The notes below the pieces were generated by a model that saw nothing but the letters and a program-made list of their open reading frames with translations, was not told the origin of the DNA and ran no database searches. Below are positions 1-64,000 of a DNA stretch of 64,000 nucleotides, piece after piece. Origin of the DNA: Lentzea albida (lineage in GTDB: Bacteria > Actinomycetota > Actinomycetes > Mycobacteriales > Pseudonocardiaceae); assembly GCF_900111005.1 (NCBI RefSeq), contig NZ_FOFV01000020.1:1-64000 (forward strand), in the 5' to 3' direction. The first letter of the stretch is position 1, and each line of letters opens with the position of its first letter. The position numbers and the translations under genes were made by a program.

Positions 1-530
<530 letters not shown>

Positions 531-546
531 GATCGTTGTGATCGCT

Positions 547-657
547 CCAGACGGAATATGTCTGGCAATCTGGTCTTGCATCTCAAAGGAATACCCCGAC
601 GAGGGGTATTCATATTACTGGCTGTGTTTCGGCACGCTGTTGAGTTCTCAAAGAACA
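547..657 (-). ncRNA. rRNA leader: boxA antiterminator and processing hairpins
   Basis: The leader transcript upstream of 16S holds three recognisable elements. The complement of 645-657 reads TGTTCTTTGAGAA, a boxA-like antitermination signal typical of actinobacterial rrn leaders. Positions 589-611 form a perfect 9-bp stem (GAATACCCC / GGGGTATTC) with a 5-base loop. Positions 547-565 form a second small stem (CCAGAC / GTCTGG) just before the 16S 5' end. Neither hairpin is followed by a U tract in the transcript, so they are more likely RNA-processing or antitermination structures than terminators. Confidence 0.75.
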
Positions 658-776
658 CGCGCTCACCGCAGCTCATCTCCGAGGAGAGTCACTTCCGGGG
701 CTGTGTCAGGCTTAGAAGTCTTTCGCCGCGCTCCGTTCCGGTCTGTTTCCCGGCCCGTTCCGCGCTGGCAGAGAGA

Positions 777-805
777 AATTTACACGGGCGCCCTGCGAGA
801 TCCAA
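777..805 (-). promoter_or_regulatory. rrn promoter
   Basis: On the minus strand a -35 box TTGGAT (complement of 800-805) is separated by 17 bases from a -10 box TAAATT (complement of 777-782), preceded by an extended TG. It lies about 250 bases upstream of the 16S 5' end and points towards it, so it is the best candidate for the rrn promoter. Additional promoters nearer the gene cannot be excluded. Confidence 0.65.
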
Positions 806-918
806 ATCGGGGGTCCCGCACGGAGTAACCGCAGGTCAGACGCCACGCAGACGGCCCAAACCCGCCAAGATCGACGCACAGTGTGACCGGGGCCACGCGA
901 AGAATCTCGCATTCGCCG

Positions 919-2046
919 TCAGCGGGGTGCGCTCGGCAGGTGCACGGTGACCGACAGGCCACCGGTCGGCACGGCCACTGCCTGCGCAAACCCGCCGTGC
1001 GCGGCCACCGCGGCACGCACGATCGACAGCCCGAGACCCGTGCCCGACTGGCTCGTCCGGTCCTTGACCCCGCGGCGGAACGGCTCGAACAGCTCCTCCA
1101 CGCGATCCGGCGGGATCACCGGCCCGGACGACGACACCCGCAGGACCGACCACTGCGGCCCCGTCTCCACCACGGTCTCGATCCACCCGCCGACGTGGTT
1201 GTGGCGGACGGCGTTCTCCAGCAGGTTGCCGGCGATGCGCTCCAGCAAGGCGGGGTCGCCGACCGCGAGAGCCGGAGCGCACCGGAACACCGTGCGCAGG
1301 TTGCGTGCCTCAGCCTCGGCGCGTGCGGCCCTCCACGCGGACTCGACCACAGCGGACAGGTCGACCGGCTCACGGACGGCGAGGCCGATCCCGTCCGTGC
1401 GCGCGAGCAGCAGCAGCGCGGACACCAACTGTTCGGCGCGCTCGCCCGCCGCCCGCACGACGCCGGCCATGCGGCGCAGCTCTTCCACGTCGGCATCCGG
1501 GTCGGACAGCGTCACGTCCAGTTCCGTGCGCACCACCGAGAGAGGAGTGCGCAGTTCGTGCGATGCGTTCGCCACGAACCGGCGCTGCGAGTCGAACGCC
1601 GCCTCGAGCCGGTCGAGCATCGTGTCGAACGTGTCCGCGAGCTCCGCGACCTCGTCACGGGGTCCTTCCAGGCGCAACCGCGACCCGAGCGACTCGGCCG
1701 ACAACTTGCGCGCGGCACCCGTGACGTCGTGCAGAGGTTTCAGCACACGGCCGGTGAACGTCCACGCCAGTACGGCGGCGGCCACCACCATGCACGCGAA
1801 CGCGATGAGGCCCGCGCGCAGCAGGTCCTGCCGAGCCGCCGCCGTCAGGGCGTCGGTCAGCGTCTTCACGGTGACGGTGACACCGTCGACCGTCACCTGG
1901 CTGTCGGAGGGGAACGACGGCGACGAGTCGAAGACCCGCCCGACCAGCGTCCACCCGAGGAACAGCAGGACAGCGCCGACCACCGCGACGAGCGCGGTGG
2001 TCAGGAGCGTGATCCGAAGGCGAAGCCCTGGTCCGCGCCTCCGCAT
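919..2046 (-). CDS. Sensor histidine kinase (two-component system)
   Basis: A 375-residue membrane sensor kinase. It has an N-terminal transmembrane helix (about 10-33), a short extracytoplasmic loop, and a second helix (about 79-98) leading into a HAMP linker. The HisKA box FVANASHELRTPL follows, with the phospho-accepting His163. The ATPase domain carries the N box (NLLENAVRHN) and the G box (GTGLGLSIV). It would autophosphorylate and pass phosphate to the response regulator encoded 16 bases upstream on the same strand, so the two are almost certainly co-transcribed. The small external loop (about 45 residues) has no recognisable ligand-binding fold, so the signal cannot be predicted. ATG start with a GGAG about 10 bases upstream. 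Confidence 0.95.
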   Translation of the reverse strand: MRRRGPGLRLRITLLTTALVAVVGAVLLFLGWTLVGRVFDSSPSFPSDSQVTVDGVTVTVKTLTDALTAAARQDLLRAGLIAFACMVVAAAVLAWTFTGRVLKPLHDVTGAARKLSAESLGSRLRLEGPRDEVAELADTFDTMLDRLEAAFDSQRRFVANASHELRTPLSVVRTELDVTLSDPDADVEELRRMAGVVRAAGERAEQLVSALLLLARTDGIGLAVREPVDLSAVVESAWRAARAEAEARNLRTVFRCAPALAVGDPALLERIAGNLLENAVRHNHVGGWIETVVETGPQWSVLRVSSSGPVIPPDRVEELFEPFRRGVKDRTSQSGTGLGLSIVRAAVAAHGGFAQAVAVPTGGLSVTVHLPSAPR

Positions 2047-2062
2047 AGGTCAGTCTCCGAGA

Positions 2063-2746
2063 TCAGTCTTCAGCGGATCCGTTCGAAGCACTCGGGACCC
2101 GGTAGCCCGAGCCCACGACGGTGTCGATGATGCCCGGTTCGCCCAGCTTCTTGCGCAACGTCATCACGGTGACGCGCACGGTCGTGGTGAACGGATCGGC
2201 GTTCTCGTCCCACACGCGCTCGAGCAGTTCCTCGCTGCTGACGACCGACCCCTTGGCCGCGAGCAGCACCTCGAGGACGCCGAACTCCTTGCGCGTCAGC
2301 TCGACCGGCTGCCCGCCGCGGGCCACCGTGCGGCGCGCCGGGTCCAGCTCGACGTCCTGCGCGGACAGCACGGGCGGTGTCGCCGGCGTGGCGCGCCGGG
2401 CCAGCGCCCGCACGCGCGCGACGAGCTCGGGGAACGCGAACGGCTTCGCGAGGTAGTCGTCCGCGCCGAGTGACAGCCCGGAGACGCGGTCCTCGATCGA
2501 CCCGCTCGCCGTGAGCATCATGACCCTGGTGAGCGCGCCGGAGCTGAGGATCTCCTTGCACAGCTCGTCGCCGGACATCCCCGGGAGGTCGCGGTCGAGC
2601 ACCACGACGTCGTACCGCGTGACGGTCGACTTCTCGTGCCCGGTCTCGCCGTCGTAGGCGACGTCCACGGCCATGCCCTCACGCCTCAGGCCACGAGCGA
2701 TCGCGTCTGCCAGAGGTGCCTCGTCCTCGACTACCAGAATCCGCAC
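2063..2746 (-). CDS. OmpR-family response regulator
   Basis: A 227-residue response regulator with a receiver domain followed by an OmpR/PhoB-type winged-helix DNA-binding domain. The receiver shows the acidic pair in LVVEDE and the phospho-acceptor Asp51 in VVLDRDLPG, with the conserved Lys in DDYLAKPF. The C-terminal half has the RKEFGVLEVLL and VRVTVMTLRKKLG segments of this family. I chose the GTG at 2746 because family members begin (M)RILVVEDE; an in-frame GTG at 2764 would add six residues. An inverted repeat GGTGC-N5-GCACC (2755-2769) lies just before the chosen start and could be an autoregulatory site. It pairs with the downstream kinase gene; the MarR gene upstream on the same strand ends 46 bases away. 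Confidence 0.93.
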   Translation of the reverse strand: MRILVVEDEAPLADAIARGLRREGMAVDVAYDGETGHEKSTVTRYDVVVLDRDLPGMSGDELCKEILSSGALTRVMMLTASGSIEDRVSGLSLGADDYLAKPFAFPELVARVRALARRATPATPPVLSAQDVELDPARRTVARGGQPVELTRKEFGVLEVLLAAKGSVVSSEELLERVWDENADPFTTTVRVTVMTLRKKLGEPGIIDTVVGSGYRVPSASNGSAED

Positions 2747-2792
2747 GCGTCCAAGGTGCCACACGCACCTGAGAAGCCGCTTAACGACACCT

Positions 2793-3227
2793 TCACGCGC
2801 GCTGTCGGATCTCCTCCTCGGTCCGCTCGGCCGCTGAGGAGAGGAAACGCAGGATCACGGCCTGTTCGGTCTCGTCGAATCCGGCCAGGTCGGCGCGGTG
2901 GCGTTCGTTCAGCGAGTCGTAGAGGCCACCCACGCGGCGCACCGCGTCCGGGTCCGGTTCGATGACGACCTTGCGGCGGTCGTGCGGGTCCGGCACGCGG
3001 CGCACGAACCCGGCCTGGACGAGGCGTTCGATCATCCGCGAGGCCGAGCCGCTGGTCAGGTTGACCCGGCGGGCCAGCTCACCGGGCGACGCCGGTCCCG
3101 AGTTCGCGAGGACGTACAGCGCCTGGAGATCCGTCCACGTCATCCCGAGCTGCTCGGCGAGCATGCCGTTGAACTGGATGACCGGGATCTGCCACCGGGC
3201 GATGGCTCGCAGGACCTCTTCCGTCAT
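2793..3227 (-). CDS. MarR-family transcriptional regulator
   Basis: A 144-residue winged-helix regulator. The central segment (roughly residues 45-100: LARRVNLTSGSASRMIERL, then a wing with the DPHDRRK motif) is diagnostic of MarR proteins, flanked by dimerisation helices. MarR proteins usually repress a divergent gene and are released by small aromatic ligands. The divergent gene here encodes a P450, and the 67-base intergenic region is full of palindromes, so repression of both genes is the natural inference. The start ATG is preceded by TAGACT 8 bases upstream and no Shine-Dalgarno sequence, which suggests a leaderless transcript. Confidence 0.93.
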   Translation of the reverse strand: MTEEVLRAIARWQIPVIQFNGMLAEQLGMTWTDLQALYVLANSGPASPGELARRVNLTSGSASRMIERLVQAGFVRRVPDPHDRRKVVIEPDPDAVRRVGGLYDSLNERHRADLAGFDETEQAVILRFLSSAAERTEEEIRQRA

Positions 3228-3249
3228 GGCCCGCTAGTCTACTTGCACC

Positions 3250-3303
3250 ACGCAGTCGCTGCGTCACGCAGCAATTGCGTGATACATTCACTGCGTGATG
3301 CAG
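3250..3303. promoter_or_regulatory. Operator cluster between marR and P450
   Basis: Three palindromes built on the TGCGT/ACGCA half-site lie within 54 bases. They are ACGCAG-N3-CTGCGT (3250-3264), TCACGCA-N5-TGCGTGA (3264-3282) and CTGC-N5-GCAG (3291-3303). A -10-like TACATT at 3283-3288 sits between the second and third, 6 bases before the P450 GTG. The arrangement is what a MarR-type repressor occupying both divergent promoters would need. Binding by this particular MarR protein is inferred from position. Confidence 0.7.
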
Positions 3304-4254
3304 CGAATCTCGATGTACGACCACCCCGTCTGGATCGTCACCGACACCGACCTCGCCCGAACCGTCCTGGCGGACAGCCGTTTCGCCAAGGACCCCGCTC
3401 TCGCGCCGGGACACTGGAACGCGCGGACCGCCGGCCTCGAGCCCACCGCGGCCGAGCAGATGTCGCTCACCACGCTGGACGGTGAACCGCACGCGCGGTT
3501 GCGCAAGGCGTTCGCACCGCTGTTCAGCGCCGCCAAGATGCGCGCCTACCACCCGCGCGTCCGCGCCATCGCCGAGAACCTGCTCAGCGCGTTGCCCGCC
3601 GAGGTCGACCTGATCGACGACTTCACGACCAGGTACCCGCTGGCCGTCCTCTGCGAGCTGCTGGGCATCCCGGAGCGCGAAGTCGATCTCGCGATCGAGG
3701 CGTGCCGGCTGATGCACGTCGACTACCCGGCCAACGTCCCCGCGGCCATGGGGAGTTTCGCGCGCCTGGCCTCGCAGGCGACCGCCGAGCTGCGCATGCC
3801 GGAGGGCAGCACGGAACAGGACCTGCACTACCAGATCTTCACGATCCTGTTCGCGGGCCAGCTCACCACCGACCTGGCGGCGGGCTTCCTCGTCGCGCGG
3901 CTGATCGGCAGCGACGAGACGGCGGACGAACTGGTCCGGGAGACGCTGCGCGCGCATCCCCCGGCACCGTTCACGTTGTGGCGCTTCACGACCACCGAGG
4001 TGGAGATCGCGGGCACCGAGCTCCCCGGTGGCTCGCCCGTGCTCGTCGACCTGACCCGCGTGCCGGACCTCGTGTTCGGTTTCGGTCCGCACTTCTGCAT
4101 CGGCGCCCAGCTGGCCCAGCTCGAGCTCGAGGCACTGGCCGAGGCGTTCCGCGCCCTCTACCCCGACGCCCGCGTGACGGCACCGCTGTCGCAGAGCTCA
4201 CCGGGCGGGATCATGGGCAGCAGGCTGGACGCCCTGCCCGTCAAGCTCGCTTAG
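3295..4254 (+). CDS. Compact cytochrome P450-like protein
   Basis: A 319-residue P450 homologue, about 80-90 residues shorter than usual bacterial P450s. The heme-binding loop FGFGPHFCIGAQLAQLE (about residues 262-278) and the K-helix ExxR (ETLR) are intact. The I-helix motif reads AGQLTT, keeping the Thr pair but replacing the acidic residue. Three parts are shortened: the N-terminal A-helix/beta-1 region, the J-helix stretch before ExxR, and the meander before the heme loop, where the usual NRDP-containing segment is missing. No frameshift is evident, so it is a continuous compact gene. The GTG start at 3295 (ATG at 3298 also possible) has TACATT 6 bases upstream and no ribosome-binding site, suggesting a leaderless mRNA. 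Substrate unknown. It overlaps the convergent SPFH gene by 14 bases. Confidence 0.85.
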   Translation: MMQRISMYDHPVWIVTDTDLARTVLADSRFAKDPALAPGHWNARTAGLEPTAAEQMSLTTLDGEPHARLRKAFAPLFSAAKMRAYHPRVRAIAENLLSALPAEVDLIDDFTTRYPLAVLCELLGIPEREVDLAIEACRLMHVDYPANVPAAMGSFARLASQATAELRMPEGSTEQDLHYQIFTILFAGQLTTDLAAGFLVARLIGSDETADELVRETLRAHPPAPFTLWRFTTTEVEIAGTELPGGSPVLVDLTRVPDLVFGFGPHFCIGAQLAQLELEALAEAFRALYPDARVTAPLSQSSPGGIMGSRLDALPVKLA

Positions 4255-4879
4255 GTCGCTCCACCACGACCGTGGACGCGGCCTGCAATGCGCGCAGCTC
4301 CAGCAAGGCGGGGTGCTCCTCGGCGAGCCGGGCCGCGTTGAGCAACGAACGCAGCGCCGCAGTCTCCCCGCGTGCACGCTCCAGCGCCGCACGTCCCTCG
4401 GACGCCGCCACGAGCTCCGCCAGTGCCGCTCGGCGCAGTTCGCCGGGCATGACGACATCGCGCACGGCCACCTCGGAGACCGAGATGCCCAGCTCAGCGG
4501 CTCGGAGAGCCACAGCAGCCAGCACTTCGGCGGCGATGGCCTCACGCTCGGGATCAACGGCGGAGTGCACGCGCGTGATCACCGCACCGCGCAGTGCGAG
4601 CTGCACGGCCGTGTAGAGCTCGGCCTCGGGACCGGCGGATGCGACCACGAACGCCGTCGCGGACGACACGGCCCAACGGACGACCACGGTCACACGGACC
4701 AGCACGCCGTCGGCGGTCGGCACGTCCTGTGCCGCCGGGGTGAGCGAGCGCGCCCGGAGGTCGACGCGGTGCAGGACGACGTGCCGCGGGAACTTGTGCT
4801 CGCCGGGCTCCACCTCGCCCACCAGCACTCCCCGATCGAACCTGACCGCCCGCTCCCACGGGTACAGCGTGTGCTTCAT
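4241..4879 (-). CDS. SPFH/band-7 (slipin-like) domain protein
   Basis: A 212-residue protein consisting almost entirely of an SPFH (stomatin/prohibitin/flotillin) domain, e.g. ADGVLVRVTVVVRWAV and the LGISVSEVAVRDVVMPGELR segment, followed by an Ala/Glu-rich helix likely to form a coiled coil. Slipins normally begin with a hydrophobic membrane hairpin. This one begins MKHTLYPWERAVRFDRGV and shows no membrane segment, so it may be cytosolic or peripherally bound. The start at 4879 was chosen because GGAGG lies at the right distance; a longer frame upstream has no better signal. Its 3' end overlaps the convergent P450 gene by 14 bases. Role unknown; family members scaffold membrane microdomains. 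Confidence 0.85.
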   Translation of the reverse strand: MKHTLYPWERAVRFDRGVLVGEVEPGEHKFPRHVVLHRVDLRARSLTPAAQDVPTADGVLVRVTVVVRWAVSSATAFVVASAGPEAELYTAVQLALRGAVITRVHSAVDPEREAIAAEVLAAVALRAAELGISVSEVAVRDVVMPGELRRAALAELVAASEGRAALERARGETAALRSLLNAARLAEEHPALLELRALQAASTVVVERPKRA

Positions 4880-5022
4880 CGTCTCCACCTCCGTCCAGGT
4901 TGACCGAGACCCCGGCCGGCGAGGCCGCGAACGGGAGTCCACAAGGGACTCGCAGAGCTCACGGCCCCCGTGTGCGACCGGGGTCTCGGCGTTCAGGATT
5001 TGAACCTGGTGCTTCTACAGCG

Positions 5023-5089
5023 CCACGCGCCGCCCCGATTGCGGAACCCGGCGAGGAAGGCCTGCCGGGCCGCGGAAGGCGGCGCGTGG
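5023..5089. terminator. Composite stem-loop downstream of dxs
   Basis: Positions 5023-5034 (CCACGCGCCGCC) are perfectly complementary to 5078-5089. Inside this stem a second one forms between CCCGGC (5047-5052) and GCCGGG (5064-5069). The structure begins 16 bases beyond the dxs stop codon, so a transcription-terminating or mRNA-stabilising role is plausible. There is no U tract on either side. A short tRNA T-arm-like hairpin (4994-5008) lies beyond it. Confidence 0.5.
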
Positions 5090-5104
5090 TGGAGGTTAGC
5101 CGAA

Positions 5105-7018
5105 CTACTTCTCCGCGGGCGCGTCGATTTCGACGGGCAGGCACTCGAGGCGAGCGGCCCACTCCGTCACGCGGCGCGCCACGTCCTGCGCGGTGATGCC
5201 GCACAGCGCGAGCACCTCGCCACGCGAGCCGTGGTCGTGGAACTCCTGCGGCAGGGCGATGTCGCGCAACGGCACGTCGACGTCGGCGTCGCGCAGGGCG
5301 GCGGCGAACGACGACCCGAAGCCACCGTGCCGGCCACCGTCCTCGACGGTCACAACGAGCTTGTGCGACGCGGCCATCTCCACGAGGTCGGACGACATCG
5401 GGTAGATCCACCGCGGGTCGACGACCGTCACGCCGATGCCCTGGTCCTCCAGCCGTTGCGCGGCTTCGAGTCCGAGCTCGCCCAACGCGCCGACCGTCAC
5501 CAGCAGCACGTCGTTGCCCGACTGCCGGAGGACGTCCACGGACCCCACGCGCTCCAGCGCGGGCAGGTCCGGGCCGACCGAGGCCTTCGGGTAGCGGATC
5601 ACCGTCGGCGCGTCCGCGATCTCCACGGCCTCGCGCAGCTCCTCCGTCAGCGTGCCCGCGTCCCGCGGCGCCGCCACGTGCACGCCGGGGATGACGCCGA
5701 GGATCGACATGTCCCACATGCCGTGGTGCGACGCGCCGTCCGGGCCGGTGACGCCCGCGCGGTCGAGCACGACCGTGACGCCCTGCCTGTGCAGCGCGAC
5801 GTCCATCAGCAGCTGGTCGAACGCCCTGTTCAGGAACGTCGCGTAGACGGCGACGACCGGGTGCAGTCCACCGATGGCGAGACCGGCGGCGGAGGTCAGC
5901 GCGTGCTGCTCGGCGATGCCGACGTCGAAGAACCTCTCCGGGAACGCCTTGGCGAACGCGTCCAGGCCGGTCGGGCCCTGCATCGCGGCGGTGATCGCCA
6001 CGACGTCGGAGCGCTCGCGGCCGATGTCGACCAGCGAGTCGGAGAACACGTGCGTCCAGGTGCGGCTGGACGGCTTCAGGTCCTCGCCGGTGATCGGGTC
6101 GATGACGCCGGTGGCGTGCATCTGGTCGGCCTCGTGGTTCTCGGCCGGCGCGAACCCCATGCCCTTGCGGGTCACGGCGTGCACGATCACCGGGCCGCCG
6201 AACGACTTCGCGCGCTGCAGAGCGGACTCCAGCGTCGCCATGTCGTGGCCGTCGACCGGGCCGATGTACTTGAGGCCGAGGTCCTCGAACATCGCCTGCG
6301 GCGCCAGGGCGTCCTTGATGCCGCGCTTGGCGGCGTGCAGGGCGGCGTAGAGCGGCTTGCCGAAGATCGGCGTCTGCTCGAGGACGCTCTTGCCCTTCTC
6401 GAGCACGCGCTCGTAGCCGGGGCGCAGGCGCAGCGACGACAGGTGGTCGGCGAGACCGCCGATCGTCGGCGAGTAGGAGCGGCCGTTGTCGTTGACCACG
6501 ATCACGACCGGGCGGTTCTTGTCCGCCGCGATGTTGTTCAGCGCCTCCCAGCACATGCCGCCCGTGAGCGCGCCGTCACCGACGACCGCGACCACGTGGC
6601 CGTGCGCGCCGTTGATCTGCTTCGCCTTCGCCAGACCGTCCGCGTAGGACAGCGCCGTCGAGGCGTGCGAGCTCTCCTGCACGTCGTGCTCGGACTCCGA
6701 CCGCGACGGGTAGCCCGACATGCCGCCCTGCTGGCGGAGCTTGTCGAAGCCGTCGCGGCGGCCCGTGACGATCTTGTGCACGTACGACTGGTGACCGGTG
6801 TCGAACACGATCGGGTCCTGCGGCGAGTCGAAGACCCGGTGCAGTGCCAGGGTCAGTTCGACTACGCCCAGGTTGGGGCCCAGGTGCCCGCCCGTCTTGG
6901 ACACCTTGTCGACCAGGAAACGCCGGATCTCCTCGCACAGCTGCGACAGCTGCGCCTCGTCCATCCGTTTCAGATCAGCTGGTCCGTGCACGGACTCCAG
7001 CAGGGTCACCACGCCCAC
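5105..7018 (-). CDS. dxs: 1-deoxy-D-xylulose-5-phosphate synthase
   Basis: A 637-residue enzyme that condenses pyruvate and glyceraldehyde 3-phosphate to DXP, the first step of the non-mevalonate isoprenoid pathway and a precursor route to thiamine and pyridoxal. Full length for the family. Visible hallmarks are the N-terminal [25 protein letters not shown], the thiamine-diphosphate motif [16 protein letters not shown] (about 155-170), and the second-domain [17 protein letters not shown]. The start is one of three closely spaced GTG codons (7018, 7012, 7009); AGGAG lies 4 bases before the first and 10 before the second. A -10 box TAGACT (complement of 7042-7047) gives it its own promoter. M. 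tuberculosis dxs1 has a similar neighbourhood. Confidence 0.97.
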
Positions 7019-7041
7019 CTCACTCCTGAAGACTTCGGCTC

Positions 7042-7047
7042 AGTCTA
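7042..7047 (-). promoter_or_regulatory. Putative -10 box for dxs
   Basis: On the minus strand TAGACT lies 23 bases before the GTG at 7018 and leaves room for the AGGAG ribosome-binding site. It overlaps an inverted repeat CTCAGTC-N11-GACTGAG (7039-7063), which could instead be a weak terminator of the upstream methyltransferase gene. No clear -35 box is visible. Confidence 0.45.
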
Positions 7048-7071
7048 CGGAGACGCGACTGAGACGCATGG

Positions 7072-8277
7072 TCAGCTCGTCTCAGGTACGAGCAGGGCGA
7101 TGCACTCCATGTGGTGCGTCATCGGGAACGCGTCGAACGCCCGCAGGTCCGCGAGCCGGTACCCCTGAACTGTGAATTCGGCCAGGTCGCGAGCCAGTGC
7201 GGCGGGGTCGCAGGCCACGTAGACCACCCGCTGCGGACGGCGCCGTGCGACTTCAGCCACAACGACCTTGCCCGCACCCTTGCGAGGGGGGTCCAGCACG
7301 ACGACATGAGGGTCTTCCACGGGCAGACGGCGCCCCACGGCGCGCTCCACCTTGTCCACCACGAACTCGACCTGGGACATGCGCCGGAGGTTGCGCCTGC
7401 CGTCTTCCACGGCACCGGGAAACGACTCGACGACCAGCACGGACCCGGTCTCGCCGACCTGCCGGCCGAGCACCGACGCGAAGAGCCCGGCGCCGCCGTA
7501 GAGGTCCCACGCGCGTTGCCCCGGCTCGGCCGCCGCCCACTCGCCCACGACGGTCGCGAACGTGTCCGCGGCCGCCGGGTGGACCTGCCAGAAGCCGTCC
7601 GCCGAAATTCGCCACTTTCGAAGGGCGGCGATCTCGACGGCCGTATCGCTCCCGGCGCGTCGCACGGTGTGTCGGCCGCGCACCTCACCCACATGACGGT
7701 TGCCGTCACCGTCCTGGACGATCGTGAGCTCCTGGGCCCGCCACTTCCGGTCGGCCACCGCCTCGACCATGCCCGGCCGGGAGATCACGCAGTGGTCGAC
7801 CGGGATCACATCGTGGGATCGGGTACCGCGGAAACCCGGCCGTCCGTCGCGGTCGACGGCCATCCTGATCCGGGTCCGCCACTCCAGCGGGCCGCCCGGC
7901 AGCGCCTCGACGACGACGTCCCGTTCGATCTTGGCCAGGCGGCTCAGCTGCTCGCGGACCACCTGGGCCTTGAGCTCCCGTTGCGCGTCCCACGAGACGT
8001 GCTGGAAGTCGCAGCCGCCGCACAGCCCCGGTCCGCTGAACGGGCAGGGCGCCTCGACGCGGTCCGGTGACGGCTGCAGGACCTCGATGGCGTCCGCACG
8101 GCAGAACGAGCCGCCGTTGTCCTCGTACACCGACGCCACGACGCGTTCGCCAGGCAGTGCGTGGCGCACGAACAGAACGCGCCCCTCGTGCCGTGCGACG
8201 AAATGCCCGCCGTGCGCGACAGGGCCTACTTCTACCTCGAACTTGCGTCCGGTCCAGTCTTCCTTGGTGGTGCTCAT
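7072..8277 (-). CDS. TRAM-domain class I RNA (uracil-5-)methyltransferase
   Basis: A 401-residue RlmD/TrmA-type enzyme expected to methylate C5 of a uridine in rRNA or tRNA using S-adenosylmethionine. An N-terminal TRAM RNA-binding domain (about 10-65) is followed by Cys78, Cys86 and Cys89 (CPFSGPGLCGGC), which with a later cysteine would ligate a 4Fe-4S cluster. The Rossmann core has WDLYGGAGLFASVLG, the VVLDPPRKGAG motif, and the catalytic YVACDPAALARDL near the C-terminus. The start ATG overlaps the stop of the upstream permease by 4 bases (ATGA), so translation is probably coupled. Target nucleotide not determinable from sequence. Confidence 0.92.
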   Translation of the reverse strand: MSTTKEDWTGRKFEVEVGPVAHGGHFVARHEGRVLFVRHALPGERVVASVYEDNGGSFCRADAIEVLQPSPDRVEAPCPFSGPGLCGGCDFQHVSWDAQRELKAQVVREQLSRLAKIERDVVVEALPGGPLEWRTRIRMAVDRDGRPGFRGTRSHDVIPVDHCVISRPGMVEAVADRKWRAQELTIVQDGDGNRHVGEVRGRHTVRRAGSDTAVEIAALRKWRISADGFWQVHPAAADTFATVVGEWAAAEPGQRAWDLYGGAGLFASVLGRQVGETGSVLVVESFPGAVEDGRRNLRRMSQVEFVVDKVERAVGRRLPVEDPHVVVLDPPRKGAGKVVVAEVARRRPQRVVYVACDPAALARDLAEFTVQGYRLADLRAFDAFPMTHHMECIALLVPETS

Positions 8278-10259
8278 CGGTCGTCAAGTCCCCTTCGGAC
8301 AGCGCCGGGCGCGATGACGTCCTTGTCCTTGACCTTCACCGACGACTCGAGCTGCCAGGGAACACTGGTCACCATCACACCCGGCTGGAACAGCAGCCTT
8401 CCCTTGAGCCGCAACGCGCTCTGGTTGTGCAGGAGCTGCTCCCACCAGTGGCCGACCACGTACTCGGGGATGAACACCGTAACAACGTCGCGCGGGTTGT
8501 CCGTCTTGACGCGCTTGACGTAGTCGAGAACGGGCTTGGTGATCTCCCGGTAGGGCGACTCGATGACCTTGAGCGGGATCTTGAAGTTCTCCTTCTCCCA
8601 CTCGGCGACGAGCTTGCGGGTGTCGCCGTCGTCGACGTTGACCGTGACGGCCTCCAGCACGTCCGGGCGCGTGGCCTTCGCGTAGGACAACGCCCGCAGC
8701 GTGGGCATGTGCAGTTTGGACACCAGCACCATGCAGTGGTTGCGCGCGGGCATCGTGCGCACGCGCTCCTGCTTGCGCAGCTCCTCGGCGACGGTGTCGT
8801 AGTGCTTGCGGATCGCCGTCATCAACGCGTAGATGGCGGCCATCGCGGCGATGGCGATCCACGCGCCCTTGGTGAACTTGGTGATCAGGACGATGATCAG
8901 CACGGTCGCGGTCAGCGCCAAGCCGAACGTGTTGATGGCCTGCGAGCGCCGCATCCGGGTGCGCGCCTGGGCGTCGGTCTCGGTCTTGAGCAGCCGCTGC
9001 CAGTGCTTGATCATGCCGAGCTGGCTCAGCGTGAACGACACGAACACACCGACGATGTAGAGCTGGATCAGCCGGGTCACCTCGGCGTCGAACGCGATCA
9101 CCAGCACGACCGCGAAGCCCGCGAGGAACAGGATGCCGTTGGAGAACGCGAGCCGGTCGCCGCGGGTGTGCAACTGGCGCGGCAGGTAGCGGTCCTGGGC
9201 GAGGATCGAGCCGAGCACGGGGAAGCCGTTGAACGCCGTGTTCGCCGCGAGCACGAGGATGAGCGCGGTCACACCGGCGATGAAGTAGAAGCCGGGCGGG
9301 AAGTTGTCGAAGACGGCGTGCGCGATCTGCGCGACCATCGTCTTCTGCTCGTAGCCCTCGGGCGCGTTGGTGATCTGCTGGTCGGGGAACTCGGCCATCC
9401 GCACGTCGGTCAGCTGGGCGAGGACGATCAGGCCCATCAGCATGACCACCGAGATGCCGCCCATCAGCAGCAGCGTCGTGGCGGCGTTGCGGGACTTGGG
9501 CTTGCGGAACGCGGGCACGCCGTTGCTGATGGCCTCGACACCGGTCAAAGCGGCGCAACCGGACGAGAACGCCCGCAGCACGAGGAACACGAACGCGAGC
9601 CCCATCAGGTGGTCGGACTCGGCGTGGATCTCGAGGCCGGAGCTCTCGGCCCGCATCTCGTCGCCCATCACGAAGCCGCGGAACAGGCCGTAGCCGATCA
9701 GGCCGAAGACACCGATCATGAACGCGTAGACCGGGACGGCGAACGCGCTGCCGGACTCGCGGATGCCGCGCAGGTTCACCGCCGTCAGCAGCACGATGGC
9801 CGCGACCGCGAACTCCGCCTTGTGGGTCGCGACGAACGGGATCGCGGACCCGATGTTCGCCGCCGCCGCCGAGATCGACACCGCGACCGTGAGGATGTAG
9901 TCGACGAGCAGGGCGCTCGCCACCGTGAGCCCCGCTCTGCGGCCCAGGTTGACCGTCGCGACCTCGTAGTCACCGCCTCCGGACGGGTAGGCGTGCACGT
10001 TCTGCCGGTAGCTGGCCACCACGGTGAGCATGACCACGACGACCGCGACACCCACCCACGGCGCCATCGCGTAGGCGCTCAGGCCGGCCACGGACAGCAT
10101 CAGGAAGATCTCTTCGGGCGCGTACGCGACCGACGACATGGCGTCGGAGGCGAAGACCGGCAAGGCGATGCGTTTGGGCAGGAGGGTGTGAGCGAGGCGA
10201 TCGCTGCGGAACGGCCGTCCGACCAGGAGGCGTTTGGCGGCGGTGGCGAGCTTGGACAC
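8274..10259 (-). CDS. APC-superfamily amino acid/cation permease
   Basis: A 661-residue membrane transporter with about 12 hydrophobic helices and a long C-terminal cytosolic domain (roughly the last 170 residues, beginning near MVLVSKLHMPTLRAL). The N-terminal FASDAMSSVAYAPEE segment matches the helix-1 region of this APC subgroup. The substrate is not predictable. Adjacent divergent TrkA-type genes raise the possibility of potassium-linked transport, which is inference only. I place the start at GTG 10259 (VSKLATAAKRLL) because it is preceded 6 bases upstream by TACGCT and because longer starts would run into the divergent gene. Downstream it is coupled by ATGA overlap to the RNA methyltransferase. 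Confidence 0.9.
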   Translation of the reverse strand: MSKLATAAKRLLVGRPFRSDRLAHTLLPKRIALPVFASDAMSSVAYAPEEIFLMLSVAGLSAYAMAPWVGVAVVVVMLTVVASYRQNVHAYPSGGGDYEVATVNLGRRAGLTVASALLVDYILTVAVSISAAAANIGSAIPFVATHKAEFAVAAIVLLTAVNLRGIRESGSAFAVPVYAFMIGVFGLIGYGLFRGFVMGDEMRAESSGLEIHAESDHLMGLAFVFLVLRAFSSGCAALTGVEAISNGVPAFRKPKSRNAATTLLLMGGISVVMLMGLIVLAQLTDVRMAEFPDQQITNAPEGYEQKTMVAQIAHAVFDNFPPGFYFIAGVTALILVLAANTAFNGFPVLGSILAQDRYLPRQLHTRGDRLAFSNGILFLAGFAVVLVIAFDAEVTRLIQLYIVGVFVSFTLSQLGMIKHWQRLLKTETDAQARTRMRRSQAINTFGLALTATVLIIVLITKFTKGAWIAIAAMAAIYALMTAIRKHYDTVAEELRKQERVRTMPARNHCMVLVSKLHMPTLRALSYAKATRPDVLEAVTVNVDDGDTRKLVAEWEKENFKIPLKVIESPYREITKPVLDYVKRVKTDNPRDVVTVFIPEYVVGHWWEQLLHNQSALRLKGRLLFQPGVMVTSVPWQLESSVKVKDKDVIAPGAVRRGLDDR

Positions 10260-10341
10260 GGCCAGAGCGTAAGGGGTCCGCTCACCGGGACGGGCTAATG
10301 CTCGGTAGGTTCTGCGCAGAGTTCGCCTGAGGAGGCATGTC

Positions 10342-11004
10342 GTGCACGTGGTGATCATGGGGTGTGGCCGGGTGGGAGCCTCCCTGGCCAGGGCCCTCGA
10401 GCGACTCGACCACCAGGTCGCCGTGATCGACAAGGATTCGCAGTCGTTCCGCAGGCTGGGCAGCGACTTCCACGGACAGCAGGTCGTCGGCAACGGTTTC
10501 GACCGCAACGTCCTGATCGAGGCCGGGGTCGAGCGCGCGGGCGCGTTCGCGGCGGTCTCCAGCGGCGACAACTCGAACATCATCTCGGCGCGGGTCGCGC
10601 GCGAGACGTTCGGCGTCGAGCACGTCGTCGCGCGCATCTACGACCACAAGCGCGCCGCCGTGTACGAGCGCCTGGGCATCCCGACCGTGGCGACGGTGCC
10701 GTGGAGCACCGACAGGTTCCTCCGGATGCTGTTGCCCGAAGGGGCGGCGACCGCGTGGCGCGACCCGTCCGGCACCGTGGCGGTGCTGCCGATCGAGGTC
10801 TCCGAGGAGTGGGTCGGACGGCCCGTCCGCGAGCTCGAGGAGGCGATCGGCGCGCGCGTGGCGTTCGTGATGCGCTTCGGCACGGGTGTGCTGCCGGAGC
10901 ACTCGACGGTCGTGCAGGCCGACGACACCATCTACGTGGCGGCGCTGTCCGGCACGATCACCGACGTCGCGGCCGCGGCGCTGCAGGCACCGGAGGAGAG
11001 CTGA
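10342..11004 (+). CDS. ceoB: TrkA-type potassium-uptake regulatory protein (first copy)
   Basis: A 220-residue cytosolic protein with an N-terminal RCK/TrkA-N Rossmann domain (MGCGRVGASLA nucleotide-binding glycine motif, then VIDKD) and a C-terminal TrkA-C domain (about 145-215). Such proteins gate Trk/Ktr-type potassium channels in response to NAD(H) or ATP. The start GTG has GAGGAGG 6 bases upstream. Its stop overlaps the start of the second TrkA gene by one base (TGATG). The pair corresponds to M. tuberculosis ceoB-ceoC. No Trk membrane subunit is encoded in the window. Confidence 0.92.
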   Translation: MHVVIMGCGRVGASLARALERLDHQVAVIDKDSQSFRRLGSDFHGQQVVGNGFDRNVLIEAGVERAGAFAAVSSGDNSNIISARVARETFGVEHVVARIYDHKRAAVYERLGIPTVATVPWSTDRFLRMLLPEGAATAWRDPSGTVAVLPIEVSEEWVGRPVRELEEAIGARVAFVMRFGTGVLPEHSTVVQADDTIYVAALSGTITDVAAAALQAPEES

Positions 11005-11660
11005 TGCGGGTCGCCATCGCCGGCGCGGGAGCGGTGGGCCGTTCCATCGCGCAGGAGCTCGTCTCGGACGGGCACCAGGTCATGCTGATCGAGCGGGACC
11101 GGGCGCACTTCGACCCGAACTCCGTCGAGCAGGCCGAGTGGGTGCAGGCCGACGCGTGCGAATTGTCCTCTTTGGAGGACGCCGGCATGCAGCTGTGCGA
11201 CGTGGTGATCGCCGCGACCGGGGACGACAAGGTCAACCTCGTGGTGTCGCTCCTCGCCAAGACGGAGTTCGCGGTGCGCCGCGTCATCGCGCGCGTGAAC
11301 GACCCGACGAACGAATGGCTGTTCACCGAGTCGTGGGGCGTCGACGTGGCCGTGTCGACGCCACGGCTGCTGGCCGCCATGGTCGAGGAGTCCGTGACGA
11401 TCGGTGACGTCGTGCGGCTGATGACGTTGCGGCAGGGACAGGCGAACCTCGTGGAGATCACGCTCGACGAGTCGACGCCGTTCGCCGGCCGGGCGGTCTC
11501 GGAGCTGACGCTGCCGCGTGACGCCGCCCTGGTGACGATCCTGCGCGGCGGGCGGGTCATCGTGCCGCAGCCCGACGACACCCTGGAGGGCGGGGACGAG
11601 CTGTTGTTCGTCACGACCGCCGCCGTCGAGCAGGACATCAAGAGGGCTCTGGGGTACTGA
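11004..11660 (+). CDS. ceoC: TrkA-type potassium-uptake regulatory protein (second copy)
   Basis: A 218-residue paralogue of the preceding gene, with the glycine motif VAIAGAGAVGRSIAQ, the acidic end of the NAD-binding strand (LIERD) and a TrkA-C domain in the last 80 residues (LVEITLDESTPFAGRAVSEL). It overlaps the first copy by a single base and has its own GGAGGAG ribosome-binding site inside the upstream gene (10992-10998). The two products probably act together as a heteromeric RCK ring. Transcription ends at a strong hairpin at 11674-11704. Confidence 0.92.
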   Translation: MRVAIAGAGAVGRSIAQELVSDGHQVMLIERDRAHFDPNSVEQAEWVQADACELSSLEDAGMQLCDVVIAATGDDKVNLVVSLLAKTEFAVRRVIARVNDPTNEWLFTESWGVDVAVSTPRLLAAMVEESVTIGDVVRLMTLRQGQANLVEITLDESTPFAGRAVSELTLPRDAALVTILRGGRVIVPQPDDTLEGGDELLFVTTAAVEQDIKRALGY

Positions 11661-11673
11661 CGGTTCTCACGCG

Positions 11674-11704
11674 GATGCCCGGCAGGCCAGGCCTGCCGGG
11701 CATC
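11674..11704. terminator. Bidirectional hairpin terminator
   Basis: A perfect 15-bp inverted repeat (GATGCCCGGCAGGCC / GGCCTGCCGGGCATC) with a single central base lies between the convergent ceoC and DUF3159 genes. It has no U tract but is symmetric and very stable, fitting a bidirectional terminator. Confidence 0.8.
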
Positions 11705-11717
11705 GGCGTTTCCGGGC

Positions 11718-12482
11718 TCAGTCCCTGGACTTGTCGCGGGACTCGGCGTCGACGACGCGCTTGAGCTCGTCCATGTCCGGGGTCATCAGGTCGTCGGCGG
11801 TGCGCGCGAGCACGCCCTCCACCTCGGCCTGCGACTTGGCCTCCGCCTCGGCTGCCTCCTCGGCCGCCTTGAGGCGCTTGTCCGCGCGGCGGACCGCCCA
11901 GACCGTGGCGAGCAGGGCGATGGCCATCAGCGGGTAGCCCATGCCGAGGCGGGCGACGGCGAGCCAGCCGACCTGGTCCTCGTCGTAGAGCCAGCGCTGG
12001 ACGACGAAGCGCGCGAAGAAGACCAGGGCCCACACGAAGGTCGCGATGTCGTAGTCGCGGACCGAGGCCTTGTCGTCGCGCCAGGAGCGGTCCCTGCCGT
12101 TGAGGAACGTCCAGATGACGCCGGCGAGGGGCCAGCGCACGACGATCGACAGCAGGAACGCGCTGCCGTACACGACGCTCTGCCAGATGCCGAAGAGGAA
12201 GAAACCCTTGGCCTCGCCCGTCTTGTAGGCGATGAAGGCCGCGATGCCGACGCCGAAGACGGCGGAGATCGCGGGCTGGATGGTTCCCTTGCGCACGGCC
12301 AGGACCGCGCCGATGACGACGGCGGCGGCGAGGGAGCTGATGATCGCGGCCATCAGGTTCTTGGTCGCGAAGTTGACGATCACGAAGACGAGCACGGGCA
12401 ACGAGGAGTAGAGCATTCCGCTCACTCCGCCCATCTGCTCGAGGACGGTGGGCTGCTTTTCTTCGGTCTTGGCTGAAGTCAT
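11718..12482 (-). CDS. DUF3159 family membrane protein
   Basis: A 254-residue integral membrane protein with about five or six hydrophobic segments between residues 25 and 215 (e.g. SLPVLVFVIVNFA, LMAAIISSLAAAVVIGAVLAV). It ends in a charged cytosolic tail of about 40 residues rich in Ala, Glu and Lys. It matches the actinobacterial DUF3159 family (M. tuberculosis Rv2693c position). Function unknown. The start ATG overlaps the stop of the upstream OB-fold gene by 4 bases, so the two are translationally coupled. Confidence 0.88.
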   Translation of the reverse strand: MTSAKTEEKQPTVLEQMGGVSGMLYSSLPVLVFVIVNFATKNLMAAIISSLAAAVVIGAVLAVRKGTIQPAISAVFGVGIAAFIAYKTGEAKGFFLFGIWQSVVYGSAFLLSIVVRWPLAGVIWTFLNGRDRSWRDDKASVRDYDIATFVWALVFFARFVVQRWLYDEDQVGWLAVARLGMGYPLMAIALLATVWAVRRADKRLKAAEEAAEAEAKSQAEVEGVLARTADDLMTPDMDELKRVVDAESRDKSRD

Positions 12483-12844
12483 GAAGCGTTCTGCAACTCG
12501 TAATAGGGGTTGTAGAGCACCTTGCGCCCGTTGCGCACGGCGATGCGGCCACGGACCTTGATCGTCCGACCAGGCTCGATTCCCGCGATGCGACGGCGGC
12601 CGAGCCAGACGAGGGTGACGCCCTCGGTGCCGTCGTAGAGTTCGGCCTCCAGCGTGGCGGCCGCGTCCCGGGGGCAGAGCTCCACGCTGCGGAGCCTTCC
12701 GAGGACGGTGACCTCCTCACCGGACTTGCAGTCGCAGGCCTTCACCGCGCCGACGGCCTCCGCTTTTCGCGACAGGTCGTCCGCGTCGAGCTCGGCGACG
12801 TCGCTGGTCAAGCGACGCACCAAGCGGCGCCAATAGCCGCTCAT
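12479..12844 (-). CDS. OB-fold nucleic-acid-binding-like protein
   Basis: A 121-residue protein of the actinobacterial Rv2694c type. Residues 40-118 look like a single OB-fold strand pattern (EEVTVLGRLRSVEL, GVTLVWLGRRRI, TIKVRGRIAVRNGRKVLYNPYYEL), like the RecG/RecJ-type OB domain. It may bind single-stranded nucleic acid, but that is inferred only from the fold pattern. It is coupled to the downstream DUF3159 membrane protein by an ATGA overlap, a pairing conserved in actinobacteria. Confidence 0.8.
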   Translation of the reverse strand: MSGYWRRLVRRLTSDVAELDADDLSRKAEAVGAVKACDCKSGEEVTVLGRLRSVELCPRDAAATLEAELYDGTEGVTLVWLGRRRIAGIEPGRTIKVRGRIAVRNGRKVLYNPYYELQNAS

Positions 12845-12928
12845 CCCCGACTCCCGCAGTGCTCTGGTGGCCCCGTGGTGTGGGCCGTCTGACAGTGAGG
12901 GTACGCAGAGGCGGCGACAATCCCAGGC

Positions 12929-13585
12929 GTGCCTGCCGAGACCGTCCTGCTGCTGCCCGGAACCGCCTCAGACGAGGTTTTTGTCCGATCCGTGTTCACC
13001 GAGCCGTTGTCGCAGGTAGGTGCCGTTCTCCACGCACCACGCGTTCGCACACTCCGTGAACGGTTGACGGCCCTCGAAAATGCCCCCGCAGGCCACCCGA
13101 TCGTGGTGGGCGGGGTCTCACTCGGCGCGCACGTCGCGGCGAGGTGGGCGGTGGCCAACCCGGACCGCTGCGCGGGTCTCGTCCTCGCCCTGCCGGCCTG
13201 GACCGGCACCCCGGACGGGGCTCCGGCGGCGCTCGCGGCCAGGGCCAGCGCGGAGATCGTCAGGACCCAGGGGCTCGCGACGGCGCTGTCCGGCACGTCC
13301 GGCTGGTTGCACGACGAGCTGACGAGGGCCTGGCACGGCTACGGAGAGCAGCTCGTGCCGCACCTCGAGGAAGCCGCCGAGTCGCTCGCACCGACGCTCG
13401 ACGAGCTCGGGTCGCTCGACGTGCCGGTGGGGATCGTCGGGTGCACCGATGACCCGGTGCACCCGATCGCGGTCGCACGCGCGTGGGCACAAGCCCTCCC
13501 CCGCGCCGTGCTCGTCACGACGACGCTGGACGCCTATCCGCACGCGCTGGGGCGTGCGGTGCAGGCGTGGCGACAGGCGCGTTAG
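12929..13585 (+). CDS. Alpha/beta hydrolase
   Basis: A 218-residue small alpha/beta hydrolase. The nucleophile elbow is GVSLG (Ser64). A likely acid lies in GCTDDPVHP (about 171) and the His in AYPHALG (about 205), giving a complete triad. The oxyanion segment LLLPGTASDE follows strand 3. Position and type match Rv2695 of M. tuberculosis. Substrate unknown. The GTG start has GACAAT 7 bases upstream and no ribosome-binding site, suggesting a leaderless mRNA. The 3' end overlaps the convergent DUF3710 gene by 4 bases. Confidence 0.85.
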   Translation: MPAETVLLLPGTASDEVFVRSVFTEPLSQVGAVLHAPRVRTLRERLTALENAPAGHPIVVGGVSLGAHVAARWAVANPDRCAGLVLALPAWTGTPDGAPAALAARASAEIVRTQGLATALSGTSGWLHDELTRAWHGYGEQLVPHLEEAAESLAPTLDELGSLDVPVGIVGCTDDPVHPIAVARAWAQALPRAVLVTTTLDAYPHALGRAVQAWRQAR

Positions 13586-14199
13586 CCCTGCTGCTGCTGG
13601 ATGTGGCGCGCGATGGCCTCCGGCAGCTCGACCGGCAGCGGCGTGCGGGGCGGCATCGGCTGCTCGCCGCGCACGACGACCGTTCCGCGCAGCATCTCGC
13701 GCAGCGCCTCGGCGTTCTGCTCGAAGTGCTCCTCGGGACCGGCCGCGACCCCGCGCAGCATCCAGCGCGGCCGGTCGACGCCGATGAAGAGGATCTTCAC
13801 GCCCTGGTTGCGCGCGGTGATCTCCTCGCCCCACTCGCCGTTCTCGCGGTTGATGCGGGCGCCGTCCTCCTTGAGGCCGTCGATCAGCTCCGCACCGACC
13901 TCCTTCCAGAGGTCGCCCGACTTCGGCGCGGCGAACGCGCTGACCGTCAGCTGACCGACCGGCGTGAGGACGTGCACCGCGCGCACGGCGTTCGTCTGCT
14001 GGTCCATCTCGACCTGCAGCTGGGCCTCCTCCGGCATCGGCAGCAGCACCGAGCCCAGGTCGAGCCGATCCACGTCGTCCTGAGGCGCCACGGTCGAGTC
14101 CCACGGGCCCTCGACGTCGTCGAAGTCCTCGTCGTGCTCCGGACCGGTGTCGACCGCGCCCGAGGAGTGACGACCGCGCTTGCGGCGCCTTCCGAACAT
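13582..14199 (-). CDS. DUF3710 family protein
   Basis: A 205-residue soluble protein of the actinobacterial DUF3710 family (Rv2696c position). It begins with a basic stretch (MFGRRRKRGRHS) and an acidic linker with TGPEHDEDFDDVEGPWD, followed by a compact domain (about 45-190) containing LFIGVDRPRWMLRGV. Function unknown. It starts 4 bases beyond the dut stop on the same strand, so the two genes form an operon, and its 3' end overlaps the convergent hydrolase gene. Confidence 0.88.
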   Translation of the reverse strand: MFGRRRKRGRHSSGAVDTGPEHDEDFDDVEGPWDSTVAPQDDVDRLDLGSVLLPMPEEAQLQVEMDQQTNAVRAVHVLTPVGQLTVSAFAAPKSGDLWKEVGAELIDGLKEDGARINRENGEWGEEITARNQGVKILFIGVDRPRWMLRGVAAGPEEHFEQNAEALREMLRGTVVVRGEQPMPPRTPLPVELPEAIARHIQQQQG

Positions 14200-14203
14200 T
14201 GCC

Positions 14204-14677
14204 CTACCCCTCCGCCTTCATCCTGGCGAGCACCACGTGCCCGCCGGTCGAGCCATAGCCTCCCGCACCGCGTTCCGTCTCCGGCAACTCGGCGACCTCG
14301 CGGAACACCGCGTGCTCGACGCGTTGCACGACGAGCTGGGCGATCCGGTCGCCGCGTGACAGCGCGATCGGCTCACGAAGATCATGGTTCACGAGGCAAA
14401 CGCGGATCTCACCGCGGTAGCCCGAGTCGATCGTGCCGGGCGTGTTCACCACGCTCAACCCGACCTTCGCGGCCAGTCCGGAACGCGGGTGCACGAACCC
14501 GGCGAAACCGGCGGGGAGCGCGATCGCGACACCGGTGCCGACCACGGCGCGCTCGCCTGGTGGAATGACCACGTCCGACGTGGTGACCAGATCGGCGCCC
14601 GCGTCGCCGAGACGGGCGTAGGCGGGCACGGGAACCCCCGGATCGAGCCGGGTCAGCAACACCTCGACGCTGGACAC
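14204..14677 (-). CDS. dut: dUTP diphosphatase
   Basis: A 157-residue trimeric-type dUTPase that hydrolyses dUTP to dUMP and pyrophosphate, keeping uracil out of DNA and feeding dTMP synthesis. All five family motifs are present: [39 protein letters not shown] and the C-terminal [11 protein letters not shown] chose GTG 14677 ([12 protein letters not shown]), which gives the normal family length. It has TAATCT 8 bases upstream and no Shine-Dalgarno sequence. It shares a very short divergent promoter with DUF3093 and is followed 4 bases later by DUF3710. Confidence 0.96.
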
Positions 14678-14685
14678 GGCGGCCG

Positions 14686-14695
14686 AGATTACCCT
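14686..14695. promoter_or_regulatory. Overlapping divergent -10 boxes of dut and DUF3093
   Basis: On the minus strand TAATCT (complement of 14686-14691) lies 8 bases before the dut GTG. On the plus strand TACCCT (14690-14695) lies 6 bases before the DUF3093 GTG. The two boxes share the TA at 14690-14691 and point outward. The whole intergenic region is only 24 bp, so both mRNAs would be leaderless and any -35 contact would fall inside the opposite coding region. Confidence 0.65.
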
Positions 14696-14701
14696 GACGA
14701 C

Positions 14702-15163
14702 GTGAGTGAGACTGCCGTGACCGCCACTACGACCTTCCGCGAACGCCTGTACGTGACGTGGTGGATCTGGCCGCTGCCGCTGCTCGCGGCCGCGCTGCTG
14801 GCCGCCGAGGTGCACATGGGCTTCCCCGGAGTCCGGTCCTGGCTGCCGTACGTGATCCTGCTGCCGCTGACGGTCGTGCTGATCGTCCGGCTGGGCTCGA
14901 CGAAGGTCGAGGTCTCCGGCGGCGAGCTGCGCGCGGGCGACGCGCACATCCCGCTGGAGCTGCTCGGCGAGGTCGAGATCATCCCCGTCGAGGACCGCCG
15001 CCGGACCATGGGCCGCGACCTCGACCCGGCGGCGTACGTCGTGCACCGGGGCTGGGTCAAGCCGCTCGTGCGGGTGCGGGTGGACGACCCGCAGGACCCG
15101 ACCCCCTACTGGGTGATCAGCACGCGGCGCCCGGAAGAGCTCGCCGCCGCGATCAAGTCCTGA
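14702..15163 (+). CDS. DUF3093 family membrane protein
   Basis: A 153-residue protein with two adjacent transmembrane helices (about 17-38 and 45-63, e.g. [17 protein letters not shown]) followed by a cytosolic PH-like beta domain (residues 65-150, ending [14 protein letters not shown]). This matches the actinobacterial DUF3093 family (Rv2698 position). Function unknown. The GTG start is leaderless-type with TACCCT 6 bases upstream. Transcription stops at the intrinsic terminator at 15174-15209. Confidence 0.88.
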
Positions 15164-15173
15164 GAGAACACAA

Positions 15174-15209
15174 CTGGGCGCCACCCGTGAGGGTGAGCGC
15201 CCAGTTTTT
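15174..15209 (+). terminator. Intrinsic terminator after DUF3093
   Basis: CTGGGCGC (15174-15181) and CACCC (15182-15186) pair with GGGTG and GCGCCCAG (to 15204) around a GTGA tetraloop, immediately followed by TTTTT. This is one of the few canonical rho-independent terminators in the window. Confidence 0.9.
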
Positions 15210-15253
15210 CTTCGGCGGACTGAACTCAGGCCTGTGGGATCAAGCCGTGCGGA

Positions 15254-15553
15254 TCAGGCGCAGTCGCGGCAGATGTACGTGCCGCCGTTGTCCTCGGCAA
15301 GCCTGCTGCGGTGGTGCACCAGGAAGCACTTCGAGCACGTGAACTCGTCGGCCTGCTTGGGCAGGACCTTGAACGTGAGCTCCTCGCCGGACAGGTCGGC
15401 GCCCGGGAGCTCGAAGTTCTCCGCGCTCGCGTCCTCGTCGACGTCGACGACGCCGGACTGCGTCTCGTTCCGCCGGGCCTTCAACTCCTCGAGGGAGTCC
15501 TCAGCGAGTTCGTCCGCCTCGCTGCGACGCGGCGCGTCGTAGTCGGTCGCCAT
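15254..15553 (-). CDS. DUF4193 zinc-ribbon-like protein
   Basis: A 99-residue acidic protein of the actinobacterial DUF4193 family (Rv2699c position). The N-terminal two thirds are charged and probably flexible. The C-terminal part has two CxxC pairs (FTCSKCFLVHH and YICRDC) expected to hold a zinc ion. This family contains anti-sigma or RNA-polymerase-associated candidates, but no function is established from the sequence here. I prefer ATG 15553 (MATDYDAPRR); a GTG at 15562 would add three residues. Confidence 0.88.
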   Translation of the reverse strand: MATDYDAPRRSEADELAEDSLEELKARRNETQSGVVDVDEDASAENFELPGADLSGEELTFKVLPKQADEFTCSKCFLVHHRSRLAEDNGGTYICRDCA

Positions 15554-15975
15554 CTTCTTCACCCCTGCGGTCTACGGAGACTGTTCGTGTCGCTGGTTAA
15601 CGCTCCAGCGACCTCTTTTGTGCCCCACGTCAAGGTGACGTAGGTCTCCCACACCCGGCGGGCAAGCCAACCCCCTTGACGCGACCGTCGGCTTGATCGA
15701 AATGTGTGCGGAGCGCGCAGAGGGTAGCTCATTGTCAGAGTGGCTCGACATCGGGTTACCCCTTACCGACCGGACGGGTGACACAACCTTTCTACGCTGG
15801 ACCGATAGGCTGTGCGGGAGCACATGTGTCTCGGCGTGCAACCTGACGCCAGGCCGGTACCGTCCTGACTGTGAGCAATGGGACCGGTGCAGTGGGTCAC
15901 GCCCGTCAGGGCGCGCAGCAGCCGGGCAAGGCCTAGGCTGATCTCAGGGGACGGATCACGGGGAGGGCTTCGAAC
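15554..15975. other. Intergenic region between DUF4193 and cei
   Basis: About 420 bases without a convincing gene. It must hold the divergent promoters of DUF4193 and cei. A TAGGCT at 15934-15939 is a possible -10 box for cei. The only clear signal is the GGGAGGG ribosome-binding site of cei near 15961-15967. Open frames crossing the region lack start signals and look random. Confidence 0.5.
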
Positions 15976-16704
15976 GTGGGATCCGCATCGGGGAGCTTGA
16001 CGCCTTACAAGAGGCGTCGGCCCGTGCCCGCGCTCGTCCTGTTCGCGGTGCTGTTGGTCAGTTCCGTGTTCGTGTGGGTGAAGGTGCTCGGCAACGCAAG
16101 CGACGTGGACGCGGCCATCAAGTGCAACGCGCCCGGCAACGTGACGGCGTCCTCCACCGCCCCGGCGGGGGCCGACCCCGTGGCGGGCGAGACGCCGACG
16201 GCGCCCCCGCCCGCGCTGGGCACCGTCCTCGAGCACGACGCGCTCGACCGCACCGATCCGGTGCCGGTCGGCGACGTGAACTTCAAGGTCGTCAACGCCT
16301 CGACGCAGCGCAACCACGCCAAGGCCGTCGCGACGATGTTCACCGAGCTGGGCCTGAAGCAGGCGGCCGAGCCCGGCAACGACCCGGTCTACCCGGCGGG
16401 CGACATGACCTGCCGCGGCCAGCTGCGCTTCGGCGCGCCCGGCGCCTCGGCCGCCAGGACCCTGTCGCTGCTGGAGCCGTGCCTGGAGCTCGTGCGCGAC
16501 GAGCGCCAGGACGCCACCGTCGACGTGGCGATCGGCAAGAAGTTCGACGAGGTCAAGCCCAACAGCAACGCCCGCAAGGTCCTCGACCAGCTCAGCGAGT
16601 GGGCGGCGCAGCAGCCGGATCAGCAGGGCGGGCAGGTGGCCGCGGCCACGCGTCCGACGCTCAACGCGGACAACCTGGCCGGGGCGCGCGAAGTCACCTG
16701 CTGA
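15976..16704 (+). CDS. cei: Cell envelope integrity protein Cei (LytR C-terminal domain)
   Basis: A 242-residue membrane-anchored extracytoplasmic protein. A basic N-terminus (YKRRR) precedes one transmembrane helix (about 16-38, VPALVLFAVLLVSSVFVWV). A Pro/Ala-rich linker and a LytR_C domain follow (about 100-195, from VNFKVVNASTQRNHA onward). The M. tuberculosis homologue Rv2700 (Cei) is needed for envelope integrity and virulence. Two cysteines near CRGQL and EPCLEL may form a disulfide outside the membrane. The GTG start follows a GGGAGGG ribosome-binding site. Three 14-bp tandem repeats begin at its stop codon. Confidence 0.9.
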   Translation: MGSASGSLTPYKRRRPVPALVLFAVLLVSSVFVWVKVLGNASDVDAAIKCNAPGNVTASSTAPAGADPVAGETPTAPPPALGTVLEHDALDRTDPVPVGDVNFKVVNASTQRNHAKAVATMFTELGLKQAAEPGNDPVYPAGDMTCRGQLRFGAPGASAARTLSLLEPCLELVRDERQDATVDVAIGKKFDEVKPNSNARKVLDQLSEWAAQQPDQQGGQVAAATRPTLNADNLAGAREVTC

Positions 16705-16740
16705 CGTTCAAGTGCTGACGTTCAAGTGCTGACGTTCAAC
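16700..16740. repeat. Three 14-bp tandem repeats at the cei stop codon
   Basis: The unit GCTGACGTTCAAGT occurs at 16700-16713 and 16714-16727 and, with a diverged end, at 16728-16740. The first copy contains the cei TGA stop, and each repeat carries the same TGA in a shifted frame because 14 is not a multiple of three. It looks like recent slippage or duplication. Confidence 0.85.
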
Positions 16741-16776
16741 TAGGCGGGCAACCGCTTCCAATGGCTCGACTTTCTC

Positions 16777-16821
16777 GCGAGAACGGCGTCGCCCCTGGTG
16801 CAGGGGCGACGCCGTTCTCGC
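16777..16821. terminator. Strong hairpin terminator after cei
   Basis: A perfect 20-bp inverted repeat (from GCGAGAACGGCG at 16777 to its complement ending at 16821) with the 5-base loop GGTGC. It lies between the convergent cei and suhB genes and has no U tract. A bidirectional terminator is the simplest reading. Confidence 0.8.
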
Positions 16822-16841
16822 ATGTCCGCGTCACGTTGCTG

Positions 16842-16980
16842 TCAATGTTGACTGGACAGGCCGCGAATCAACGTTGACTGGACGGGACCGGCGTCAACAT
16901 CCCCGTCAACATCGACTCATTCGTCAACCTCGACTCGGCCGTCAACGTTGATTCCGCCGTCAACGTCGAATCAACGTTGA
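16842..16980. repeat. Array of eight TCAACGTTGA-type palindromes
   Basis: Copies of the self-complementary decamer TCAACGTTGA start at 16842 (TCAATGTTGA), 16868, 16894 (half-site), 16906, 16924, 16942, 16960 and 16971. Copies at 16868, 16942 and 16971 are exact; the others differ at one or more positions. From 16906 to 16969 the copies fall on an 18-bp period. The array ends 9 bases before the suhB stop codon. Repetition with a fixed centre suggests a protein-binding array or slippage of one palindrome; its role is unknown. Confidence 0.85.
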
Positions 16981-16988
16981 TCCGAGCC

Positions 16989-17783
16989 TCAGACCTTGCC
17001 GAAACCGCACTCCGCCAGTGCGCCGTACATGGCGTCGGCGATGCCGGGCGCGGCGGCGAACGTCGCGTCCTCCCCCAGCTCGGGCGACGACCCCGGCAGC
17101 CGCACGACCGCACCGGCCTCCGCGGCGATCAGCCCGCCGGCCGCCCAGTCCCAGCGGCCGAGCCCGTGCTCGGCGTACGCGTCGAGCCGGCCGGACGCCA
17201 CCGAGCACAGGTCGAGCGACGCCGCGCCGGCCCGGCGGAGGTCGCGCACCCGCGTGGCCATGCCCGCCCACGTGTCGGCCTGCCGCTGCCGGCGCTCCGG
17301 CCGGTACGCGAAGCCGTAGCCGAGCAATGACAACGACAGGTCGGTCGTCGCGGACACGCCCAGCGGGACGCCGTCGAGGAACGAGCCGTACCCGCGCGCG
17401 GCGGTCCACATGCGGCCGGTCGCCGGTTCGAACACGGCGCCCGCGACGGACTCGCCGTCGAGCTGCGCCGCGATCGACACCGAGTACCAGGGGATGCCGT
17501 AGAGGTAGTTGACGGTGCCGTCGATGGGGTCGACGACCCACGTCAGGCCCTCGACGACCGTGCCGCCCTCCTCTTCTCCGAGCACGGGCTCGCCGGGCCG
17601 CAACTCGGACAGACGCGTCCGGACGAGTTGTTCCGAGGCGCGGTCCGCGGCGGTGACCACGTCCGTCGAGGTGCTCTTGGTGTCGAACGAGACGACGGCG
17701 GAAGCGCGCATGCGCTGAACAAGAGCGCCCGCTTCCCGTCCGATGGCCGTCGCGATGTCTACGAGTGGCCGGGGATCGAACAC
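16989..17783 (-). CDS. suhB: Inositol monophosphatase family protein
   Basis: A 264-residue magnesium-dependent phosphatase of the SuhB/IMPase family, which hydrolyses inositol 1-phosphate or related sugar phosphates. Metal ligands are visible in GEEEGG (Glu70/71), WVVDPIDGT (Asp85 and Asp88) and RWDWAAGGLIAAEAGA (about 213-228). In actinobacteria such enzymes supply myo-inositol for phosphatidylinositol and mycothiol. The GTG start has GGAGGG about 10 bases upstream. It is divergent from ppgK, as in M. tuberculosis (Rv2701c-Rv2702). Confidence 0.93.
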   Translation of the reverse strand: MFDPRPLVDIATAIGREAGALVQRMRASAVVSFDTKSTSTDVVTAADRASEQLVRTRLSELRPGEPVLGEEEGGTVVEGLTWVVDPIDGTVNYLYGIPWYSVSIAAQLDGESVAGAVFEPATGRMWTAARGYGSFLDGVPLGVSATTDLSLSLLGYGFAYRPERRQRQADTWAGMATRVRDLRRAGAASLDLCSVASGRLDAYAEHGLGRWDWAAGGLIAAEAGAVVRLPGSSPELGEDATFAAAPGIADAMYGALAECGFGKV

Positions 17784-17888
17784 GACCGGTTCCCTCCTGC
17801 GTCACTAGCACGGGACTATCGGACGACGTCAGGCTAGTGTCTGCGCACCACGGTTACTGAATCGAACGAGTAGGAAGGACCACGGGGA

Positions 17889-18650
17889 ATGGGCATCACC
17901 CGCGGGTTCGGTGTGGACATCGGCGGCTCCGGCGTCAAGGGCGGACTGGTCGACCTCGGGGCAGGAGCACTGGACGGCGAACGCTTGCGGATCCCCACGC
18001 CCCAGCCTTCGACACCGGAGGCGGTGGCGGAGGTGGTCGCGGAGATCGTCGAGAAGTTCCAGTGGGACGGCCCCGTCGGCATCACGCTCCCGTGCGTGGT
18101 CAAGCACGGTGTGGCACTCAGCGCGGCGAACGTCGACAAGGGCTGGATCAACTGCGACGCGCAGACACTCTTCGCCCAGCGCCTCAAGCGCAGGCCCGAG
18201 GACATCGTCGTGATGAACGACGCGGACGCGGCCGGCATCGCGGAGATGTCGTTCGGCGCGGGCGTCGGCAAGAACGGGACCGTGGTGCTGCTGACGTTCG
18301 GCACGGGCATCGGCAGCGCGGTGTTCCTCGACGGCAAGCTGGTCCCGAACACCGAGTTCGGCCACCTGCAGGTCGACGGGCACGACGCGGAGAAGCGCGC
18401 GGCCGCCTCCGTGAAGGAGGAGAAGGACCTGTCCTGGGAGGAGTGGACGCCCAGGGTCTCGCGCTACATCAGCGTGCTGGAGGACCTCATCTGGCCCGAC
18501 CTCGTCATCGCGGGCGGCGGCGTGAGCAAGAAGGCGCACAAGTGGTTGCCGTTGCTCGAGGTGCGCACGGAAGTGGTCGCGGCCGCGCTGAAGAACGACG
18601 CCGGCATCGTGGGCGCGGCCTGGGCCGCCGCACACGGCGTCAGGCCCTAG
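17889..18650 (+). CDS. ppgK: Polyphosphate glucokinase
   Basis: A 253-residue ROK-fold glucokinase able to use polyphosphate (and usually ATP) to make glucose 6-phosphate. Present are the first phosphate loop VDIGGSGVKGG, the catalytic NDADAAG, the second phosphate loop LTFGTGIGSA, EFGHLQVDG, and the LVIAGGGVSKKA adenosine-type motif. It has no N-terminal DNA-binding domain, unlike the ROK regulator at 21 kb. The start ATG follows a purine-rich GGAAGGACC segment. It lies immediately upstream of sigA, a conserved actinobacterial arrangement. Confidence 0.94.
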   Translation: MGITRGFGVDIGGSGVKGGLVDLGAGALDGERLRIPTPQPSTPEAVAEVVAEIVEKFQWDGPVGITLPCVVKHGVALSAANVDKGWINCDAQTLFAQRLKRRPEDIVVMNDADAAGIAEMSFGAGVGKNGTVVLLTFGTGIGSAVFLDGKLVPNTEFGHLQVDGHDAEKRAAASVKEEKDLSWEEWTPRVSRYISVLEDLIWPDLVIAGGGVSKKAHKWLPLLEVRTEVVAAALKNDAGIVGAAWAAAHGVRP

Positions 18651-18863
18651 TGCGGTGACCACGATCCTCACCGGGTTCCGCACGGCCCAGGTGGACGCCT
18701 CGTGGTAGCACCCCTGACCGTGCACGACCCGGTGAGGGTGCAGTGGTCACCGCGCTGGAGAAGCGTTCGACACCGAAACGTGTCCGACTCGATCTAGCTG
18801 CGAAAACGCAGGTGAGCGCGCCTCGAAGCACCTCGGGGCGCAACACCGCGTCACCGACGTCGT

Positions 18864-18869
18864 TACAAT
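18864..18869 (+). promoter_or_regulatory. Putative -10 box for sigA
   Basis: TACAAT at 18864-18869 is a near-consensus -10 element about 108 bases before the sigA GTG. No good -35 hexamer is found 16-18 bases further upstream, common for actinobacterial housekeeping promoters. Confidence 0.5.
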
Positions 18870-18977
18870 GGAACGCACACCCGCCGGGCAAGATCGGCGG
18901 GGAGATCCCCTGAACTCTGGCGACCGAGGTTTCGCGCCCTCTGGTCCGCCTTGAACGACCGTCGCGAAAGGGCGTAC

Positions 18978-20285
<1,308 letters not shown>

Positions 20286-20306
20286 GTCTTACCGAGTCAT
20301 ACGCAC

Positions 20307-20345
20307 ACGGCCCCGCACCGGTTCGGTGCGGGGCCGTCGTGTTTT
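20307..20345 (+). terminator. Intrinsic terminator after sigA
   Basis: A 13-bp stem (ACGGCCCCGCACC at 20307-20319 with GGTGCGGGGCCGT at 20325-20337) around a 5-base loop is followed by CGTGTTTT. It starts 21 bases after the sigA stop. Confidence 0.9.
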
Positions 20346-20785
20346 CGGAAAACGGACAAAAGTGGTGAGCGGGGCGCCGTTCACGCACAGCGAAATCGGA
20401 CTTCGATCACGGTCCCGCGTCCGAATCGTGGGACGTTCGTGACCTGTTCGCTGCGGGCGTACAAGCGCAACCGATATCACACTCCCGGTGGCACGCAACC
20501 GACCGAACGGCCTGAACATGCTGCTCCACCAGCGGGTTTCCGGTTGCGCAGCGTGCGTGTCAAGACGGTGAACCGGTGGCGAACGCAGGTGTAAGCCTGC
20601 TGCAGCCGGGTAAATCGCATAGTGACGCGAGTCGCCACGTACACGGGAACACTGACTATCACCGAAACGTCTGTCAGAGTGGAGCCAGCGAGCACCGCGC
20701 ACCAATCCAGGGGCGCTGTGGTCGCAGCTTGGTAAGAGGGCACCGGGACACTTCGTTCCGTTGCTGGGACGGAGGGAGATTCATC
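20346..20785. other. Intergenic region between sigA and DUF7455, with ECF-like promoter
   Basis: This stretch of about 440 bases shows no convincing gene. GGGAAC at 20645-20650 is followed after 17 bases by CGTC at 20668-20671, matching the general form of extracytoplasmic-function sigma promoters (GGAAC / CGTT-type). It would start transcription about 110 bases before the DUF7455 gene. The rest holds no obvious structure. Confidence 0.4.
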
Positions 20786-20965
20786 ATGACTGCAGCACTC
20801 ACCCGCCCCGAGTTGACCGCTGCCGACCGCTGCGACCGCTGCGGGGCTGCTGCCCAGGTTCGCGCCTTGCTCCCGTCCGGGGGCGAGCTGCTGTTCTGCG
20901 GGCACCACGCTCGCGCGCACAGTGAGAAGTTGCGCGAACTCGCTGCTGAGATTCAGCAGGGCTGA
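20786..20965 (+). CDS. DUF7455-type small zinc-binding protein
   Basis: A 59-residue protein with a CDRCGA motif near residue 16 and a CGHHARAHSEKL motif near residue 38. Together they make a likely C-C-C-H(H) zinc site. Short proteins of this type sit directly after sigA in many actinobacteria. Function unknown; a role in transcription or ribosome regulation would be speculation. ATG start with GGAGGGAG 7 bases upstream, a strong ribosome-binding site. Confidence 0.88.
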   Translation: MTAALTRPELTAADRCDRCGAAAQVRALLPSGGELLFCGHHARAHSEKLRELAAEIQQG

Positions 20966-21057
20966 CTTCCACCCCACCTAGCCGCTCGGGGCGGAGATCC
21001 GCGAGGATCTCCGCCCCCTTCGCTTCTCCGGGGTGTTCCGGGCCGTCCAGGGGCCTT

Positions 21058-22212
21058 CTAGAGGGTCTCGAGGACCGGTTCGAAGGCCAGTTCCGCGGCG
21101 CCGACGAGCTTCGCGTCGCGGCCCAGGGGTGACGTCACGACCTGGGTCCCGCCGACCGCCCGGGAGACGAGACTGCGCTGCTGCACGGCCGAGCTCACCG
21201 CGTCCACGACGGACGCCGGCAGCGCCGTGTAGAGGTCGCCCAGCACCACCAGTTCGGGGCCGAGGACGTTGACGATGTTCGCGAGCCCCAGGGAGAGCCA
21301 GCCGGAGAACTCGTCGAGCACCGACGGGTCGTCCAACGCCCGCAGCGCCGCCACCACGGCACCCCGCGGTGCGTCGTCGGGAAGGCTCAGCGCCCGGCAC
21401 AGCGCCGGTTCGCCCACCTCGGTCTCCCAGCAGCCGTCGCAGCCGCAGTAGCAGCGCCGTCCGCGCGGGTTGACCACCATGTGCCCGAGCTCGCCGACGT
21501 AGCCGCCGGAGCCGCGCAACGGCTGCCCGGACAGGATCACTCCCCCGCCGACGCCGACGTCCGCGGAGATGTAGACCATGTCCGAGGACTCCCGCGCGGC
21601 ACCGCGGACGTGTTCGGCGAGAGCGCCGAGCTCCGCGTCGTTGCCGACCTGGACCGGCAGCTTCAGCACCGCTTCCAGGCGCTTGCCGAGCGCCACCCCG
21701 GTCCAGTGCAGGTTGGGTGCCTCGTGGACGTGCCCGTCGGCGCGCCGCACGACGCCGGGCACCGAGATGCCCACCCCGACCGCGGTGGCGTCGAGGTCGT
21801 CGGCCATGAGGCGCGCCGACTCGACGATGTGCGTGATGACCTCCCCCGGATCACGCGTCCGGTGCAGGTTCCAGCTGTCCCGCCCGAGGATCTCCCCACC
21901 GAGGCCGACGAACCCCATCGCCACGTGCTCCACGCGCACGTCGATCGCGATGACGACGGCGGCGTGCGGCTGGGGCAGCACCAGGAGGGACGGGCGGCCC
22001 GCTCCGCTGCGCAGAGCGGGCACGCGTTCGGCGACCACACCGGCTTCGGCGAGGCCGTCCACCAGGGCCTTGATCGTGCTGCGGTTGAGGCCGAGCTCAG
22101 CCGCGAGCGACGCCCTGGTGGACGGTCCGTCGACGTGCAGGCGGCGCAGCAGCGCCGTCCTGTTGTGCCTGCGGATCTCGTCGGGACGGGTGCCGGACGT
22201 GGGACCGGTCAC
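21058..22212 (-). CDS. ROK-family transcriptional regulator (XylR/NagC type)
   Basis: A 384-residue regulator with an N-terminal winged-helix domain (about 10-70, TRASLAAELGLNRSTIKALVDGL) and a ROK sugar-binding domain. The ROK part has a GVGISVPG segment and the zinc motif CYCGCDGCWE (about 250-260). The catalytic-type residues suggest sugar binding rather than proven kinase activity. It is the last gene of the sugar ABC operon, starting 4 bases after the permease stop, and is probably a sugar-responsive repressor of that operon. A perfect inverted repeat upstream of the binding-protein gene is a candidate operator. GTG start. Confidence 0.92.
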   Translation of the reverse strand: MTGPTSGTRPDEIRRHNRTALLRRLHVDGPSTRASLAAELGLNRSTIKALVDGLAEAGVVAERVPALRSGAGRPSLLVLPQPHAAVVIAIDVRVEHVAMGFVGLGGEILGRDSWNLHRTRDPGEVITHIVESARLMADDLDATAVGVGISVPGVVRRADGHVHEAPNLHWTGVALGKRLEAVLKLPVQVGNDAELGALAEHVRGAARESSDMVYISADVGVGGGVILSGQPLRGSGGYVGELGHMVVNPRGRRCYCGCDGCWETEVGEPALCRALSLPDDAPRGAVVAALRALDDPSVLDEFSGWLSLGLANIVNVLGPELVVLGDLYTALPASVVDAVSSAVQQRSLVSRAVGGTQVVTSPLGRDAKLVGAAELAFEPVLETL

Positions 22213-22216
22213 CGCG

Positions 22217-23683
22217 TCATCGAGCCGCGGTGGCCGCCCGGCGGCGGGACAACGCGTCGACGCTCGCGGCGAGCAGCAGGACCAGACCGGTCACGATGAA
22301 CACGACGGCGGCGGGCTGGCGGAGCAGGCCCATGCCGTTCTGGATGATCGCGAGCACCGCGCCACCGATCACCGCGTCGCGCAGGCGGCCCTTGCCACCG
22401 AACAGCGACGTGCCACCGATGACGGCCGCACCGACCGACAGCAGCAGCGTGTTGCCGCCACCGGCGTTCGGGTCGACCGAGCCGACCTTGGACGAGTACA
22501 CGATGGCGCCGATCGCGGCCGCCGCGGAGGCGATCACGAACACGCTCATGCGGATGCGCTCGACGTTGATACCGGCGCGGCGAGCCGCTTCCTTGTTGCC
22601 GCCCACCGCGTAGATGTGGCGGCCGTAGGAGGTGCGGTCGAGCACGAACGTGCCGACCACCAGCAGCACCAGCACGAGCGGCACCACGTAGGGCACGCCC
22701 TCGATGACGATCAGGTTGCTCGGCGCCCGGTTCAGCGACAGCGCGTAGGTGATGACCGCGGCCAGCACCGCGAGGGCGCCGATCTTGCCCAGCACCAGCG
22801 AGGTCGGCTGGGCCACGAGACCCTTGCGCAGGCGGGAGAAGTGCCGGTTGAGCACGATCGCCGCGTAGCCGCCGACCGCGATGACGAACAGCGCCCAGGA
22901 GCCCACGAAGTTCAGGTTGCCGTTGGCGACGTTGAAGATCGTGTCGTCGCGCAGGCCGAGCGTGCCGCCCTGCCCGATGAGCTGCAGGACGACACCGCCC
23001 CACACGAGGAAGAACGCCAGGGTCACGACGAACGACGGGATGCCGACCTTGGCGACCAGGAAGCCCGTGATGGTGCCGATGGCCGCGCCGACGCAGACCG
23101 CGAGCAGCATCTCGAGCCACGCGTTCGCGGGGATGCCGACGGCGGCGATGACCAGGGCGACGGCCGACAGGGCCACACCCGCCCAGACCTTCATCACCGC
23201 GCCGAGCACGATCGCCAGCACGAGCAGGCCGCAGAACACGTAGAAGACCGTGTCGCCCATGCCGCCGAGCAGGTTGCCGTTGTGGATCAGGTGCAGAGCC
23301 ATCACCGCGGCCGTCACACCGGACGCGGTACCGGCCGACAGGTCGATCTCGCCGAGCAGCAGCACGAACACCAGGCCCATCGCGATGATGGTGATGCTGG
23401 CGCCCTGCTGGAGCAGGTTCGCGAGGTTGCCGAGGGTGAAGAACGTGTCGGACAACGACGAGAACACGATCAGCAGCACGACGATGCCGAGCAGCGCGGG
23501 CAGCGAGCCGAGCTCACCGCCGCGGACCCTGGCCCAGTAGTCGCGGACGGCCTCGCTGGTGGACTGCGAGGTCGTGTCGATGCCGAAGTCGGAGATCGCG
23601 CCCTGTGGCTGAGGGGTGTCGTGGTCGTGCGTGTGCTCGTGCGCTTCGGTGGTGTCGGTCATGCTCGCCTCTTCGGAACTCAT
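22217..23683 (-). CDS. Sugar ABC transporter permease (XylH/RbsC-like)
   Basis: A 488-residue inner-membrane permease of the CUT2 (ribose/xylose) class. The first about 55 residues are an unusual hydrophilic extension with a histidine-rich patch (HEHTHDHD), absent from typical RbsC proteins. The membrane core has about 10-14 helices and the family signatures GEIDLSAGTASG and VGGNKEAARRAGINV. It would form the channel for the lipoprotein and ATPase encoded upstream. Its ATG overlaps the ATPase stop by one base (TGATG); a second ATG seven codons later has an AGAGG before it and could be the true start. Confidence 0.93.
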   Translation of the reverse strand: MSSEEASMTDTTEAHEHTHDHDTPQPQGAISDFGIDTTSQSTSEAVRDYWARVRGGELGSLPALLGIVVLLIVFSSLSDTFFTLGNLANLLQQGASITIIAMGLVFVLLLGEIDLSAGTASGVTAAVMALHLIHNGNLLGGMGDTVFYVFCGLLVLAIVLGAVMKVWAGVALSAVALVIAAVGIPANAWLEMLLAVCVGAAIGTITGFLVAKVGIPSFVVTLAFFLVWGGVVLQLIGQGGTLGLRDDTIFNVANGNLNFVGSWALFVIAVGGYAAIVLNRHFSRLRKGLVAQPTSLVLGKIGALAVLAAVITYALSLNRAPSNLIVIEGVPYVVPLVLVLLVVGTFVLDRTSYGRHIYAVGGNKEAARRAGINVERIRMSVFVIASAAAAIGAIVYSSKVGSVDPNAGGGNTLLLSVGAAVIGGTSLFGGKGRLRDAVIGGAVLAIIQNGMGLLRQPAAVVFIVTGLVLLLAASVDALSRRRAATAAR

Positions 23684-24456
23684 CAGATCGTCGCCGCCTC
23701 GGGGCGGGCGATGCCCAGGTCACCGGAACGCCCGGCGGTGATCAGCTCGACCACCTGGCCGTGCGTGACGTCCTTGGTCGACACGACCGCGGCCATGCGT
23801 CCGAGGTAGAGGCACGCGATCTTGTCCGCGACCTCGAAGACGTCGTTCATGTTGTGGCTGATCAGGACGACGCCCAGGCCCTGCTCCGCGAGCCGGCGGA
23901 CCAGGTCGAGCACCTGCCGGGTCTGTGCGACGCCGAGGGCGGCGGTGGGCTCGTCGAGCAGCACGACCTTGCTGTTCCACAGCACGGCCTTGGCGATCGC
24001 GACGGTCTGGCGCTGGCCACCGGACAGCGAGGAGACCTGCGTGCGCACCGACTTCACCGTGCGCACCGACAGCGAGGCCAGCGTCTTGCGCGCGGCCTGC
24101 TCCATGTCGGTCTCGTCCAGCAGGCCCGCCTTGGTGCGCTCGCGGCCGAGGAACATGTTCTGGACGATGTCCAGGTTGTCGGCCAGCGCGAGGTCCTGGT
24201 AGACGACCTCGATGCCGAGCTCCGCGGCGTCGCGGGGACCCTTGATGTGGACGGGCTCACCGTTGAAAAGGACCTCACCGGAGTCGGTGGGGTGGATGCC
24301 CGCGATGCACTTGACCAGCGTCGACTTGCCCGCGCCGTTGTCGCCGACGAGGGCGGTGACCTCGCCGGGGTTGACGTCGAGGTCGATGTCGTGCAGGACG
24401 TGCACGGGACCGAAGCTCTTGTTGATGCCGCGCAGCTCGAGAATCGGCTCGCTCAC
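23683..24456 (-). CDS. Sugar ABC transporter ATP-binding protein
   Basis: A 257-residue single-domain ATPase with Walker A (GDNGAGKST), the Q-loop region (EVVYQDLALADNLD), the signature LSGGQ, Walker B with catalytic Glu (VVLLDEPTAALG) and the switch His (ISHNMNDV). CUT2 ATPases such as XylG or RbsA are usually about 500-residue tandem duplications. This one has a single nucleotide-binding domain and so should work as a homodimer, as in the FrcA-type subgroup. It is encoded 78 bases after the binding protein, beyond a stem-loop likely to lower its expression. Confidence 0.94.
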   Translation of the reverse strand: MSEPILELRGINKSFGPVHVLHDIDLDVNPGEVTALVGDNGAGKSTLVKCIAGIHPTDSGEVLFNGEPVHIKGPRDAAELGIEVVYQDLALADNLDIVQNMFLGRERTKAGLLDETDMEQAARKTLASLSVRTVKSVRTQVSSLSGGQRQTVAIAKAVLWNSKVVLLDEPTAALGVAQTRQVLDLVRRLAEQGLGVVLISHNMNDVFEVADKIACLYLGRMAAVVSTKDVTHGQVVELITAGRSGDLGIARPEAATI

Positions 24457-24488
24457 TGGGATTCCTCCGTGGTTACCACGCGGCGAGA

Positions 24489-24518
24489 GGCGGGGTGCGG
24501 CCGAGACCGCACCCCGCC
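24489..24518 (-). terminator. Stem-loop between binding protein and ATPase genes
   Basis: A 12-bp perfect stem (GGCGGGGTGCGG / CCGCACCCCGCC) with a 6-base loop lies in the 78-base gap between the two genes and has no U tract. In ABC operons such hairpins typically protect the upstream mRNA or partly terminate transcription, giving more binding protein than ATPase. Confidence 0.75.
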
Positions 24519-24534
24519 CTCGTCGCGAGCGGTC

Positions 24535-25659
24535 CTACTTGATGCCGAGCTCGGTGCAGGCGGCCTGGGTGTCGGCCACGCAGATCTCCGAGGCCTTGAC
24601 GAAGCCAGCGTCGACCACGGACTTGACCTTGTCCTTGGTGATCAGCTGGGCGGACAGCAGGACGGACTTGACCTTGCGGTTGCCCTTGCTGTCGTCCGTC
24701 GAGCCGGACGCGAGGGCGTCGGCGGCGGCGGTGTCACCCTTGGCGAGGGCGCCGGCCAGCTTGGCGGCGGCCTCGGCCTCGTCCTTGATCGGCTTGAAGA
24801 CGGTCATGTACTGGTCACCGCGGAGCACGGCCTGCAGGCCGTCCGGGGTGGCGTCCTGACCGGTGACCGGGACCTTGCCGTTCAGGCCGACCTTCTTGAG
24901 GACGGTGATCACGGCGCCGGCGAGGCCGTCGTTCGCGGCGACGACGCCGTCGACCTTGCCGCCGTTGGAGGTCAGGATCTGCTCGAAGACCTGGCCACCC
25001 TTCTGGTTGTCCCAGTTGTCGATCGGCTGGGACTGGACCAGCTTGAGCTTGCCCGAGTCGTAGAGCGGCTGCAGGACCTTCTTCTGGCCCTGCGTGAAGA
25101 GCGTCGCGTTGTTGTCCGTCGGCGCGCCCTCGATCTCGATGACCTGGGAGCCCTGCGGCTTGTCCTTCATGGCGTCGGCCAGACCCTGGCCCTGCAGCTC
25201 GCCGACCTTCACGTTGTCGAACGACACGTAGTAGGACGAGGAGCCACCGGTGTTCAGGCGGTCGTAGTCGATGACCTGGATGCCCTGGGCCTGCGCCTTC
25301 TTGGCGACGGACGCACCGACCTCGCTGTTGGGCGTGGCGATGATCAGGACCTTGACGCCGGCGTTGATCATGCCGTCGGCCAGGGTGCTGAACTTCTGCA
25401 CGTCGCCCTGGGCGTTCTGGATGTCGGGGCTGAGACCCTCGGCCTTCAGAGCGGCCTCGAGGAGGGGCTTGTCGAAGCCCTCCCAGCGAGCCGAGGACGC
25501 GGTCTCGGGCAGGATCACGCCGACCTTCGCGCCCGTGCCGCTGCCAGAGTTCGTTTCAGAGGTTCCTCCGGTGCCGGAGGAGGAGTTGGCGCCGCATGCC
25601 GAAACCGCCAGGGCGAGGCCCGCGGTCACGGCGATGGAAGCGAGAGTCTTGCTGCGCAT
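24535..25659 (-). CDS. Sugar-binding lipoprotein of ABC transporter (XylF-like)
   Basis: A 374-residue secreted lipoprotein. A signal peptide ends in a lipobox (VSAC, Cys about 22), then a Gly/Ser/Thr-rich linker. A type I periplasmic-binding fold follows (KVGVILPETASSARW through the hinge) with a xylose-type core including VIDYDRLN and VVAANDGLAGAVI. It captures a monosaccharide, probably a pentose, outside the membrane and hands it to the permease. First gene of the operon; good AAAGGG ribosome-binding site before ATG. The exact sugar is not certain. Confidence 0.93.
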   Translation of the reverse strand: MRSKTLASIAVTAGLALAVSACGANSSSGTGGTSETNSGSGTGAKVGVILPETASSARWEGFDKPLLEAALKAEGLSPDIQNAQGDVQKFSTLADGMINAGVKVLIIATPNSEVGASVAKKAQAQGIQVIDYDRLNTGGSSSYYVSFDNVKVGELQGQGLADAMKDKPQGSQVIEIEGAPTDNNATLFTQGQKKVLQPLYDSGKLKLVQSQPIDNWDNQKGGQVFEQILTSNGGKVDGVVAANDGLAGAVITVLKKVGLNGKVPVTGQDATPDGLQAVLRGDQYMTVFKPIKDEAEAAAKLAGALAKGDTAAADALASGSTDDSKGNRKVKSVLLSAQLITKDKVKSVVDAGFVKASEICVADTQAACTELGIK

Positions 25660-25695
25660 CCGCCATCCCTTTCACTGCGCTGTGTCACAGAGAAT

Positions 25696-25710
25696 GTTGT
25701 GGCGCACAAC
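25696..25710. promoter_or_regulatory. Candidate operator upstream of sugar ABC operon
   Basis: GTTGTG-GCG-CACAAC is a perfect 15-bp inverted repeat centred about 44 bases before the binding-protein ATG. A second imperfect palindrome (CGTATG-N5-CATATG) follows at 25710-25726. These are the best candidates for the operon's ROK regulator. Promoter elements are not clearly readable. Confidence 0.55.
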
Positions 25711-25905
25711 GTATGCCCGACATATGCGTGACCGGAACCACACTGAATCGATTAAGTCGCAACGATGCGGTAACCGTGGCGAAATATGGTCACGGAGAGT
25801 CGTGAGAGCGTTACCACCGAGCTACCGATTACAACGGCATCATCTCGGCCTCCGCTCGCGGCGAACACTCGCCGGTCACCTCCCGGACATCCCTAGGTTG
25901 GGTGC

Positions 25906-26694
25906 ATGACCGTCGACAAGGAAGCCGCCGAAAGGCTGGCGAGCTCGTTCGGCGCCGAGGCAGCGCGGTACGACCGCACGCGACCGCCCTACCCGGAGGA
26001 GTTGATCGGCAGGATCGTCACCGCGAGCCCCGGCCCGCGGGTGGTCGAGGTGGGATGCGGCACCGGCGTGCTGTCCCGGCAGCTGCGGCAGGCCGGACTG
26101 GACGTCCTCGGCGTCGAGCACGACGAGCGGATGGCGGGGTTCGCCCGCGGCACCGGCGTGGCCGTCGAGGTGGCGAAGTTCGAGGACTGGGACCCGGCCG
26201 GCCGCGAGTTCGACGCCGTCGTCGCCGGGCAGTCGTGGCACTGGGTGGACGCGGAGGAGGGCCCCCGCCAGGCCGCACGGGTGCTGCGGCCCGGTGGCGT
26301 GTTCGTGGGACTCTGGCACGTGTTCGGGACGCCGGAACCGATCGCCGACGCCTACGTCGCGGCCTATGCCAAGGTGACGCCGCGGATGCCCTACCGCGTC
26401 GGCCACTCCTACGACGAGGCGTTCGAGTCCTACCAGGCGGGCTGCGTGCGCACCGGCGAGGCGTTCGCCGCCACCGGGGCGTTCTCGCACGCCGAACACT
26501 GGCGGGCGGACTGGGAACGGGCCTACACGACCACCGAGTACCTCGACCTGATGCGCACCATGAGCCCGATGGCCCTGCTCAGCGCCGAGCAGGGCACCGA
26601 ACTGCTCGCCGGCGTCGGCCGCGCGATCGACGCGATCGGCGGCGGGTTCACGGCGCGCTACAGCACGCTGGCCGTCGCCGTCACCCGCACCTGA
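25906..26694 (+). CDS. Class I SAM-dependent methyltransferase
   Basis: A 262-residue methyltransferase with the SAM-binding glycine motif VVEVGCGTGVLSRQL (about 46-60), the acidic residue at the end of strand 2 (GVEHD) and a motif IV-like FDAVVAGQSWHWVD, characteristic of UbiE/YafE-type small-molecule methyltransferases. Substrate unknown. The ATG is preceded by TAGGTT 6 bases upstream with no Shine-Dalgarno sequence, pointing to a leaderless mRNA. It converges on the helicase gene, whose stop is immediately adjacent (26695). Confidence 0.9.
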   Translation: MTVDKEAAERLASSFGAEAARYDRTRPPYPEELIGRIVTASPGPRVVEVGCGTGVLSRQLRQAGLDVLGVEHDERMAGFARGTGVAVEVAKFEDWDPAGREFDAVVAGQSWHWVDAEEGPRQAARVLRPGGVFVGLWHVFGTPEPIADAYVAAYAKVTPRMPYRVGHSYDEAFESYQAGCVRTGEAFAATGAFSHAEHWRADWERAYTTTEYLDLMRTMSPMALLSAEQGTELLAGVGRAIDAIGGGFTARYSTLAVAVTRT

Positions 26695-28428
26695 CTACCA
26701 GGAACGCAGCGTCGCGATCCGTTCCTCGAGCTGCTCGATGGTGGCCATCGCCGTGGGCGGGCCGCCGCAGTACTCGCGCAGCTGGTTGTGGATCTTGCCG
26801 TGCGGCTTCTTCGTGCGGTGGTGGTGCATCGCGACGAGGGTGTTGAGCTCCTTGCGCAGCGACGTGAGACGTTCCTGCACGCCCACGGGCCGTGCCTCGC
26901 GCACGGGGGCCTCGGGCTTGGGGCGCTTGGCCGCGAGCGCCATCTGCTCCTCCTGCCGCTGCAGCAGCAGGGTGCGCACCTGGTCGGGTTCGAGCAGACC
27001 GGGCAGGCCGAGGTACTCCTGCTCCTCCTCCGAACCCGCGTGGGTCGGCGCGCCGAACGACGAGCCGTCGTAGATGACCTGGTCGAGCTCGGCGGTGGTG
27101 CCCAGGGCCGTGAAGGCGCGTTCGTCCTCGCCCGGTTCGTCCTTGGCCTGGTTCGCCGCGGCCATGAGCTCGTCGTCCCAGCCGTCCTTCTCGCGGTGCG
27201 GCTTGCCCAGGACGTGGTCGCGCTCCGCCTCCAGCTCCGACGCGAGCTGCAGCAGCACCGGCACCGACGGCAGGAACACCGTCGCGGTCTCGCCGGGCTT
27301 CCGGTTGCGCACGAAGCGGCCGATGGCCTGGGCGAAGAACAGCGGGGTCGACGACGACGTCGCATACACGCCGACGGCGAGGCGCGGCACGTCGACGCCC
27401 TCGGACACCATGCGGACCGCGATCATCCAGCGCTCGTTCGTCGCGGAGAACTCGGCGATCCTGCCGGACGCCTTCGGGTCGTCGGACAGAACGAGCGTGG
27501 GGACCTGGCCCGTGACGCGTTCGAGCACCTGCGCGTAGGCCTTGGCGACGGTCTGGTCGGTCGCGATCACCAGCCCGCCCGCGTCCGGCAGGCCGTTCTG
27601 GCGCTTCTGCGTCAGCCGCTGGTCGGCGGCGCGCAGCACCGAGGCCATCCAGTCGCCGGCCGGGTCGAGGGCCGTGCGCCACGCCCGCGCGGTCTGCTCC
27701 TGCGTCAGCGGCTCGCCCAGCCGTGCGGTGTACTCCTCGCCCGCGCTGGTCCGCCACGAAGCCTCGCCCGAGTACGCCAGGAACAGCACGGGCCGGACGA
27801 CGCCGTCGCGCAGCGCGTCGGAGTAGCCGTAGGTGTGGTCCGCCTTCGACGTCTTGAAGCCGCCGTTGCTCTCCTCGTACTGCACGAACGGGATCGGCGA
27901 GTCGTCGGACCGGAACGGCGTGCCGGTGAGGCACAGGCGGCGCACGGCGGGCGTGAAGGCCTCGCGGATCGCGTCACCCCACGACTTCGCGTCACCGCCG
28001 TGGTGGATCTCGTCCAGCAGCACGAGCGTCTTGCGGTTCTCGGTGCGCACGCGGTGCAGCGTCGGGTGGGCGGCGACCTGTGCGTACGTGACCGCGACAC
28101 CGTGGTAGTCGCGGGAGGTCATCGCGTTGGTGTTGCGGAAGTTCGAGTCGATGTGGATGCCCTGCTCGGCGGCGGCCTTCGCCCACTGGTGCTTGAGGTG
28201 CTCCGTGGGCGTGACGATCGTGACGGCCTCGATCGTCCGGTCGGCCAGCAGTTCGGCGGCGACGCGGAGCCCGAAGGTCGTCTTGCCCGCTCCGGGCGTC
28301 GCGACGGCGAGGAAGTCCTGAGGCTTGGCGGCGAGGTACTTGGTCAGCGCGCGGCGCTGCCAGGCTCGCAGCGGTCGCATCGCGGCCGGCGTTGCTGCTG
28401 GCGCTGTCACAGGCGTGTTTCTCCTCAT
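26695..28428 (-). CDS. DEAD/DEAH-box superfamily 2 helicase
   Basis: A 577-residue SF2 helicase. Motif I is ATPGAGKTT (about 43-51), motif II is LLDEIHHGG, motif III is LTGTPFRSD, and the C-terminal RecA lobe contains SEGVDVPRLAVGVYA and the arginine-finger motif QAIGRFVRN (motif VI). An unusual tail of about 150 residues rich in Glu and Gln follows. The arrangement resembles the actinobacterial sigA-sigB-region helicase family and restriction-type helicases; the role is probably DNA repair, but no partner nuclease is present. ATG 28428 has no ribosome-binding site. GTG 28410 lies 10 bases after AGGAG and is a serious alternative start. Confidence 0.9.
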   Translation of the reverse strand: MRRNTPVTAPAATPAAMRPLRAWQRRALTKYLAAKPQDFLAVATPGAGKTTFGLRVAAELLADRTIEAVTIVTPTEHLKHQWAKAAAEQGIHIDSNFRNTNAMTSRDYHGVAVTYAQVAAHPTLHRVRTENRKTLVLLDEIHHGGDAKSWGDAIREAFTPAVRRLCLTGTPFRSDDSPIPFVQYEESNGGFKTSKADHTYGYSDALRDGVVRPVLFLAYSGEASWRTSAGEEYTARLGEPLTQEQTARAWRTALDPAGDWMASVLRAADQRLTQKRQNGLPDAGGLVIATDQTVAKAYAQVLERVTGQVPTLVLSDDPKASGRIAEFSATNERWMIAVRMVSEGVDVPRLAVGVYATSSSTPLFFAQAIGRFVRNRKPGETATVFLPSVPVLLQLASELEAERDHVLGKPHREKDGWDDELMAAANQAKDEPGEDERAFTALGTTAELDQVIYDGSSFGAPTHAGSEEEQEYLGLPGLLEPDQVRTLLLQRQEEQMALAAKRPKPEAPVREARPVGVQERLTSLRKELNTLVAMHHHRTKKPHGKIHNQLREYCGGPPTAMATIEQLEERIATLRSW

Positions 28429-28548
28429 TTGTGCAGGTCAGACATAGCAATACCCTCAGGCGGACGAGGGCCGAGGGCACCGCGACTCTACCTGTTCCGG
28501 GCGTCGATGCCGCGAAACGTGGCGGTATGCACCATGCTTGTCACTGCG

Positions 28549-29661
28549 ATGGGTTCGCCTTCCGACAACGACGCACCACGCAGGTCCGGCCGCAAGGGGC
28601 CGCTGCGTCTACTCGCGCGCACGCTGTCGAAGGCGTGGCAGGGCAACATCTTCTCAGAAGCGGCCGAGGCCGCGTTCTGGCAGACGCTGTCGTTCCCGCC
28701 ACTGCTGCTCGGCGTGCTCGGCTCGATGGGCTGGATCGGCACGTGGTTCGGCCCGGAGATCGTCCTGTCCGTCCAGGAGAAGATCATCGGGTTCACCCGG
28801 ACGATCTTCAGCGCGGACGTCGTCAACGGCGTGATCGCGCCGACGGTCGCGGAGATCCTCTCCACCGGCAAGGGCGAGATCGTGTCGATCGGCTTTCTGA
28901 TCTCGCTGTGGGCGGGCTCGTCGGCCATGTCGTCGTTCGTCGACGCGATCACGGTCGCCCACGGCCAGTACGGCGTGCGCAACGAGCTGTGGCAGCGCAT
29001 CTTCGCCCTGCTGCTCTACATGGTGTCGCTGGTCGCACTGGTGGTCGGCCTGCCGGTCCTGGCGCTCGGCCCGGACGTCCTGCCGCAGTTCTTCCCCACG
29101 ACCTGGCAGCCGTACATCGAGACGTGGGTCGGGCGTTTCTACTACCCCGGCGTCGGACTGCTGCTCGTGCTGTCGCTGTCGCTGCTCTACAAGGTCGCCC
29201 TGCCGCGCAGGCTGCCCTACCACCGCGTCCTGCCGGGCGCGTTCCTCGCGATGGCCGTGTTCATCCTGTCGTCCATCGGCCTGCGCCTGTACATCCAGTG
29301 GATCACCACCACCGGCTACACCTACGGCGCGCTCGCGACGCCGATCGCGTTCCTGCTGTTCGTGTTCTTCATCGGCCTGGCGATCACGATCGGCGCGTAC
29401 TTCAACAGCGCCGTCCAGGACATGTGGCCCGCCCGCATGACCCGCCGCCAGCGCCGCCGCTGGCGCAGGCTCGAGATGGAGCGCGCCGCGTCCCGCATCC
29501 GCGAGGAGGCCGCGCAGCCGCGCGAGACGTCCGAAGAGACGTCACAGCGGGAGCCGAACAACGGCTACTCGGCGCCGTCCCCCGCGGACACGCAGCTCAC
29601 GACGCCGCTGCGGATCCAGGACCAGCGCCCGCACTCGGAAGAGGAGAAGCAGCGGGGGTAG
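28549..29661 (+). CDS. YihY/BrkB-family membrane protein
   Basis: A 370-residue integral membrane protein of the YihY (formerly tRNA-processing RNase BN) family, with about six transmembrane helices between residues 45 and 305 and the family pattern AEAAFWQTLSFPPLLLGVLG near the N-terminus. The C-terminal 70 residues are cytosolic, basic then acidic and Pro/Gln-rich. Function unknown; the name RNase BN for this family is historical and incorrect. The start is uncertain: ATG 28549 and ATG 28534 are in frame and neither has a clear ribosome-binding site. In M. tuberculosis the homologue (Rv2707) is next to the DUF3039 gene; here the 14-kb RHS locus lies between them. Confidence 0.85.
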   Translation: MGSPSDNDAPRRSGRKGPLRLLARTLSKAWQGNIFSEAAEAAFWQTLSFPPLLLGVLGSMGWIGTWFGPEIVLSVQEKIIGFTRTIFSADVVNGVIAPTVAEILSTGKGEIVSIGFLISLWAGSSAMSSFVDAITVAHGQYGVRNELWQRIFALLLYMVSLVALVVGLPVLALGPDVLPQFFPTTWQPYIETWVGRFYYPGVGLLLVLSLSLLYKVALPRRLPYHRVLPGAFLAMAVFILSSIGLRLYIQWITTTGYTYGALATPIAFLLFVFFIGLAITIGAYFNSAVQDMWPARMTRRQRRRWRRLEMERAASRIREEAAQPRETSEETSQREPNNGYSAPSPADTQLTTPLRIQDQRPHSEEEKQRG

Positions 29662-29697
29662 CCGGAGCCACCCCCGCTGGTCACCGCTCGCGATGCG

Positions 29698-32600
29698 TCA
29701 GCTCGGGTTGACCGGCGTCGCCCACCGCTGGTTCGGACCGCCGTGGCAGTCACCGATGATGATCTGCGTCCCGTCATCCGGCAACGCACCGAAGACGTCG
29801 AGACACCTGTTCGACATCGGGTTCACGATCGTGCCATCGTGGCGCGCGGACCAGATCTGCCCGCCGTCACCCCGGCAGCCCGCCAGGACGGTCAGCGCCG
29901 CGTTGGCCGTGCTCTGGATGTCGAGGCACGAGCCCAGCGCCCTCAGGGTGCCGTCACCGGTGGACCACCAGTTGTGCGCGGACGAGCCCACACACGTGTG
30001 CAGGTTGACCTTGCCGCTGGTGGTGCCTCCGAACACGTCGACGCACTTCGTCGCGAGACCCACGACCTGGCCCACCGAGACGACCTGCGAGCTCAGCCGG
30101 AAGCTCTGCGCAGGGGTGCCGTTGCAGGTGGAGATCAGCAGCGGTGCGAACTCCCCGCCCGCCGACGCCAGGCAGCGGCCGGTCAACGGGTTGACCAGCG
30201 TGCCCTCCTGCTGGGCGAGCCACTGCTGGTGCTGCGAGCCGTTGCAGTCCGCGACGTTCACGGCGCTGCCCTCGCCCGGGGTGTTCGAGGCGATGTTGAG
30301 GCACTTGCCGGAGCCCCGCACGGTGCCGTCGCCGGTCATGACCCAGGACTGGTTCAGCCCGCCGTGGCACGGGTGGACACCGATCCTGTTCTGCGTCACG
30401 TCGGAGTTGAAGATGTCGATGCACTTGCCGACCGGCGCGACGATCTGACCGACCCTGCCGCCGTTGGCCTCGGGCACGACCCAGGTCTGGGACGCGTCAC
30501 CGAGGTTGCAGGCACGCAGTTCGAGCCGGGCCAGATCGGTGTTGGACCGGGGCGTGAGGCACCGCCCGGACTGCCGGTGGACCAGCCGGTTGTCGCCCCG
30601 CAGCGTCCACTGCTGGAAGTCGTCACCCGCGCAGCCGCCGAGAACCGCCTCGGTGCCGTCGGTGGTGCCGGCCGCCCGCAGGCACCTGCCGCCCGCGAGG
30701 ACCAGACCGCCGTGCATCGTCCACACCTGGGCGAAGCCGCCGTGGCAGGTGAACAGCTCGACGACCGACTGGTTGGGATCGGCGTTGAACATGTCGAGGC
30801 ACCGGCCACCGGAGTTCTTCACCACACCCGACAGCACCGGCGTGTCCCGCTTGATCCGCACGTTGCGGAAGCGCACCGGGTCACCGGTGTTGTCGTTCTG
30901 CAGGCCGATGAACGTGTTCCTGCTCGCCGCCGTCGCGTCCGAGAAGCCGTGCTCGTTCACCAGGGTGTCGTTGAGGTACACCGTGACGGTGTTCCAGCGG
31001 AACACGAACTTGAAGGTGTTCCACTGGTTGACCGGCTTGACGGCCGTGGTCGTCAACGGCGGCTTGATCCCGACGACGCCACCGGTCTGCATCGTGCCCG
31101 TCGCGCCCGTGGGCCCGATGTTGATCTCGTACCCGCTCTGGCCGGGGGCCGCGGCGTTGGTGCCGGGGTTGGTGATGCCGACGAACACGCCGGAGTCGGA
31201 GTTGTTCGTGGTCGCCTTCCAGTCGACCTTCAGCGTGTAGTCGCTGTTGTAGGTGTGCGCCGTGTACCAGTTGACGTCGCTGGTGTTGGCGGTGACCGCC
31301 TCGCACCTGTCCGCCGTCATCTTGGTGCCGGTGGACCGCCAGCCCGCGAGGTCGGACTCGGACCGCCCGTCGAGGATGCTGGTGAAGCCCGGCTCGTCCG
31401 CCGCGGTGACGCAGGTGTCCGATGCCGGGCCGGTGACCTTCGCGCTGCCGACGAAGTAGCCGGTGACGTCGGCGCTGAGCTTCGTCTGCCCGCGTTCGTT
31501 GCGGACGCGGACCTCACCGCTGCTCCCGAGCGGCACGAGCGCGAGCCCGGAGGCGGGTTCCGCCTTGCGCGTGCTCACCTGGCTCGCCGGAAGCCAGCCG
31601 ACCTCCTTCGACACCGCGCTGAGCTCGGTGCCGAGGTTGTCGTCGCGACCGGTCAGCACCATGGCCGCCGTCGTCGCCGAGTCCGGGATCCCCGCGGTGC
31701 CGGTCACCTGGAACGCGGCGCTCTGCCCGTGCCCGATCAACGCCTTGGGCACGCCGTTGCCGGTGGCCGTGTCCGCGACACGGCCGACATCGCCGAACGG
31801 AACGTACCGGGCGCCGGAGTCGCCGTCGGCGAACCAGCCGACGACGTCCAGCGCGGCGCCGGCGGTGTAGCCGCTGCTCGTGTTGGTGAGCCGGATCTTG
31901 CCGTCCGCGCCGATCGGGACGACGACGAGGTTGCTCCGCCGTTCACCGGGGCCGAGCACCAGCGACGTCGTCACCGGAACGGACGTCCCACCGGCGTGCA
32001 CGACCAGGAACTGCACCTGCGTGGCCTCGAACCCGGTGAGGTTCACGACAACCGAGGTCGCGGTGGTCGGGACCTGGCCGACACCGCGGACCGGGACGTC
32101 CACGGTCTTCTCGGTGTCGTTGGCACCGATGAGGGGCGTCTTGCGGGTGCTTCCACCGGTCACGACCGGGAAGCCGCGCGTGTCGAGCACCCTGGCGGGC
32201 TCCTTCAGCGCCGTGAACGTGCTCACGCCGTTCGGGTGGAAGTAGCCGAGCCGTTCGACCACGACGACGACCGGGCCGTTGCCGCGGTTGCGCATTTTGA
32301 TCGACCGGGCGCCGTCGAGCGGGGCGAAGAGCGTCATCGTCGTCCACGTCCACGAGTTCTCGCCGCGCCCGTAGATCGTGGGCACCTTGCCGCCGAGCAC
32401 CGCCGGGTCGCCCTGCGCGATCTCGAGGCCGAACTCGCCGATGCTGTCCTGGTTCGCCCTCACCGACACCGTGATCGCGACCGCGGTCGACTCGCTCGGC
32501 AGCGAGGAGAACGGGATCGTCCTGGTCTCACCGGCCGCGAAGACCTGGCCGGCGACCGTGCGCGTCGGTACCGGGTCGGCCGTGTACTTGGAGCCTGCGG

Positions 32601-34203
32601 GGGCTGTGGGCACGTTGGTCGCCGCACCGACGTTGAGCACGCCGCTGCCCCACGTGTTCGGGTCGGCGTTGGCCGGGCGCACCGCCCTGCCCTGCAGGGC
32701 GGACTGGAGCTGCGTCGCGTCGAGCGCGGGGTTCGCGGACTTGAGCAGCGCCGCCGCGCCGGCGACGTGCGCGGTCGCCGCCGAGGTGCCCCGGAAGTCC
32801 GGGGCGGGCCACATCGACGTGCTCGTCCGGTCGAAGCCGATGATGTCGGGCTTGGTCCTGCCGTCGATCGTCGGGCCGCGGCCGCTGAAGTCCTCGACCT
32901 GGCCGCTGCCGGGCTGGGTGGCGCCGACCGCGAGCACGTGCGGGGACGTGGCCGGCTCGGTGATGCTGCCCGCCTCGGTCCAGTACTGGATCTGCTCCGG
33001 ACCCGCCACGAACAGCTCGAACGGCGTGGTGAACCGGGCGTTGTTGTTCTTGACGTAGACGTAGAACGGCCGGCTCGACGCGGCGGTGTTGCTGATCTGC
33101 ACCTCTTCGGTCGGTGAGAGCCCGCCCTGCGCGTCCTTCTGCGACCGCAGCGACACCTTCCTGGGTGCGGGTGCGTTGGGCGCGTCCGGCGCGATCATCT
33201 GGTCCATGACGTAGAGGTCGAGGTCCTCGTTCGTCGTCGGCCAGGCGTCCCAGCGGATGCTGATCGTCGCGGACTGGTTCGCGCTGAGGATGATCTGGTT
33301 GAACTGGGTGTCGTTGCGGAACTTGACCCACCTGGTGTCGCCGGTGACGACCGGCGTGCCCGCGAAGTGCGTGCGGGCCAGGTTGCCCGCGGCGACGTTC
33401 CACAGCACGCCCTTGGCGCGGCTGCGCTTGACCACGTCCGCGGGGCTGTCCTGCGGGCCGCTGCCGTCGCCGCGGCCACCGGACGGGCTGAGGAAGCCGA
33501 CCGCCGAGGAGATGATCTTGACGCCCTGCTGGTCCATCCAGTCCGCCGCGGCGGAGAAGCTCACGCTGTCCTCGACGCACGCGAGGTAGAGCTCGGCACC
33601 GGGTGCCATGTCGTGCACGGTCTCGGCGACGTTCGTGCCGTGCACGGACTTCGTGGTCGCGTCGAGGCAGCCCGCGTCCCGGTAGGCCAGCTGCGGGCCG
33701 GTCGCCGGCAGCTCACCCGCCGCCTGGGACGCGGCCAGGTCGCCGAAACCGACGTCGATGATGCCGACCTTGACGCCGGCGCCCGTCTTGCCGGCGGAGA
33801 TCCACTCGTTCGCGCGCGACGGCACCACACCCTCGGACGTGACACCCATCGGCACCGCCCGGTCGGGCAGCCGGACCTCGGTCACGCCGGCCTGGCTCGC
33901 CACGACGTCGAGCTTGTCCTGCGGCACGACCGCCTTGACCCGCCCCGCGTCGGCGTCGGCCACCACGCCGCCGGCCTTCGCGACGGCGGCCCGCAGCGAC
34001 GACTCCTGCGCGCCCTCGACGTAGACGATCATGCGGCCCTGGGCGTCCTTGGCGACGTCCTGGCTCCCGACGACGTGCCTCGCAGAGTTGACGACGTCCG
34101 GTCTGGCGCCGTTGCCGGGGGCCGCCTGCACGGGCGAGACCGCCCCGGCGACTCCCAGCGTGAGGCACGCGGCCGCGACGGCCACGCGTCTGGTTCTTCT
34201 CAT
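29698..34203 (-). CDS. Secreted subtilase with DUF1080-type and ricin-B repeat domains
   Basis: A 1501-residue exported protein. Residues 1-27 are a Sec signal peptide ending VQAAPG. The S8 subtilase domain (about 130-540) has a complete triad: Asp150 (GIIDVGFGD), His188 (VHGTNVAETV) and Ser473 (FRGTSAATAHVAG), plus the oxyanion Asn near 272 (WNVAAGNLA). Residues about 640-930 hold two related beta domains (one with ARVLDTRGFP). Residues about 939-1120 match the 3-keto-disaccharide hydrolase (DUF1080) jelly roll. The rest, to 1501, has nine QxW-type repeats (QVW, QQW, QTW, QSW, QQW, QSF, HNW, QIW, QRW), i.e. three ricin-B beta-trefoils. Its ATG overlaps the stop of the SUKH immunity-like gene by 4 bases, so it belongs to the RHS operon. 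Likely a secreted, glycan-binding protease; substrate unknown. Confidence 0.9.
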   Translation of the reverse strand: MRRTRRVAVAAACLTLGVAGAVSPVQAAPGNGARPDVVNSARHVVGSQDVAKDAQGRMIVYVEGAQESSLRAAVAKAGGVVADADAGRVKAVVPQDKLDVVASQAGVTEVRLPDRAVPMGVTSEGVVPSRANEWISAGKTGAGVKVGIIDVGFGDLAASQAAGELPATGPQLAYRDAGCLDATTKSVHGTNVAETVHDMAPGAELYLACVEDSVSFSAAADWMDQQGVKIISSAVGFLSPSGGRGDGSGPQDSPADVVKRSRAKGVLWNVAAGNLARTHFAGTPVVTGDTRWVKFRNDTQFNQIILSANQSATISIRWDAWPTTNEDLDLYVMDQMIAPDAPNAPAPRKVSLRSQKDAQGGLSPTEEVQISNTAASSRPFYVYVKNNNARFTTPFELFVAGPEQIQYWTEAGSITEPATSPHVLAVGATQPGSGQVEDFSGRGPTIDGRTKPDIIGFDRTSTSMWPAPDFRGTSAATAHVAGAAALLKSANPALDATQLQSALQGRAVRPANADPNTWGSGVLNVGAATNVPTAPAGSKYTADPVPTRTVAGQVFAAGETRTIPFSSLPSESTAVAITVSVRANQDSIGEFGLEIAQGDPAVLGGKVPTIYGRGENSWTWTTMTLFAPLDGARSIKMRNRGNGPVVVVVERLGYFHPNGVSTFTALKEPARVLDTRGFPVVTGGSTRKTPLIGANDTEKTVDVPVRGVGQVPTTATSVVVNLTGFEATQVQFLVVHAGGTSVPVTTSLVLGPGERRSNLVVVPIGADGKIRLTNTSSGYTAGAALDVVGWFADGDSGARYVPFGDVGRVADTATGNGVPKALIGHGQSAAFQVTGTAGIPDSATTAAMVLTGRDDNLGTELSAVSKEVGWLPASQVSTRKAEPASGLALVPLGSSGEVRVRNERGQTKLSADVTGYFVGSAKVTGPASDTCVTAADEPGFTSILDGRSESDLAGWRSTGTKMTADRCEAVTANTSDVNWYTAHTYNSDYTLKVDWKATTNNSDSGVFVGITNPGTNAAAPGQSGYEINIGPTGATGTMQTGGVVGIKPPLTTTAVKPVNQWNTFKFVFRWNTVTVYLNDTLVNEHGFSDATAASRNTFIGLQNDNTGDPVRFRNVRIKRDTPVLSGVVKNSGGRCLDMFNADPNQSVVELFTCHGGFAQVWTMHGGLVLAGGRCLRAAGTTDGTEAVLGGCAGDDFQQWTLRGDNRLVHRQSGRCLTPRSNTDLARLELRACNLGDASQTWVVPEANGGRVGQIVAPVGKCIDIFNSDVTQNRIGVHPCHGGLNQSWVMTGDGTVRGSGKCLNIASNTPGEGSAVNVADCNGSQHQQWLAQQEGTLVNPLTGRCLASAGGEFAPLLISTCNGTPAQSFRLSSQVVSVGQVVGLATKCVDVFGGTTSGKVNLHTCVGSSAHNWWSTGDGTLRALGSCLDIQSTANAALTVLAGCRGDGGQIWSARHDGTIVNPMSNRCLDVFGALPDDGTQIIIGDCHGGPNQRWATPVNPS

Positions 34204-34781
34204 TCTCGGTTCCCCTCAGGTCCGGCCGTCTCCGGCCGGTTCGACCATGCCTCAGTCACTTTTCCGGGCTGCGCGTAGAACGTCAGCGGATCCTCTGGTT
34301 CGAATTCGAACAGTTCACTCCGAAGACTCCCCGAAAACAACTCGGCGAGGTAGTCCGAAGCAGTTCCCTCAAACTCTTCCCACCGGAGGAATTGCTCGTC
34401 GCAGGCGACGATCGTCCAATCATCCGGGCCGCCTCGGTCGGTGCGCCAGAACACCGTGCAGGCATCGCCCGCGTAGGCCCACGGGATCAAACCCCCGGAC
34501 ACGGGGAAGAGCGCGTGCGGCAGCGTCTCCCTGAGCCTCCCAACCTCCAGCGTGTCCTCGGACTCCATGACGTAGGAGCTGAAGGACGACTCGTTCTGCG
34601 CTGGCGCGAGCATGAAGACGTAGTGGTGGAAGACCCCGCTGCCGAATGTCGACGCGATCTCCTTGAAGTCACTCGGGAAAGCGAACCCGAGGCGCCCCTC
34701 GACCATCTCCCACGAAAGTGTGGTCAGATTCTGGGACGGTCTGCGGAACAGGGTTCGCAGCCTTTCAGCACTTGGGAGCAT
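34200..34781 (-). CDS. SUKH/SMI1-KNR4 family immunity-like protein
   Basis: A 193-residue cytosolic protein with the SUKH fold pattern: LGFAFPSDFKEIASTFGSGVF (about 32-52), a central PWAYAGDACTVFWRTD and a final DYLAELFSGSL. SUKH proteins are the commonest immunity proteins for nuclease-type polymorphic toxins. The ATG at 34781 was chosen because GGGAAG precedes it and it begins 17 bases inside the toxin gene's end. The longer upstream start lies further inside the toxin frame. Its stop overlaps the subtilase start (ATGA). Base composition is visibly more A+T-rich than in neighbouring genes, as is common for exchanged toxin-immunity modules. It presumably neutralises the RHS nuclease domain. 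Confidence 0.88.
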   Translation of the reverse strand: MLPSAERLRTLFRRPSQNLTTLSWEMVEGRLGFAFPSDFKEIASTFGSGVFHHYVFMLAPAQNESSFSSYVMESEDTLEVGRLRETLPHALFPVSGGLIPWAYAGDACTVFWRTDRGGPDDWTIVACDEQFLRWEEFEGTASDYLAELFSGSLRSELFEFEPEDPLTFYAQPGKVTEAWSNRPETAGPEGNRE

Positions 34782-37700
34782 TGGGATTCTTCCCTGGAAT
34801 GTTGTCGATAGTGGCGACACAATAGAAACCCTTGCTGCCGATGGCGACCAGGGTAGTGGACTGCGGAATCGCGTCCTCCGGATCGGCGTATTTCGCGGTC
34901 ACATGCAGGTACACGTTCTCGCCTGCCAGAACTCGGTTCTTGATGGACCTCTCGATGCTCCTCTGGTGCGGAGAGTTCGGGTGCTGCCACTGAGGAACCA
35001 GGTTGTCCAGTTGGTTCGCTCCGCGCAGCTTGTCGCCGACCAGGTGACCGCTGTGCATCTTGTTGCCGTGCGCGTCCTCGTGGACCCATCCCGCCGGCTT
35101 CTTCGTCTTCAGCGACACTCGCTCGGCGGGAAGGGTTTCCAGACACACCGCACCGCCGGTCGCCCTCTTCGCGTCCTTCGGTTTGATCCCGTGGTAGGTC
35201 GGGCCCGTGAAGTCCTTGATGTCCTCCATCGGTGCGTAGATCGGCTGGTCGGCGAGCAGGCCGATGCTCTTGCAGAAGTCGCCGCTGGTGCGATTCGCCT
35301 GCGCGGCGTTCGCCGCCGCTTCCTCCCGGGTGATCCGTTTCGACCCCTCCATGTAGGAGTAGTTCTTGTCGAACAGTTCGTTGACCATCAGGGCGACGTC
35401 GTTGGTGGTGTACCTGACGTGGCTGCCGGCTGCCGACCGAGCCCACGGGTTGAGGGCGTTGACGATCCACGCGGGCGGAGGCGGAGGCAGAACGACCTGG
35501 TAGGGGTTCCCGATCCCCGTGGTGGAAGGCGGCACCGGCGAGTTCGGAGCCGGCGGTCTGGGCAACGTCACCCGTCCTGGGAAGAACGACGGCAGGTCGC
35601 ACTCGGCCGCGCTGCGGCAGACGGACCGCTCCATTTCGTTGCCGCAATGGCGCCGCCTGCAGTTGCGCTGCTCCGGGCGCGACTGTGTGCTGACCGAAGG
35701 CCACGAGATGGACGGCGCCCGCGTGTTGGACGCGATGATGGCGGCGACACCCACGGCCGCGAAGGCGACGATCAGGCAGCCACCGACAGCGGCCGGTGCG
35801 GCTGGTCCCGCGAAGGCACCGAGGCCGCAGACCGCCGGGTTGTGACCGGTCGGGTCGGTGTGACCGACCGGGTCGTTGTTGCCGTAGGCGTAGCGGTTGC
35901 CGGCCGCGGACGGGCTCGGGTTCACCTCCAGCGGGTCACGGCTCTGGAACTGCCCGGTGCCGGGCGAGTACCAGCGCGCGGTCATGTTGACCGCGCCGGT
36001 GTCGGCGTCGGTCCAGTCACCCTGGTAGCCGATCGGCGAGACGTCACCGGAGGAGGAGACGGTCTTGCCGAACGGGTCGAGCGCGCGCTTGCCGTCGACG
36101 CTGCCGCCCAGGTACCGGCTGATCACGTCACCGTGCTGGTCCGCGAAGAGCATCCTGCCGGAGCCGGTCGCGGACCTGTCGGAGAACGGGGTTCCGTCGG
36201 GCAGGCGGCTGATCTGCCTGCTGCCGTCGGTGACGGCCTCGTTGCTCAGGCCCGCGTACTGGAACCGTGTGCCGTTGCGGTCGGCGACCCGGCCCACCGC
36301 GTCGTAGCTGTAACGAGCGGCACCGCTTGCGGTGAGCTGGTCGAACGCGTCGAACGCCGAGGTGTTCGTGGTGCCGTTCGTCGTGGTCGAGGCCAGCGTG
36401 CCGCGGGCGCTGTAGGTGTAGGTCGAACCGCCGCCCGACTTGAGCCGGTTGCGCTCGTCGTAGGTGAAGGTCTGGCCACCCGCGGACGTGCGGTTGCCCG
36501 CGTCGTCCCACCCGTAGGAGGTGACGGTGCCGGCGTTGTCCTTCCAGGTGCTCAGCCGGCCCGCGCCGTCGTAGGTGTAGGTGTTCGCGGCACCCGGCGC
36601 GGACTTCGACGTCATCTTGTCGTCGCGGTCGTAGCCGTAGTCGGTACCGGTGACGACGCGCGGCGGCAGGCCGACGTCGATCATCTGCTGGACCTGGTCT
36701 GTGCTCTTGCGGCCGAGCTCGTCGTAGCCGATGCGCCGGTTGATCCGGTTCGCCACGGTGCGGTCGCTGATCAGCGACACCCGGCCGGCCTCGTCGTAGC
36801 CGTAGTCGGCGGTGCGGCCGGTGACGGGGTCCACGACGCTGGTCATCCGGCCCGCGTTGTCGTACCCGAAGGTGGCGGTGCCGGTGACGTCGGTGCGCGT
36901 CGCGAGCGTACCGTCGCCGTTGTAGGTGTACGTCGCGGCACCCGCGGGGCCCGCTGACTCGAGGAGGTTGCCCCGGTCGTCGTAGCGGTAGGTGCTCACC
37001 CCACGAGGGCCGCTGACGCTGGTGGTCCGTCCGGCCTTGTCGTAGCCGACGGTTCGATCGGCGGTCGTTGTCTCGGCCCCGGTGCCGCGCTCGGTCGTGA
37101 GCCTGCCCTGCTCGTCGTACTCGCGGACGACCGTGACGCCACCCGGCTTGACGAGCTTCACCGCCTGGCCACCCCTGTCGTAGCTGGTCGTCCAGGTTCG
37201 GTCGGCCGTGTTGGGGTGGTCGGGCGTCGGCGGTTCGACGATCGACTCCGGCAGCCCCGTCGAGTTGTAGGTGTAGGTGGTCGCGCGGCTGTTGCCGTCG
37301 ACGAACCGGCTGCGGTTGCCGAGCTTGTCGTAGCCGAACGACGTCGTGATCGACTTCGTCGCGTCGACCTTCTCCACCTGCTCGTCGAGTCTGTCGCGCT
37401 CGTCGTACTCGTACCTGGTGACGCGACCTTCCGGCGTCGTCACCGTCGCGACCTGGTCACTCGGGTGGTAGGTGGTCGCCCACTCCCGCTTCTTCACCCC
37501 ACCCACGAGGTGCGCGGTCGCGGTCGGCCGGCCCAGCAGGTCGTAGGTCGTCGAGGAGACGACCTTCGCCGGGTCTGTCGTGGTGGTGACCCGTCCGGCG
37601 ATGTCGTAGCCGTACTCCGTCGTCACACCCGTCGGGTCGGTCGTGCTGAGGACCTCGCCAGCCTTGTTGTAGGTGTGCTTCGTCGCGAAGCCCTGGGGTG

Positions 37701-40700
37701 TCTTCGATTCGAGGAGGTTGCCAGCGATGTCGTACGACATCTGCGAGGTGTAGAAGAGCATCGAGCCCGACGACGTGTCGGTCTCGGTCGTCGTCAGCTT
37801 CCGGCCGAGCTCGTCGTAGGTGTAGCGGATCTCGGCCTTCAGCGGATCGATCGACGTCAGCAGCTGACCGACTCGGTCGTAGCGTTGTTCCAGCGTGGTC
37901 GGGGTCGCGCCGACCTGCGGCAGAGTCGTCGTGCGGACGCGGCCGTACGGGTCGTGGGTGTTGGTGGTGACGCGGTCCAGGGCGTTGATCGTCTTGGTCA
38001 CGTCGCCCGCGAAGTTGTACTCGGTGCGAGCGGTCGGTGTGACCGGCGTGCCTCCGGGCGCCGTGTAGGACGGGTACGCGACCTCGACCACCCGGCCCAT
38101 CGAGTCGTACTTGGTCGTCGAGACTCCACCCGCAGCGTCACGTGCGTGCGTGACCTCACCGAAGGCGTTGCGTCCCAACGTCTCCGTCGCCGCGAAGTTC
38201 TGCGTCGCGGTGCCGGCGACCCACACCTCGGTGGGCGGGTTGACCGTGTTCACGAGCTCGCCAGCGGCGTTGTAGGTGAAGGACGTCGAGAGCTGACGGC
38301 GGTTGGTGAGCTTGACGACCAGTCCTCGCTCGTCGCGGTCGACCGATGTCGTCAGTGCCGCGCCGACGTTGAGGAACGCGTCCTCGCTCTTGAACTCGCC
38401 GGCCGTGTCGTAGGTGTTGACGGTCGTCTCTACGCGGTTCGGGTCTGCGGCACCGCGGCGTTCCGTCCTGGTCGGTAGCCCTGCCGCGTCCCGCTGGTAG
38501 GTGATGCTCCGGTTCAGCCCGTCAGGGTCGAAGGTGGCCTTCGTGAGGAAACCGGCCGCGTCGAACGTCTGCACGGTCTTGCGACCGCCCGTGACGACCT
38601 GTTCGACCAGGTTGCCGGCCGGGTCGTAGACACGGTCCTCCAAAACCGGGTCGCACGGACCGTTCGGCCGGACACAGCCCTGCAGCTGTGTGGACGCGAG
38701 CAGACCGTCGTCGTAGTAGGTGTACTTCCTGGTGCGGCCCATGGCGTCGGTCGTCGCGGAGAGCCGACCCACCGGATCGTAGGAGTTGAACTCGACCGCG
38801 AGACTGGTCGCCTGGGGGTTGAGCGGGTCGACGCCCACGCCACTCGTGCTGCGCGAGAGGATCCGGCCTTCCTCGTCGGAACGGGTGGTCCAGACGGTGC
38901 CCCGGACGTCGGTCGCGACCTCGGTCAGGGTGTCGTCGAGGTACTCGGTTCGCTCAACGCCTCCGTCGGGGAACTCGGTGCGGACCAGGCGGTCGTTGGC
39001 GTCGTAGAACTGCTTCGTGACGCGCGCGGCGTCACCGCCCTGCAGCACCGGCGTCAGGTCGGAGACCACGGCTTCGACGACGTTGCCGTTGCCGTCGTAC
39101 TGGTTCGTGGTGACCTTGGTGTGCGTGATGCCGGTCAACGGGTTCACCACGGCCGGTTCGGTGACCTTGGCGATCTGCGACCGCGGCGTGTACTCGTAGG
39201 TCGTGGTGCCGAAGACCGCGCCGCCGGGGTTGGCGGTGGTGACGGTCTTCTGCCTCCCGATGGCGTCGTAGGTGAACCTCGTGTGCAGCTTCGACGGCGA
39301 GACCTGCGTGGCGAGATCACCGTTGGAGCGGTACGAGAACACCGTCTCGTCGCCGCGGCGGCCGACGGATTTCACGAGCAGCCCGGCCGGCACGAGGCCA
39401 CCGCCCACCGCCTGCTCGTTCCCGGTGGAATAGGTGTTGGTCTCGACCGGGGCGACGGTGAACCCGTCCGGCAGCGGGTAGGTCGTCTTCAGCAGCCTGC
39501 CCACGCTGTCGTACTGGTAGGTCCGGCGGTAGCGGGTGTCGTTGGCGTCCGTCGATCGTCCATCCGAGATGGACTCGACCTTGTCACCCCTGGGGTCGAG
39601 CGCGTTGGTGCCCGTCACGTAGGTGAAGTAGGTCGTGTTGCACGAGCCGGCGGCGCGACAGGTCTTGTTGCTCAGCACGTTGCCGCGGTCGTCGGTGGTG
39701 AACTCCGACCGCTTGCCGTTCTCGTCGACCAGCGCGGACCGGAAGCCCGCCGTGTTGTACTCGAACGAGACCGTTCGTCCTCTGTGGACGCGAGACTGGA
39801 GGCGACCACCGTTGTCGATGTCCGACCGGTAGGTCCAGTCACCGTGGTTGGCGGGACCGCGCAGCACGGTCGTGCGCGTCGAGTCGAGCACCTGGGGGAC
39901 GTCCATCGTCCAGGTGCGGCCGACGTGGTCGACCATCGTCTTGACGCGGTCGTTGACGTTGTCGTAGGTCAGCTTGACGAACTGGCGGGCGTCCTGGGGC
40001 AGCTTGACGGCGGTCAGCTCGTCGATCGCGGACCGCGCCCCGAAGTGCGCCGCCGCGGCGAGCGAGCCGAGCGGCCTCGTGTAGACGGCGACCTCGTCGA
40101 TGGCGCCGGCGAAGAAGTGGTTGCCGCCGTTGGTGGCGGGCCAGTCCTTCGTGTGGCCGGCACCGAGGGTGTACTTGCCCTGCTTGCGGTGGTCGACGTA
40201 ACCGTTGAGGTCGTCGCCGACCTTCACGCCGTCGAGGTACATCGTCTGCTTGTTGATCGCGGCCGACAGCACGACGTGGTGCCACTGGTCGTCGTTGACC
40301 GTGTTGCCGCTGACGATCTGTCGGGCACCGCCGTTGTCCCGCAGCGTGAATCCGCCGTACAGCAGGCCGTCGGTGCCGACGTAGAGCAGTGGCGTCGATT
40401 TGGTGGCGCCGGGGTCGGCCGGGGGGAACGCCTTGTCCGAGTAGCTGATCAGAGTGCCGTGCGAGGTGGTCTTGAACCACAGCTCGACCGAGGCCGACAT
40501 CGTCGCGGTCGTCATGTCGTCGGGCAGCGTCGCGTAACTGCTGACACCGTCGAAGGTCGCGGCCTTGTCCGTCGTGCCACCGAGTGCGCCGTCGCCGCCG
40601 AGCACGACACCGGTCATCGCGGCCGAGTTCTGGCCGGGCCTGCGGGCCATGACGTTCGCGAACGCGGTGCCGGAGGTCTCGCCGAGCCGCCAGTAGGCCT

Positions 40701-43647
40701 TCGGGTTGTCGTCGACGACGGTGCTGCGGTAGTGGTTGCCCTGGGTGTGCTCGTAGTCGGTGCAGTTCGGCGCGGCGCCGGGCACGCAGGCCGAGGTCAT
40801 CCGGTCACCGGTGTAGCTGTAGGTCCACTCCAGCTGCGCCCCGCCGGCCTCGGGCGCCTGGGTTGTCACCTTGGTGACGTGCGTGCCCTGCCAGGTGAGC
40901 GTGAGAGCGCGGTTGCTCGTGCTGCTCGTGATCGTGCTGGGACGGTCACCCGAGTTGTAGTCGAGCGTCTGGACCAGTCCGGCGGGGTCGGTGATCCTCG
41001 CGAGCCTGCCGAGGATGTCGAACTCCCACTTCGAGCCGGAGTTGTCGCGCAGGGTGTAGATGCCGGTCGCCGTCGAGAGGACGAGGTCGGTGCTGTCACC
41101 GAGCGGCGAGCTGAAGGTGTTGTCACCGCCCGGGTTCTTGCCGAACCGGACCTGCCTGCCCGTCGGGTACGTGACGACCACGTTCTCGGAGCCGTCGTCG
41201 TCCGCCTTGAGCCGCATGTCGAGCCGGGAGGCCCAGCCGACGCCGAACGCCGTGTCGCGCCGGGGGTCGAGGCTATTGTAGGTGCGGGTGATCGTGAGGT
41301 CGGGGCCGGCCGTGGCGACGGTCGCGTCGGTGACGACCGTGGAGTAGTTGCCGATCCCCGCGTCGAGTCCGGGTCCCTGGACGCTGTCCGGGCTGCCCGC
41401 GAGGTGTGAGGTGATCTGCGGCTGCGCCACGCGCGTGGTGATCGCGAGCGGGCCGACGCCCCGCGCTCCGACCCAGTCCGGAGTGGCGTCGACGGTGTCG
41501 TGGACCTTGACGCTCCAGTAGTAGGTCTTGTGCCAGCGCAACGCCGCCGGCGCCCACGACTGAGCCGTCCAGTCCGATTCCTGGCAGTCCGCGGTCAGCG
41601 CCGCGTCGGTGCAGATCCGGAACTTGTAGTTGAACCCCTTGCCCGGCCAGTTGTCGTCGTCCACCGGGTCCGCGTACAGCGTGGGGGTGTTCGTCTCGAC
41701 GACCGCGCCGGTGCCGGGCTGCTGGTTGTTCGACATCGGCGGGACGTTGCTGACCTTGATGCTCGCGACTCCGAACGGAACCTCGTGCGCGTCGCGGAAG
41801 TTCGCGCCGCCCGGCGTGAACATGGTCAGCTCGAGCCGGTACTCGTCCGGGTTCAGCGGGCTGATCGGCACCTCGAACGTGCCGGTCTGCGTCGGCGCGA
41901 TGGAGATCGCCGGCGCGAACGACTCGGTGCGGACGAACGCGTTGTCGGACGCGCGCCGGACGTTGAAGCCGAACTTGAAGCCGTTGCCCGGCGTCCAGGT
42001 CGACGAGCCGAGGTTGGTGACCTTGGCCTTGATCGAACCGGCGCGGTTGGCCGTCGGCAGCAGCACCTCGGCGACCTCGAACGACGCGCCCTCGTCGGAG
42101 TAGCGGACGTCGAGGTACGGGGTGTTGACCGCGGCGGCGTTGGCGGAGGCGAACCGGTGACCGGTGCCGTTGGCCTCGTTGCTGGCGCGCACGCTGATGC
42201 CGTTGGCGAGGGCGCGGTTGTGCGTCCAGCTGGTCATGACCTCGCGGTTGAGCGGGATGGCGGACCAGCGGTTGTTGGCGCACGAACCGAGAGATCCGGT
42301 GCCGAGCGCCTGCCCGACGGCGGCACCGGGCCAGCTGATGCCCGTCCCCGTCCAGGACTGGGTCACCTCGAACGCCGTGAAGGGGTACTGGGTGCAGGAC
42401 GGGTCGGAGTTGTTCAGTGCCAGCGATGCGCCGACGACGTACTTGTTGGACAGCGCCGCGGGCAGCGGGAAGTGCAGGTACGCGCGGCCGATGCCACGCC
42501 CGTCGCCGACGGCCCCGGCGATCAGGTTGACCTCGGAGGAGTGGCCGCTGGGCGAGCCCGGCTGCACGTACGTGTCGTCGAGGCTGGTGTTGAAGGTGCC
42601 CACGGTGGGATCCACCGTGACCGGGAAGACGCGCTGCGAGTCGAAGAGCCATGCCTGGTCGAGGTCCATGCGCAGCGTCCAGGTGCGGTCGCCGGCCTTG
42701 TCCAGCGCGTAGCGGACGTCGCGGGAACGGACACCCGCCGCGTCGTCCATGAACCCGGCGGGCAGCATGGCGACGACGCGGTCGCCGTCCACGAGTTCGA
42801 CATCACCCGCGCTCGTGAGCCTGGGCTGCAGGCGTTCGGTCGTGAGGGTGAACGAGAACGAGGTGGGTGCGCCGGCCGAGGCCAGCACGAGGTCTTCCTT
42901 CACGCCTGTGCGGGTCGCGGTCAGGCGCAGGTCGACCTCAGGCCGCACGGCGCGGTAGGTGACCTGGGCTCCGTCGACCTCGCCGCGCACTTCGGCGGCG
43001 TCACGCAGTCCGTAGGTGAGTCGGTGGTCGGGGCCGAACGCGAGGCGAACGAGGTCGCCGCGGGCGCTCGTGGTCGCGATGGTGGTGTCCGCGGGGCTGT
43101 TCTTCGGTTTGAGCCGGCCCTCCGACGGCACGAGCGCGAGATCGACCGGAAGGTAGGTGCCGTCGGACTGGCGGACGTTCACCTGCTCGTTGTGCACGCG
43201 GACGGTGTGGGTGCCATCGGGGTTGTCGAACGTCCGCGTCGTGTCGGTGCGGTCCTGCGGACGTTCGGTGGCGTTCGGGTCGATACCGTCGAGGGAGGCC
43301 GGCTGTTCGACCTTCGGGGTGACCTTCTGGCGTTCGGGCGAGGACCTGCTCACCTCGGGCAGAGGGACGGGCTGGTCGGCGACCGCGTTCGCGGGCCTCG
43401 GCTGGTCGCGCTTCGCGAGGGCGTTCCTGGCGCGGGTGGAGTCCGAGGTGGCTTCGTGGGTGGAGCCTTCGGCGGTACCGGTCTGCTGCTGGGGCGGAGT
43501 GGTCGACGCACCCAGGGGGAACGTGCCGGACAGTGACGGCGGTAACTCGGCTCCCGACACGACCGAGAGCACAAGGGCCACGACGAGCAGCAGGCAGATC
43601 TGTCTACGCGTGCGTCTGTGCGCAGCGCTGAACCACGCGTATCTCAA
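34765..43647 (-). CDS. Giant secreted RHS/YD-repeat protein with C-terminal nuclease domain
   Basis: A 2960-residue polymorphic-toxin-type protein. Residues 1-33 are a signal peptide (RRQICLLLVVALVLSVVSGA). A DNRLRE-type domain (about 349-525) follows, then an RHS start region (PDLTITRTYNSLDPRRDTAFG). A LamG/concanavalin-like domain is embedded at about 971-1202. Dozens of YD repeats (YxxxGRLxxxT-like) fill about 1220-2530. The RHS core ends in GYQGDWTDADTG and RDPLEVNPSPSAAGNRYAYGN, around 2539-2600. The variable tail carries a beta-beta-alpha-metal (DNA/RNA non-specific endonuclease-like) motif, HSGHLVGDKLRGANQLDNLVPQ, with the probable catalytic His near 2868. The start appears to be TTG 43647 behind GGGGGGAA. 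It is followed by an overlapping SUKH gene and a secreted subtilase gene. Presumed contact-dependent or secreted antibacterial toxin. Confidence 0.93.
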   Translation of the reverse strand: MRYAWFSAAHRRTRRQICLLLVVALVLSVVSGAELPPSLSGTFPLGASTTPPQQQTGTAEGSTHEATSDSTRARNALAKRDQPRPANAVADQPVPLPEVSRSSPERQKVTPKVEQPASLDGIDPNATERPQDRTDTTRTFDNPDGTHTVRVHNEQVNVRQSDGTYLPVDLALVPSEGRLKPKNSPADTTIATTSARGDLVRLAFGPDHRLTYGLRDAAEVRGEVDGAQVTYRAVRPEVDLRLTATRTGVKEDLVLASAGAPTSFSFTLTTERLQPRLTSAGDVELVDGDRVVAMLPAGFMDDAAGVRSRDVRYALDKAGDRTWTLRMDLDQAWLFDSQRVFPVTVDPTVGTFNTSLDDTYVQPGSPSGHSSEVNLIAGAVGDGRGIGRAYLHFPLPAALSNKYVVGASLALNNSDPSCTQYPFTAFEVTQSWTGTGISWPGAAVGQALGTGSLGSCANNRWSAIPLNREVMTSWTHNRALANGISVRASNEANGTGHRFASANAAAVNTPYLDVRYSDEGASFEVAEVLLPTANRAGSIKAKVTNLGSSTWTPGNGFKFGFNVRRASDNAFVRTESFAPAISIAPTQTGTFEVPISPLNPDEYRLELTMFTPGGANFRDAHEVPFGVASIKVSNVPPMSNNQQPGTGAVVETNTPTLYADPVDDDNWPGKGFNYKFRICTDAALTADCQESDWTAQSWAPAALRWHKTYYWSVKVHDTVDATPDWVGARGVGPLAITTRVAQPQITSHLAGSPDSVQGPGLDAGIGNYSTVVTDATVATAGPDLTITRTYNSLDPRRDTAFGVGWASRLDMRLKADDDGSENVVVTYPTGRQVRFGKNPGGDNTFSSPLGDSTDLVLSTATGIYTLRDNSGSKWEFDILGRLARITDPAGLVQTLDYNSGDRPSTITSSTSNRALTLTWQGTHVTKVTTQAPEAGGAQLEWTYSYTGDRMTSACVPGAAPNCTDYEHTQGNHYRSTVVDDNPKAYWRLGETSGTAFANVMARRPGQNSAAMTGVVLGGDGALGGTTDKAATFDGVSSYATLPDDMTTATMSASVELWFKTTSHGTLISYSDKAFPPADPGATKSTPLLYVGTDGLLYGGFTLRDNGGARQIVSGNTVNDDQWHHVVLSAAINKQTMYLDGVKVGDDLNGYVDHRKQGKYTLGAGHTKDWPATNGGNHFFAGAIDEVAVYTRPLGSLAAAAHFGARSAIDELTAVKLPQDARQFVKLTYDNVNDRVKTMVDHVGRTWTMDVPQVLDSTRTTVLRGPANHGDWTYRSDIDNGGRLQSRVHRGRTVSFEYNTAGFRSALVDENGKRSEFTTDDRGNVLSNKTCRAAGSCNTTYFTYVTGTNALDPRGDKVESISDGRSTDANDTRYRRTYQYDSVGRLLKTTYPLPDGFTVAPVETNTYSTGNEQAVGGGLVPAGLLVKSVGRRGDETVFSYRSNGDLATQVSPSKLHTRFTYDAIGRQKTVTTANPGGAVFGTTTYEYTPRSQIAKVTEPAVVNPLTGITHTKVTTNQYDGNGNVVEAVVSDLTPVLQGGDAARVTKQFYDANDRLVRTEFPDGGVERTEYLDDTLTEVATDVRGTVWTTRSDEEGRILSRSTSGVGVDPLNPQATSLAVEFNSYDPVGRLSATTDAMGRTRKYTYYDDGLLASTQLQGCVRPNGPCDPVLEDRVYDPAGNLVEQVVTGGRKTVQTFDAAGFLTKATFDPDGLNRSITYQRDAAGLPTRTERRGAADPNRVETTVNTYDTAGEFKSEDAFLNVGAALTTSVDRDERGLVVKLTNRRQLSTSFTYNAAGELVNTVNPPTEVWVAGTATQNFAATETLGRNAFGEVTHARDAAGGVSTTKYDSMGRVVEVAYPSYTAPGGTPVTPTARTEYNFAGDVTKTINALDRVTTNTHDPYGRVRTTTLPQVGATPTTLEQRYDRVGQLLTSIDPLKAEIRYTYDELGRKLTTTETDTSSGSMLFYTSQMSYDIAGNLLESKTPQGFATKHTYNKAGEVLSTTDPTGVTTEYGYDIAGRVTTTTDPAKVVSSTTYDLLGRPTATAHLVGGVKKREWATTYHPSDQVATVTTPEGRVTRYEYDERDRLDEQVEKVDATKSITTSFGYDKLGNRSRFVDGNSRATTYTYNSTGLPESIVEPPTPDHPNTADRTWTTSYDRGGQAVKLVKPGGVTVVREYDEQGRLTTERGTGAETTTADRTVGYDKAGRTTSVSGPRGVSTYRYDDRGNLLESAGPAGAATYTYNGDGTLATRTDVTGTATFGYDNAGRMTSVVDPVTGRTADYGYDEAGRVSLISDRTVANRINRRIGYDELGRKSTDQVQQMIDVGLPPRVVTGTDYGYDRDDKMTSKSAPGAANTYTYDGAGRLSTWKDNAGTVTSYGWDDAGNRTSAGGQTFTYDERNRLKSGGGSTYTYSARGTLASTTTNGTTNTSAFDAFDQLTASGAARYSYDAVGRVADRNGTRFQYAGLSNEAVTDGSRQISRLPDGTPFSDRSATGSGRMLFADQHGDVISRYLGGSVDGKRALDPFGKTVSSSGDVSPIGYQGDWTDADTGAVNMTARWYSPGTGQFQSRDPLEVNPSPSAAGNRYAYGNNDPVGHTDPTGHNPAVCGLGAFAGPAAPAAVGGCLIVAFAAVGVAAIIASNTRAPSISWPSVSTQSRPEQRNCRRRHCGNEMERSVCRSAAECDLPSFFPGRVTLPRPPAPNSPVPPSTTGIGNPYQVVLPPPPPAWIVNALNPWARSAAGSHVRYTTNDVALMVNELFDKNYSYMEGSKRITREEAAANAAQANRTSGDFCKSIGLLADQPIYAPMEDIKDFTGPTYHGIKPKDAKRATGGAVCLETLPAERVSLKTKKPAGWVHEDAHGNKMHSGHLVGDKLRGANQLDNLVPQWQHPNSPHQRSIERSIKNRVLAGENVYLHVTAKYADPEDAIPQSTTLVAIGSKGFYCVATIDNIPGKNPNAPKC

Positions 43648-43768
43648 CGCGTTCCCCCCAGTTTGCGGTTGTCACCCTCCCGAGGCGGGAGTGCGCGCGA
43701 AAGCTAACCGGGGCAGCTCACACTTCGCTCACGCATCGCTGACGTCGCCGCGACAGCGAACTGAGACA

Positions 43769-43812
43769 GCCGCGCCCGGTGCCTCGAGTCAGGTCGAGGC
43801 ACCGGGCGCGGC
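43769..43812. terminator. Strong hairpin between RHS and DUF3039 genes
   Basis: A 19-bp perfect stem (GCCGCGCCCGGTGCCTCGA with its complement TCGAGGCACCGGGCGCGGC) and 6-base loop lies 26 bases beyond the DUF3039 stop and upstream of the RHS gene on the same strand. It should end DUF3039 transcription before the toxin promoter. Confidence 0.85.
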
Positions 43813-43837
43813 CGTCGGTGCGGTTCTGGGGTGTGGC

Positions 43838-44089
43838 TCAGTCGCCGTCGCCGCCGGGCGGCAGGCTCTCGTAGATCTTCTTGCAGTCCGGGCACACCGG
43901 GGAACCGGGCTTCGGTGACCGCGTGACCGGGAAGACCTCGCCGCACAGCGCGACCACGTGCGTGCCCATCACGGCGCTCTCAGCGATCTTCGCCTTGCGC
44001 ACGTAGTGGAACATCTTCGGGGTGTCGTCCGAAGACTGGTCGGTCTCGTCCGGTCGTACGTCGACCTCGGGGAGAGTCTGGGTGCTCAC
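43838..44089 (-). CDS. DUF3039 family protein
   Basis: An 83-residue actinobacterial DUF3039 protein (Rv2708c position in M. tuberculosis). The conserved core is MFHYVRKAKIAESAVMGTHVVALCGEVF, split as FHYVRKAKIAES and THVVALCGEVF, followed by VCPDCKKIY. One Cys in ALCGEVF plus CPDC suggest a zinc-binding site. Function unknown. The GTG start (VSTQTLPEVD) is preceded 6 bases upstream by TACCCT, a leaderless arrangement, and is divergent from psuG. Confidence 0.88.
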   Translation of the reverse strand: MSTQTLPEVDVRPDETDQSSDDTPKMFHYVRKAKIAESAVMGTHVVALCGEVFPVTRSPKPGSPVCPDCKKIYESLPPGGDGD

Positions 44090-44120
44090 GCGCCCAGGGT
44101 ACCTGGGATGATGTCCCCTC

Positions 44121-45023
44121 GTGACCACGCTGCAGATCGCTGACGAAGTTGCCGCCGCCCTGGCCGAGAACCGGCCGGTCGTCGCTCTCGAGAGCACCAT
44201 CCTGTCCCACGGCCTGCCCGCGCCGCGCAACCTGACCGTCGCCGCGCGCCTCGAGAAGGTGGTGCGGGAGGCCGGTGCCGTTCCCGCCACGATCGCCGTG
44301 CTCGACGGTGTGCCGCACATCGGGCTCTCCTCGGCCCAGCTCGACCGCGTCTGCACCTCCGGCGACCTCGTGAAGCTGTCGTTGCGCGACCTCGGGGCCG
44401 CGTACGCGCTGGGTCGCAGCGGCGCGACGACCGTGGCGTCGACCACGGCGCTCGCCCACCAGGCGGGCATCCGGGTGTTCGCGACCGGTGGTCTCGGAGG
44501 GGTGCACCGCGGGGCGCGCGAGACGTGGGACGTGTCCGCCGACCTCGACGTCGTGGCGACGACGCCGGTGCTGATCGTCTGCTCGGGCGTGAAGTCGATC
44601 CTCGACATGGGCGCGACGCTGGAGGTCCTCGAGACCCGGTCGGTGCCGGTCGTGGGCTACCAGACGTCCCGCTTCCCGGCCTTCTACCGCCGCGAGTCGG
44701 AGTTCGACGTGCCGTGGCGCGTGGAGAACCCGGCCGAGGCCGCCGCCGTGTTCGCGGCCGGTGGTCGCGGCATGCTGCTGGTGAACCCGATCCCCGCCGC
44801 GTTCGAGATGGACGCGGGCCTGCACGACCGGCTGCTCGCCGAGGGCCTGCAGAAGCTGGTCGACCAGGACGTGCGCGGCAAGGACGTCAGCCCCGTCCTG
44901 CTCGAGCACTTCCACACCGCGAGTGAGGGCGTCAGCCTCGACGCCAACGAGGAACTGGTCGTCAACAACGCCTCCGTGGCCGCCGCCACCGCAGTCGCGC
45001 TCTCCGGTGAGCTGGCCCGATGA
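44121..45023 (+). CDS. psuG: Pseudouridine-5'-phosphate glycosidase
   Basis: A 300-residue enzyme that cleaves the C-glycosidic bond of pseudouridine 5'-phosphate into uracil and ribose 5-phosphate. The family motifs are ALESTILSHGLP (Glu24 region), GVHRGA, and the Schiff-base lysine in SGVKSILD (Lys158), with NPIP near residue 233. The partner kinase gene overlaps its end by 4 bases (ATGA), so the two form the pseudouridine salvage operon. GTG start; no obvious Shine-Dalgarno sequence. Confidence 0.95.
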   Translation: MTTLQIADEVAAALAENRPVVALESTILSHGLPAPRNLTVAARLEKVVREAGAVPATIAVLDGVPHIGLSSAQLDRVCTSGDLVKLSLRDLGAAYALGRSGATTVASTTALAHQAGIRVFATGGLGGVHRGARETWDVSADLDVVATTPVLIVCSGVKSILDMGATLEVLETRSVPVVGYQTSRFPAFYRRESEFDVPWRVENPAEAAAVFAAGGRGMLLVNPIPAAFEMDAGLHDRLLAEGLQKLVDQDVRGKDVSPVLLEHFHTASEGVSLDANEELVVNNASVAAATAVALSGELAR

Positions 45024-45898
45024 GGCCTGTGGTCGTCGTCGGGGACGCGGGCCTCGACGTGGTGGCCCGCCACTCCGGCCCCATCGCCCACGGCGGTGAC
45101 GTGCGCGCGAAGGTCACCATCGAGCCGGGCGGCGCCGGCGCGAACACGGCCGTGTGGCTGGCCGCGTGCGGTGCGTCCCCGGTCCTGGTCGCCCGCGTGG
45201 GCGCCGACTCGGCGGGCCGCCAGGTGCACGCCGAACTGACCTCCGCGGGCGTGCAGTGCGCGTTCGCGGTCGACCCCGACCTCGCGACCTGCTGCGTCGT
45301 GGTGCTCGTGGACGACGACGGCCAGCGCTCGATGCTCCCCGACCGGGGCGCCAACGCCCGCTTCTCCCCCGCCGACCTCGACCCCGGCCTGCTCGCGGGC
45401 ACCGGCGGCCACCTGCACCTGTCCGGTTACGTGCTGCTCGACGCGACTTCGCGTCCCGCGGGTCTCGCCGTGCTGCGGGCGGCCCACGAGGCGGGCTGGA
45501 CGACGTCCGTGGACCCCCAGGCGGCCGTGCTGATCCACTCGGCCGAGGCGTTCCTGGAGGACGTGCGCGGTGTCGACTTCCTGCTGCCCAACGCCGACGA
45601 GCTGCTCGCGTTGACGGGCTCCTCCGAACCGGCCTCGGCGAAGTCGCTGCTGTCGCACGTCGGTGTCGTGGTGGTGACGTCGGGACCCGACGGCGCGACG
45701 TGGGTGGACGAGGACGAGCTCATCTCGGTCCCCGCTGAAGTCACCGAGTGCGTCGACTCAACGGGCGCGGGCGACGCCTTCGACGCGGGTTTCCTCGCGG
45801 CGTGGCTGGACGGCGCGTCCAAGCGCGACGCGCTCCTCGGCGGCGTGCGGGCGGGCTCGCGCGCGGTCGGCGTCGTCGGAGCGCAACCGCCGCGATAG
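45020..45898 (+). CDS. psuK: PfkB-family kinase, probable pseudouridine kinase
   Basis: A 292-residue ribokinase-like kinase with the N-terminal GDAGLDVVARH, GGAGANTAVWLA (sugar-binding glycines), and the C-terminal STGAGDAFDAGF motif with the catalytic Asp. It is translationally coupled to psuG, so pseudouridine is the likely substrate: phosphorylate pseudouridine, then PsuG splits the product. Another sugar or nucleoside cannot be excluded from the sequence alone. Confidence 0.88.
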   Translation: MRPVVVVGDAGLDVVARHSGPIAHGGDVRAKVTIEPGGAGANTAVWLAACGASPVLVARVGADSAGRQVHAELTSAGVQCAFAVDPDLATCCVVVLVDDDGQRSMLPDRGANARFSPADLDPGLLAGTGGHLHLSGYVLLDATSRPAGLAVLRAAHEAGWTTSVDPQAAVLIHSAEAFLEDVRGVDFLLPNADELLALTGSSEPASAKSLLSHVGVVVVTSGPDGATWVDEDELISVPAEVTECVDSTGAGDAFDAGFLAAWLDGASKRDALLGGVRAGSRAVGVVGAQPPR

Positions 45899-45907
45899 GC
45901 GGAAGGG

Positions 45908-46222
45908 CTAGCCGTCGATGACGGTCGTGCTCTTCTGCGTGATGGCGCGGCGCTCGACCTCGTAGCGGTTCGCCTTCTCGGTCTTGCGCGGCGGCCGGTC
46001 GTTCGCGATCAGCACGGCCATCCACGGCAGCGGGACCGACAGGACGATGAAGAACAGGGCGAGCCACCAGGTGTGCGCGAACAGAGCCGCGAGGATGAGG
46101 CACGGGAAGCGCAGACTCATCATGATCGCGTACTTCTTGCGCCGGGCGGCGTGCTGTTCTTCGTAGGACGGGGCCGCCTCGGTGATCAACACCGGGGTGT
46201 CGTTCCGGTCGGGACTGCTCAC
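45908..46222 (-). CDS. DUF3099 family membrane protein
   Basis: A 104-residue protein with two adjacent transmembrane helices (about 36-76: LRFPCLILAALFAHTWWLAL and FFIVLSVPLPWMAVLIA), matching the actinobacterial DUF3099 family (Rv2709 position). Short cytosolic ends carry conserved ITEAAPSYEEQ before and RRAITQKSTTVID after the helices. Function unknown. GTG start with GGAGGTGG upstream; converges on psuK with a 9-base gap. Confidence 0.88.
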   Translation of the reverse strand: MSSPDRNDTPVLITEAAPSYEEQHAARRKKYAIMMSLRFPCLILAALFAHTWWLALFFIVLSVPLPWMAVLIANDRPPRKTEKANRYEVERRAITQKSTTVIDG

Positions 46223-46299
46223 GACACCACCTCCAGGTGTTCCATGGTCCCACGTCCGAGTGAGGGCGGGGACAGCCGGTCGGCGGTTAACATCCGCGA

Positions 46300-47784
46300 G
46301 TGGTCGCCCTTGATCGGCTCGTGGACGTGCTCGGCAGCCTGGGCACGCATCTGGCCTGCGCACCGAGGGGCCGCGACGCCGAACTCCGCGGTGTCGCCCT
46401 GCACGACCCGGCGGAGAACACCCCGGCGGCCGCGGGCGACGTGCTCCTCGGTCTGGGCACGCCCTCGGTCGCCGCGGCCGCGCGCCTGGTGTCGTCCACC
46501 GCGGCCTCCGCCGTCGTCCTGCACGGCAGGCCGCCGCTCGACGAACGGGTGGTCGCCGCGGCCAAGAAGTCCGGCGCGGCCGTGCTGCTCGTCGACCCGT
46601 CGGTGCCGTGGAGCCAGCTCGCGAACGTCACGCAGACGCTGGTCAACGGCGGTACGCGCACGGGCGACCTGTTCGGGCTGGCCGACGTCATCGCGGGTGT
46701 GGTCGGCGGGCCGGTGACGATCGAGGACCAGCAGTCCCGCGTGCTCGCCTACTCCTACCGGCAGGAGGACGTCGACCCCGTCCGCGTGCAGACCATCCTC
46801 GGGCGGCGGGTGCCGGAGGAAGCGCGGCGGGCGCTGGACGAGTTCGGGGTGTTCACGCACCTCGCGTCGTCGGACGAACCGATCTTCGTGCCCAAGCTGA
46901 CCCCTCAGCTGGGCAACCGGCTCGTCGCCGCCGTGCGCGCCGGCCGCGAGCTGCTCGGATCGGTGTGGGTCGAGGTGACCGGGCCGGTGGACCCGGCCCG
47001 CAGCGCCGCGTTGGTCGACGGCGCGCGCACGGCGGCGTTGCACCTGCTGCGGTCGCGGGCGTCGACCGACCTCGAACGCCAGGCCGAGGCGGATCTGGTG
47101 ATCAGGCTGCTGGAGCACCCGGAGTCCGCCGACGTCGCCCGCCTCGGGTTGCCGTCGGCCGACCTGCGGGTGATCGCGGTGCAGGCCCACGCGGGTGAGG
47201 GCGAGCACGGCGCCGCGGTCCTCGCGTTCCAGCGCGCCACGGCCGGCTTCGGCTGGTCGCGGCCGGGGCGGAGCGCGTTGTTCGGCAACGTCCTCTACAC
47301 CGTCATCCCCGCCGCCGACGACGCCGTCGCGTGGGTGCGGTCGCTGGTGCGCGAACTGCCCGCCGAGGCGGAGGTGGTGGCGGGCATCGGCGGACCGGCC
47401 GAGGCGGCGCAGCTGCCGACGTCACGGCAGGAGGCCGACGAATGCCTCGCGCTCTCCACGGGTGTACCGGTTGTATACGACGACGCGTGGGCGCAGGTGC
47501 TGCTCCACCGGCTCGCCGCCGTCGCGGACGCGGGACGCCTCCCGACCCGTGGCCCGATATCCAATATATTGCGCTACGACGCCGAGTACGGGACGCAGTA
47601 CGCGACGACGTTGAGGGCGTGGCTCGCGGCCCAGGGTGACGTGCGGGCGGCGGCGAAGGAGCTCAACGTGCACCCGAACACGCTGCGGTACCGGATGCAG
47701 AAGATGGCCGAGGTGACCCCGCTCCCCCTCGACGACCCGGACCAGCGGCTCGCGATGGCCATCGCCCTCCGCGTCACGCGATGA
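46300..47784 (+). CDS. PucR-family transcriptional regulator
   Basis: A 494-residue regulator. The N-terminal domain (about 1-140) resembles the PucR sensory domain (GDVLLGLGTP, SAVVLHGRPPLDERV). A GGDEF-like CdaR domain lies in the middle. A C-terminal PucR helix-turn-helix follows (DVRAAAKELNVHPNTLRYRMQKM, split here as ELNVHPNTLRYRMQKM near 460-475). Family members usually activate purine or related metabolite genes. The adjacent pseudouridine salvage genes are a tempting but unproven target. GTG start with TAACAT 6 bases upstream and no ribosome-binding site, suggesting a leaderless mRNA. Confidence 0.9.
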   Translation: MVALDRLVDVLGSLGTHLACAPRGRDAELRGVALHDPAENTPAAAGDVLLGLGTPSVAAAARLVSSTAASAVVLHGRPPLDERVVAAAKKSGAAVLLVDPSVPWSQLANVTQTLVNGGTRTGDLFGLADVIAGVVGGPVTIEDQQSRVLAYSYRQEDVDPVRVQTILGRRVPEEARRALDEFGVFTHLASSDEPIFVPKLTPQLGNRLVAAVRAGRELLGSVWVEVTGPVDPARSAALVDGARTAALHLLRSRASTDLERQAEADLVIRLLEHPESADVARLGLPSADLRVIAVQAHAGEGEHGAAVLAFQRATAGFGWSRPGRSALFGNVLYTVIPAADDAVAWVRSLVRELPAEAEVVAGIGGPAEAAQLPTSRQEADECLALSTGVPVVYDDAWAQVLLHRLAAVADAGRLPTRGPISNILRYDAEYGTQYATTLRAWLAAQGDVRAAAKELNVHPNTLRYRMQKMAEVTPLPLDDPDQRLAMAIALRVTR

Positions 47785-47794
47785 ACCCGGGGGC

Positions 47795-49282
47795 GTGAAA
47801 GCATCTCCTCCCGTGCACCCCGATCTTTCTGCAGACCTGTGCGCCCGTCTGCGCGAGGCCTTCCTGAACACCGGTTACACCGCTGACGGCGTCGTCGACG
47901 CCCTCGGCCCCCAGGCCCACGCCGCACTCGGCCGCGGCGAGCCGGAGCCCGCGCGCCGCGCCAGCGAGGACGCCGGGTCGCTCGGCACGCTGATCCGCCT
48001 GTTCCTGCTCGGCGACGAGGAGCCGGAGAAGGACGTCCGCGCCGCGCTGGCGGGCGTCGACGTCGACGACGCCGTCAAGAACGAGATCGTCGCCGCCGGC
48101 CGGACCTCGGGGGACTTCCGGGCCGGGCTCGACGTCAGGCCGTACGAGGACAACTGGTGGGTCATCGCCGACCTCGACTCCGACGTGCGCGGCGGCGCCG
48201 TCCCCGAGGACCACGTGCTCGGCGTCGGCCACGCGTCCATCAGCCTCGCCCGCGCGACGAAGCGCACCCCGGTCGGCACGCTGCTCGACCTCGGCACCGG
48301 GTGCGGCGTGCAGGCGCTGCACGCCAGCACGCACGCCGAGCGCATCACCGCGACCGACCTGTCCGAGCGCGCGCTGAAGCTCGCCCAGGGCACGTTCCGC
48401 ATCAACGAGCTCGACGTCGAGACGCTGCAGGGCGAGTGGTTCGGCCCGGTCCGCAACCGGCGGTTCGACCAGGTCGTGTGCAACCCGCCGTTCGTCGTCG
48501 GCCCGCCGCGCGTCGACTTCGTCTACCGCGACTCCGGCCTCGGTGGTGACGACGCGTCGGCGCTGGTCATCCGGCAGCTGCCCGCGTTCCTCAACGAGGG
48601 CGGCGTCGGTCAGCTGCTCGCGTCCTGGGTGCACCGCAGGGGCGAGGACTGGGAGGAGCGTGTCTCCAGCTGGCTGCCCAGGGGCGGCATCGACGCGTGG
48701 TTCGTGCAGCGCGACATCGCCGAGCCCGCCCTGTACGTCGGCACGTGGCTCAAGGACGCGGGCGTCGACCCGCGCAGCCCCGAGGGCCGCCAGAAGGCCG
48801 CGGCGTGGCTCGACTGGTTCGAGGAGAACGACGTCCAGGGCGTCGGCTTCGGTTACGTGACACTCCGTCGCACCGATGAGATGCACTCACAGGTCATCTG
48901 CGAAGACCTGCGCCACGCCTACGACGACCCGCTGGGCCCGGAGGCGGCGCGCTGGCTCGACAACGTCGCGTGGCTCCGCGCGAACCCCGACCTGCTCGGT
49001 CAGCGGTTCCGGGTCGCCGACACCGTGCTGCTCGAAGAGGTGTCCGAGCCGGGCGACGAGGGCTGGCGCAAGGTCGTCGCGCGCCTGCACCGCACGGACG
49101 GGCCCGGCTGGCAGCACGAGGTCGACGAGGCCACGGCGAAGCTCGTCGCGGGCTGCAACGGGGCGTTGCCGCTCGAGGACCTGCTCTCGCTGCTCGAGTT
49201 CGCTTACGGAGAAATCGACGCCGAAGCGGCCTTGCCGATCGTTCGTGATCTCATCCGGCACGGAATGTTGATTCCCGCGTGA
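47795..49282 (+). CDS. Putative N-methyltransferase (DUF7059/DUF7782 type)
   Basis: A 495-residue class I methyltransferase. The SAM motif is LLDLGTGCGVQALHA (about 168-182) and motif IV is VVCNPPF, the signature of enzymes methylating an amide or amino nitrogen (HemK, N6-adenine and RsmC types). It has an N-terminal helical domain and a long C-terminal region resembling the actinobacterial domain found only with this core. The target (rRNA, protein or DNA) is unknown. The start is unclear: GTG 47795 or GTG 47813 (VHPDLSADL). It overlaps the dtd gene by 4 bases (GTGA). Confidence 0.85.
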   Translation: MKASPPVHPDLSADLCARLREAFLNTGYTADGVVDALGPQAHAALGRGEPEPARRASEDAGSLGTLIRLFLLGDEEPEKDVRAALAGVDVDDAVKNEIVAAGRTSGDFRAGLDVRPYEDNWWVIADLDSDVRGGAVPEDHVLGVGHASISLARATKRTPVGTLLDLGTGCGVQALHASTHAERITATDLSERALKLAQGTFRINELDVETLQGEWFGPVRNRRFDQVVCNPPFVVGPPRVDFVYRDSGLGGDDASALVIRQLPAFLNEGGVGQLLASWVHRRGEDWEERVSSWLPRGGIDAWFVQRDIAEPALYVGTWLKDAGVDPRSPEGRQKAAAWLDWFEENDVQGVGFGYVTLRRTDEMHSQVICEDLRHAYDDPLGPEAARWLDNVAWLRANPDLLGQRFRVADTVLLEEVSEPGDEGWRKVVARLHRTDGPGWQHEVDEATAKLVAGCNGALPLEDLLSLLEFAYGEIDAEAALPIVRDLIRHGMLIPA

Positions 49283-49704
49283 AAGCGGTTGTGGCGCGCG
49301 TCACAGAGGCGAGTGTCGAAGTCGAGGGGAAGATCGTCGGCGCGATCGACGAGCCCGGATTGCTGGTCCTGCTCGGCGTCCACCACGACGACACCGACGA
49401 CCACGCCCGCAAAATGGCGCAGAAGCTGCACGGGCTGCGCATCCTCGACGACGAGCGGTCGTGCGAGTCGACCGGTGCTCCACTGCTGGTCGTCAGCCAG
49501 TTCACCCTGTACGGGGACACGCGGAAGGGTCGCCGTCCGTCCTGGACGGCGGCCGCCCGGCCCGAGCACGCTGAACCCTTGGTGAACGCCGTGGTGCGGG
49601 AACTACGCCAAAAGGGCGCGCGCGTCGAAACGGGACGTTTCCGGGCCGAGATGAAGGTGCGGAGCGTGAACGACGGCCCGTTCACGGTGATCGTGGAGCT
49701 CTGA
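49279..49704 (+). CDS. dtd: D-aminoacyl-tRNA deacylase
   Basis: A 141-residue DTD enzyme that removes D-amino acids (and glycine from tRNA-Ala) mischarged on tRNA, acting in quality control. The active-site motif SQFTLYGDTRKGRRPSW (about 75-91) is intact. The second motif reads NDGPFTVIVE where GPVT is usual: a conservative change, since the Gly-cisPro pair is kept. Length is normal. The GTG start overlaps the methyltransferase stop by 4 bases. Confidence 0.95.
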   Translation: MKAVVARVTEASVEVEGKIVGAIDEPGLLVLLGVHHDDTDDHARKMAQKLHGLRILDDERSCESTGAPLLVVSQFTLYGDTRKGRRPSWTAAARPEHAEPLVNAVVRELRQKGARVETGRFRAEMKVRSVNDGPFTVIVEL

Positions 49705-49742
49705 CTAAAGGGTTCTCAGGCAGTTCTCAGATTAGTCGCGCA

Positions 49743-49759
49743 ACCGCTGTGACAGCGGT
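49743..49759. promoter_or_regulatory. Inverted repeat upstream of sigB promoter
   Basis: ACCGCTG-TGA-CAGCGGT is a perfect palindromic arm pair lying 38 bases after dtd and 24 bases before the ECF-type -35 box. With a 3-base loop and no U tract, it may be either a weak terminator of dtd or a regulator-binding site for sigB. Confidence 0.45.
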
Positions 49760-49782
49760 GACGTCTTCAGGTCATGGAAGTC

Positions 49783-49809
49783 GGGAACGAATTCGGAATC
49801 GCGTTCGTT
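49783..49809 (+). promoter_or_regulatory. ECF-type promoter of sigB
   Basis: GGGAAC at 49783-49788 is followed after 17 bases by CGTT at 49806-49809. This matches the SigE/SigH-type consensus (GGGAAC / CGTT), and the M. tuberculosis sigB gene is known to be transcribed by such stress sigma factors. It would leave a leader of about 155 bases before the sigB ATG. Confidence 0.75.
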
Positions 49810-49972
49810 ACCCAGGTATCAGCCAGCTAGCGATGGGATCCCGAGCGGGCCCGCCGCAACCGGCAACCAGGGCGCAGCGCCGCGCCGCCTTGACCGCCAC
49901 GCGCGACTGATCGATCAGGAGCCACAGGCCTGACCGACAGCAGCGTCGCCCGCACCAGGGGGAGGGAGATCC

Positions 49973-50962
49973 ATGACCGTCACGAGGATCTCCGACCGTG
50001 AAGTCGGAGAGAACACGCCCACCGTCGTCGAGCACGAACTCGACGCCCAGGGTCCAGCAGCTGACCTCGTTCGAGTCTACCTGAACGGAATCGGCAAGAC
50101 CGCGCTCCTCACGGCCGAGGAGGAGGTGGAGCTCGCCAAGCGCATCGAGGCCGGTGTGTTCGCGCAGCACGTCATGGAGACGGCCAAGCGCCTCACCCCC
50201 ACCCGTCGCGAAGAGCTGGGGGCGCTCGTCCGCGACGGCCGCCGCGCCAAGGACCACCTGCTCAAGGCGAACCTGCGTCTCGTCGTCTCCCTGGCCAAGC
50301 GCTACACCGGCCGCGGCATGCCGCTGCTGGACCTGATCCAGGAGGGGAACCTGGGTCTGATCCGCGCGGTCGAGAAGTTCGACTACACCAAGGGCTTCAA
50401 GTTCTCGACGTACGCGACGTGGTGGATCCGCCAGGCGATCACCCGCGGCATGGCCGACCAGGGCCGCACCATCCGCCTCCCCGTCCACCTCGTCGAGCAG
50501 GTGAACAAGCTCGCGCGGATCAAGCGCGACCTGCACCAGACGCTCGGCCGCGAGGCGACGAACGAGGAACTGGCGAAGGAGGCCGGCCTCAACGTCGACA
50601 AGGTCGCCGACCTGCTCGACCACGCCCGTGACCCGGTATCGCTCGACATGCCGGTCGGCACGGAGGAGGACGCGCCCCTCGGTGACTTCATCGAGGACTC
50701 GGACGCCACCGACGCCGAGAGCGCCGTCATCTCCGGGCTGCTGCAGGACGACCTGCGCCGTGTGCTCGCCACGCTGGAGCCGCGCGAGCAGGCCGTGATC
50801 CGGCTGCGCTACGGCCTCGAGGACGGCCAGCCGCGCACGCTCGACCAGATCGGCAAGCGGTTCGGCCTCTCGCGCGAGCGGGTGCGCCAGATCGAGCGCG
50901 AGGTCATGTCGAAGCTCCGCCAGGGCGAGCGGGCGGCGAAGTTGCGGGCCTACGCCTCGTAA
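49973..50962 (+). CDS. sigB: RNA polymerase sigma factor SigB (group 2)
   Basis: A 329-residue principal-like sigma factor without the long N-terminal extension of SigA. The core is nearly identical: [54 protein letters not shown] and a region 4.2 helix-turn-helix ([19 protein letters not shown]). In actinobacteria SigB supports stress and stationary-phase transcription. The ATG is preceded by a GGGGGAGGGAG ribosome-binding site. The upstream ECF-type promoter suggests a sigma cascade. Confidence 0.96.
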
Positions 50963-51076
50963 CTCACCCGTCCGGCAGTATTGACTTGTGACTCAACTCA
51001 CGGCACGGTCGGGCGTTACCAGAGCCACGCGTCGCCCGTCGTGAGCCGGGAGTCGCACGCGAAGGAAGGTCGGGAC

Positions 51077-51106
51077 GGCCGGGGGCCGCCCCGGCCTTCC
51101 GCGTTT
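51077..51106 (+). terminator. Probable terminator after sigB
   Basis: GGCCGGGG (51077-51084) pairs with CCCCGGCC (51089-51096) around a GCCG loop, followed by TTCCGCGTTTG. It lies about 115 bases after the sigB stop. Flanking GGAAGG/CCTTCC bases could extend the stem. The downstream T content is modest. Confidence 0.55.
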
Positions 51107-51202
51107 GTGGGGTACGGAACAGCGCGGTGGTCGGGGATCACATCGGAACGCCCGTTTGATGGCGGTACGGTTTTCTGATCCGAACTGCACACCGTTGGAG
51201 TT

Positions 51203-52867
<1,665 letters not shown>

Positions 52868-52895
52868 TTTCCTGGCGTTAGAACCTCTCACCCGG

Positions 52896-52945
52896 ACCCC
52901 CGGTCGAACGGTGCGCGTGTCCGCCACCGCCCGGCCGGGGGTTTC
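52896..52945. terminator. Bidirectional terminator between fumarase and hydrolase
   Basis: ACCCCCGG (52896-52903) pairs with CCGGGGGT (52935-52942), which is followed by TTCG. The enclosed bases can form a second small stem. It lies between convergent genes. Confidence 0.6.
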
Positions 52946-52972
52946 GCATGGTTCCGGGCGCTGGGGCGCCGA

Positions 52973-53779
52973 TCAGCGGGCCAGCAGCCAGTCGAGGCCG
53001 TCCGAGGCGTGGTCCAGGACCGAGATGTGGCCGTCGCCCGGTGTGATGCGCAGCTCCGCGCCGGGAATCCGCGAAGCCAGCCACCGGCTGTGCGACGGCG
53101 GGTTGATGCCGTCGCGGTCGCCGTGCAGCAGCAGGGTCGGCGCGGTGATGGCCGCCGGGTCGCAGCCCCACGGCGTGACGTAGGCGAGGTCGTCGTCGAC
53201 GAGCGGTCCGGGACCGTCCGGCAGCGCCGACCCGGCCACCTCGCCGAGCCACGACCACGGACCGCGCAACGTGGCCAGGTCCGCCTCGGAGAACTCGTGC
53301 TCGTACTCGACGCCGGACGCCTCGTAGCGCTCCTTCTCCTCGCGACCCGCGGCGGCCGCTCTCAGGGACCCCTCGGCGGAGGAGATCATGCCGCCGAACC
53401 AGTCCAGGCCCTCCGCGGTGAAGGGCGCCAGCGGTGCGACGGCCAGGACGGCGGTCACGCGGCCGGGCAGCAGGGCGGCGCACGCGAGGGCGTGTGGTGC
53501 GCCGCCGGAGTGCCCGGCCACCGCGAACCGCTCAATGCCGAACTCGGCGGCGATATGCGATATATCAGCCGCCGCCGTTCCGACAGGCCTGTCGCCCACG
53601 GGCGTGGACCCGCCGTAACCGGGTCTGTCGTAGGAGATCCAGCGCACGCCGGGACGGAACAGCGGTCTCGGCGGCTTTCCGAGGTTGGGCGTGCCGTGGC
53701 ACCAGAACACCGGCACACCCGTACCCACGTCGTATACACGCAGTACGCGGTCGCCATACGCGATGTCGACGGATTCCAC
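52973..53779 (-). CDS. Alpha/beta hydrolase
   Basis: A 268-residue hydrolase with the nucleophile elbow AGHSGGA, the oxyanion motif WCHGTPN, an acid in LLHGDRDGINP and the catalytic His in TPGDGHISV. The WISYDRPGYGGS segment is typical of the epoxide hydrolase/haloperoxidase-type branch. Substrate unknown. I placed the start at GTG 53779, ten bases after the upstream lipoprotein stop; an ATG upstream at 53833 would overlap that gene. It may form an operon with the lipoprotein. Confidence 0.85.
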   Translation of the reverse strand: MESVDIAYGDRVLRVYDVGTGVPVFWCHGTPNLGKPPRPLFRPGVRWISYDRPGYGGSTPVGDRPVGTAAADISHIAAEFGIERFAVAGHSGGAPHALACAALLPGRVTAVLAVAPLAPFTAEGLDWFGGMISSAEGSLRAAAAGREEKERYEASGVEYEHEFSEADLATLRGPWSWLGEVAGSALPDGPGPLVDDDLAYVTPWGCDPAAITAPTLLLHGDRDGINPPSHSRWLASRIPGAELRITPGDGHISVLDHASDGLDWLLAR

Positions 53780-53789
53780 GGGTGCGCTC

Positions 53790-54320
53790 TCAGCCGGTTT
53801 CTTCGCGGGATTCCAGCACGAGCCGGCGGTCACCGAGCGGCGCGTCCAGCCGAACGGTCAGCGGTACCTGGCGGACCTCCTGGGTGCACATGGTGCCGGG
53901 AGGCTGCTTGGTGATCGTGACCAGCGTGATCTGGACGACGTCGGCGGACTGGCCGGTGATCTCGGCGCGGGCCTCCTTGCACCCGCCGCCCACGCCGAAG
54001 ACCTCGACGTCGCGGCCGTCCCCGAAGACGTAGGCCTCGTCGCGGTAGGTGTCTGACAACGATGTCGTGTCGACCTTCTCCTTCGCCACGGGCGTGACGT
54101 TCGGAGGGATGACCGGCTTCTCCTCCGAGATCGAGACCGGGGGCTGGGCCGGGGCGGTCGGGTTCGCGCCCGACGAGCCGGGGGTGCCGCTCGAACCGGG
54201 CGCGGTCGTGGCGGTGGAGGAACCGCCCTGCGAACTGGAGCCGGGCGCGCCGGACTGCGTGCCGGAAGAACAGCCGGCGAGCACGACGGCGAGAGCAACG
54301 GCAGCGACGGCGTTTCTCAT
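53790..54320 (-). CDS. Putative secreted lipoprotein (paralogue 1)
   Basis: A 176-residue lipoprotein. The signal peptide ends in the lipobox LAGC (Cys17). A Ser/Gly/Pro/Thr-rich linker of about 60 residues follows, then a compact C-terminal domain of about 100 residues (FGDGRDVEVFGVGGGCKEA to LDAPLGDRRLVLES). Two Cys (GGGCKEA and TMCTQEV) probably form a disulfide. It is clearly related to the next lipoprotein. Not assigned to a named family. ATG 54320 has AGG upstream; ATG 54329 is an alternative. Confidence 0.82.
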   Translation of the reverse strand: MRNAVAAVALAVVLAGCSSGTQSGAPGSSSQGGSSTATTAPGSSGTPGSSGANPTAPAQPPVSISEEKPVIPPNVTPVAKEKVDTTSLSDTYRDEAYVFGDGRDVEVFGVGGGCKEARAEITGQSADVVQITLVTITKQPPGTMCTQEVRQVPLTVRLDAPLGDRRLVLESREETG

Positions 54321-54427
54321 GCGCACCATCCTCGCAAACCGGGACAAGAAGTCCCTGTGAAATGTCCTGCGACCTGTCCGGTCGAATATTTCGATGTCGC
54401 GGAGAAGAGGTCGAGGAGAAGAGATCG

Positions 54428-54475
54428 AAAAAAAAGGGGGGATGCCCGGCCGGCGGGGCAGGTGCCGGCCGGGCA
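54428..54475 (-). terminator. Intrinsic terminator after lipoprotein 2
   Basis: On the minus strand a 12-bp stem (TGCCCGGCCGGC with its complement, 54443-54475) is followed by C6 and then T8 (complement of the A run at 54428-54435). This is a textbook rho-independent terminator. It lies beyond the second lipoprotein gene (stop at 54492), separating it from paralogue 1. Confidence 0.9.
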
Positions 54476-54491
54476 CCGCGGGGAGGGAGGT

Positions 54492-54974
54492 CTACTTCTG
54501 CTCCTGCCGCGACGTCAGCACGACCGTGCGCTCACCGAGGGGTTCGGAGAGCTGCACCGTCAGCGGGGGGAAGCGGATGTCCATGGTGCACATCTGCTTC
54601 GTCAGCGGCGTCGTCTCCAGCAGCTCGATCTTCACCGCGGACGCGCTCTGCTCCAGCACGGACGCGCTGGCCTTGCCACATCCGCCTTCCTGGCCGATGA
54701 CGCCGACGGTTTTGCCGTCGCCCACAGTCCACACGGTGCGCGGCTGGTCCTCCGGCAGCGCGTTCGTGTCGAGCTTGGTCACGGGTTTGCCGTCCGGCGG
54801 AACTTCACCGGGGGACGCGTTCGGCGGTGCCTCGGGGGGCGCTTCGGAGGACGAGGTGGCGGTCGGCAGCGTCTCGCCGCCACCTGCCCCGGGCGCCGCG
54901 TTCTGCGCACTGCCACAGGCCGAGATGGCGAGGAGCAGTACGCCGGTGCCGACTACGGTTCCTATGTGCCTCAT
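54492..54974 (-). CDS. Putative secreted lipoprotein (paralogue 2)
   Basis: A 160-residue lipoprotein with the lipobox ISAC (Cys20), a Pro/Glu/Ala-rich linker, and a C-terminal domain similar to that of paralogue 1: both share a GDG-x-V-V motif, a GGC cysteine, an MCT cysteine, then a PLTVxL segment and PLGxRxxVLxSR. The pair arose by tandem duplication but diverged strongly in the linker. Function unknown. ATG start; TGTGAGG-like sequence lies before it. It ends at a strong terminator. Confidence 0.82.
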   Translation of the reverse strand: MRHIGTVVGTGVLLLAISACGSAQNAAPGAGGGETLPTATSSSEAPPEAPPNASPGEVPPDGKPVTKLDTNALPEDQPRTVWTVGDGKTVGVIGQEGGCGKASASVLEQSASAVKIELLETTPLTKQMCTMDIRFPPLTVQLSEPLGERTVVLTSRQEQK

Positions 54975-55027
54975 GTGAGAAGGACGGAACCGCGCTCACA
55001 ACGGGTTGCAACGACTTGCTTTCACAG

Positions 55028-56155
55028 TTACCGGCTGACGGTGGCCACTGCTTCCCGCAACGCTTCCAAACGAGCGGCCGAAGCCAATCCTCCGTGGTAG
55101 AGGTGGAACTCCTCGACACCGGCGTCGAGGTACGCGAGCCATTCCTTCGACAGCGCGGCGCCGTCGGCGGGCTTCGGCGGCAGCCCCAGCACGTACGCCG
55201 CGATCCGGCTGTCCGGAGCCTCGGCGCGCAGGGCCTCGATGCCGGGCACGGCGACGTCCGGGCCGGGCCAGCACATGGTCGTCAGGACATCGATGTCAGC
55301 GCCGACTCCCCCGGCCACCGTCGCGAACGGCCCGGTGCCCCAGGGGTCCGCCGTCACGTGCATGCCGACCCGCACCGAGGGCGCGGCGGCACGGATCTCG
55401 CCCACGAGCCGCTGCCGCAACGACCGCACCACGCCGGTGCGCACGGCCCGGACGTCGTCCGCGAGCGCTCCCAGCGCTTCCTCGACGGCAGGAGCGCCGC
55501 GGTCGACCCCGGCCCGGACCGCGTCTCGCAGAGCATCCGGGTCGGCGTAGAGGGCGGTGCAGGCCGAGCAGAAGCACAGCGACAACAGCTTCTGCTGCAC
55601 CGCGTCCCAGTCCGTGCCGTCGGTCTTCTCGTGGTGCCCGCCGTGGAAGAACCCGAGCGGCCCGCAGGCCTCCAGCACGATCCCGTCGGGGGCACCGAGC
55701 TCCAGCACCTCCGACACCAGCACCGACGTGTACTCCACGACGTCGGGCTGCGCGGTGCACAACGCGTACGGGTAGCGGTCCCCGAACGCGTTCACCACCG
55801 TCACGTCCGGGTGCAGGTCGCCGAGGCGCGAGTTGTGCGTGAGCACGGTCCACGCGTACACCGGCAGTCCGGCGGCACGGACCAGGGCGGCCGCTTCGCC
55901 GAACGAGTCCGCACCGTCCACCCAGGACGGTTCGGCGGGCACCAGGCGGCCGTACCTCTCCGGCCGCACCGGCAGGTAGAACGCCGCGTGCCGGGCGTCG
56001 ACCAGGCGGTGCTCCGGGTGCAACGGCGTCGCGGCCCGCACCGTGTGGTACGACGCGGCGAGCGCGATCGCGTCGACCCCGAGCGCCTGGTACCGCGCGA
56101 CGGCGTCGGGATCTCCGATCAGGTCCCACGGATAGGCGTGGACAACCGACTTCAC
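55028..56155 (-). CDS. Uncharacterised TIM-barrel-like protein of the uronate cluster
   Basis: A 375-residue cytosolic protein not assignable to a named enzyme by eye. Its strand pattern (VDAIALAAS, VYAWTVLTHN, GIVLEACG, IDVLTTMCW, IAAYVLGLP) resembles a glycoside-hydrolase-like TIM barrel. A cluster of three cysteines, CFCSAC, lies near the middle, as seen in some hypothetical GH families where it may bind metal. No signal peptide. The start GTG 56155 overlaps the dehydratase stop (GTGA), so it is co-translated with that gene. A hydrolase releasing uronates or a lactonase would fit the pathway, but this is inference. Confidence 0.6.
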   Translation of the reverse strand: MKSVVHAYPWDLIGDPDAVARYQALGVDAIALAASYHTVRAATPLHPEHRLVDARHAAFYLPVRPERYGRLVPAEPSWVDGADSFGEAAALVRAAGLPVYAWTVLTHNSRLGDLHPDVTVVNAFGDRYPYALCTAQPDVVEYTSVLVSEVLELGAPDGIVLEACGPLGFFHGGHHEKTDGTDWDAVQQKLLSLCFCSACTALYADPDALRDAVRAGVDRGAPAVEEALGALADDVRAVRTGVVRSLRQRLVGEIRAAAPSVRVGMHVTADPWGTGPFATVAGGVGADIDVLTTMCWPGPDVAVPGIEALRAEAPDSRIAAYVLGLPPKPADGAALSKEWLAYLDAGVEEFHLYHGGLASAARLEALREAVATVSR

Positions 56156-57411
56156 CACCGGGGACGCTTCCTCTCGTAGCTCGGGTCGAACTTCTGCATG
56201 TAGCCCGTGTCGTCGCGAGCCGTGATGCCGCAGCGGACGTAGTTCTCCGCCAGGCGGGCCAGCGCGTCGCGGTCCAGCGACACACCGAGCCCCGGCGTCG
56301 TCGGGACCGGCACCGCGCCGTCCACGAAGGACAGCACACCGGGCTCGACGACCTCGTCGGCCGCATTCCACGGGTAGTGCGTGTCGCACGCGTAGTTGAG
56401 GTTCGGCGTCGCCGCGGCCAGGTGCGTCATCGCGGCCAGCGAGATGCCGAGGTGCGAGTTCGAGTGCATCGACAGGCCGATGCCGAACGTCTGGCAGATC
56501 ATCCCCAGCTGGCGCGAGCGCTGCAGGCCGCCCCAGTAGTGGTGGTCCGACAGCAGCACCTGCACGGCGTCCTGCTCCACCGACGGCTTGAGGTGCTCGA
56601 AGGCGACCACGCACATGTTGGTGGCCAACGGCATCGGTGCCTTCGCGGCCACCTCCGCCATCCCGGAGATCTCGGAGGTCGGGTCCTCCAGGTACTCCAG
56701 CACGCCGTCGAGCTCCGCGGCCACCCTCAACGACGTCTCGACCGACCAGGCCGCGTTCGGGTCGAGCCGCAGCGGGTGGTCAGGGAACGCCTCGCGCAGC
56801 GCCCGGATCGCTTCGATCTCCTGCTCCGGCGGGAAGACACCGCCCTTGAGCTTGATCGACCCGAACCCGTACCGCGAGATCATCCTCGAGGCCTGCGCGA
56901 CGATGCCCGCGGGGTCGACCGCCTCGCCCCACTCGTCCGGCTCGGCGCCGGGATGCCCGTCCCACTTGTAGAACAGGTAGGCGGAGTAGGGCACGGAGGA
57001 ACGGACCGCGCCACCCAGCAGGTCGCTGACCGGACGCCCGAGCGCCTTGCCCTGGATGTCGAGGCAGGCGACCTCGAACGGCGAGTACACGCGGTCGACG
57101 GTGCTCTCCGCCGTGATCTTGCCGGTCAGGCCGTGCTTGTCCGGCCCGGCCTCACCACCCAGCGCGGCCGCCACCCGTGCGTGCATCTCGTTGAGGGCGA
57201 ACACGTCCAGTCCGATGAGGGAGTCCACAACGGACCGCGAGCGCTCCAGGTGCCCGAGGTCGCCGTAGGTCTCCCCGAGACCCGAGATGCCCTCGTCGGT
57301 GTGCACCTCGACGATCGTGCGCAGCGCCCACGGCTCGTGCACGCCCGCCGAGTTCAGCAGCGGCGGGTCCCGGAACGCGATCGGTGTCAGAACGATCTCG
57401 GTGATCTTCAT
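56152..57411 (-). CDS. Glucarate dehydratase-type enolase-superfamily enzyme
   Basis: A 419-residue enolase-superfamily dehydratase of the glucarate-dehydratase branch, expected to convert D-glucarate (or galactarate) to 5-dehydro-4-deoxyglucarate. Residues seen are the base lysine motif SIKLKGG, metal-ligand strands RLDPNAAW and LEYLEDP, the DHHYWGG His-containing loop and HSNSHLGIS near the C-terminus, the catalytic His-Asp dyad region. It lies between the downstream dehydratase gene and the TIM-barrel gene. Both the next step (kdgD) and udh are present, supporting the assignment. Galactarate activity cannot be excluded. Confidence 0.88.
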   Translation of the reverse strand: MKITEIVLTPIAFRDPPLLNSAGVHEPWALRTIVEVHTDEGISGLGETYGDLGHLERSRSVVDSLIGLDVFALNEMHARVAAALGGEAGPDKHGLTGKITAESTVDRVYSPFEVACLDIQGKALGRPVSDLLGGAVRSSVPYSAYLFYKWDGHPGAEPDEWGEAVDPAGIVAQASRMISRYGFGSIKLKGGVFPPEQEIEAIRALREAFPDHPLRLDPNAAWSVETSLRVAAELDGVLEYLEDPTSEISGMAEVAAKAPMPLATNMCVVAFEHLKPSVEQDAVQVLLSDHHYWGGLQRSRQLGMICQTFGIGLSMHSNSHLGISLAAMTHLAAATPNLNYACDTHYPWNAADEVVEPGVLSFVDGAVPVPTTPGLGVSLDRDALARLAENYVRCGITARDDTGYMQKFDPSYERKRPRW

Positions 57412-57424
57412 GCCGGACGCCCTC

Positions 57425-58327
57425 TCAGCTCAGCAGTGCCTTGCCCGCGCCGATGATCTTGTCCAGTGCGGCGAGGTGCTCGTCCGTCGGGTCGATGAGC
57501 GGCGGCCGCACTCCCCCGACCTCGAACCCGTTCGCGCGCACCGCGGCCTTGACCAGGCCGACGGCGTAGCCGGGGACCTTGTCCCGCAGCTCCACGAGCG
57601 GCTTGTAGAACTCGTGCAGGAACCGGTTCACCAGGTCCGTGTCACCCGCCTGCACGGCGTTGTAGAAACCGATCGAGATCTCGGGCGCGAAGCAGAACAC
57701 CGCCGACGAGTAGAGCTCGACCCCGATGGCCCGGTACGCGAGCTGCGTCATCTCCGCGGTCGGCAGGCCGTTGAAGAACTGGAAGGGCTTGTCAACGTTG
57801 GCACGCACCGACAGCACGACCCGCTGCATCTGGTCGAGGTCGCCGAGGCCGTCCTTGAAGCCGACGACGTTCGGGATCCGGGCGACCTCGACGGCCGTCT
57901 CGGGCGTGAACACCGCGTTGTTGCGCTGGTACACGATGATCGGCAGTTCGGTGACGGCGGCGGTCTCGGCCACGTACCGCACGAGACCGGCGGCCGGGTT
58001 GCTCACGAGGTACGGCGGCAGCAGCAGGATGCCCTGCGCGCCGGCGCGTTCCGCCGCCTTCACGAACTGCTTGGTGGCCACGATCGAGCCGCCCGCGCCG
58101 GCGAACACCGGCACCTTGCCCGCCGTCGCCTCGACCGCGACGGCGACCGCGCGTTCGAACTCCTCCAGCCCCAGCGCGTGGAACTCGCCGGTGCCGCAGG
58201 CGGCGAACACGGCGCCCGGCCCGGCGGAGACACCGTGCTTGACGTGCTCGGCGAGCACGTCGTAGGCGATGTTCCCCTCGCCGTCGAACGGGGTCACCGG
58301 GAAGAACAGCACACCATCGAGTTGCAT
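57425..58327 (-). CDS. kdgD: 5-dehydro-4-deoxyglucarate dehydratase
   Basis: A 300-residue DapA/NAL-superfamily enzyme that decarboxylates and dehydrates 5-dehydro-4-deoxyglucarate to 2-oxoglutarate semialdehyde. The Schiff-base Lys158 lies in VVGFKDGLGD, the catalytic Tyr133 in IIVYQRNN, and GTGEFH replaces the GTTGE of DapA, as expected for this subfamily. I chose ATG 58327 (MQLDGVLFFPVTPFD), the usual family start; ATG 58339 overlapping the permease stop would add four residues. It is in the importer operon and feeds the final dehydrogenase. Confidence 0.9.
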   Translation of the reverse strand: MQLDGVLFFPVTPFDGEGNIAYDVLAEHVKHGVSAGPGAVFAACGTGEFHALGLEEFERAVAVAVEATAGKVPVFAGAGGSIVATKQFVKAAERAGAQGILLLPPYLVSNPAAGLVRYVAETAAVTELPIIVYQRNNAVFTPETAVEVARIPNVVGFKDGLGDLDQMQRVVLSVRANVDKPFQFFNGLPTAEMTQLAYRAIGVELYSSAVFCFAPEISIGFYNAVQAGDTDLVNRFLHEFYKPLVELRDKVPGYAVGLVKAAVRANGFEVGGVRPPLIDPTDEHLAALDKIIGAGKALLS

Positions 58328-58335
58328 AACCAGAC

Positions 58336-59214
58336 TCATCCCTTGATCGCTCCGGTGGTGATCCCACGCAGGAAGGACTTCTGCAGCGACAGGTACACGA
58401 CCAGGCTCGGCACCAGCGCCAGCAACGCACCGGCCAGCACGATGCCCGTTCCGACCTGGTCGTCGGAGCGGAGCGCGAGCAGTGCGACCGTGAGCGTGTA
58501 ATCGGAGGGGTCGGCGGCGACGATCAGGGGAAGCAGGTACTGCTCCCAAATCATGTTGAAGCCGAACACGGCGATGACGCCGAGCGCGGGTTTGCACAGC
58601 GGGAGGATGATCTGCGCGAAGAGGCGCAGCTCCCCTGCACCGTCCACTTTGGCCGCCTCCTCCAGCTCCGCAGGGATCTCCCGCATGAACTCCGTCATGA
58701 CGAAGATGGAGAAACCCCACGCCCCCAGCGGGAGGATGACGCCGAGCAGGGTGCCCTTGAGGCTCACGTGCACCAGCGGCAGGTCTCCGATCACCAGCGA
58801 CAGCGGGATCGCGATGACCTCCTCCGGCAACATCATCGTGGCGAGGATGACCAGCAGTGCGATGGCCTGACCGCGGAACTTCTTGCGCGCCAACGCGTAG
58901 GCGGCGAACACGCTCACCGACAGCTGCAACAGCAGCGCGCCACCGGCGATGACCAGCGAGTTCGTCAGGTAGTGCCAGATCCTGTTCTCCGCCGCGACCT
59001 GGAAGTTGATCAGCGACGGGCTGTCCGGGACCACCGACAGCTTGGTCGGGTCCGGGTTGTGGTCGAACGCGCCGGAGAAGATGACCAGCAGGGGGCCGCA
59101 GAAAAGGATTACAGCGACGGCGCTGAAGACGAACCGGATGCCCTTGCTGACCCACGCGTCCGGGCGGGTGGACCAGCCGATGGCGCTGTCGAAGCGACTC
59201 GAGTTGACGCTCAT
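58336..59214 (-). CDS. ABC sugar permease, MalG type
   Basis: A 292-residue permease with six transmembrane helices (first about 28-50) and the EAA loop motif EEAAKVDGAGELRLFAQIILP (split as EEAAKVDGAGE then LRLFAQIILP), which contacts an ATPase. It pairs with the MalF-type permease encoded just upstream, sharing an ATGA overlap with it. No ATPase gene is in this operon; such CUT1 systems often borrow a shared MsiK-type ATPase. The expected cargo is a uronate or oligogalacturonide, inferred from neighbours. Confidence 0.92.
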   Translation of the reverse strand: MSVNSSRFDSAIGWSTRPDAWVSKGIRFVFSAVAVILFCGPLLVIFSGAFDHNPDPTKLSVVPDSPSLINFQVAAENRIWHYLTNSLVIAGGALLLQLSVSVFAAYALARKKFRGQAIALLVILATMMLPEEVIAIPLSLVIGDLPLVHVSLKGTLLGVILPLGAWGFSIFVMTEFMREIPAELEEAAKVDGAGELRLFAQIILPLCKPALGVIAVFGFNMIWEQYLLPLIVAADPSDYTLTVALLALRSDDQVGTGIVLAGALLALVPSLVVYLSLQKSFLRGITTGAIKG

Positions 59215-60182
59215 CGCGCCTCCTTCCACCGGCGGTACCACTGCACGCTGACCGTCAGGACCAAGGTAACCAGGAACAACAGCACCGAACCAGCCGAGGC
59301 GAGCCCGGCTTCGGACTGTTCGAACGCCGTGGTGTAGACGCGGGTCATCCAGACGTCGGTCGATCCCGCGGGCCCACCGCCGGTGAGCACGTACACCTCG
59401 GTGAAGACGCGCAGGCCGCGGATCGCCGCCAGGGTCAGCAGGATCGTGATGACCGGGCGCAAAGCGGGCAGTGTGACGTTCCAGATCCGTTGGGGCGTCG
59501 AGGCACCGTCGATCGCGGCGGCCTCGTACTGCTGGCGGTCGATGCCGGCGAGCCCGGCGAGGATCAGCACCATGTCGTACGGGGCGTGCTTCCAGATGCC
59601 CACGAACATGACCGACACCAGCGAGGTGTCCGTGCTGTGGATGTACTCCCAGGGCCCGAGACCGACCCACGAGATCAGCTCGTTGAGGAAGCCCTCGGGC
59701 GCCGGGTAGAAGAACAGCCGCCAGATCTCACCGATGACCGCGGTGGCCGCCACGACGGGCAGGAACACCGCGGACCGGACGAACCACAGCGACTTGGTGT
59801 GGCCCTCCAGCAGCAACGCCAGGAAGAACCCGATCACCATCGCGCCGACCGTCTGACCGCCGGCCAGCACGAGCGTGTGCCAGCTGGCGGTCAGGAACTT
59901 CTCGTCCTGCAGGATCGTCGCGTAGTTCCGGAACCCGACGAAGACGTCGCCGAGGAAGGGCCGGACCTCGAACAGCGAGAGCCGGATGCCCTCGGCCATC
60001 GGGATGAACTTGAAGACCAGGAAGATCAGCGCGGCGGGGAGCAGGAACAACCACGGGATGAAGGTGGCTCCCGTGAGGCGGCGCCGGCGGCGCCGCCTCA
60101 CGGGGTGGGTGTCGACGGCACCGCCGCCACTAGCCGTCGAGCCCACGTCTCGGGTGTCGCCGAAGGACTGAACTGCCGTCAC
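59211..60182 (-). CDS. ABC sugar permease, MalF type
   Basis: A 323-residue permease with an N-terminal cytosolic stretch rich in Arg (VRRRRRRRLTG) and six transmembrane helices; its EAA loop is YEAAAIDGASTPQRIWNVTLP. It is the partner of the MalG-type protein. Its GTG start overlaps the stop of the binding-protein gene (GTGA), and its own stop overlaps the next start (ATGA), so the three importer genes are tightly coupled. Confidence 0.92.
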   Translation of the reverse strand: MTAVQSFGDTRDVGSTASGGGAVDTHPVRRRRRRRLTGATFIPWLFLLPAALIFLVFKFIPMAEGIRLSLFEVRPFLGDVFVGFRNYATILQDEKFLTASWHTLVLAGGQTVGAMVIGFFLALLLEGHTKSLWFVRSAVFLPVVAATAVIGEIWRLFFYPAPEGFLNELISWVGLGPWEYIHSTDTSLVSVMFVGIWKHAPYDMVLILAGLAGIDRQQYEAAAIDGASTPQRIWNVTLPALRPVITILLTLAAIRGLRVFTEVYVLTGGGPAGSTDVWMTRVYTTAFEQSEAGLASAGSVLLFLVTLVLTVSVQWYRRWKEAR

Positions 60183-61498
60183 TTCGACGCCTTCTGGTTG
60201 TCGAGCTCCTTCTTCAGCGCGTCCGCCAGCGACTTCAGCTCGGCCGAGGAGTCGGCGGGGCACTTGGCGAAGATGGAGTTCAGGGTCTCCGAGGTCTTCT
60301 GCCGGAACGGCGCGAAGTTCGGGACGCTCGGGAACGGCCGCGCCTCGCTGGAGTACACGCCCGCGACGGTCGCCCAGCGCGGGTCGTTGTACGTCGCGTT
60401 GACGTCGACGGTCTTGTTGACGGGCAGGCGGACCACGGGCTGCGGGTCGCCCTTCATGCCGGCCTGCTGCGCTTCGGGCGTGATCAGGTACTCGGCGAGC
60501 TTCTTCTGCTCGGCGGTCTTCGCGGAACCCGCCATCTGGTAGATGTTCTCGCCCTCACCGAGCACCGTGGCACCGGCCGGTCCCTTCGGGGACGCGACGA
60601 CCTCGTACCTGTCCTTGCCGAGCGACTTGTCGAAGCGGCCGATCATGTACGGGCCGGTGAGGTAGATGCCGCTCTTGCCCGACTCGAACAGCGGATGCGC
60701 GTCGTTCGTGCCCAGGGTCAGCGAACCGGGCTGGATGACCTTGTCGTCGCAGAAGAGCTTGCGCAGCCGTTCGACGGCCTTGGTCGACTCGGGCGAGTCG
60801 ATGCCGACGCGGAACTTGCCGCCGCCCTCGTCCTTGAGGATGTCGCCGCCGCCCTGCCAGATGTAGCTAGACGCCCACCACGCGAGGTAGCCGCGGTCGG
60901 TCGTGCCGGGCACGAGCATGCCGTAGGTGTCGTTCTGTCCGTTGCCGTCGGGGTCGTCGCGGGTGAACGCCTTCGCGAGGTCGTCGAGCTCCTCCCACGT
61001 GGTGGGGATCGGCTTGCCGAGCTTCTCGCGCCAGTCCTTGCGGATCAGCGTGACCATCGCCTGGGTGGAGTACGGGATGGCGTAGTACTTGCCGTCCGCG
61101 CCCTTCCCGTTGTTCCAGGCGCGGTCGACGATGTCGCCGGCGCCCGCCACGTCGTCCTTGGCGACCTCGGTCGTCCAGCCCTGCTTGACGAAGTTGCCGA
61201 GCGAGCCGGTGTCGGTGATGACGACGTCCGGGAGGTCCTTGGACGCGGCGCGCTGCTGCACCTGCTTGTCGAAGTCGTTGAAGATCGGCTTGTAGTCGAC
61301 CTGCACACCGGTCTTCTCGGTGAAGGACTTGAAGATCTTCTCGTAGACCTTCGCGGTCGCCTCCGTCGAGCGGGTCCACACCTCGAGGGGCTTGTTCGGG
61401 TCCTTGTTCGACGCGGCGGTGCTGCCACCGCTGCCGCATCCCGCGAGCAGCGCGGCCACGCCGAGCGTGGCGAGTGTGGTGGCAGTTCTACGGCGCAT
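60179..61498 (-). CDS. ABC sugar-binding lipoprotein (family 1 solute-binding)
   Basis: A 439-residue lipoprotein with a signal peptide ending LLAGC (Cys21) and a typical family 1 binding-protein fold (KPLEVWTRSTEATAKVYEKIF, DLPDVVITDTGSL, and TGPYMIGRFDK). It would deliver a uronate or oligouronate to the two permeases. It is the first gene of the operon, driven by the promoter at 61560-61589. ATG start; no strong ribosome-binding site. Confidence 0.92.
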   Translation of the reverse strand: MRRRTATTLATLGVAALLAGCGSGGSTAASNKDPNKPLEVWTRSTEATAKVYEKIFKSFTEKTGVQVDYKPIFNDFDKQVQQRAASKDLPDVVITDTGSLGNFVKQGWTTEVAKDDVAGAGDIVDRAWNNGKGADGKYYAIPYSTQAMVTLIRKDWREKLGKPIPTTWEELDDLAKAFTRDDPDGNGQNDTYGMLVPGTTDRGYLAWWASSYIWQGGGDILKDEGGGKFRVGIDSPESTKAVERLRKLFCDDKVIQPGSLTLGTNDAHPLFESGKSGIYLTGPYMIGRFDKSLGKDRYEVVASPKGPAGATVLGEGENIYQMAGSAKTAEQKKLAEYLITPEAQQAGMKGDPQPVVRLPVNKTVDVNATYNDPRWATVAGVYSSEARPFPSVPNFAPFRQKTSETLNSIFAKCPADSSAELKSLADALKKELDNQKASK

Positions 61499-61514
61499 CG
61501 TCGGAGCCCTTCGT

Positions 61515-61530
61515 GTTCAGATACGTGAAC
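61515..61530. promoter_or_regulatory. Candidate IclR operator
   Basis: GTTCA-N6-TGAAC, a perfect 16-bp inverted repeat, lies just downstream of the predicted start site of the importer operon and upstream of the divergent IclR gene. A further GTGAAC half-site occurs at 61544-61549. Position suits repression of the importer by the IclR protein; this is inferred. Confidence 0.6.
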
Positions 61531-61559
61531 CTGGGTCGTACTTGTGAACCTGGTGCAGG

Positions 61560-61589
61560 ACTGTAAGAATCAGCACAGCAACGTGTCAA
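61560..61589 (-). promoter_or_regulatory. Promoter of the uronate importer operon
   Basis: On the minus strand TTGACA (complement of 61584-61589) is followed after 18 bases by TACAGT (complement of 61560-61565). This is the best sigma-70-like promoter in the window and points at the binding-protein gene. Confidence 0.8.
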
Positions 61590-61622
61590 GGGCAAGTTGC
61601 TTAACTGTTTCGAGGAGGTCAG

Positions 61623-62411
61623 GTGGCGTCGCCGATCGACAAGGGCACAGCGCGTCCCGGGGCGGTGAAGTCCGCCGACCGCACGGTGGAGCTGCTCGAA
61701 GTGCTGTCCGCGTCAGACCGCAGGCTGACGCTCACCGAGCTGCACCGCGAGCTCAGCTACCCCAAGTCCAGCCTGTACATGCTGTTGCAGACGCTGGTGG
61801 CGCGCGGCTGGGTGGAGGTCGACTCGGACAGGGGCACCTACGGCATCGGCGTGCGCGCACTGCTCGTCGGTACGTCCTATTTGGACCACGACCCCGTTGT
61901 GCGGGCGGCGATCCGCGTGATGGAACAGGTTCGCCAGGACATCAACGAGACGGTCCACCTCGCCCGCCTGGACGGTGCGGACGTCGTCTACCTGGCGAGC
62001 CGCGAGTCCGAGCACCACCTGCGCGTCGTCTCGCGCGTCGGCCGCCGGCTGCCCGCGCACTCGACGTCCCTGGGCAAGGCCGTGCTCTCGACGCGCACGC
62101 CCGAGGAGGTCGACCAGATCCTCCCCGACGAACTGGCGCCGCTGACGCCCAACACCGTGACGGAGAGGGCCGCGCTGCACGAGCAGCTCGCCGGGTTCCG
62201 CAACGCGGGTTTCGCCCACGAGCGCGAGGAGAACACGCCCGGCCTGGGCTGTTTCGCGGTGGCACTGCCCTACCGCAACCCCGTGCTGGACGCGATGAGC
62301 TGCTCGGTGCCGCTGGGCAGGCTCACCCCGGAGCACGAGCGGCAGGTCATCTCGGCCCTGCTCGACGCCGCCCGCACGATCACCGAACTCCTCCGCCAGT
62401 TCGGTCGCTGA
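61623..62411 (+). CDS. IclR-family transcriptional regulator
   Basis: A 262-residue regulator with an N-terminal winged helix (about 17-75, LTLTELHRELSYPKSSLYMLL) and the C-terminal IclR ligand-binding domain (YLASRESEHHLRVVSRVGRRLP, split as RESEHHLRVVSRVG, and GLGCFAVALPYRN). IclR proteins control aromatic and uronate catabolism (KdgR type). It sits between the divergent importer operon and udh, so it likely regulates the whole cluster in response to a pathway intermediate. GTG start with GAGGAGG 6 bases upstream. Confidence 0.93.
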   Translation: MASPIDKGTARPGAVKSADRTVELLEVLSASDRRLTLTELHRELSYPKSSLYMLLQTLVARGWVEVDSDRGTYGIGVRALLVGTSYLDHDPVVRAAIRVMEQVRQDINETVHLARLDGADVVYLASRESEHHLRVVSRVGRRLPAHSTSLGKAVLSTRTPEEVDQILPDELAPLTPNTVTERAALHEQLAGFRNAGFAHEREENTPGLGCFAVALPYRNPVLDAMSCSVPLGRLTPEHERQVISALLDAARTITELLRQFGR

Positions 62412-62453
62412 TTTCCTGCCGATCCACCTGATCAAGACGGAGGGCTCCAACCC

Positions 62454-63278
62454 GTGACCGCACGCATCCTGATCACCGGCGCCGGCGGAGGGGTGGGCAC
62501 GCTCATGCGCCCCCGCCTCGCCGCGGAGGGCCGCGTCCTGCGGCTGCTGGACATCGCGGAGCTGCCCGCGGCCGCCGACGGCGAGAACGTCGAGCTCGTC
62601 GAGGCGTCGGTGACCGACATGGCCGCCATGGAGGCGGCGCTGGAGGGCGTCGACGCGGTGATCCACCTCGGCGGCCACAGCCTCGAGGAGTCGTGGGACA
62701 AGATCCTGCGCGTCAACATCGACGGCACCCACACGGTCCTGGAAGCCGCACGGCGTGCCGGCGTCCGCCGGGTGGTCCTGGCGAGCTCCAACCACGCCGT
62801 GGGCTACGTCGAACAGGCCGACGGCGAGGCAGGCGACTACCTCTTCCCCCGCCCGGACACCTACTACGGCGTGTCCAAGGTGGCGATGGAGGCACTGGGG
62901 TCGCTGTACGCCGACCGCTACGGCCTGGACGTGATCGCGATCCGCATCGGCTCGTGCTTCGAGAAGCCGCGCGACGTGCGGATGCTGTCGACGTGGATGT
63001 CTCCGGACGACGCCGCGCGCCTGTTCGAGGCGTGCCTTTCCGCCCCCTCACCGGGTTTCCGCGTCGTGTGGGGCATCTCGGCCAACAAGCGCGCCTGGTT
63101 CTCGCTGGACGAGGCCCGCTCCCTGGGGTACGAACCGCAGGACGACTCCGAGGTGTACGCGGCCGAGGTTCTGGAGAAGCACGGGGAGCCGGATCCCTCG
63201 TCGCCCGCGGTGAAGTACCTGGGCGGCGTCTGGTGCGGCCCCGATTTCGACACGGCAGTCAAGGAGGCAGGGCGTTGA
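62454..63278 (+). CDS. udh: Uronate dehydrogenase (NAD-dependent)
   Basis: A 274-residue short-chain (extended) dehydrogenase that oxidises D-glucuronate or D-galacturonate to the aldaric lactone. The NAD-binding motif is TGAGGGVG (about 8-15) and the active site is Ser111/112 (ASSNHAVGY) with Tyr138 and Lys142 in YYGVSK. Homology to udh rather than to sugar-nucleotide epimerases rests on the short length and this cluster's other enzymes. GTG start with GGAGGG 10 bases upstream. It is followed by the dehydrogenase at 63275, which overlaps its stop. Confidence 0.88.
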   Translation: MTARILITGAGGGVGTLMRPRLAAEGRVLRLLDIAELPAAADGENVELVEASVTDMAAMEAALEGVDAVIHLGGHSLEESWDKILRVNIDGTHTVLEAARRAGVRRVVLASSNHAVGYVEQADGEAGDYLFPRPDTYYGVSKVAMEALGSLYADRYGLDVIAIRIGSCFEKPRDVRMLSTWMSPDDAARLFEACLSAPSPGFRVVWGISANKRAWFSLDEARSLGYEPQDDSEVYAAEVLEKHGEPDPSSPAVKYLGGVWCGPDFDTAVKEAGR

Positions 63279-64000
63279 GCCACGGCGTGCAGGGATACAA
63301 CCCGCGCACCGGTGAGCCGTACGGCGAACCGGTTGCGAAGACCCCCGACGGCGAGGTGGACCGCATCGCCTCGGCCGCGGCCACCGCGTTCCCGGCCTGG
63401 TCGGCCGTCGCGGCGGCGGACCGCGCCGTGGTGCTGGAGAAGGTCGCGGACGCGCTCGACGCCGAGTCGGCGTTGCTGATCGAGACGGCCGACAGCGAAA
63501 CAGCTCTGGGCGTGCCGCGGCTGACGACCGAACTGAAGCGCACGACGAACCAGTTGCGGCTGTTCTCCGAGGTGCTGCGCGAGGGCAGCTACGTCGAGGC
63601 CACTTTGGACTCGGCGAACCCGGACATCATCCCGCCGCGGCCGGTGCTCCGTCGCGTTCTCCGTCCACTGGGGACGGTGGCGGTGTTCTCCGCGTCGAAC
63701 TTCCCGTTCGCGTTCTCGGTGGCGGGCGGTGACACGGCCTCCGCGCTCGCGTCCGGCTGTTCCGTTGTGGTGAAGGCACATTCGGCGCACCCGTCGACGT
63801 CGCGCGAGACCGCGCGGGTCGTGGTCGACGCGCTGCGCGAGGCCGGTGCGCCCGAGGGCGTGTTCGGGATCGTGTACGGCACCGAGGCCGGTGTCGCGCT
63901 GGTGAAGCACCCGGCGGTGCGCGCGGTCGGCTTCACCGGCTCGACCGGCGGCGGCCGGGCGTTGTTCGACCTGGCGCAGGGCAGGCCGGACCCGATCCCG
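63275..64000 (+). CDS. 2-oxoglutarate semialdehyde dehydrogenase, partial
   Basis: The first 242 residues of an aldehyde dehydrogenase cut by the right edge of the window. The family signature of alpha-ketoglutaric semialdehyde dehydrogenase (2,5-dioxovalerate dehydrogenase) is seen in FSASNFPFAFSVAGGDTASA, with catalytic Asn, and VVVKAHSAHPSTS, the cofactor-binding Lys. VGFTGSTGGGRALF follows. The catalytic Cys lies beyond the edge. I chose TTG 63275 because AGGAGG lies 7 bases upstream and it overlaps the udh stop (TTGA); GTG 63287 is an alternative. It would make 2-oxoglutarate from the kdgD product. Confidence 0.9.
   Translation, partial: MSHGVQGYNPRTGEPYGEPVAKTPDGEVDRIASAAATAFPAWSAVAAADRAVVLEKVADALDAESALLIETADSETALGVPRLTTELKRTTNQLRLFSEVLREGSYVEATLDSANPDIIPPRPVLRRVLRPLGTVAVFSASNFPFAFSVAGGDTASALASGCSVVVKAHSAHPSTSRETARVVVDALREAGAPEGVFGIVYGTEAGVALVKHPAVRAVGFTGSTGGGRALFDLAQGRPDPIP

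Follow-up and report, generated by a model that had tools for sequence, protein, structure and literature searches.

A Putative Protease–Lectin Partner of Polymorphic RHS Toxins Conserved in Lentzea and Other Actinomycetes

Organization of the Locus

The window studied here, i.e., the whole stretch of 64,000 nucleotides analysed from Lentzea albida, contains three overlapping genes that code for an RHS polymorphic toxin, a small SUKH-like protein and a large subtilase with lectin domains, referred to below as the companion (Table 1). The overlaps announced in the original prediction agree with the coordinates, one of 17 bases (the SUKH-like ATG lies at 34781 and the RHS stop codon ends at 34765) and one of four (ATGA, the middle gene ending at 34200 and the subtilase starting at 34203). 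The gene order is beyond chance, as it recurs in every full-length homologous locus found. A 23-bp hairpin (-56.5 kcal/mol, z -7.5) separates the small upstream gene from the RHS gene; by eye, three syntenic loci and five empty sites have inverted repeats like it. The promoter scan of the unit found no promoter-like site, and the single minus-strand terminator-like site within it (34702-34687) is within chance (three found, 6.5 expected). Overlaps and hairpin together would fit a single transcript beginning just upstream of the RHS gene.

Table 1. Genes, domains and other features of the RHS–subtilase unit and its borders.
Feature	Position	Strand	Remarks
Flanking gene, one border of the empty site	28528..29661	+	
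Subtilase–lectin companion	29698..34203	-	1501 aa, ATG start (ORF list); N-terminus signal-peptide-like by eye
Three ricin-type beta-trefoil lectin domains	29722..30831	-	Profile match
3keto-disac_hyd domain, residues 939-1118	30850..31389	-	Profile match
Triple beta-repeat module ("RVLDTR" repeats), residues 535-920	31444..32601	-	Common to PLL-lectin companions
S8 domain, residues 123-534	32602..33837	-	Triad D150, H188, S474; oxyanion N274
Propeptide-like region, residues about 56-118	33850..34038	-	Model aligns to pro-subtilisins from residue 56
SUKH-like immunity gene	34200..34781	-	No signal peptide seen by eye
RHS polymorphic toxin gene	34765..43647	-	2960 aa, TTG start (ORF list); N-terminus signal-peptide-like by eye
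Endonuclea_NS_2 nuclease tip, residues 2826-2931	34855..35172	-	Profile match
PPPPPAW pre-toxin linker of the RHS protein	35467..35487	-	Candidate recognition/cleavage region only
Rhs_assc_core, C-terminal end of the shell	35842..36078	-	Profile match
LamG_3 inside the RHS core, residues 1033-1193	40069..40551	-	Profile match
DUF6531 of the RHS protein, residues 765-835	41143..41355	-	Profile match
DNRLRE domain of the RHS protein, residues 357-514	42106..42579	-	Profile match
Terminator-like hairpin	43765..43816	-	Between the small upstream gene and RHS
Flanking gene, other border of the empty site	44121..45023	+	

The first protein carries DNRLRE, DUF6531 and LamG_3 domains, RHS repeats, Rhs_assc_core and an Endonuclea_NS_2 tip (E 6.3e-12), that is, the RHS/YD repeats, associated core and C-terminal toxin tip of an RHS polymorphic toxin. 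DUF6531 is the N-terminal plug family in Tse5, according to PMC10684867, from which the Rhs aspartyl autoprotease motif DPXG-X18-DPXG was also taken. The two DPxG of this motif are not complete in the window shell, where both Asp are kept and the first PxG is lost; RHS self-cleavage may still occur, since the Asp pair is retained. We had considered the loss of the motif as a mark of subtilase-linked shells and discarded it, given that comparison shells carry the same change (in one of them, L138, the motif was not found). In L. indica (L040/L051) the RHS frame changes near query core residue 1453, which may reflect sequencing error or decay.

The Pfam matches of the companion to Peptidase_S8 (70.9 bits), 3keto-disac_hyd (PF06439, E 1.2e-25, presumably the former DUF1080) and Ricin_B_lectin (three stretches, E 5.8e-62) bear out the predicted subtilase with DUF1080-like and ricin-type domains. 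As for the nine ricin repeats also predicted, three trefoils are compatible with that number, although a script counted eight QxW/F motifs. The triple beta-repeat module had no match in Pfam (whole protein) or NCBIfam (module alone), and the structure-model comparison covered residues 56-534 only. The Asp-His-Ser triad of the subtilisin fold is intact in all 22 subtilase copies and the oxyanion Asn is kept in 21; the exception is L190, where a frame change splits the companion into an S8 ORF, which has the triad and lacks this Asn, and a module–ricin ORF. The score for the mycosins of type VII secretion is far too low for such an assignment (TIGR03921, 52.3 against a cut-off of 278.75 bits). 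The C-terminal parts vary among companions: three ricin domains, ricin plus LamG (L056) or, by eye, a LamG-like end (L061), while in L197 the profile scan found S8 and module and no lectin match.

Conservation of the Pair and Its Insertion Site

Among 24 Lentzea genomes there are seven full-length subtilase copies, in six genomes, and a same-class RHS gene lies directly upstream of every one of them (window included). A scan of named genomes kept 80 loci, 12 of which have a same-strand RHS shell upstream; their records are named Lentzea species, Nocardia sp. NRRL S-836, Saccharothrix obliqua (twice), Amycolatopsis orientalis, Virgisporangium, Actinoplanes and Paractinoplanes. As six of these 12 repeat Lentzea copies, the distinct full-length loci are 13 (the window and 12 others), from two actinomycete families, and the subtilase stands directly behind the RHS gene in all of them. 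Conserved linkage in unrelated genera, which the original prediction had named as support, is thus seen across records labelled Lentzea, Saccharothrix, Amycolatopsis, Virgisporangium, Actinoplanes and Paractinoplanes. The 68 loci without an RHS match include many short contigs and one from Nonomuraea (L061) in which the contig edge cuts the ORF directly upstream of the subtilase, an ORF that resembles an RHS pre-toxin region; the remaining 67 have more distant S8 proteins and flanks, many of them short, without an RHS match. Two distant S8-module homologues without ricin (L045 and L046) do lie away from RHS genes, in 20-kb stretches with 10 kb covered upstream. The opposite outcome considered at the start, that homologues of the subtilase occur mostly away from RHS genes, therefore fails within the full-length family (13/13 linked) and finds support only outside it, in these two. 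L062 was rejected as an unlinked copy because its contig begins inside the gene and the upstream side is absent. The best-scoring second-tier copy (G026) and G012:C183 are outside the comparison set.

The linkage belongs to this class and not to S8 or RHS genes generally, since the L. albida genome has 32 S8 matches and four RHS cores but only one neighbouring pair, and across the 24 Lentzea genomes the companion goes with seven of the 147 matches to the RHS core.

The genes that border the unit, which we take to be YihY/BrkB-like (28528..29661) and PsuG-like (44121..45023), occur together in 24 of 24 Lentzea genomes. The gap between them measures 307–389 bp in 18 genomes and 14.25–14.56 kb in the four, L. 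albida being one, that hold the unit; in G011 it is 892 bp and in G023 4495 bp. The 14-kb block is therefore found at the window site in 4 of 24. Three of the seven Lentzea copies (G006:C38, G007:C58 and G019:C32) sit elsewhere in their genomes. The G011 gap (L222, G011:C14:30400-31600) contains an orphan SUKH gene beside the small flanking gene, with neither RHS nor subtilase, and this gene, which shares 69% identity with its L. waywayandensis counterpart (L050), may have been left behind or gained alone. If the subtilase is part of the attack arm, a SUKH gene standing without the other two is what one would predict. In the G023 gap (L219, G023:C17:39000-43800) there was no RHS or subtilase match; it holds two tandem secreted-looking genes with repeated propeller-like sequence, as judged by eye.

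Variable Tips and Immunity Genes

The middle gene of the window resembles SUKH_6 just under the cut-off (26.1 bits, E 1.3e-5; cut-off 27 bits) and is 26–36% identical to the middle genes of five other loci (tblastn). Six of the 13 loci have a SUKH-like gene between RHS and subtilase, three have a zinc-ribbon-like one (called from below-cut-off profile matches in two loci and from resemblance in the third) and four have none. Pfam scans of 12 tips (that of L051 was left out) gave NS_2 in ten and PIN in two; NS_2 tips go with a SUKH-like or no middle gene and PIN tips with a zinc-ribbon-like one, PIN being present in both zinc-ribbon-like loci whose tips were scanned (two of three). The tip varies at a conserved junction with matching immunity, as in RHS polymorphic toxins, with 4 of the 13 loci lacking the middle gene. 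These four and the three zinc-ribbon-like loci do not agree with the three-gene toxin, SUKH and protease set first proposed; rather, the immunity gene is optional and exchanged along with the tip, and RHS shell plus subtilase form the fixed pair. L183 and L187 have single ORFs of 392 and 419 aa between RHS and subtilase, with two tandem SUKH-like halves by eye.

Shell Lineages and Related Companions

In a tree built on the final 230 residues of 53 RHS cores (16 of 69 RHS tails, 11 of them without companion, were omitted for want of the end-of-core motif), all 20 subtilase-linked shells form one clade (support 96/97) that extends across Pseudonocardiaceae and Micromonosporaceae, and all 12 shells with a module companion lacking S8 form another (99/94). 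In a mirror-tree of 12 loci, companion domain distances agree with those of the RHS N-terminal part and core (Spearman 0.65–0.82) and weakly with those of the tip (0.16–0.34), an agreement confounded by shared species history, which can yield part of the correlation. L051, with its broken RHS frame, was omitted from both analyses.

Following the beta-repeat module brought out a second class, in which the RHS gene is followed by a secreted-looking protein (744–837 aa in five Lentzea loci) made of the module and a PLL-type propeller lectin that matches Photorhabdus lectin 8q83 (PLL) by profile (E 9.8e-31). The triple beta-repeat module behind RHS is shared by both classes (hhalign 99.5%, E 5.6e-23), but the PLL-lectin class has no protease, PLL instead of 3keto-disac_hyd plus ricin, and a different shell clade. 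All 14 strong module copies of Lentzea stand behind an RHS core (seven of subtilase type, six of lectin type and G018:C555, unread), and in 15 of the 36 family genomes outside Lentzea that have a module match, 13 of 13 copies of at least 292 bits are RHS-linked, counts that are favoured by a module profile built from RHS-linked copies. Weaker non-Lentzea copies are mixed. The module is not an RHS-only feature, an idea we rejected since no RHS core precedes three weaker loci of G005, and G466:C50 and G545:C14, for example, are unlinked. Another 17 loci had been picked for a module match by an RHS core and so are not usable as a linkage test.

Some further genes were seen around these loci. In L143 (1874-5074, minus strand) a third secreted-looking gene follows the lectin companion, with BNR repeats (sialidase-like) and three LamG stretches; L146, L149 and L151 have ORFs of similar length and with similar starts. 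In L138 (3864-6554, minus strand) an FG-GAP repeat protein with a PLL-like lectin end lies behind a HINT-type RHS gene.

HINT Domain and Pre-toxin Linker

HINT is a built-in self-cleaving domain. We classified 69 RHS tails by profiles, the HINT profile having been trained on 11 of them, and HINT was found in none of the 21 subtilase-linked tails. It is present in 23 of 32 tails without companion (the other nine lack it), in 5 of the 15 whose companion has the module and no S8 (a PLL match was seen in 14 of these) and in the single tail whose companion is a PLL lectin without the module. Given this training set and the shortness of a few tails (L191, 185 aa), some calls of no HINT outside the subtilase group are unsure. 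The PPPP..W pre-toxin linker occurs in 17 of the 21 subtilase-linked tails (absent in four) versus 0 of 48 others. The comparison loci were chosen by ourselves (19 by N-terminal similarity; 20 RHS cores without a nearby module match), and the Fisher p-values treat loci as independent although they are related: HINT absence and linker both belong to a single clade and may each go back to one event, so that these values overstate the evidence. The pattern is as cleavage in trans would give, although one ancestral loss of HINT, possibly one evolutionary event, would give it too.

That any companion means no HINT was a rule formed on 19 RHS loci and later dropped, as five of nine new loci with a module companion lacking S8 have HINT. 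It holds only for the subtilase type, in eight of eight new loci (one of them, L182, with a shell nearly identical to that of L060) and with HINT in 0 of 21 overall. Downstream of the HINT-type RHS gene of L202 (4060-4908 in the orientation of that gene) there is a second HINT-bearing ORF, possibly an orphan tip cassette.

Comparison with Known Toxin Systems

Secreted RHS/WapA-type toxins with SUKH immunity have, as a general picture, an RHS core, a polymorphic tip and an adjoining SUKH-like immunity gene, all of which recur here. Unlike them, the window class has a fixed S8-lectin companion, tails in which HINT was not found and an optional immunity gene. The T6SS Rhs effectors Tse5 and RhsA share with it an RHS core whose end, ahead of the tip, is a DPxG region (PMC10684867), but in the window export would be of Sec type, the first PxG is lost and the protease is a separate gene. 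The available part of PMC3482391 names subtilisin as one of the proteases that process polymorphic toxins and gives a mycosin-like protease close to Ntox38. The same fold is tied there to toxin processing, so the association is already known in kind; those proteases are, however, inside toxin proteins or, for Ntox38, in the neighbourhood, and we found no S8-ricin companion in that part of the paper.

In architecture the unit is also like the umbrella toxins (UmbA/UmbB/UmbC), secreted actinobacterial polymorphic toxins with a co-encoded protein of protease fold and lectins (PMC11062931), lectins that serve species-specific binding according to PMC13274773. In that system there are UmbC with ALF repeats, a trypsin-fold UmbA without the full triad (none of the S. 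coelicolor UmbA proteins has a complete one) and UmbB, whereas the window has an RHS shell, a subtilisin fold and an intact triad; no ALF repeats appeared among the Pfam matches of its RHS protein. In the limited literature searched we found no description of an RHS–subtilase–lectin unit, or of a fixed S8-lectin partner of an RHS shell, and no paper on Lentzea together with Rhs. The system is analogous to umbrella toxins yet distinct from them, and is a variant of polymorphic RHS toxins.

Proposed Function and Alternatives

To our knowledge, it is not clear how Gram-positive secreted RHS toxins without a contractile injector find their target and release the tip. Comparison of the loci bears out the linkage, the intact triad, the coupling to shell lineage and the presence or absence as one block at the site, so far as sequences can tell, and a real, conserved, shell-coupled protease–lectin partner of secreted RHS toxins is well supported by it; the catalytic step is presumed. 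The companion very probably works together with the RHS shell. Judging by their signal-peptide-like N-termini, the nuclease-tipped RHS shell and the subtilase–lectin would both be exported, and the SUKH-like protein, without signal peptide, would protect the producer in the cytoplasm. Outside the cell the companion would attach to surface glycans through its variable lectin domains. Its subtilisin domain, which comes with a propeptide-like region, would act upon the shell system; the likeliest step is a cut in trans in the HINT-less pre-toxin region of RHS that frees the tip at the target. Export, glycan binding, an antibacterial target and above all the substrate are what we infer in this scheme. 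Cleavage of the RHS protein by the companion is only tentatively proposed, and we are equally hesitant about the whole, a two-component secreted antibacterial toxin whose subtilase would free the tip by cutting the RHS pre-toxin region in trans.

From the roles initially suggested for the companion (processing the shell, opening the target or acting as a second effector) the evidence leans toward a shell-related one. It might instead open the target, with lectins docking on cell-wall glycans or glycoproteins and the subtilase cutting surface proteins so that the RHS tip enters. The lectin tails do differ by lineage (three ricin domains, ricin plus LamG in L056, LamG-like in L061, none in L197), as for target recognition, and the companions of the sister RHS clade, with PLL lectin and no protease, suggest that recognition may be the common function. 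We regard this as rather unlikely, since it does not predict the link to HINT-less shells with a special pre-toxin linker and the L197 companion is S8 and module without a lectin match. Quite improbable is an ordinary secreted scavenging protease–lectin for the digestion of lysed prey, tied to the toxin by co-regulation only: S8 matches are many in the L. albida genome (32), ricin-type matches are common in Lentzea and S8-module proteins also occur away from RHS, but the linkage is to one shell clade, the G011 SUKH gene stands without RHS and without subtilase, and only 1 of those 32 S8 matches and 1 of four RHS cores are neighbours.

A structural adaptor, with a protease fold that holds the shell and presents lectins and with catalysis irrelevant, would follow the same logic as UmbA, where protease fold and lectins are co-encoded with a polymorphic toxin (PMC11062931). 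The S. coelicolor UmbA proteins described in that text have no complete triad, however, and the retention of D, H and S in 22 of 22 copies, together with the propeptide-like region, makes such a role very unlikely here. Least probable, to a point where we give it hardly any weight, is self-protection by a subtilase that degrades re-entering or misfolded toxin; it could make sense of the four loci of 13 without an immunity gene between RHS and subtilase, but the subtilase N-terminus looks exported, the gene is absent from the orphan-SUKH site of G011 and it tracks the shell more than the tip.

Taking up again the release of the tip by the companion, a broader and still more tentative view is that of a second actinomycete class of multi-component secreted toxins, in which RHS cocoons would be armed by module-based companions and the live subtilisin of one branch would replace HINT in releasing the tip, in trans and at the target surface. 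With one shell lineage that keeps its protease–lectin gene through changes of tip and antidote, the question of how such toxins find targets and release their tips becomes testable with one purified pair. The finding also predicts a wider family of RHS companions, PLL lectins included, that share a module left unnamed by the Pfam and NCBIfam scans.
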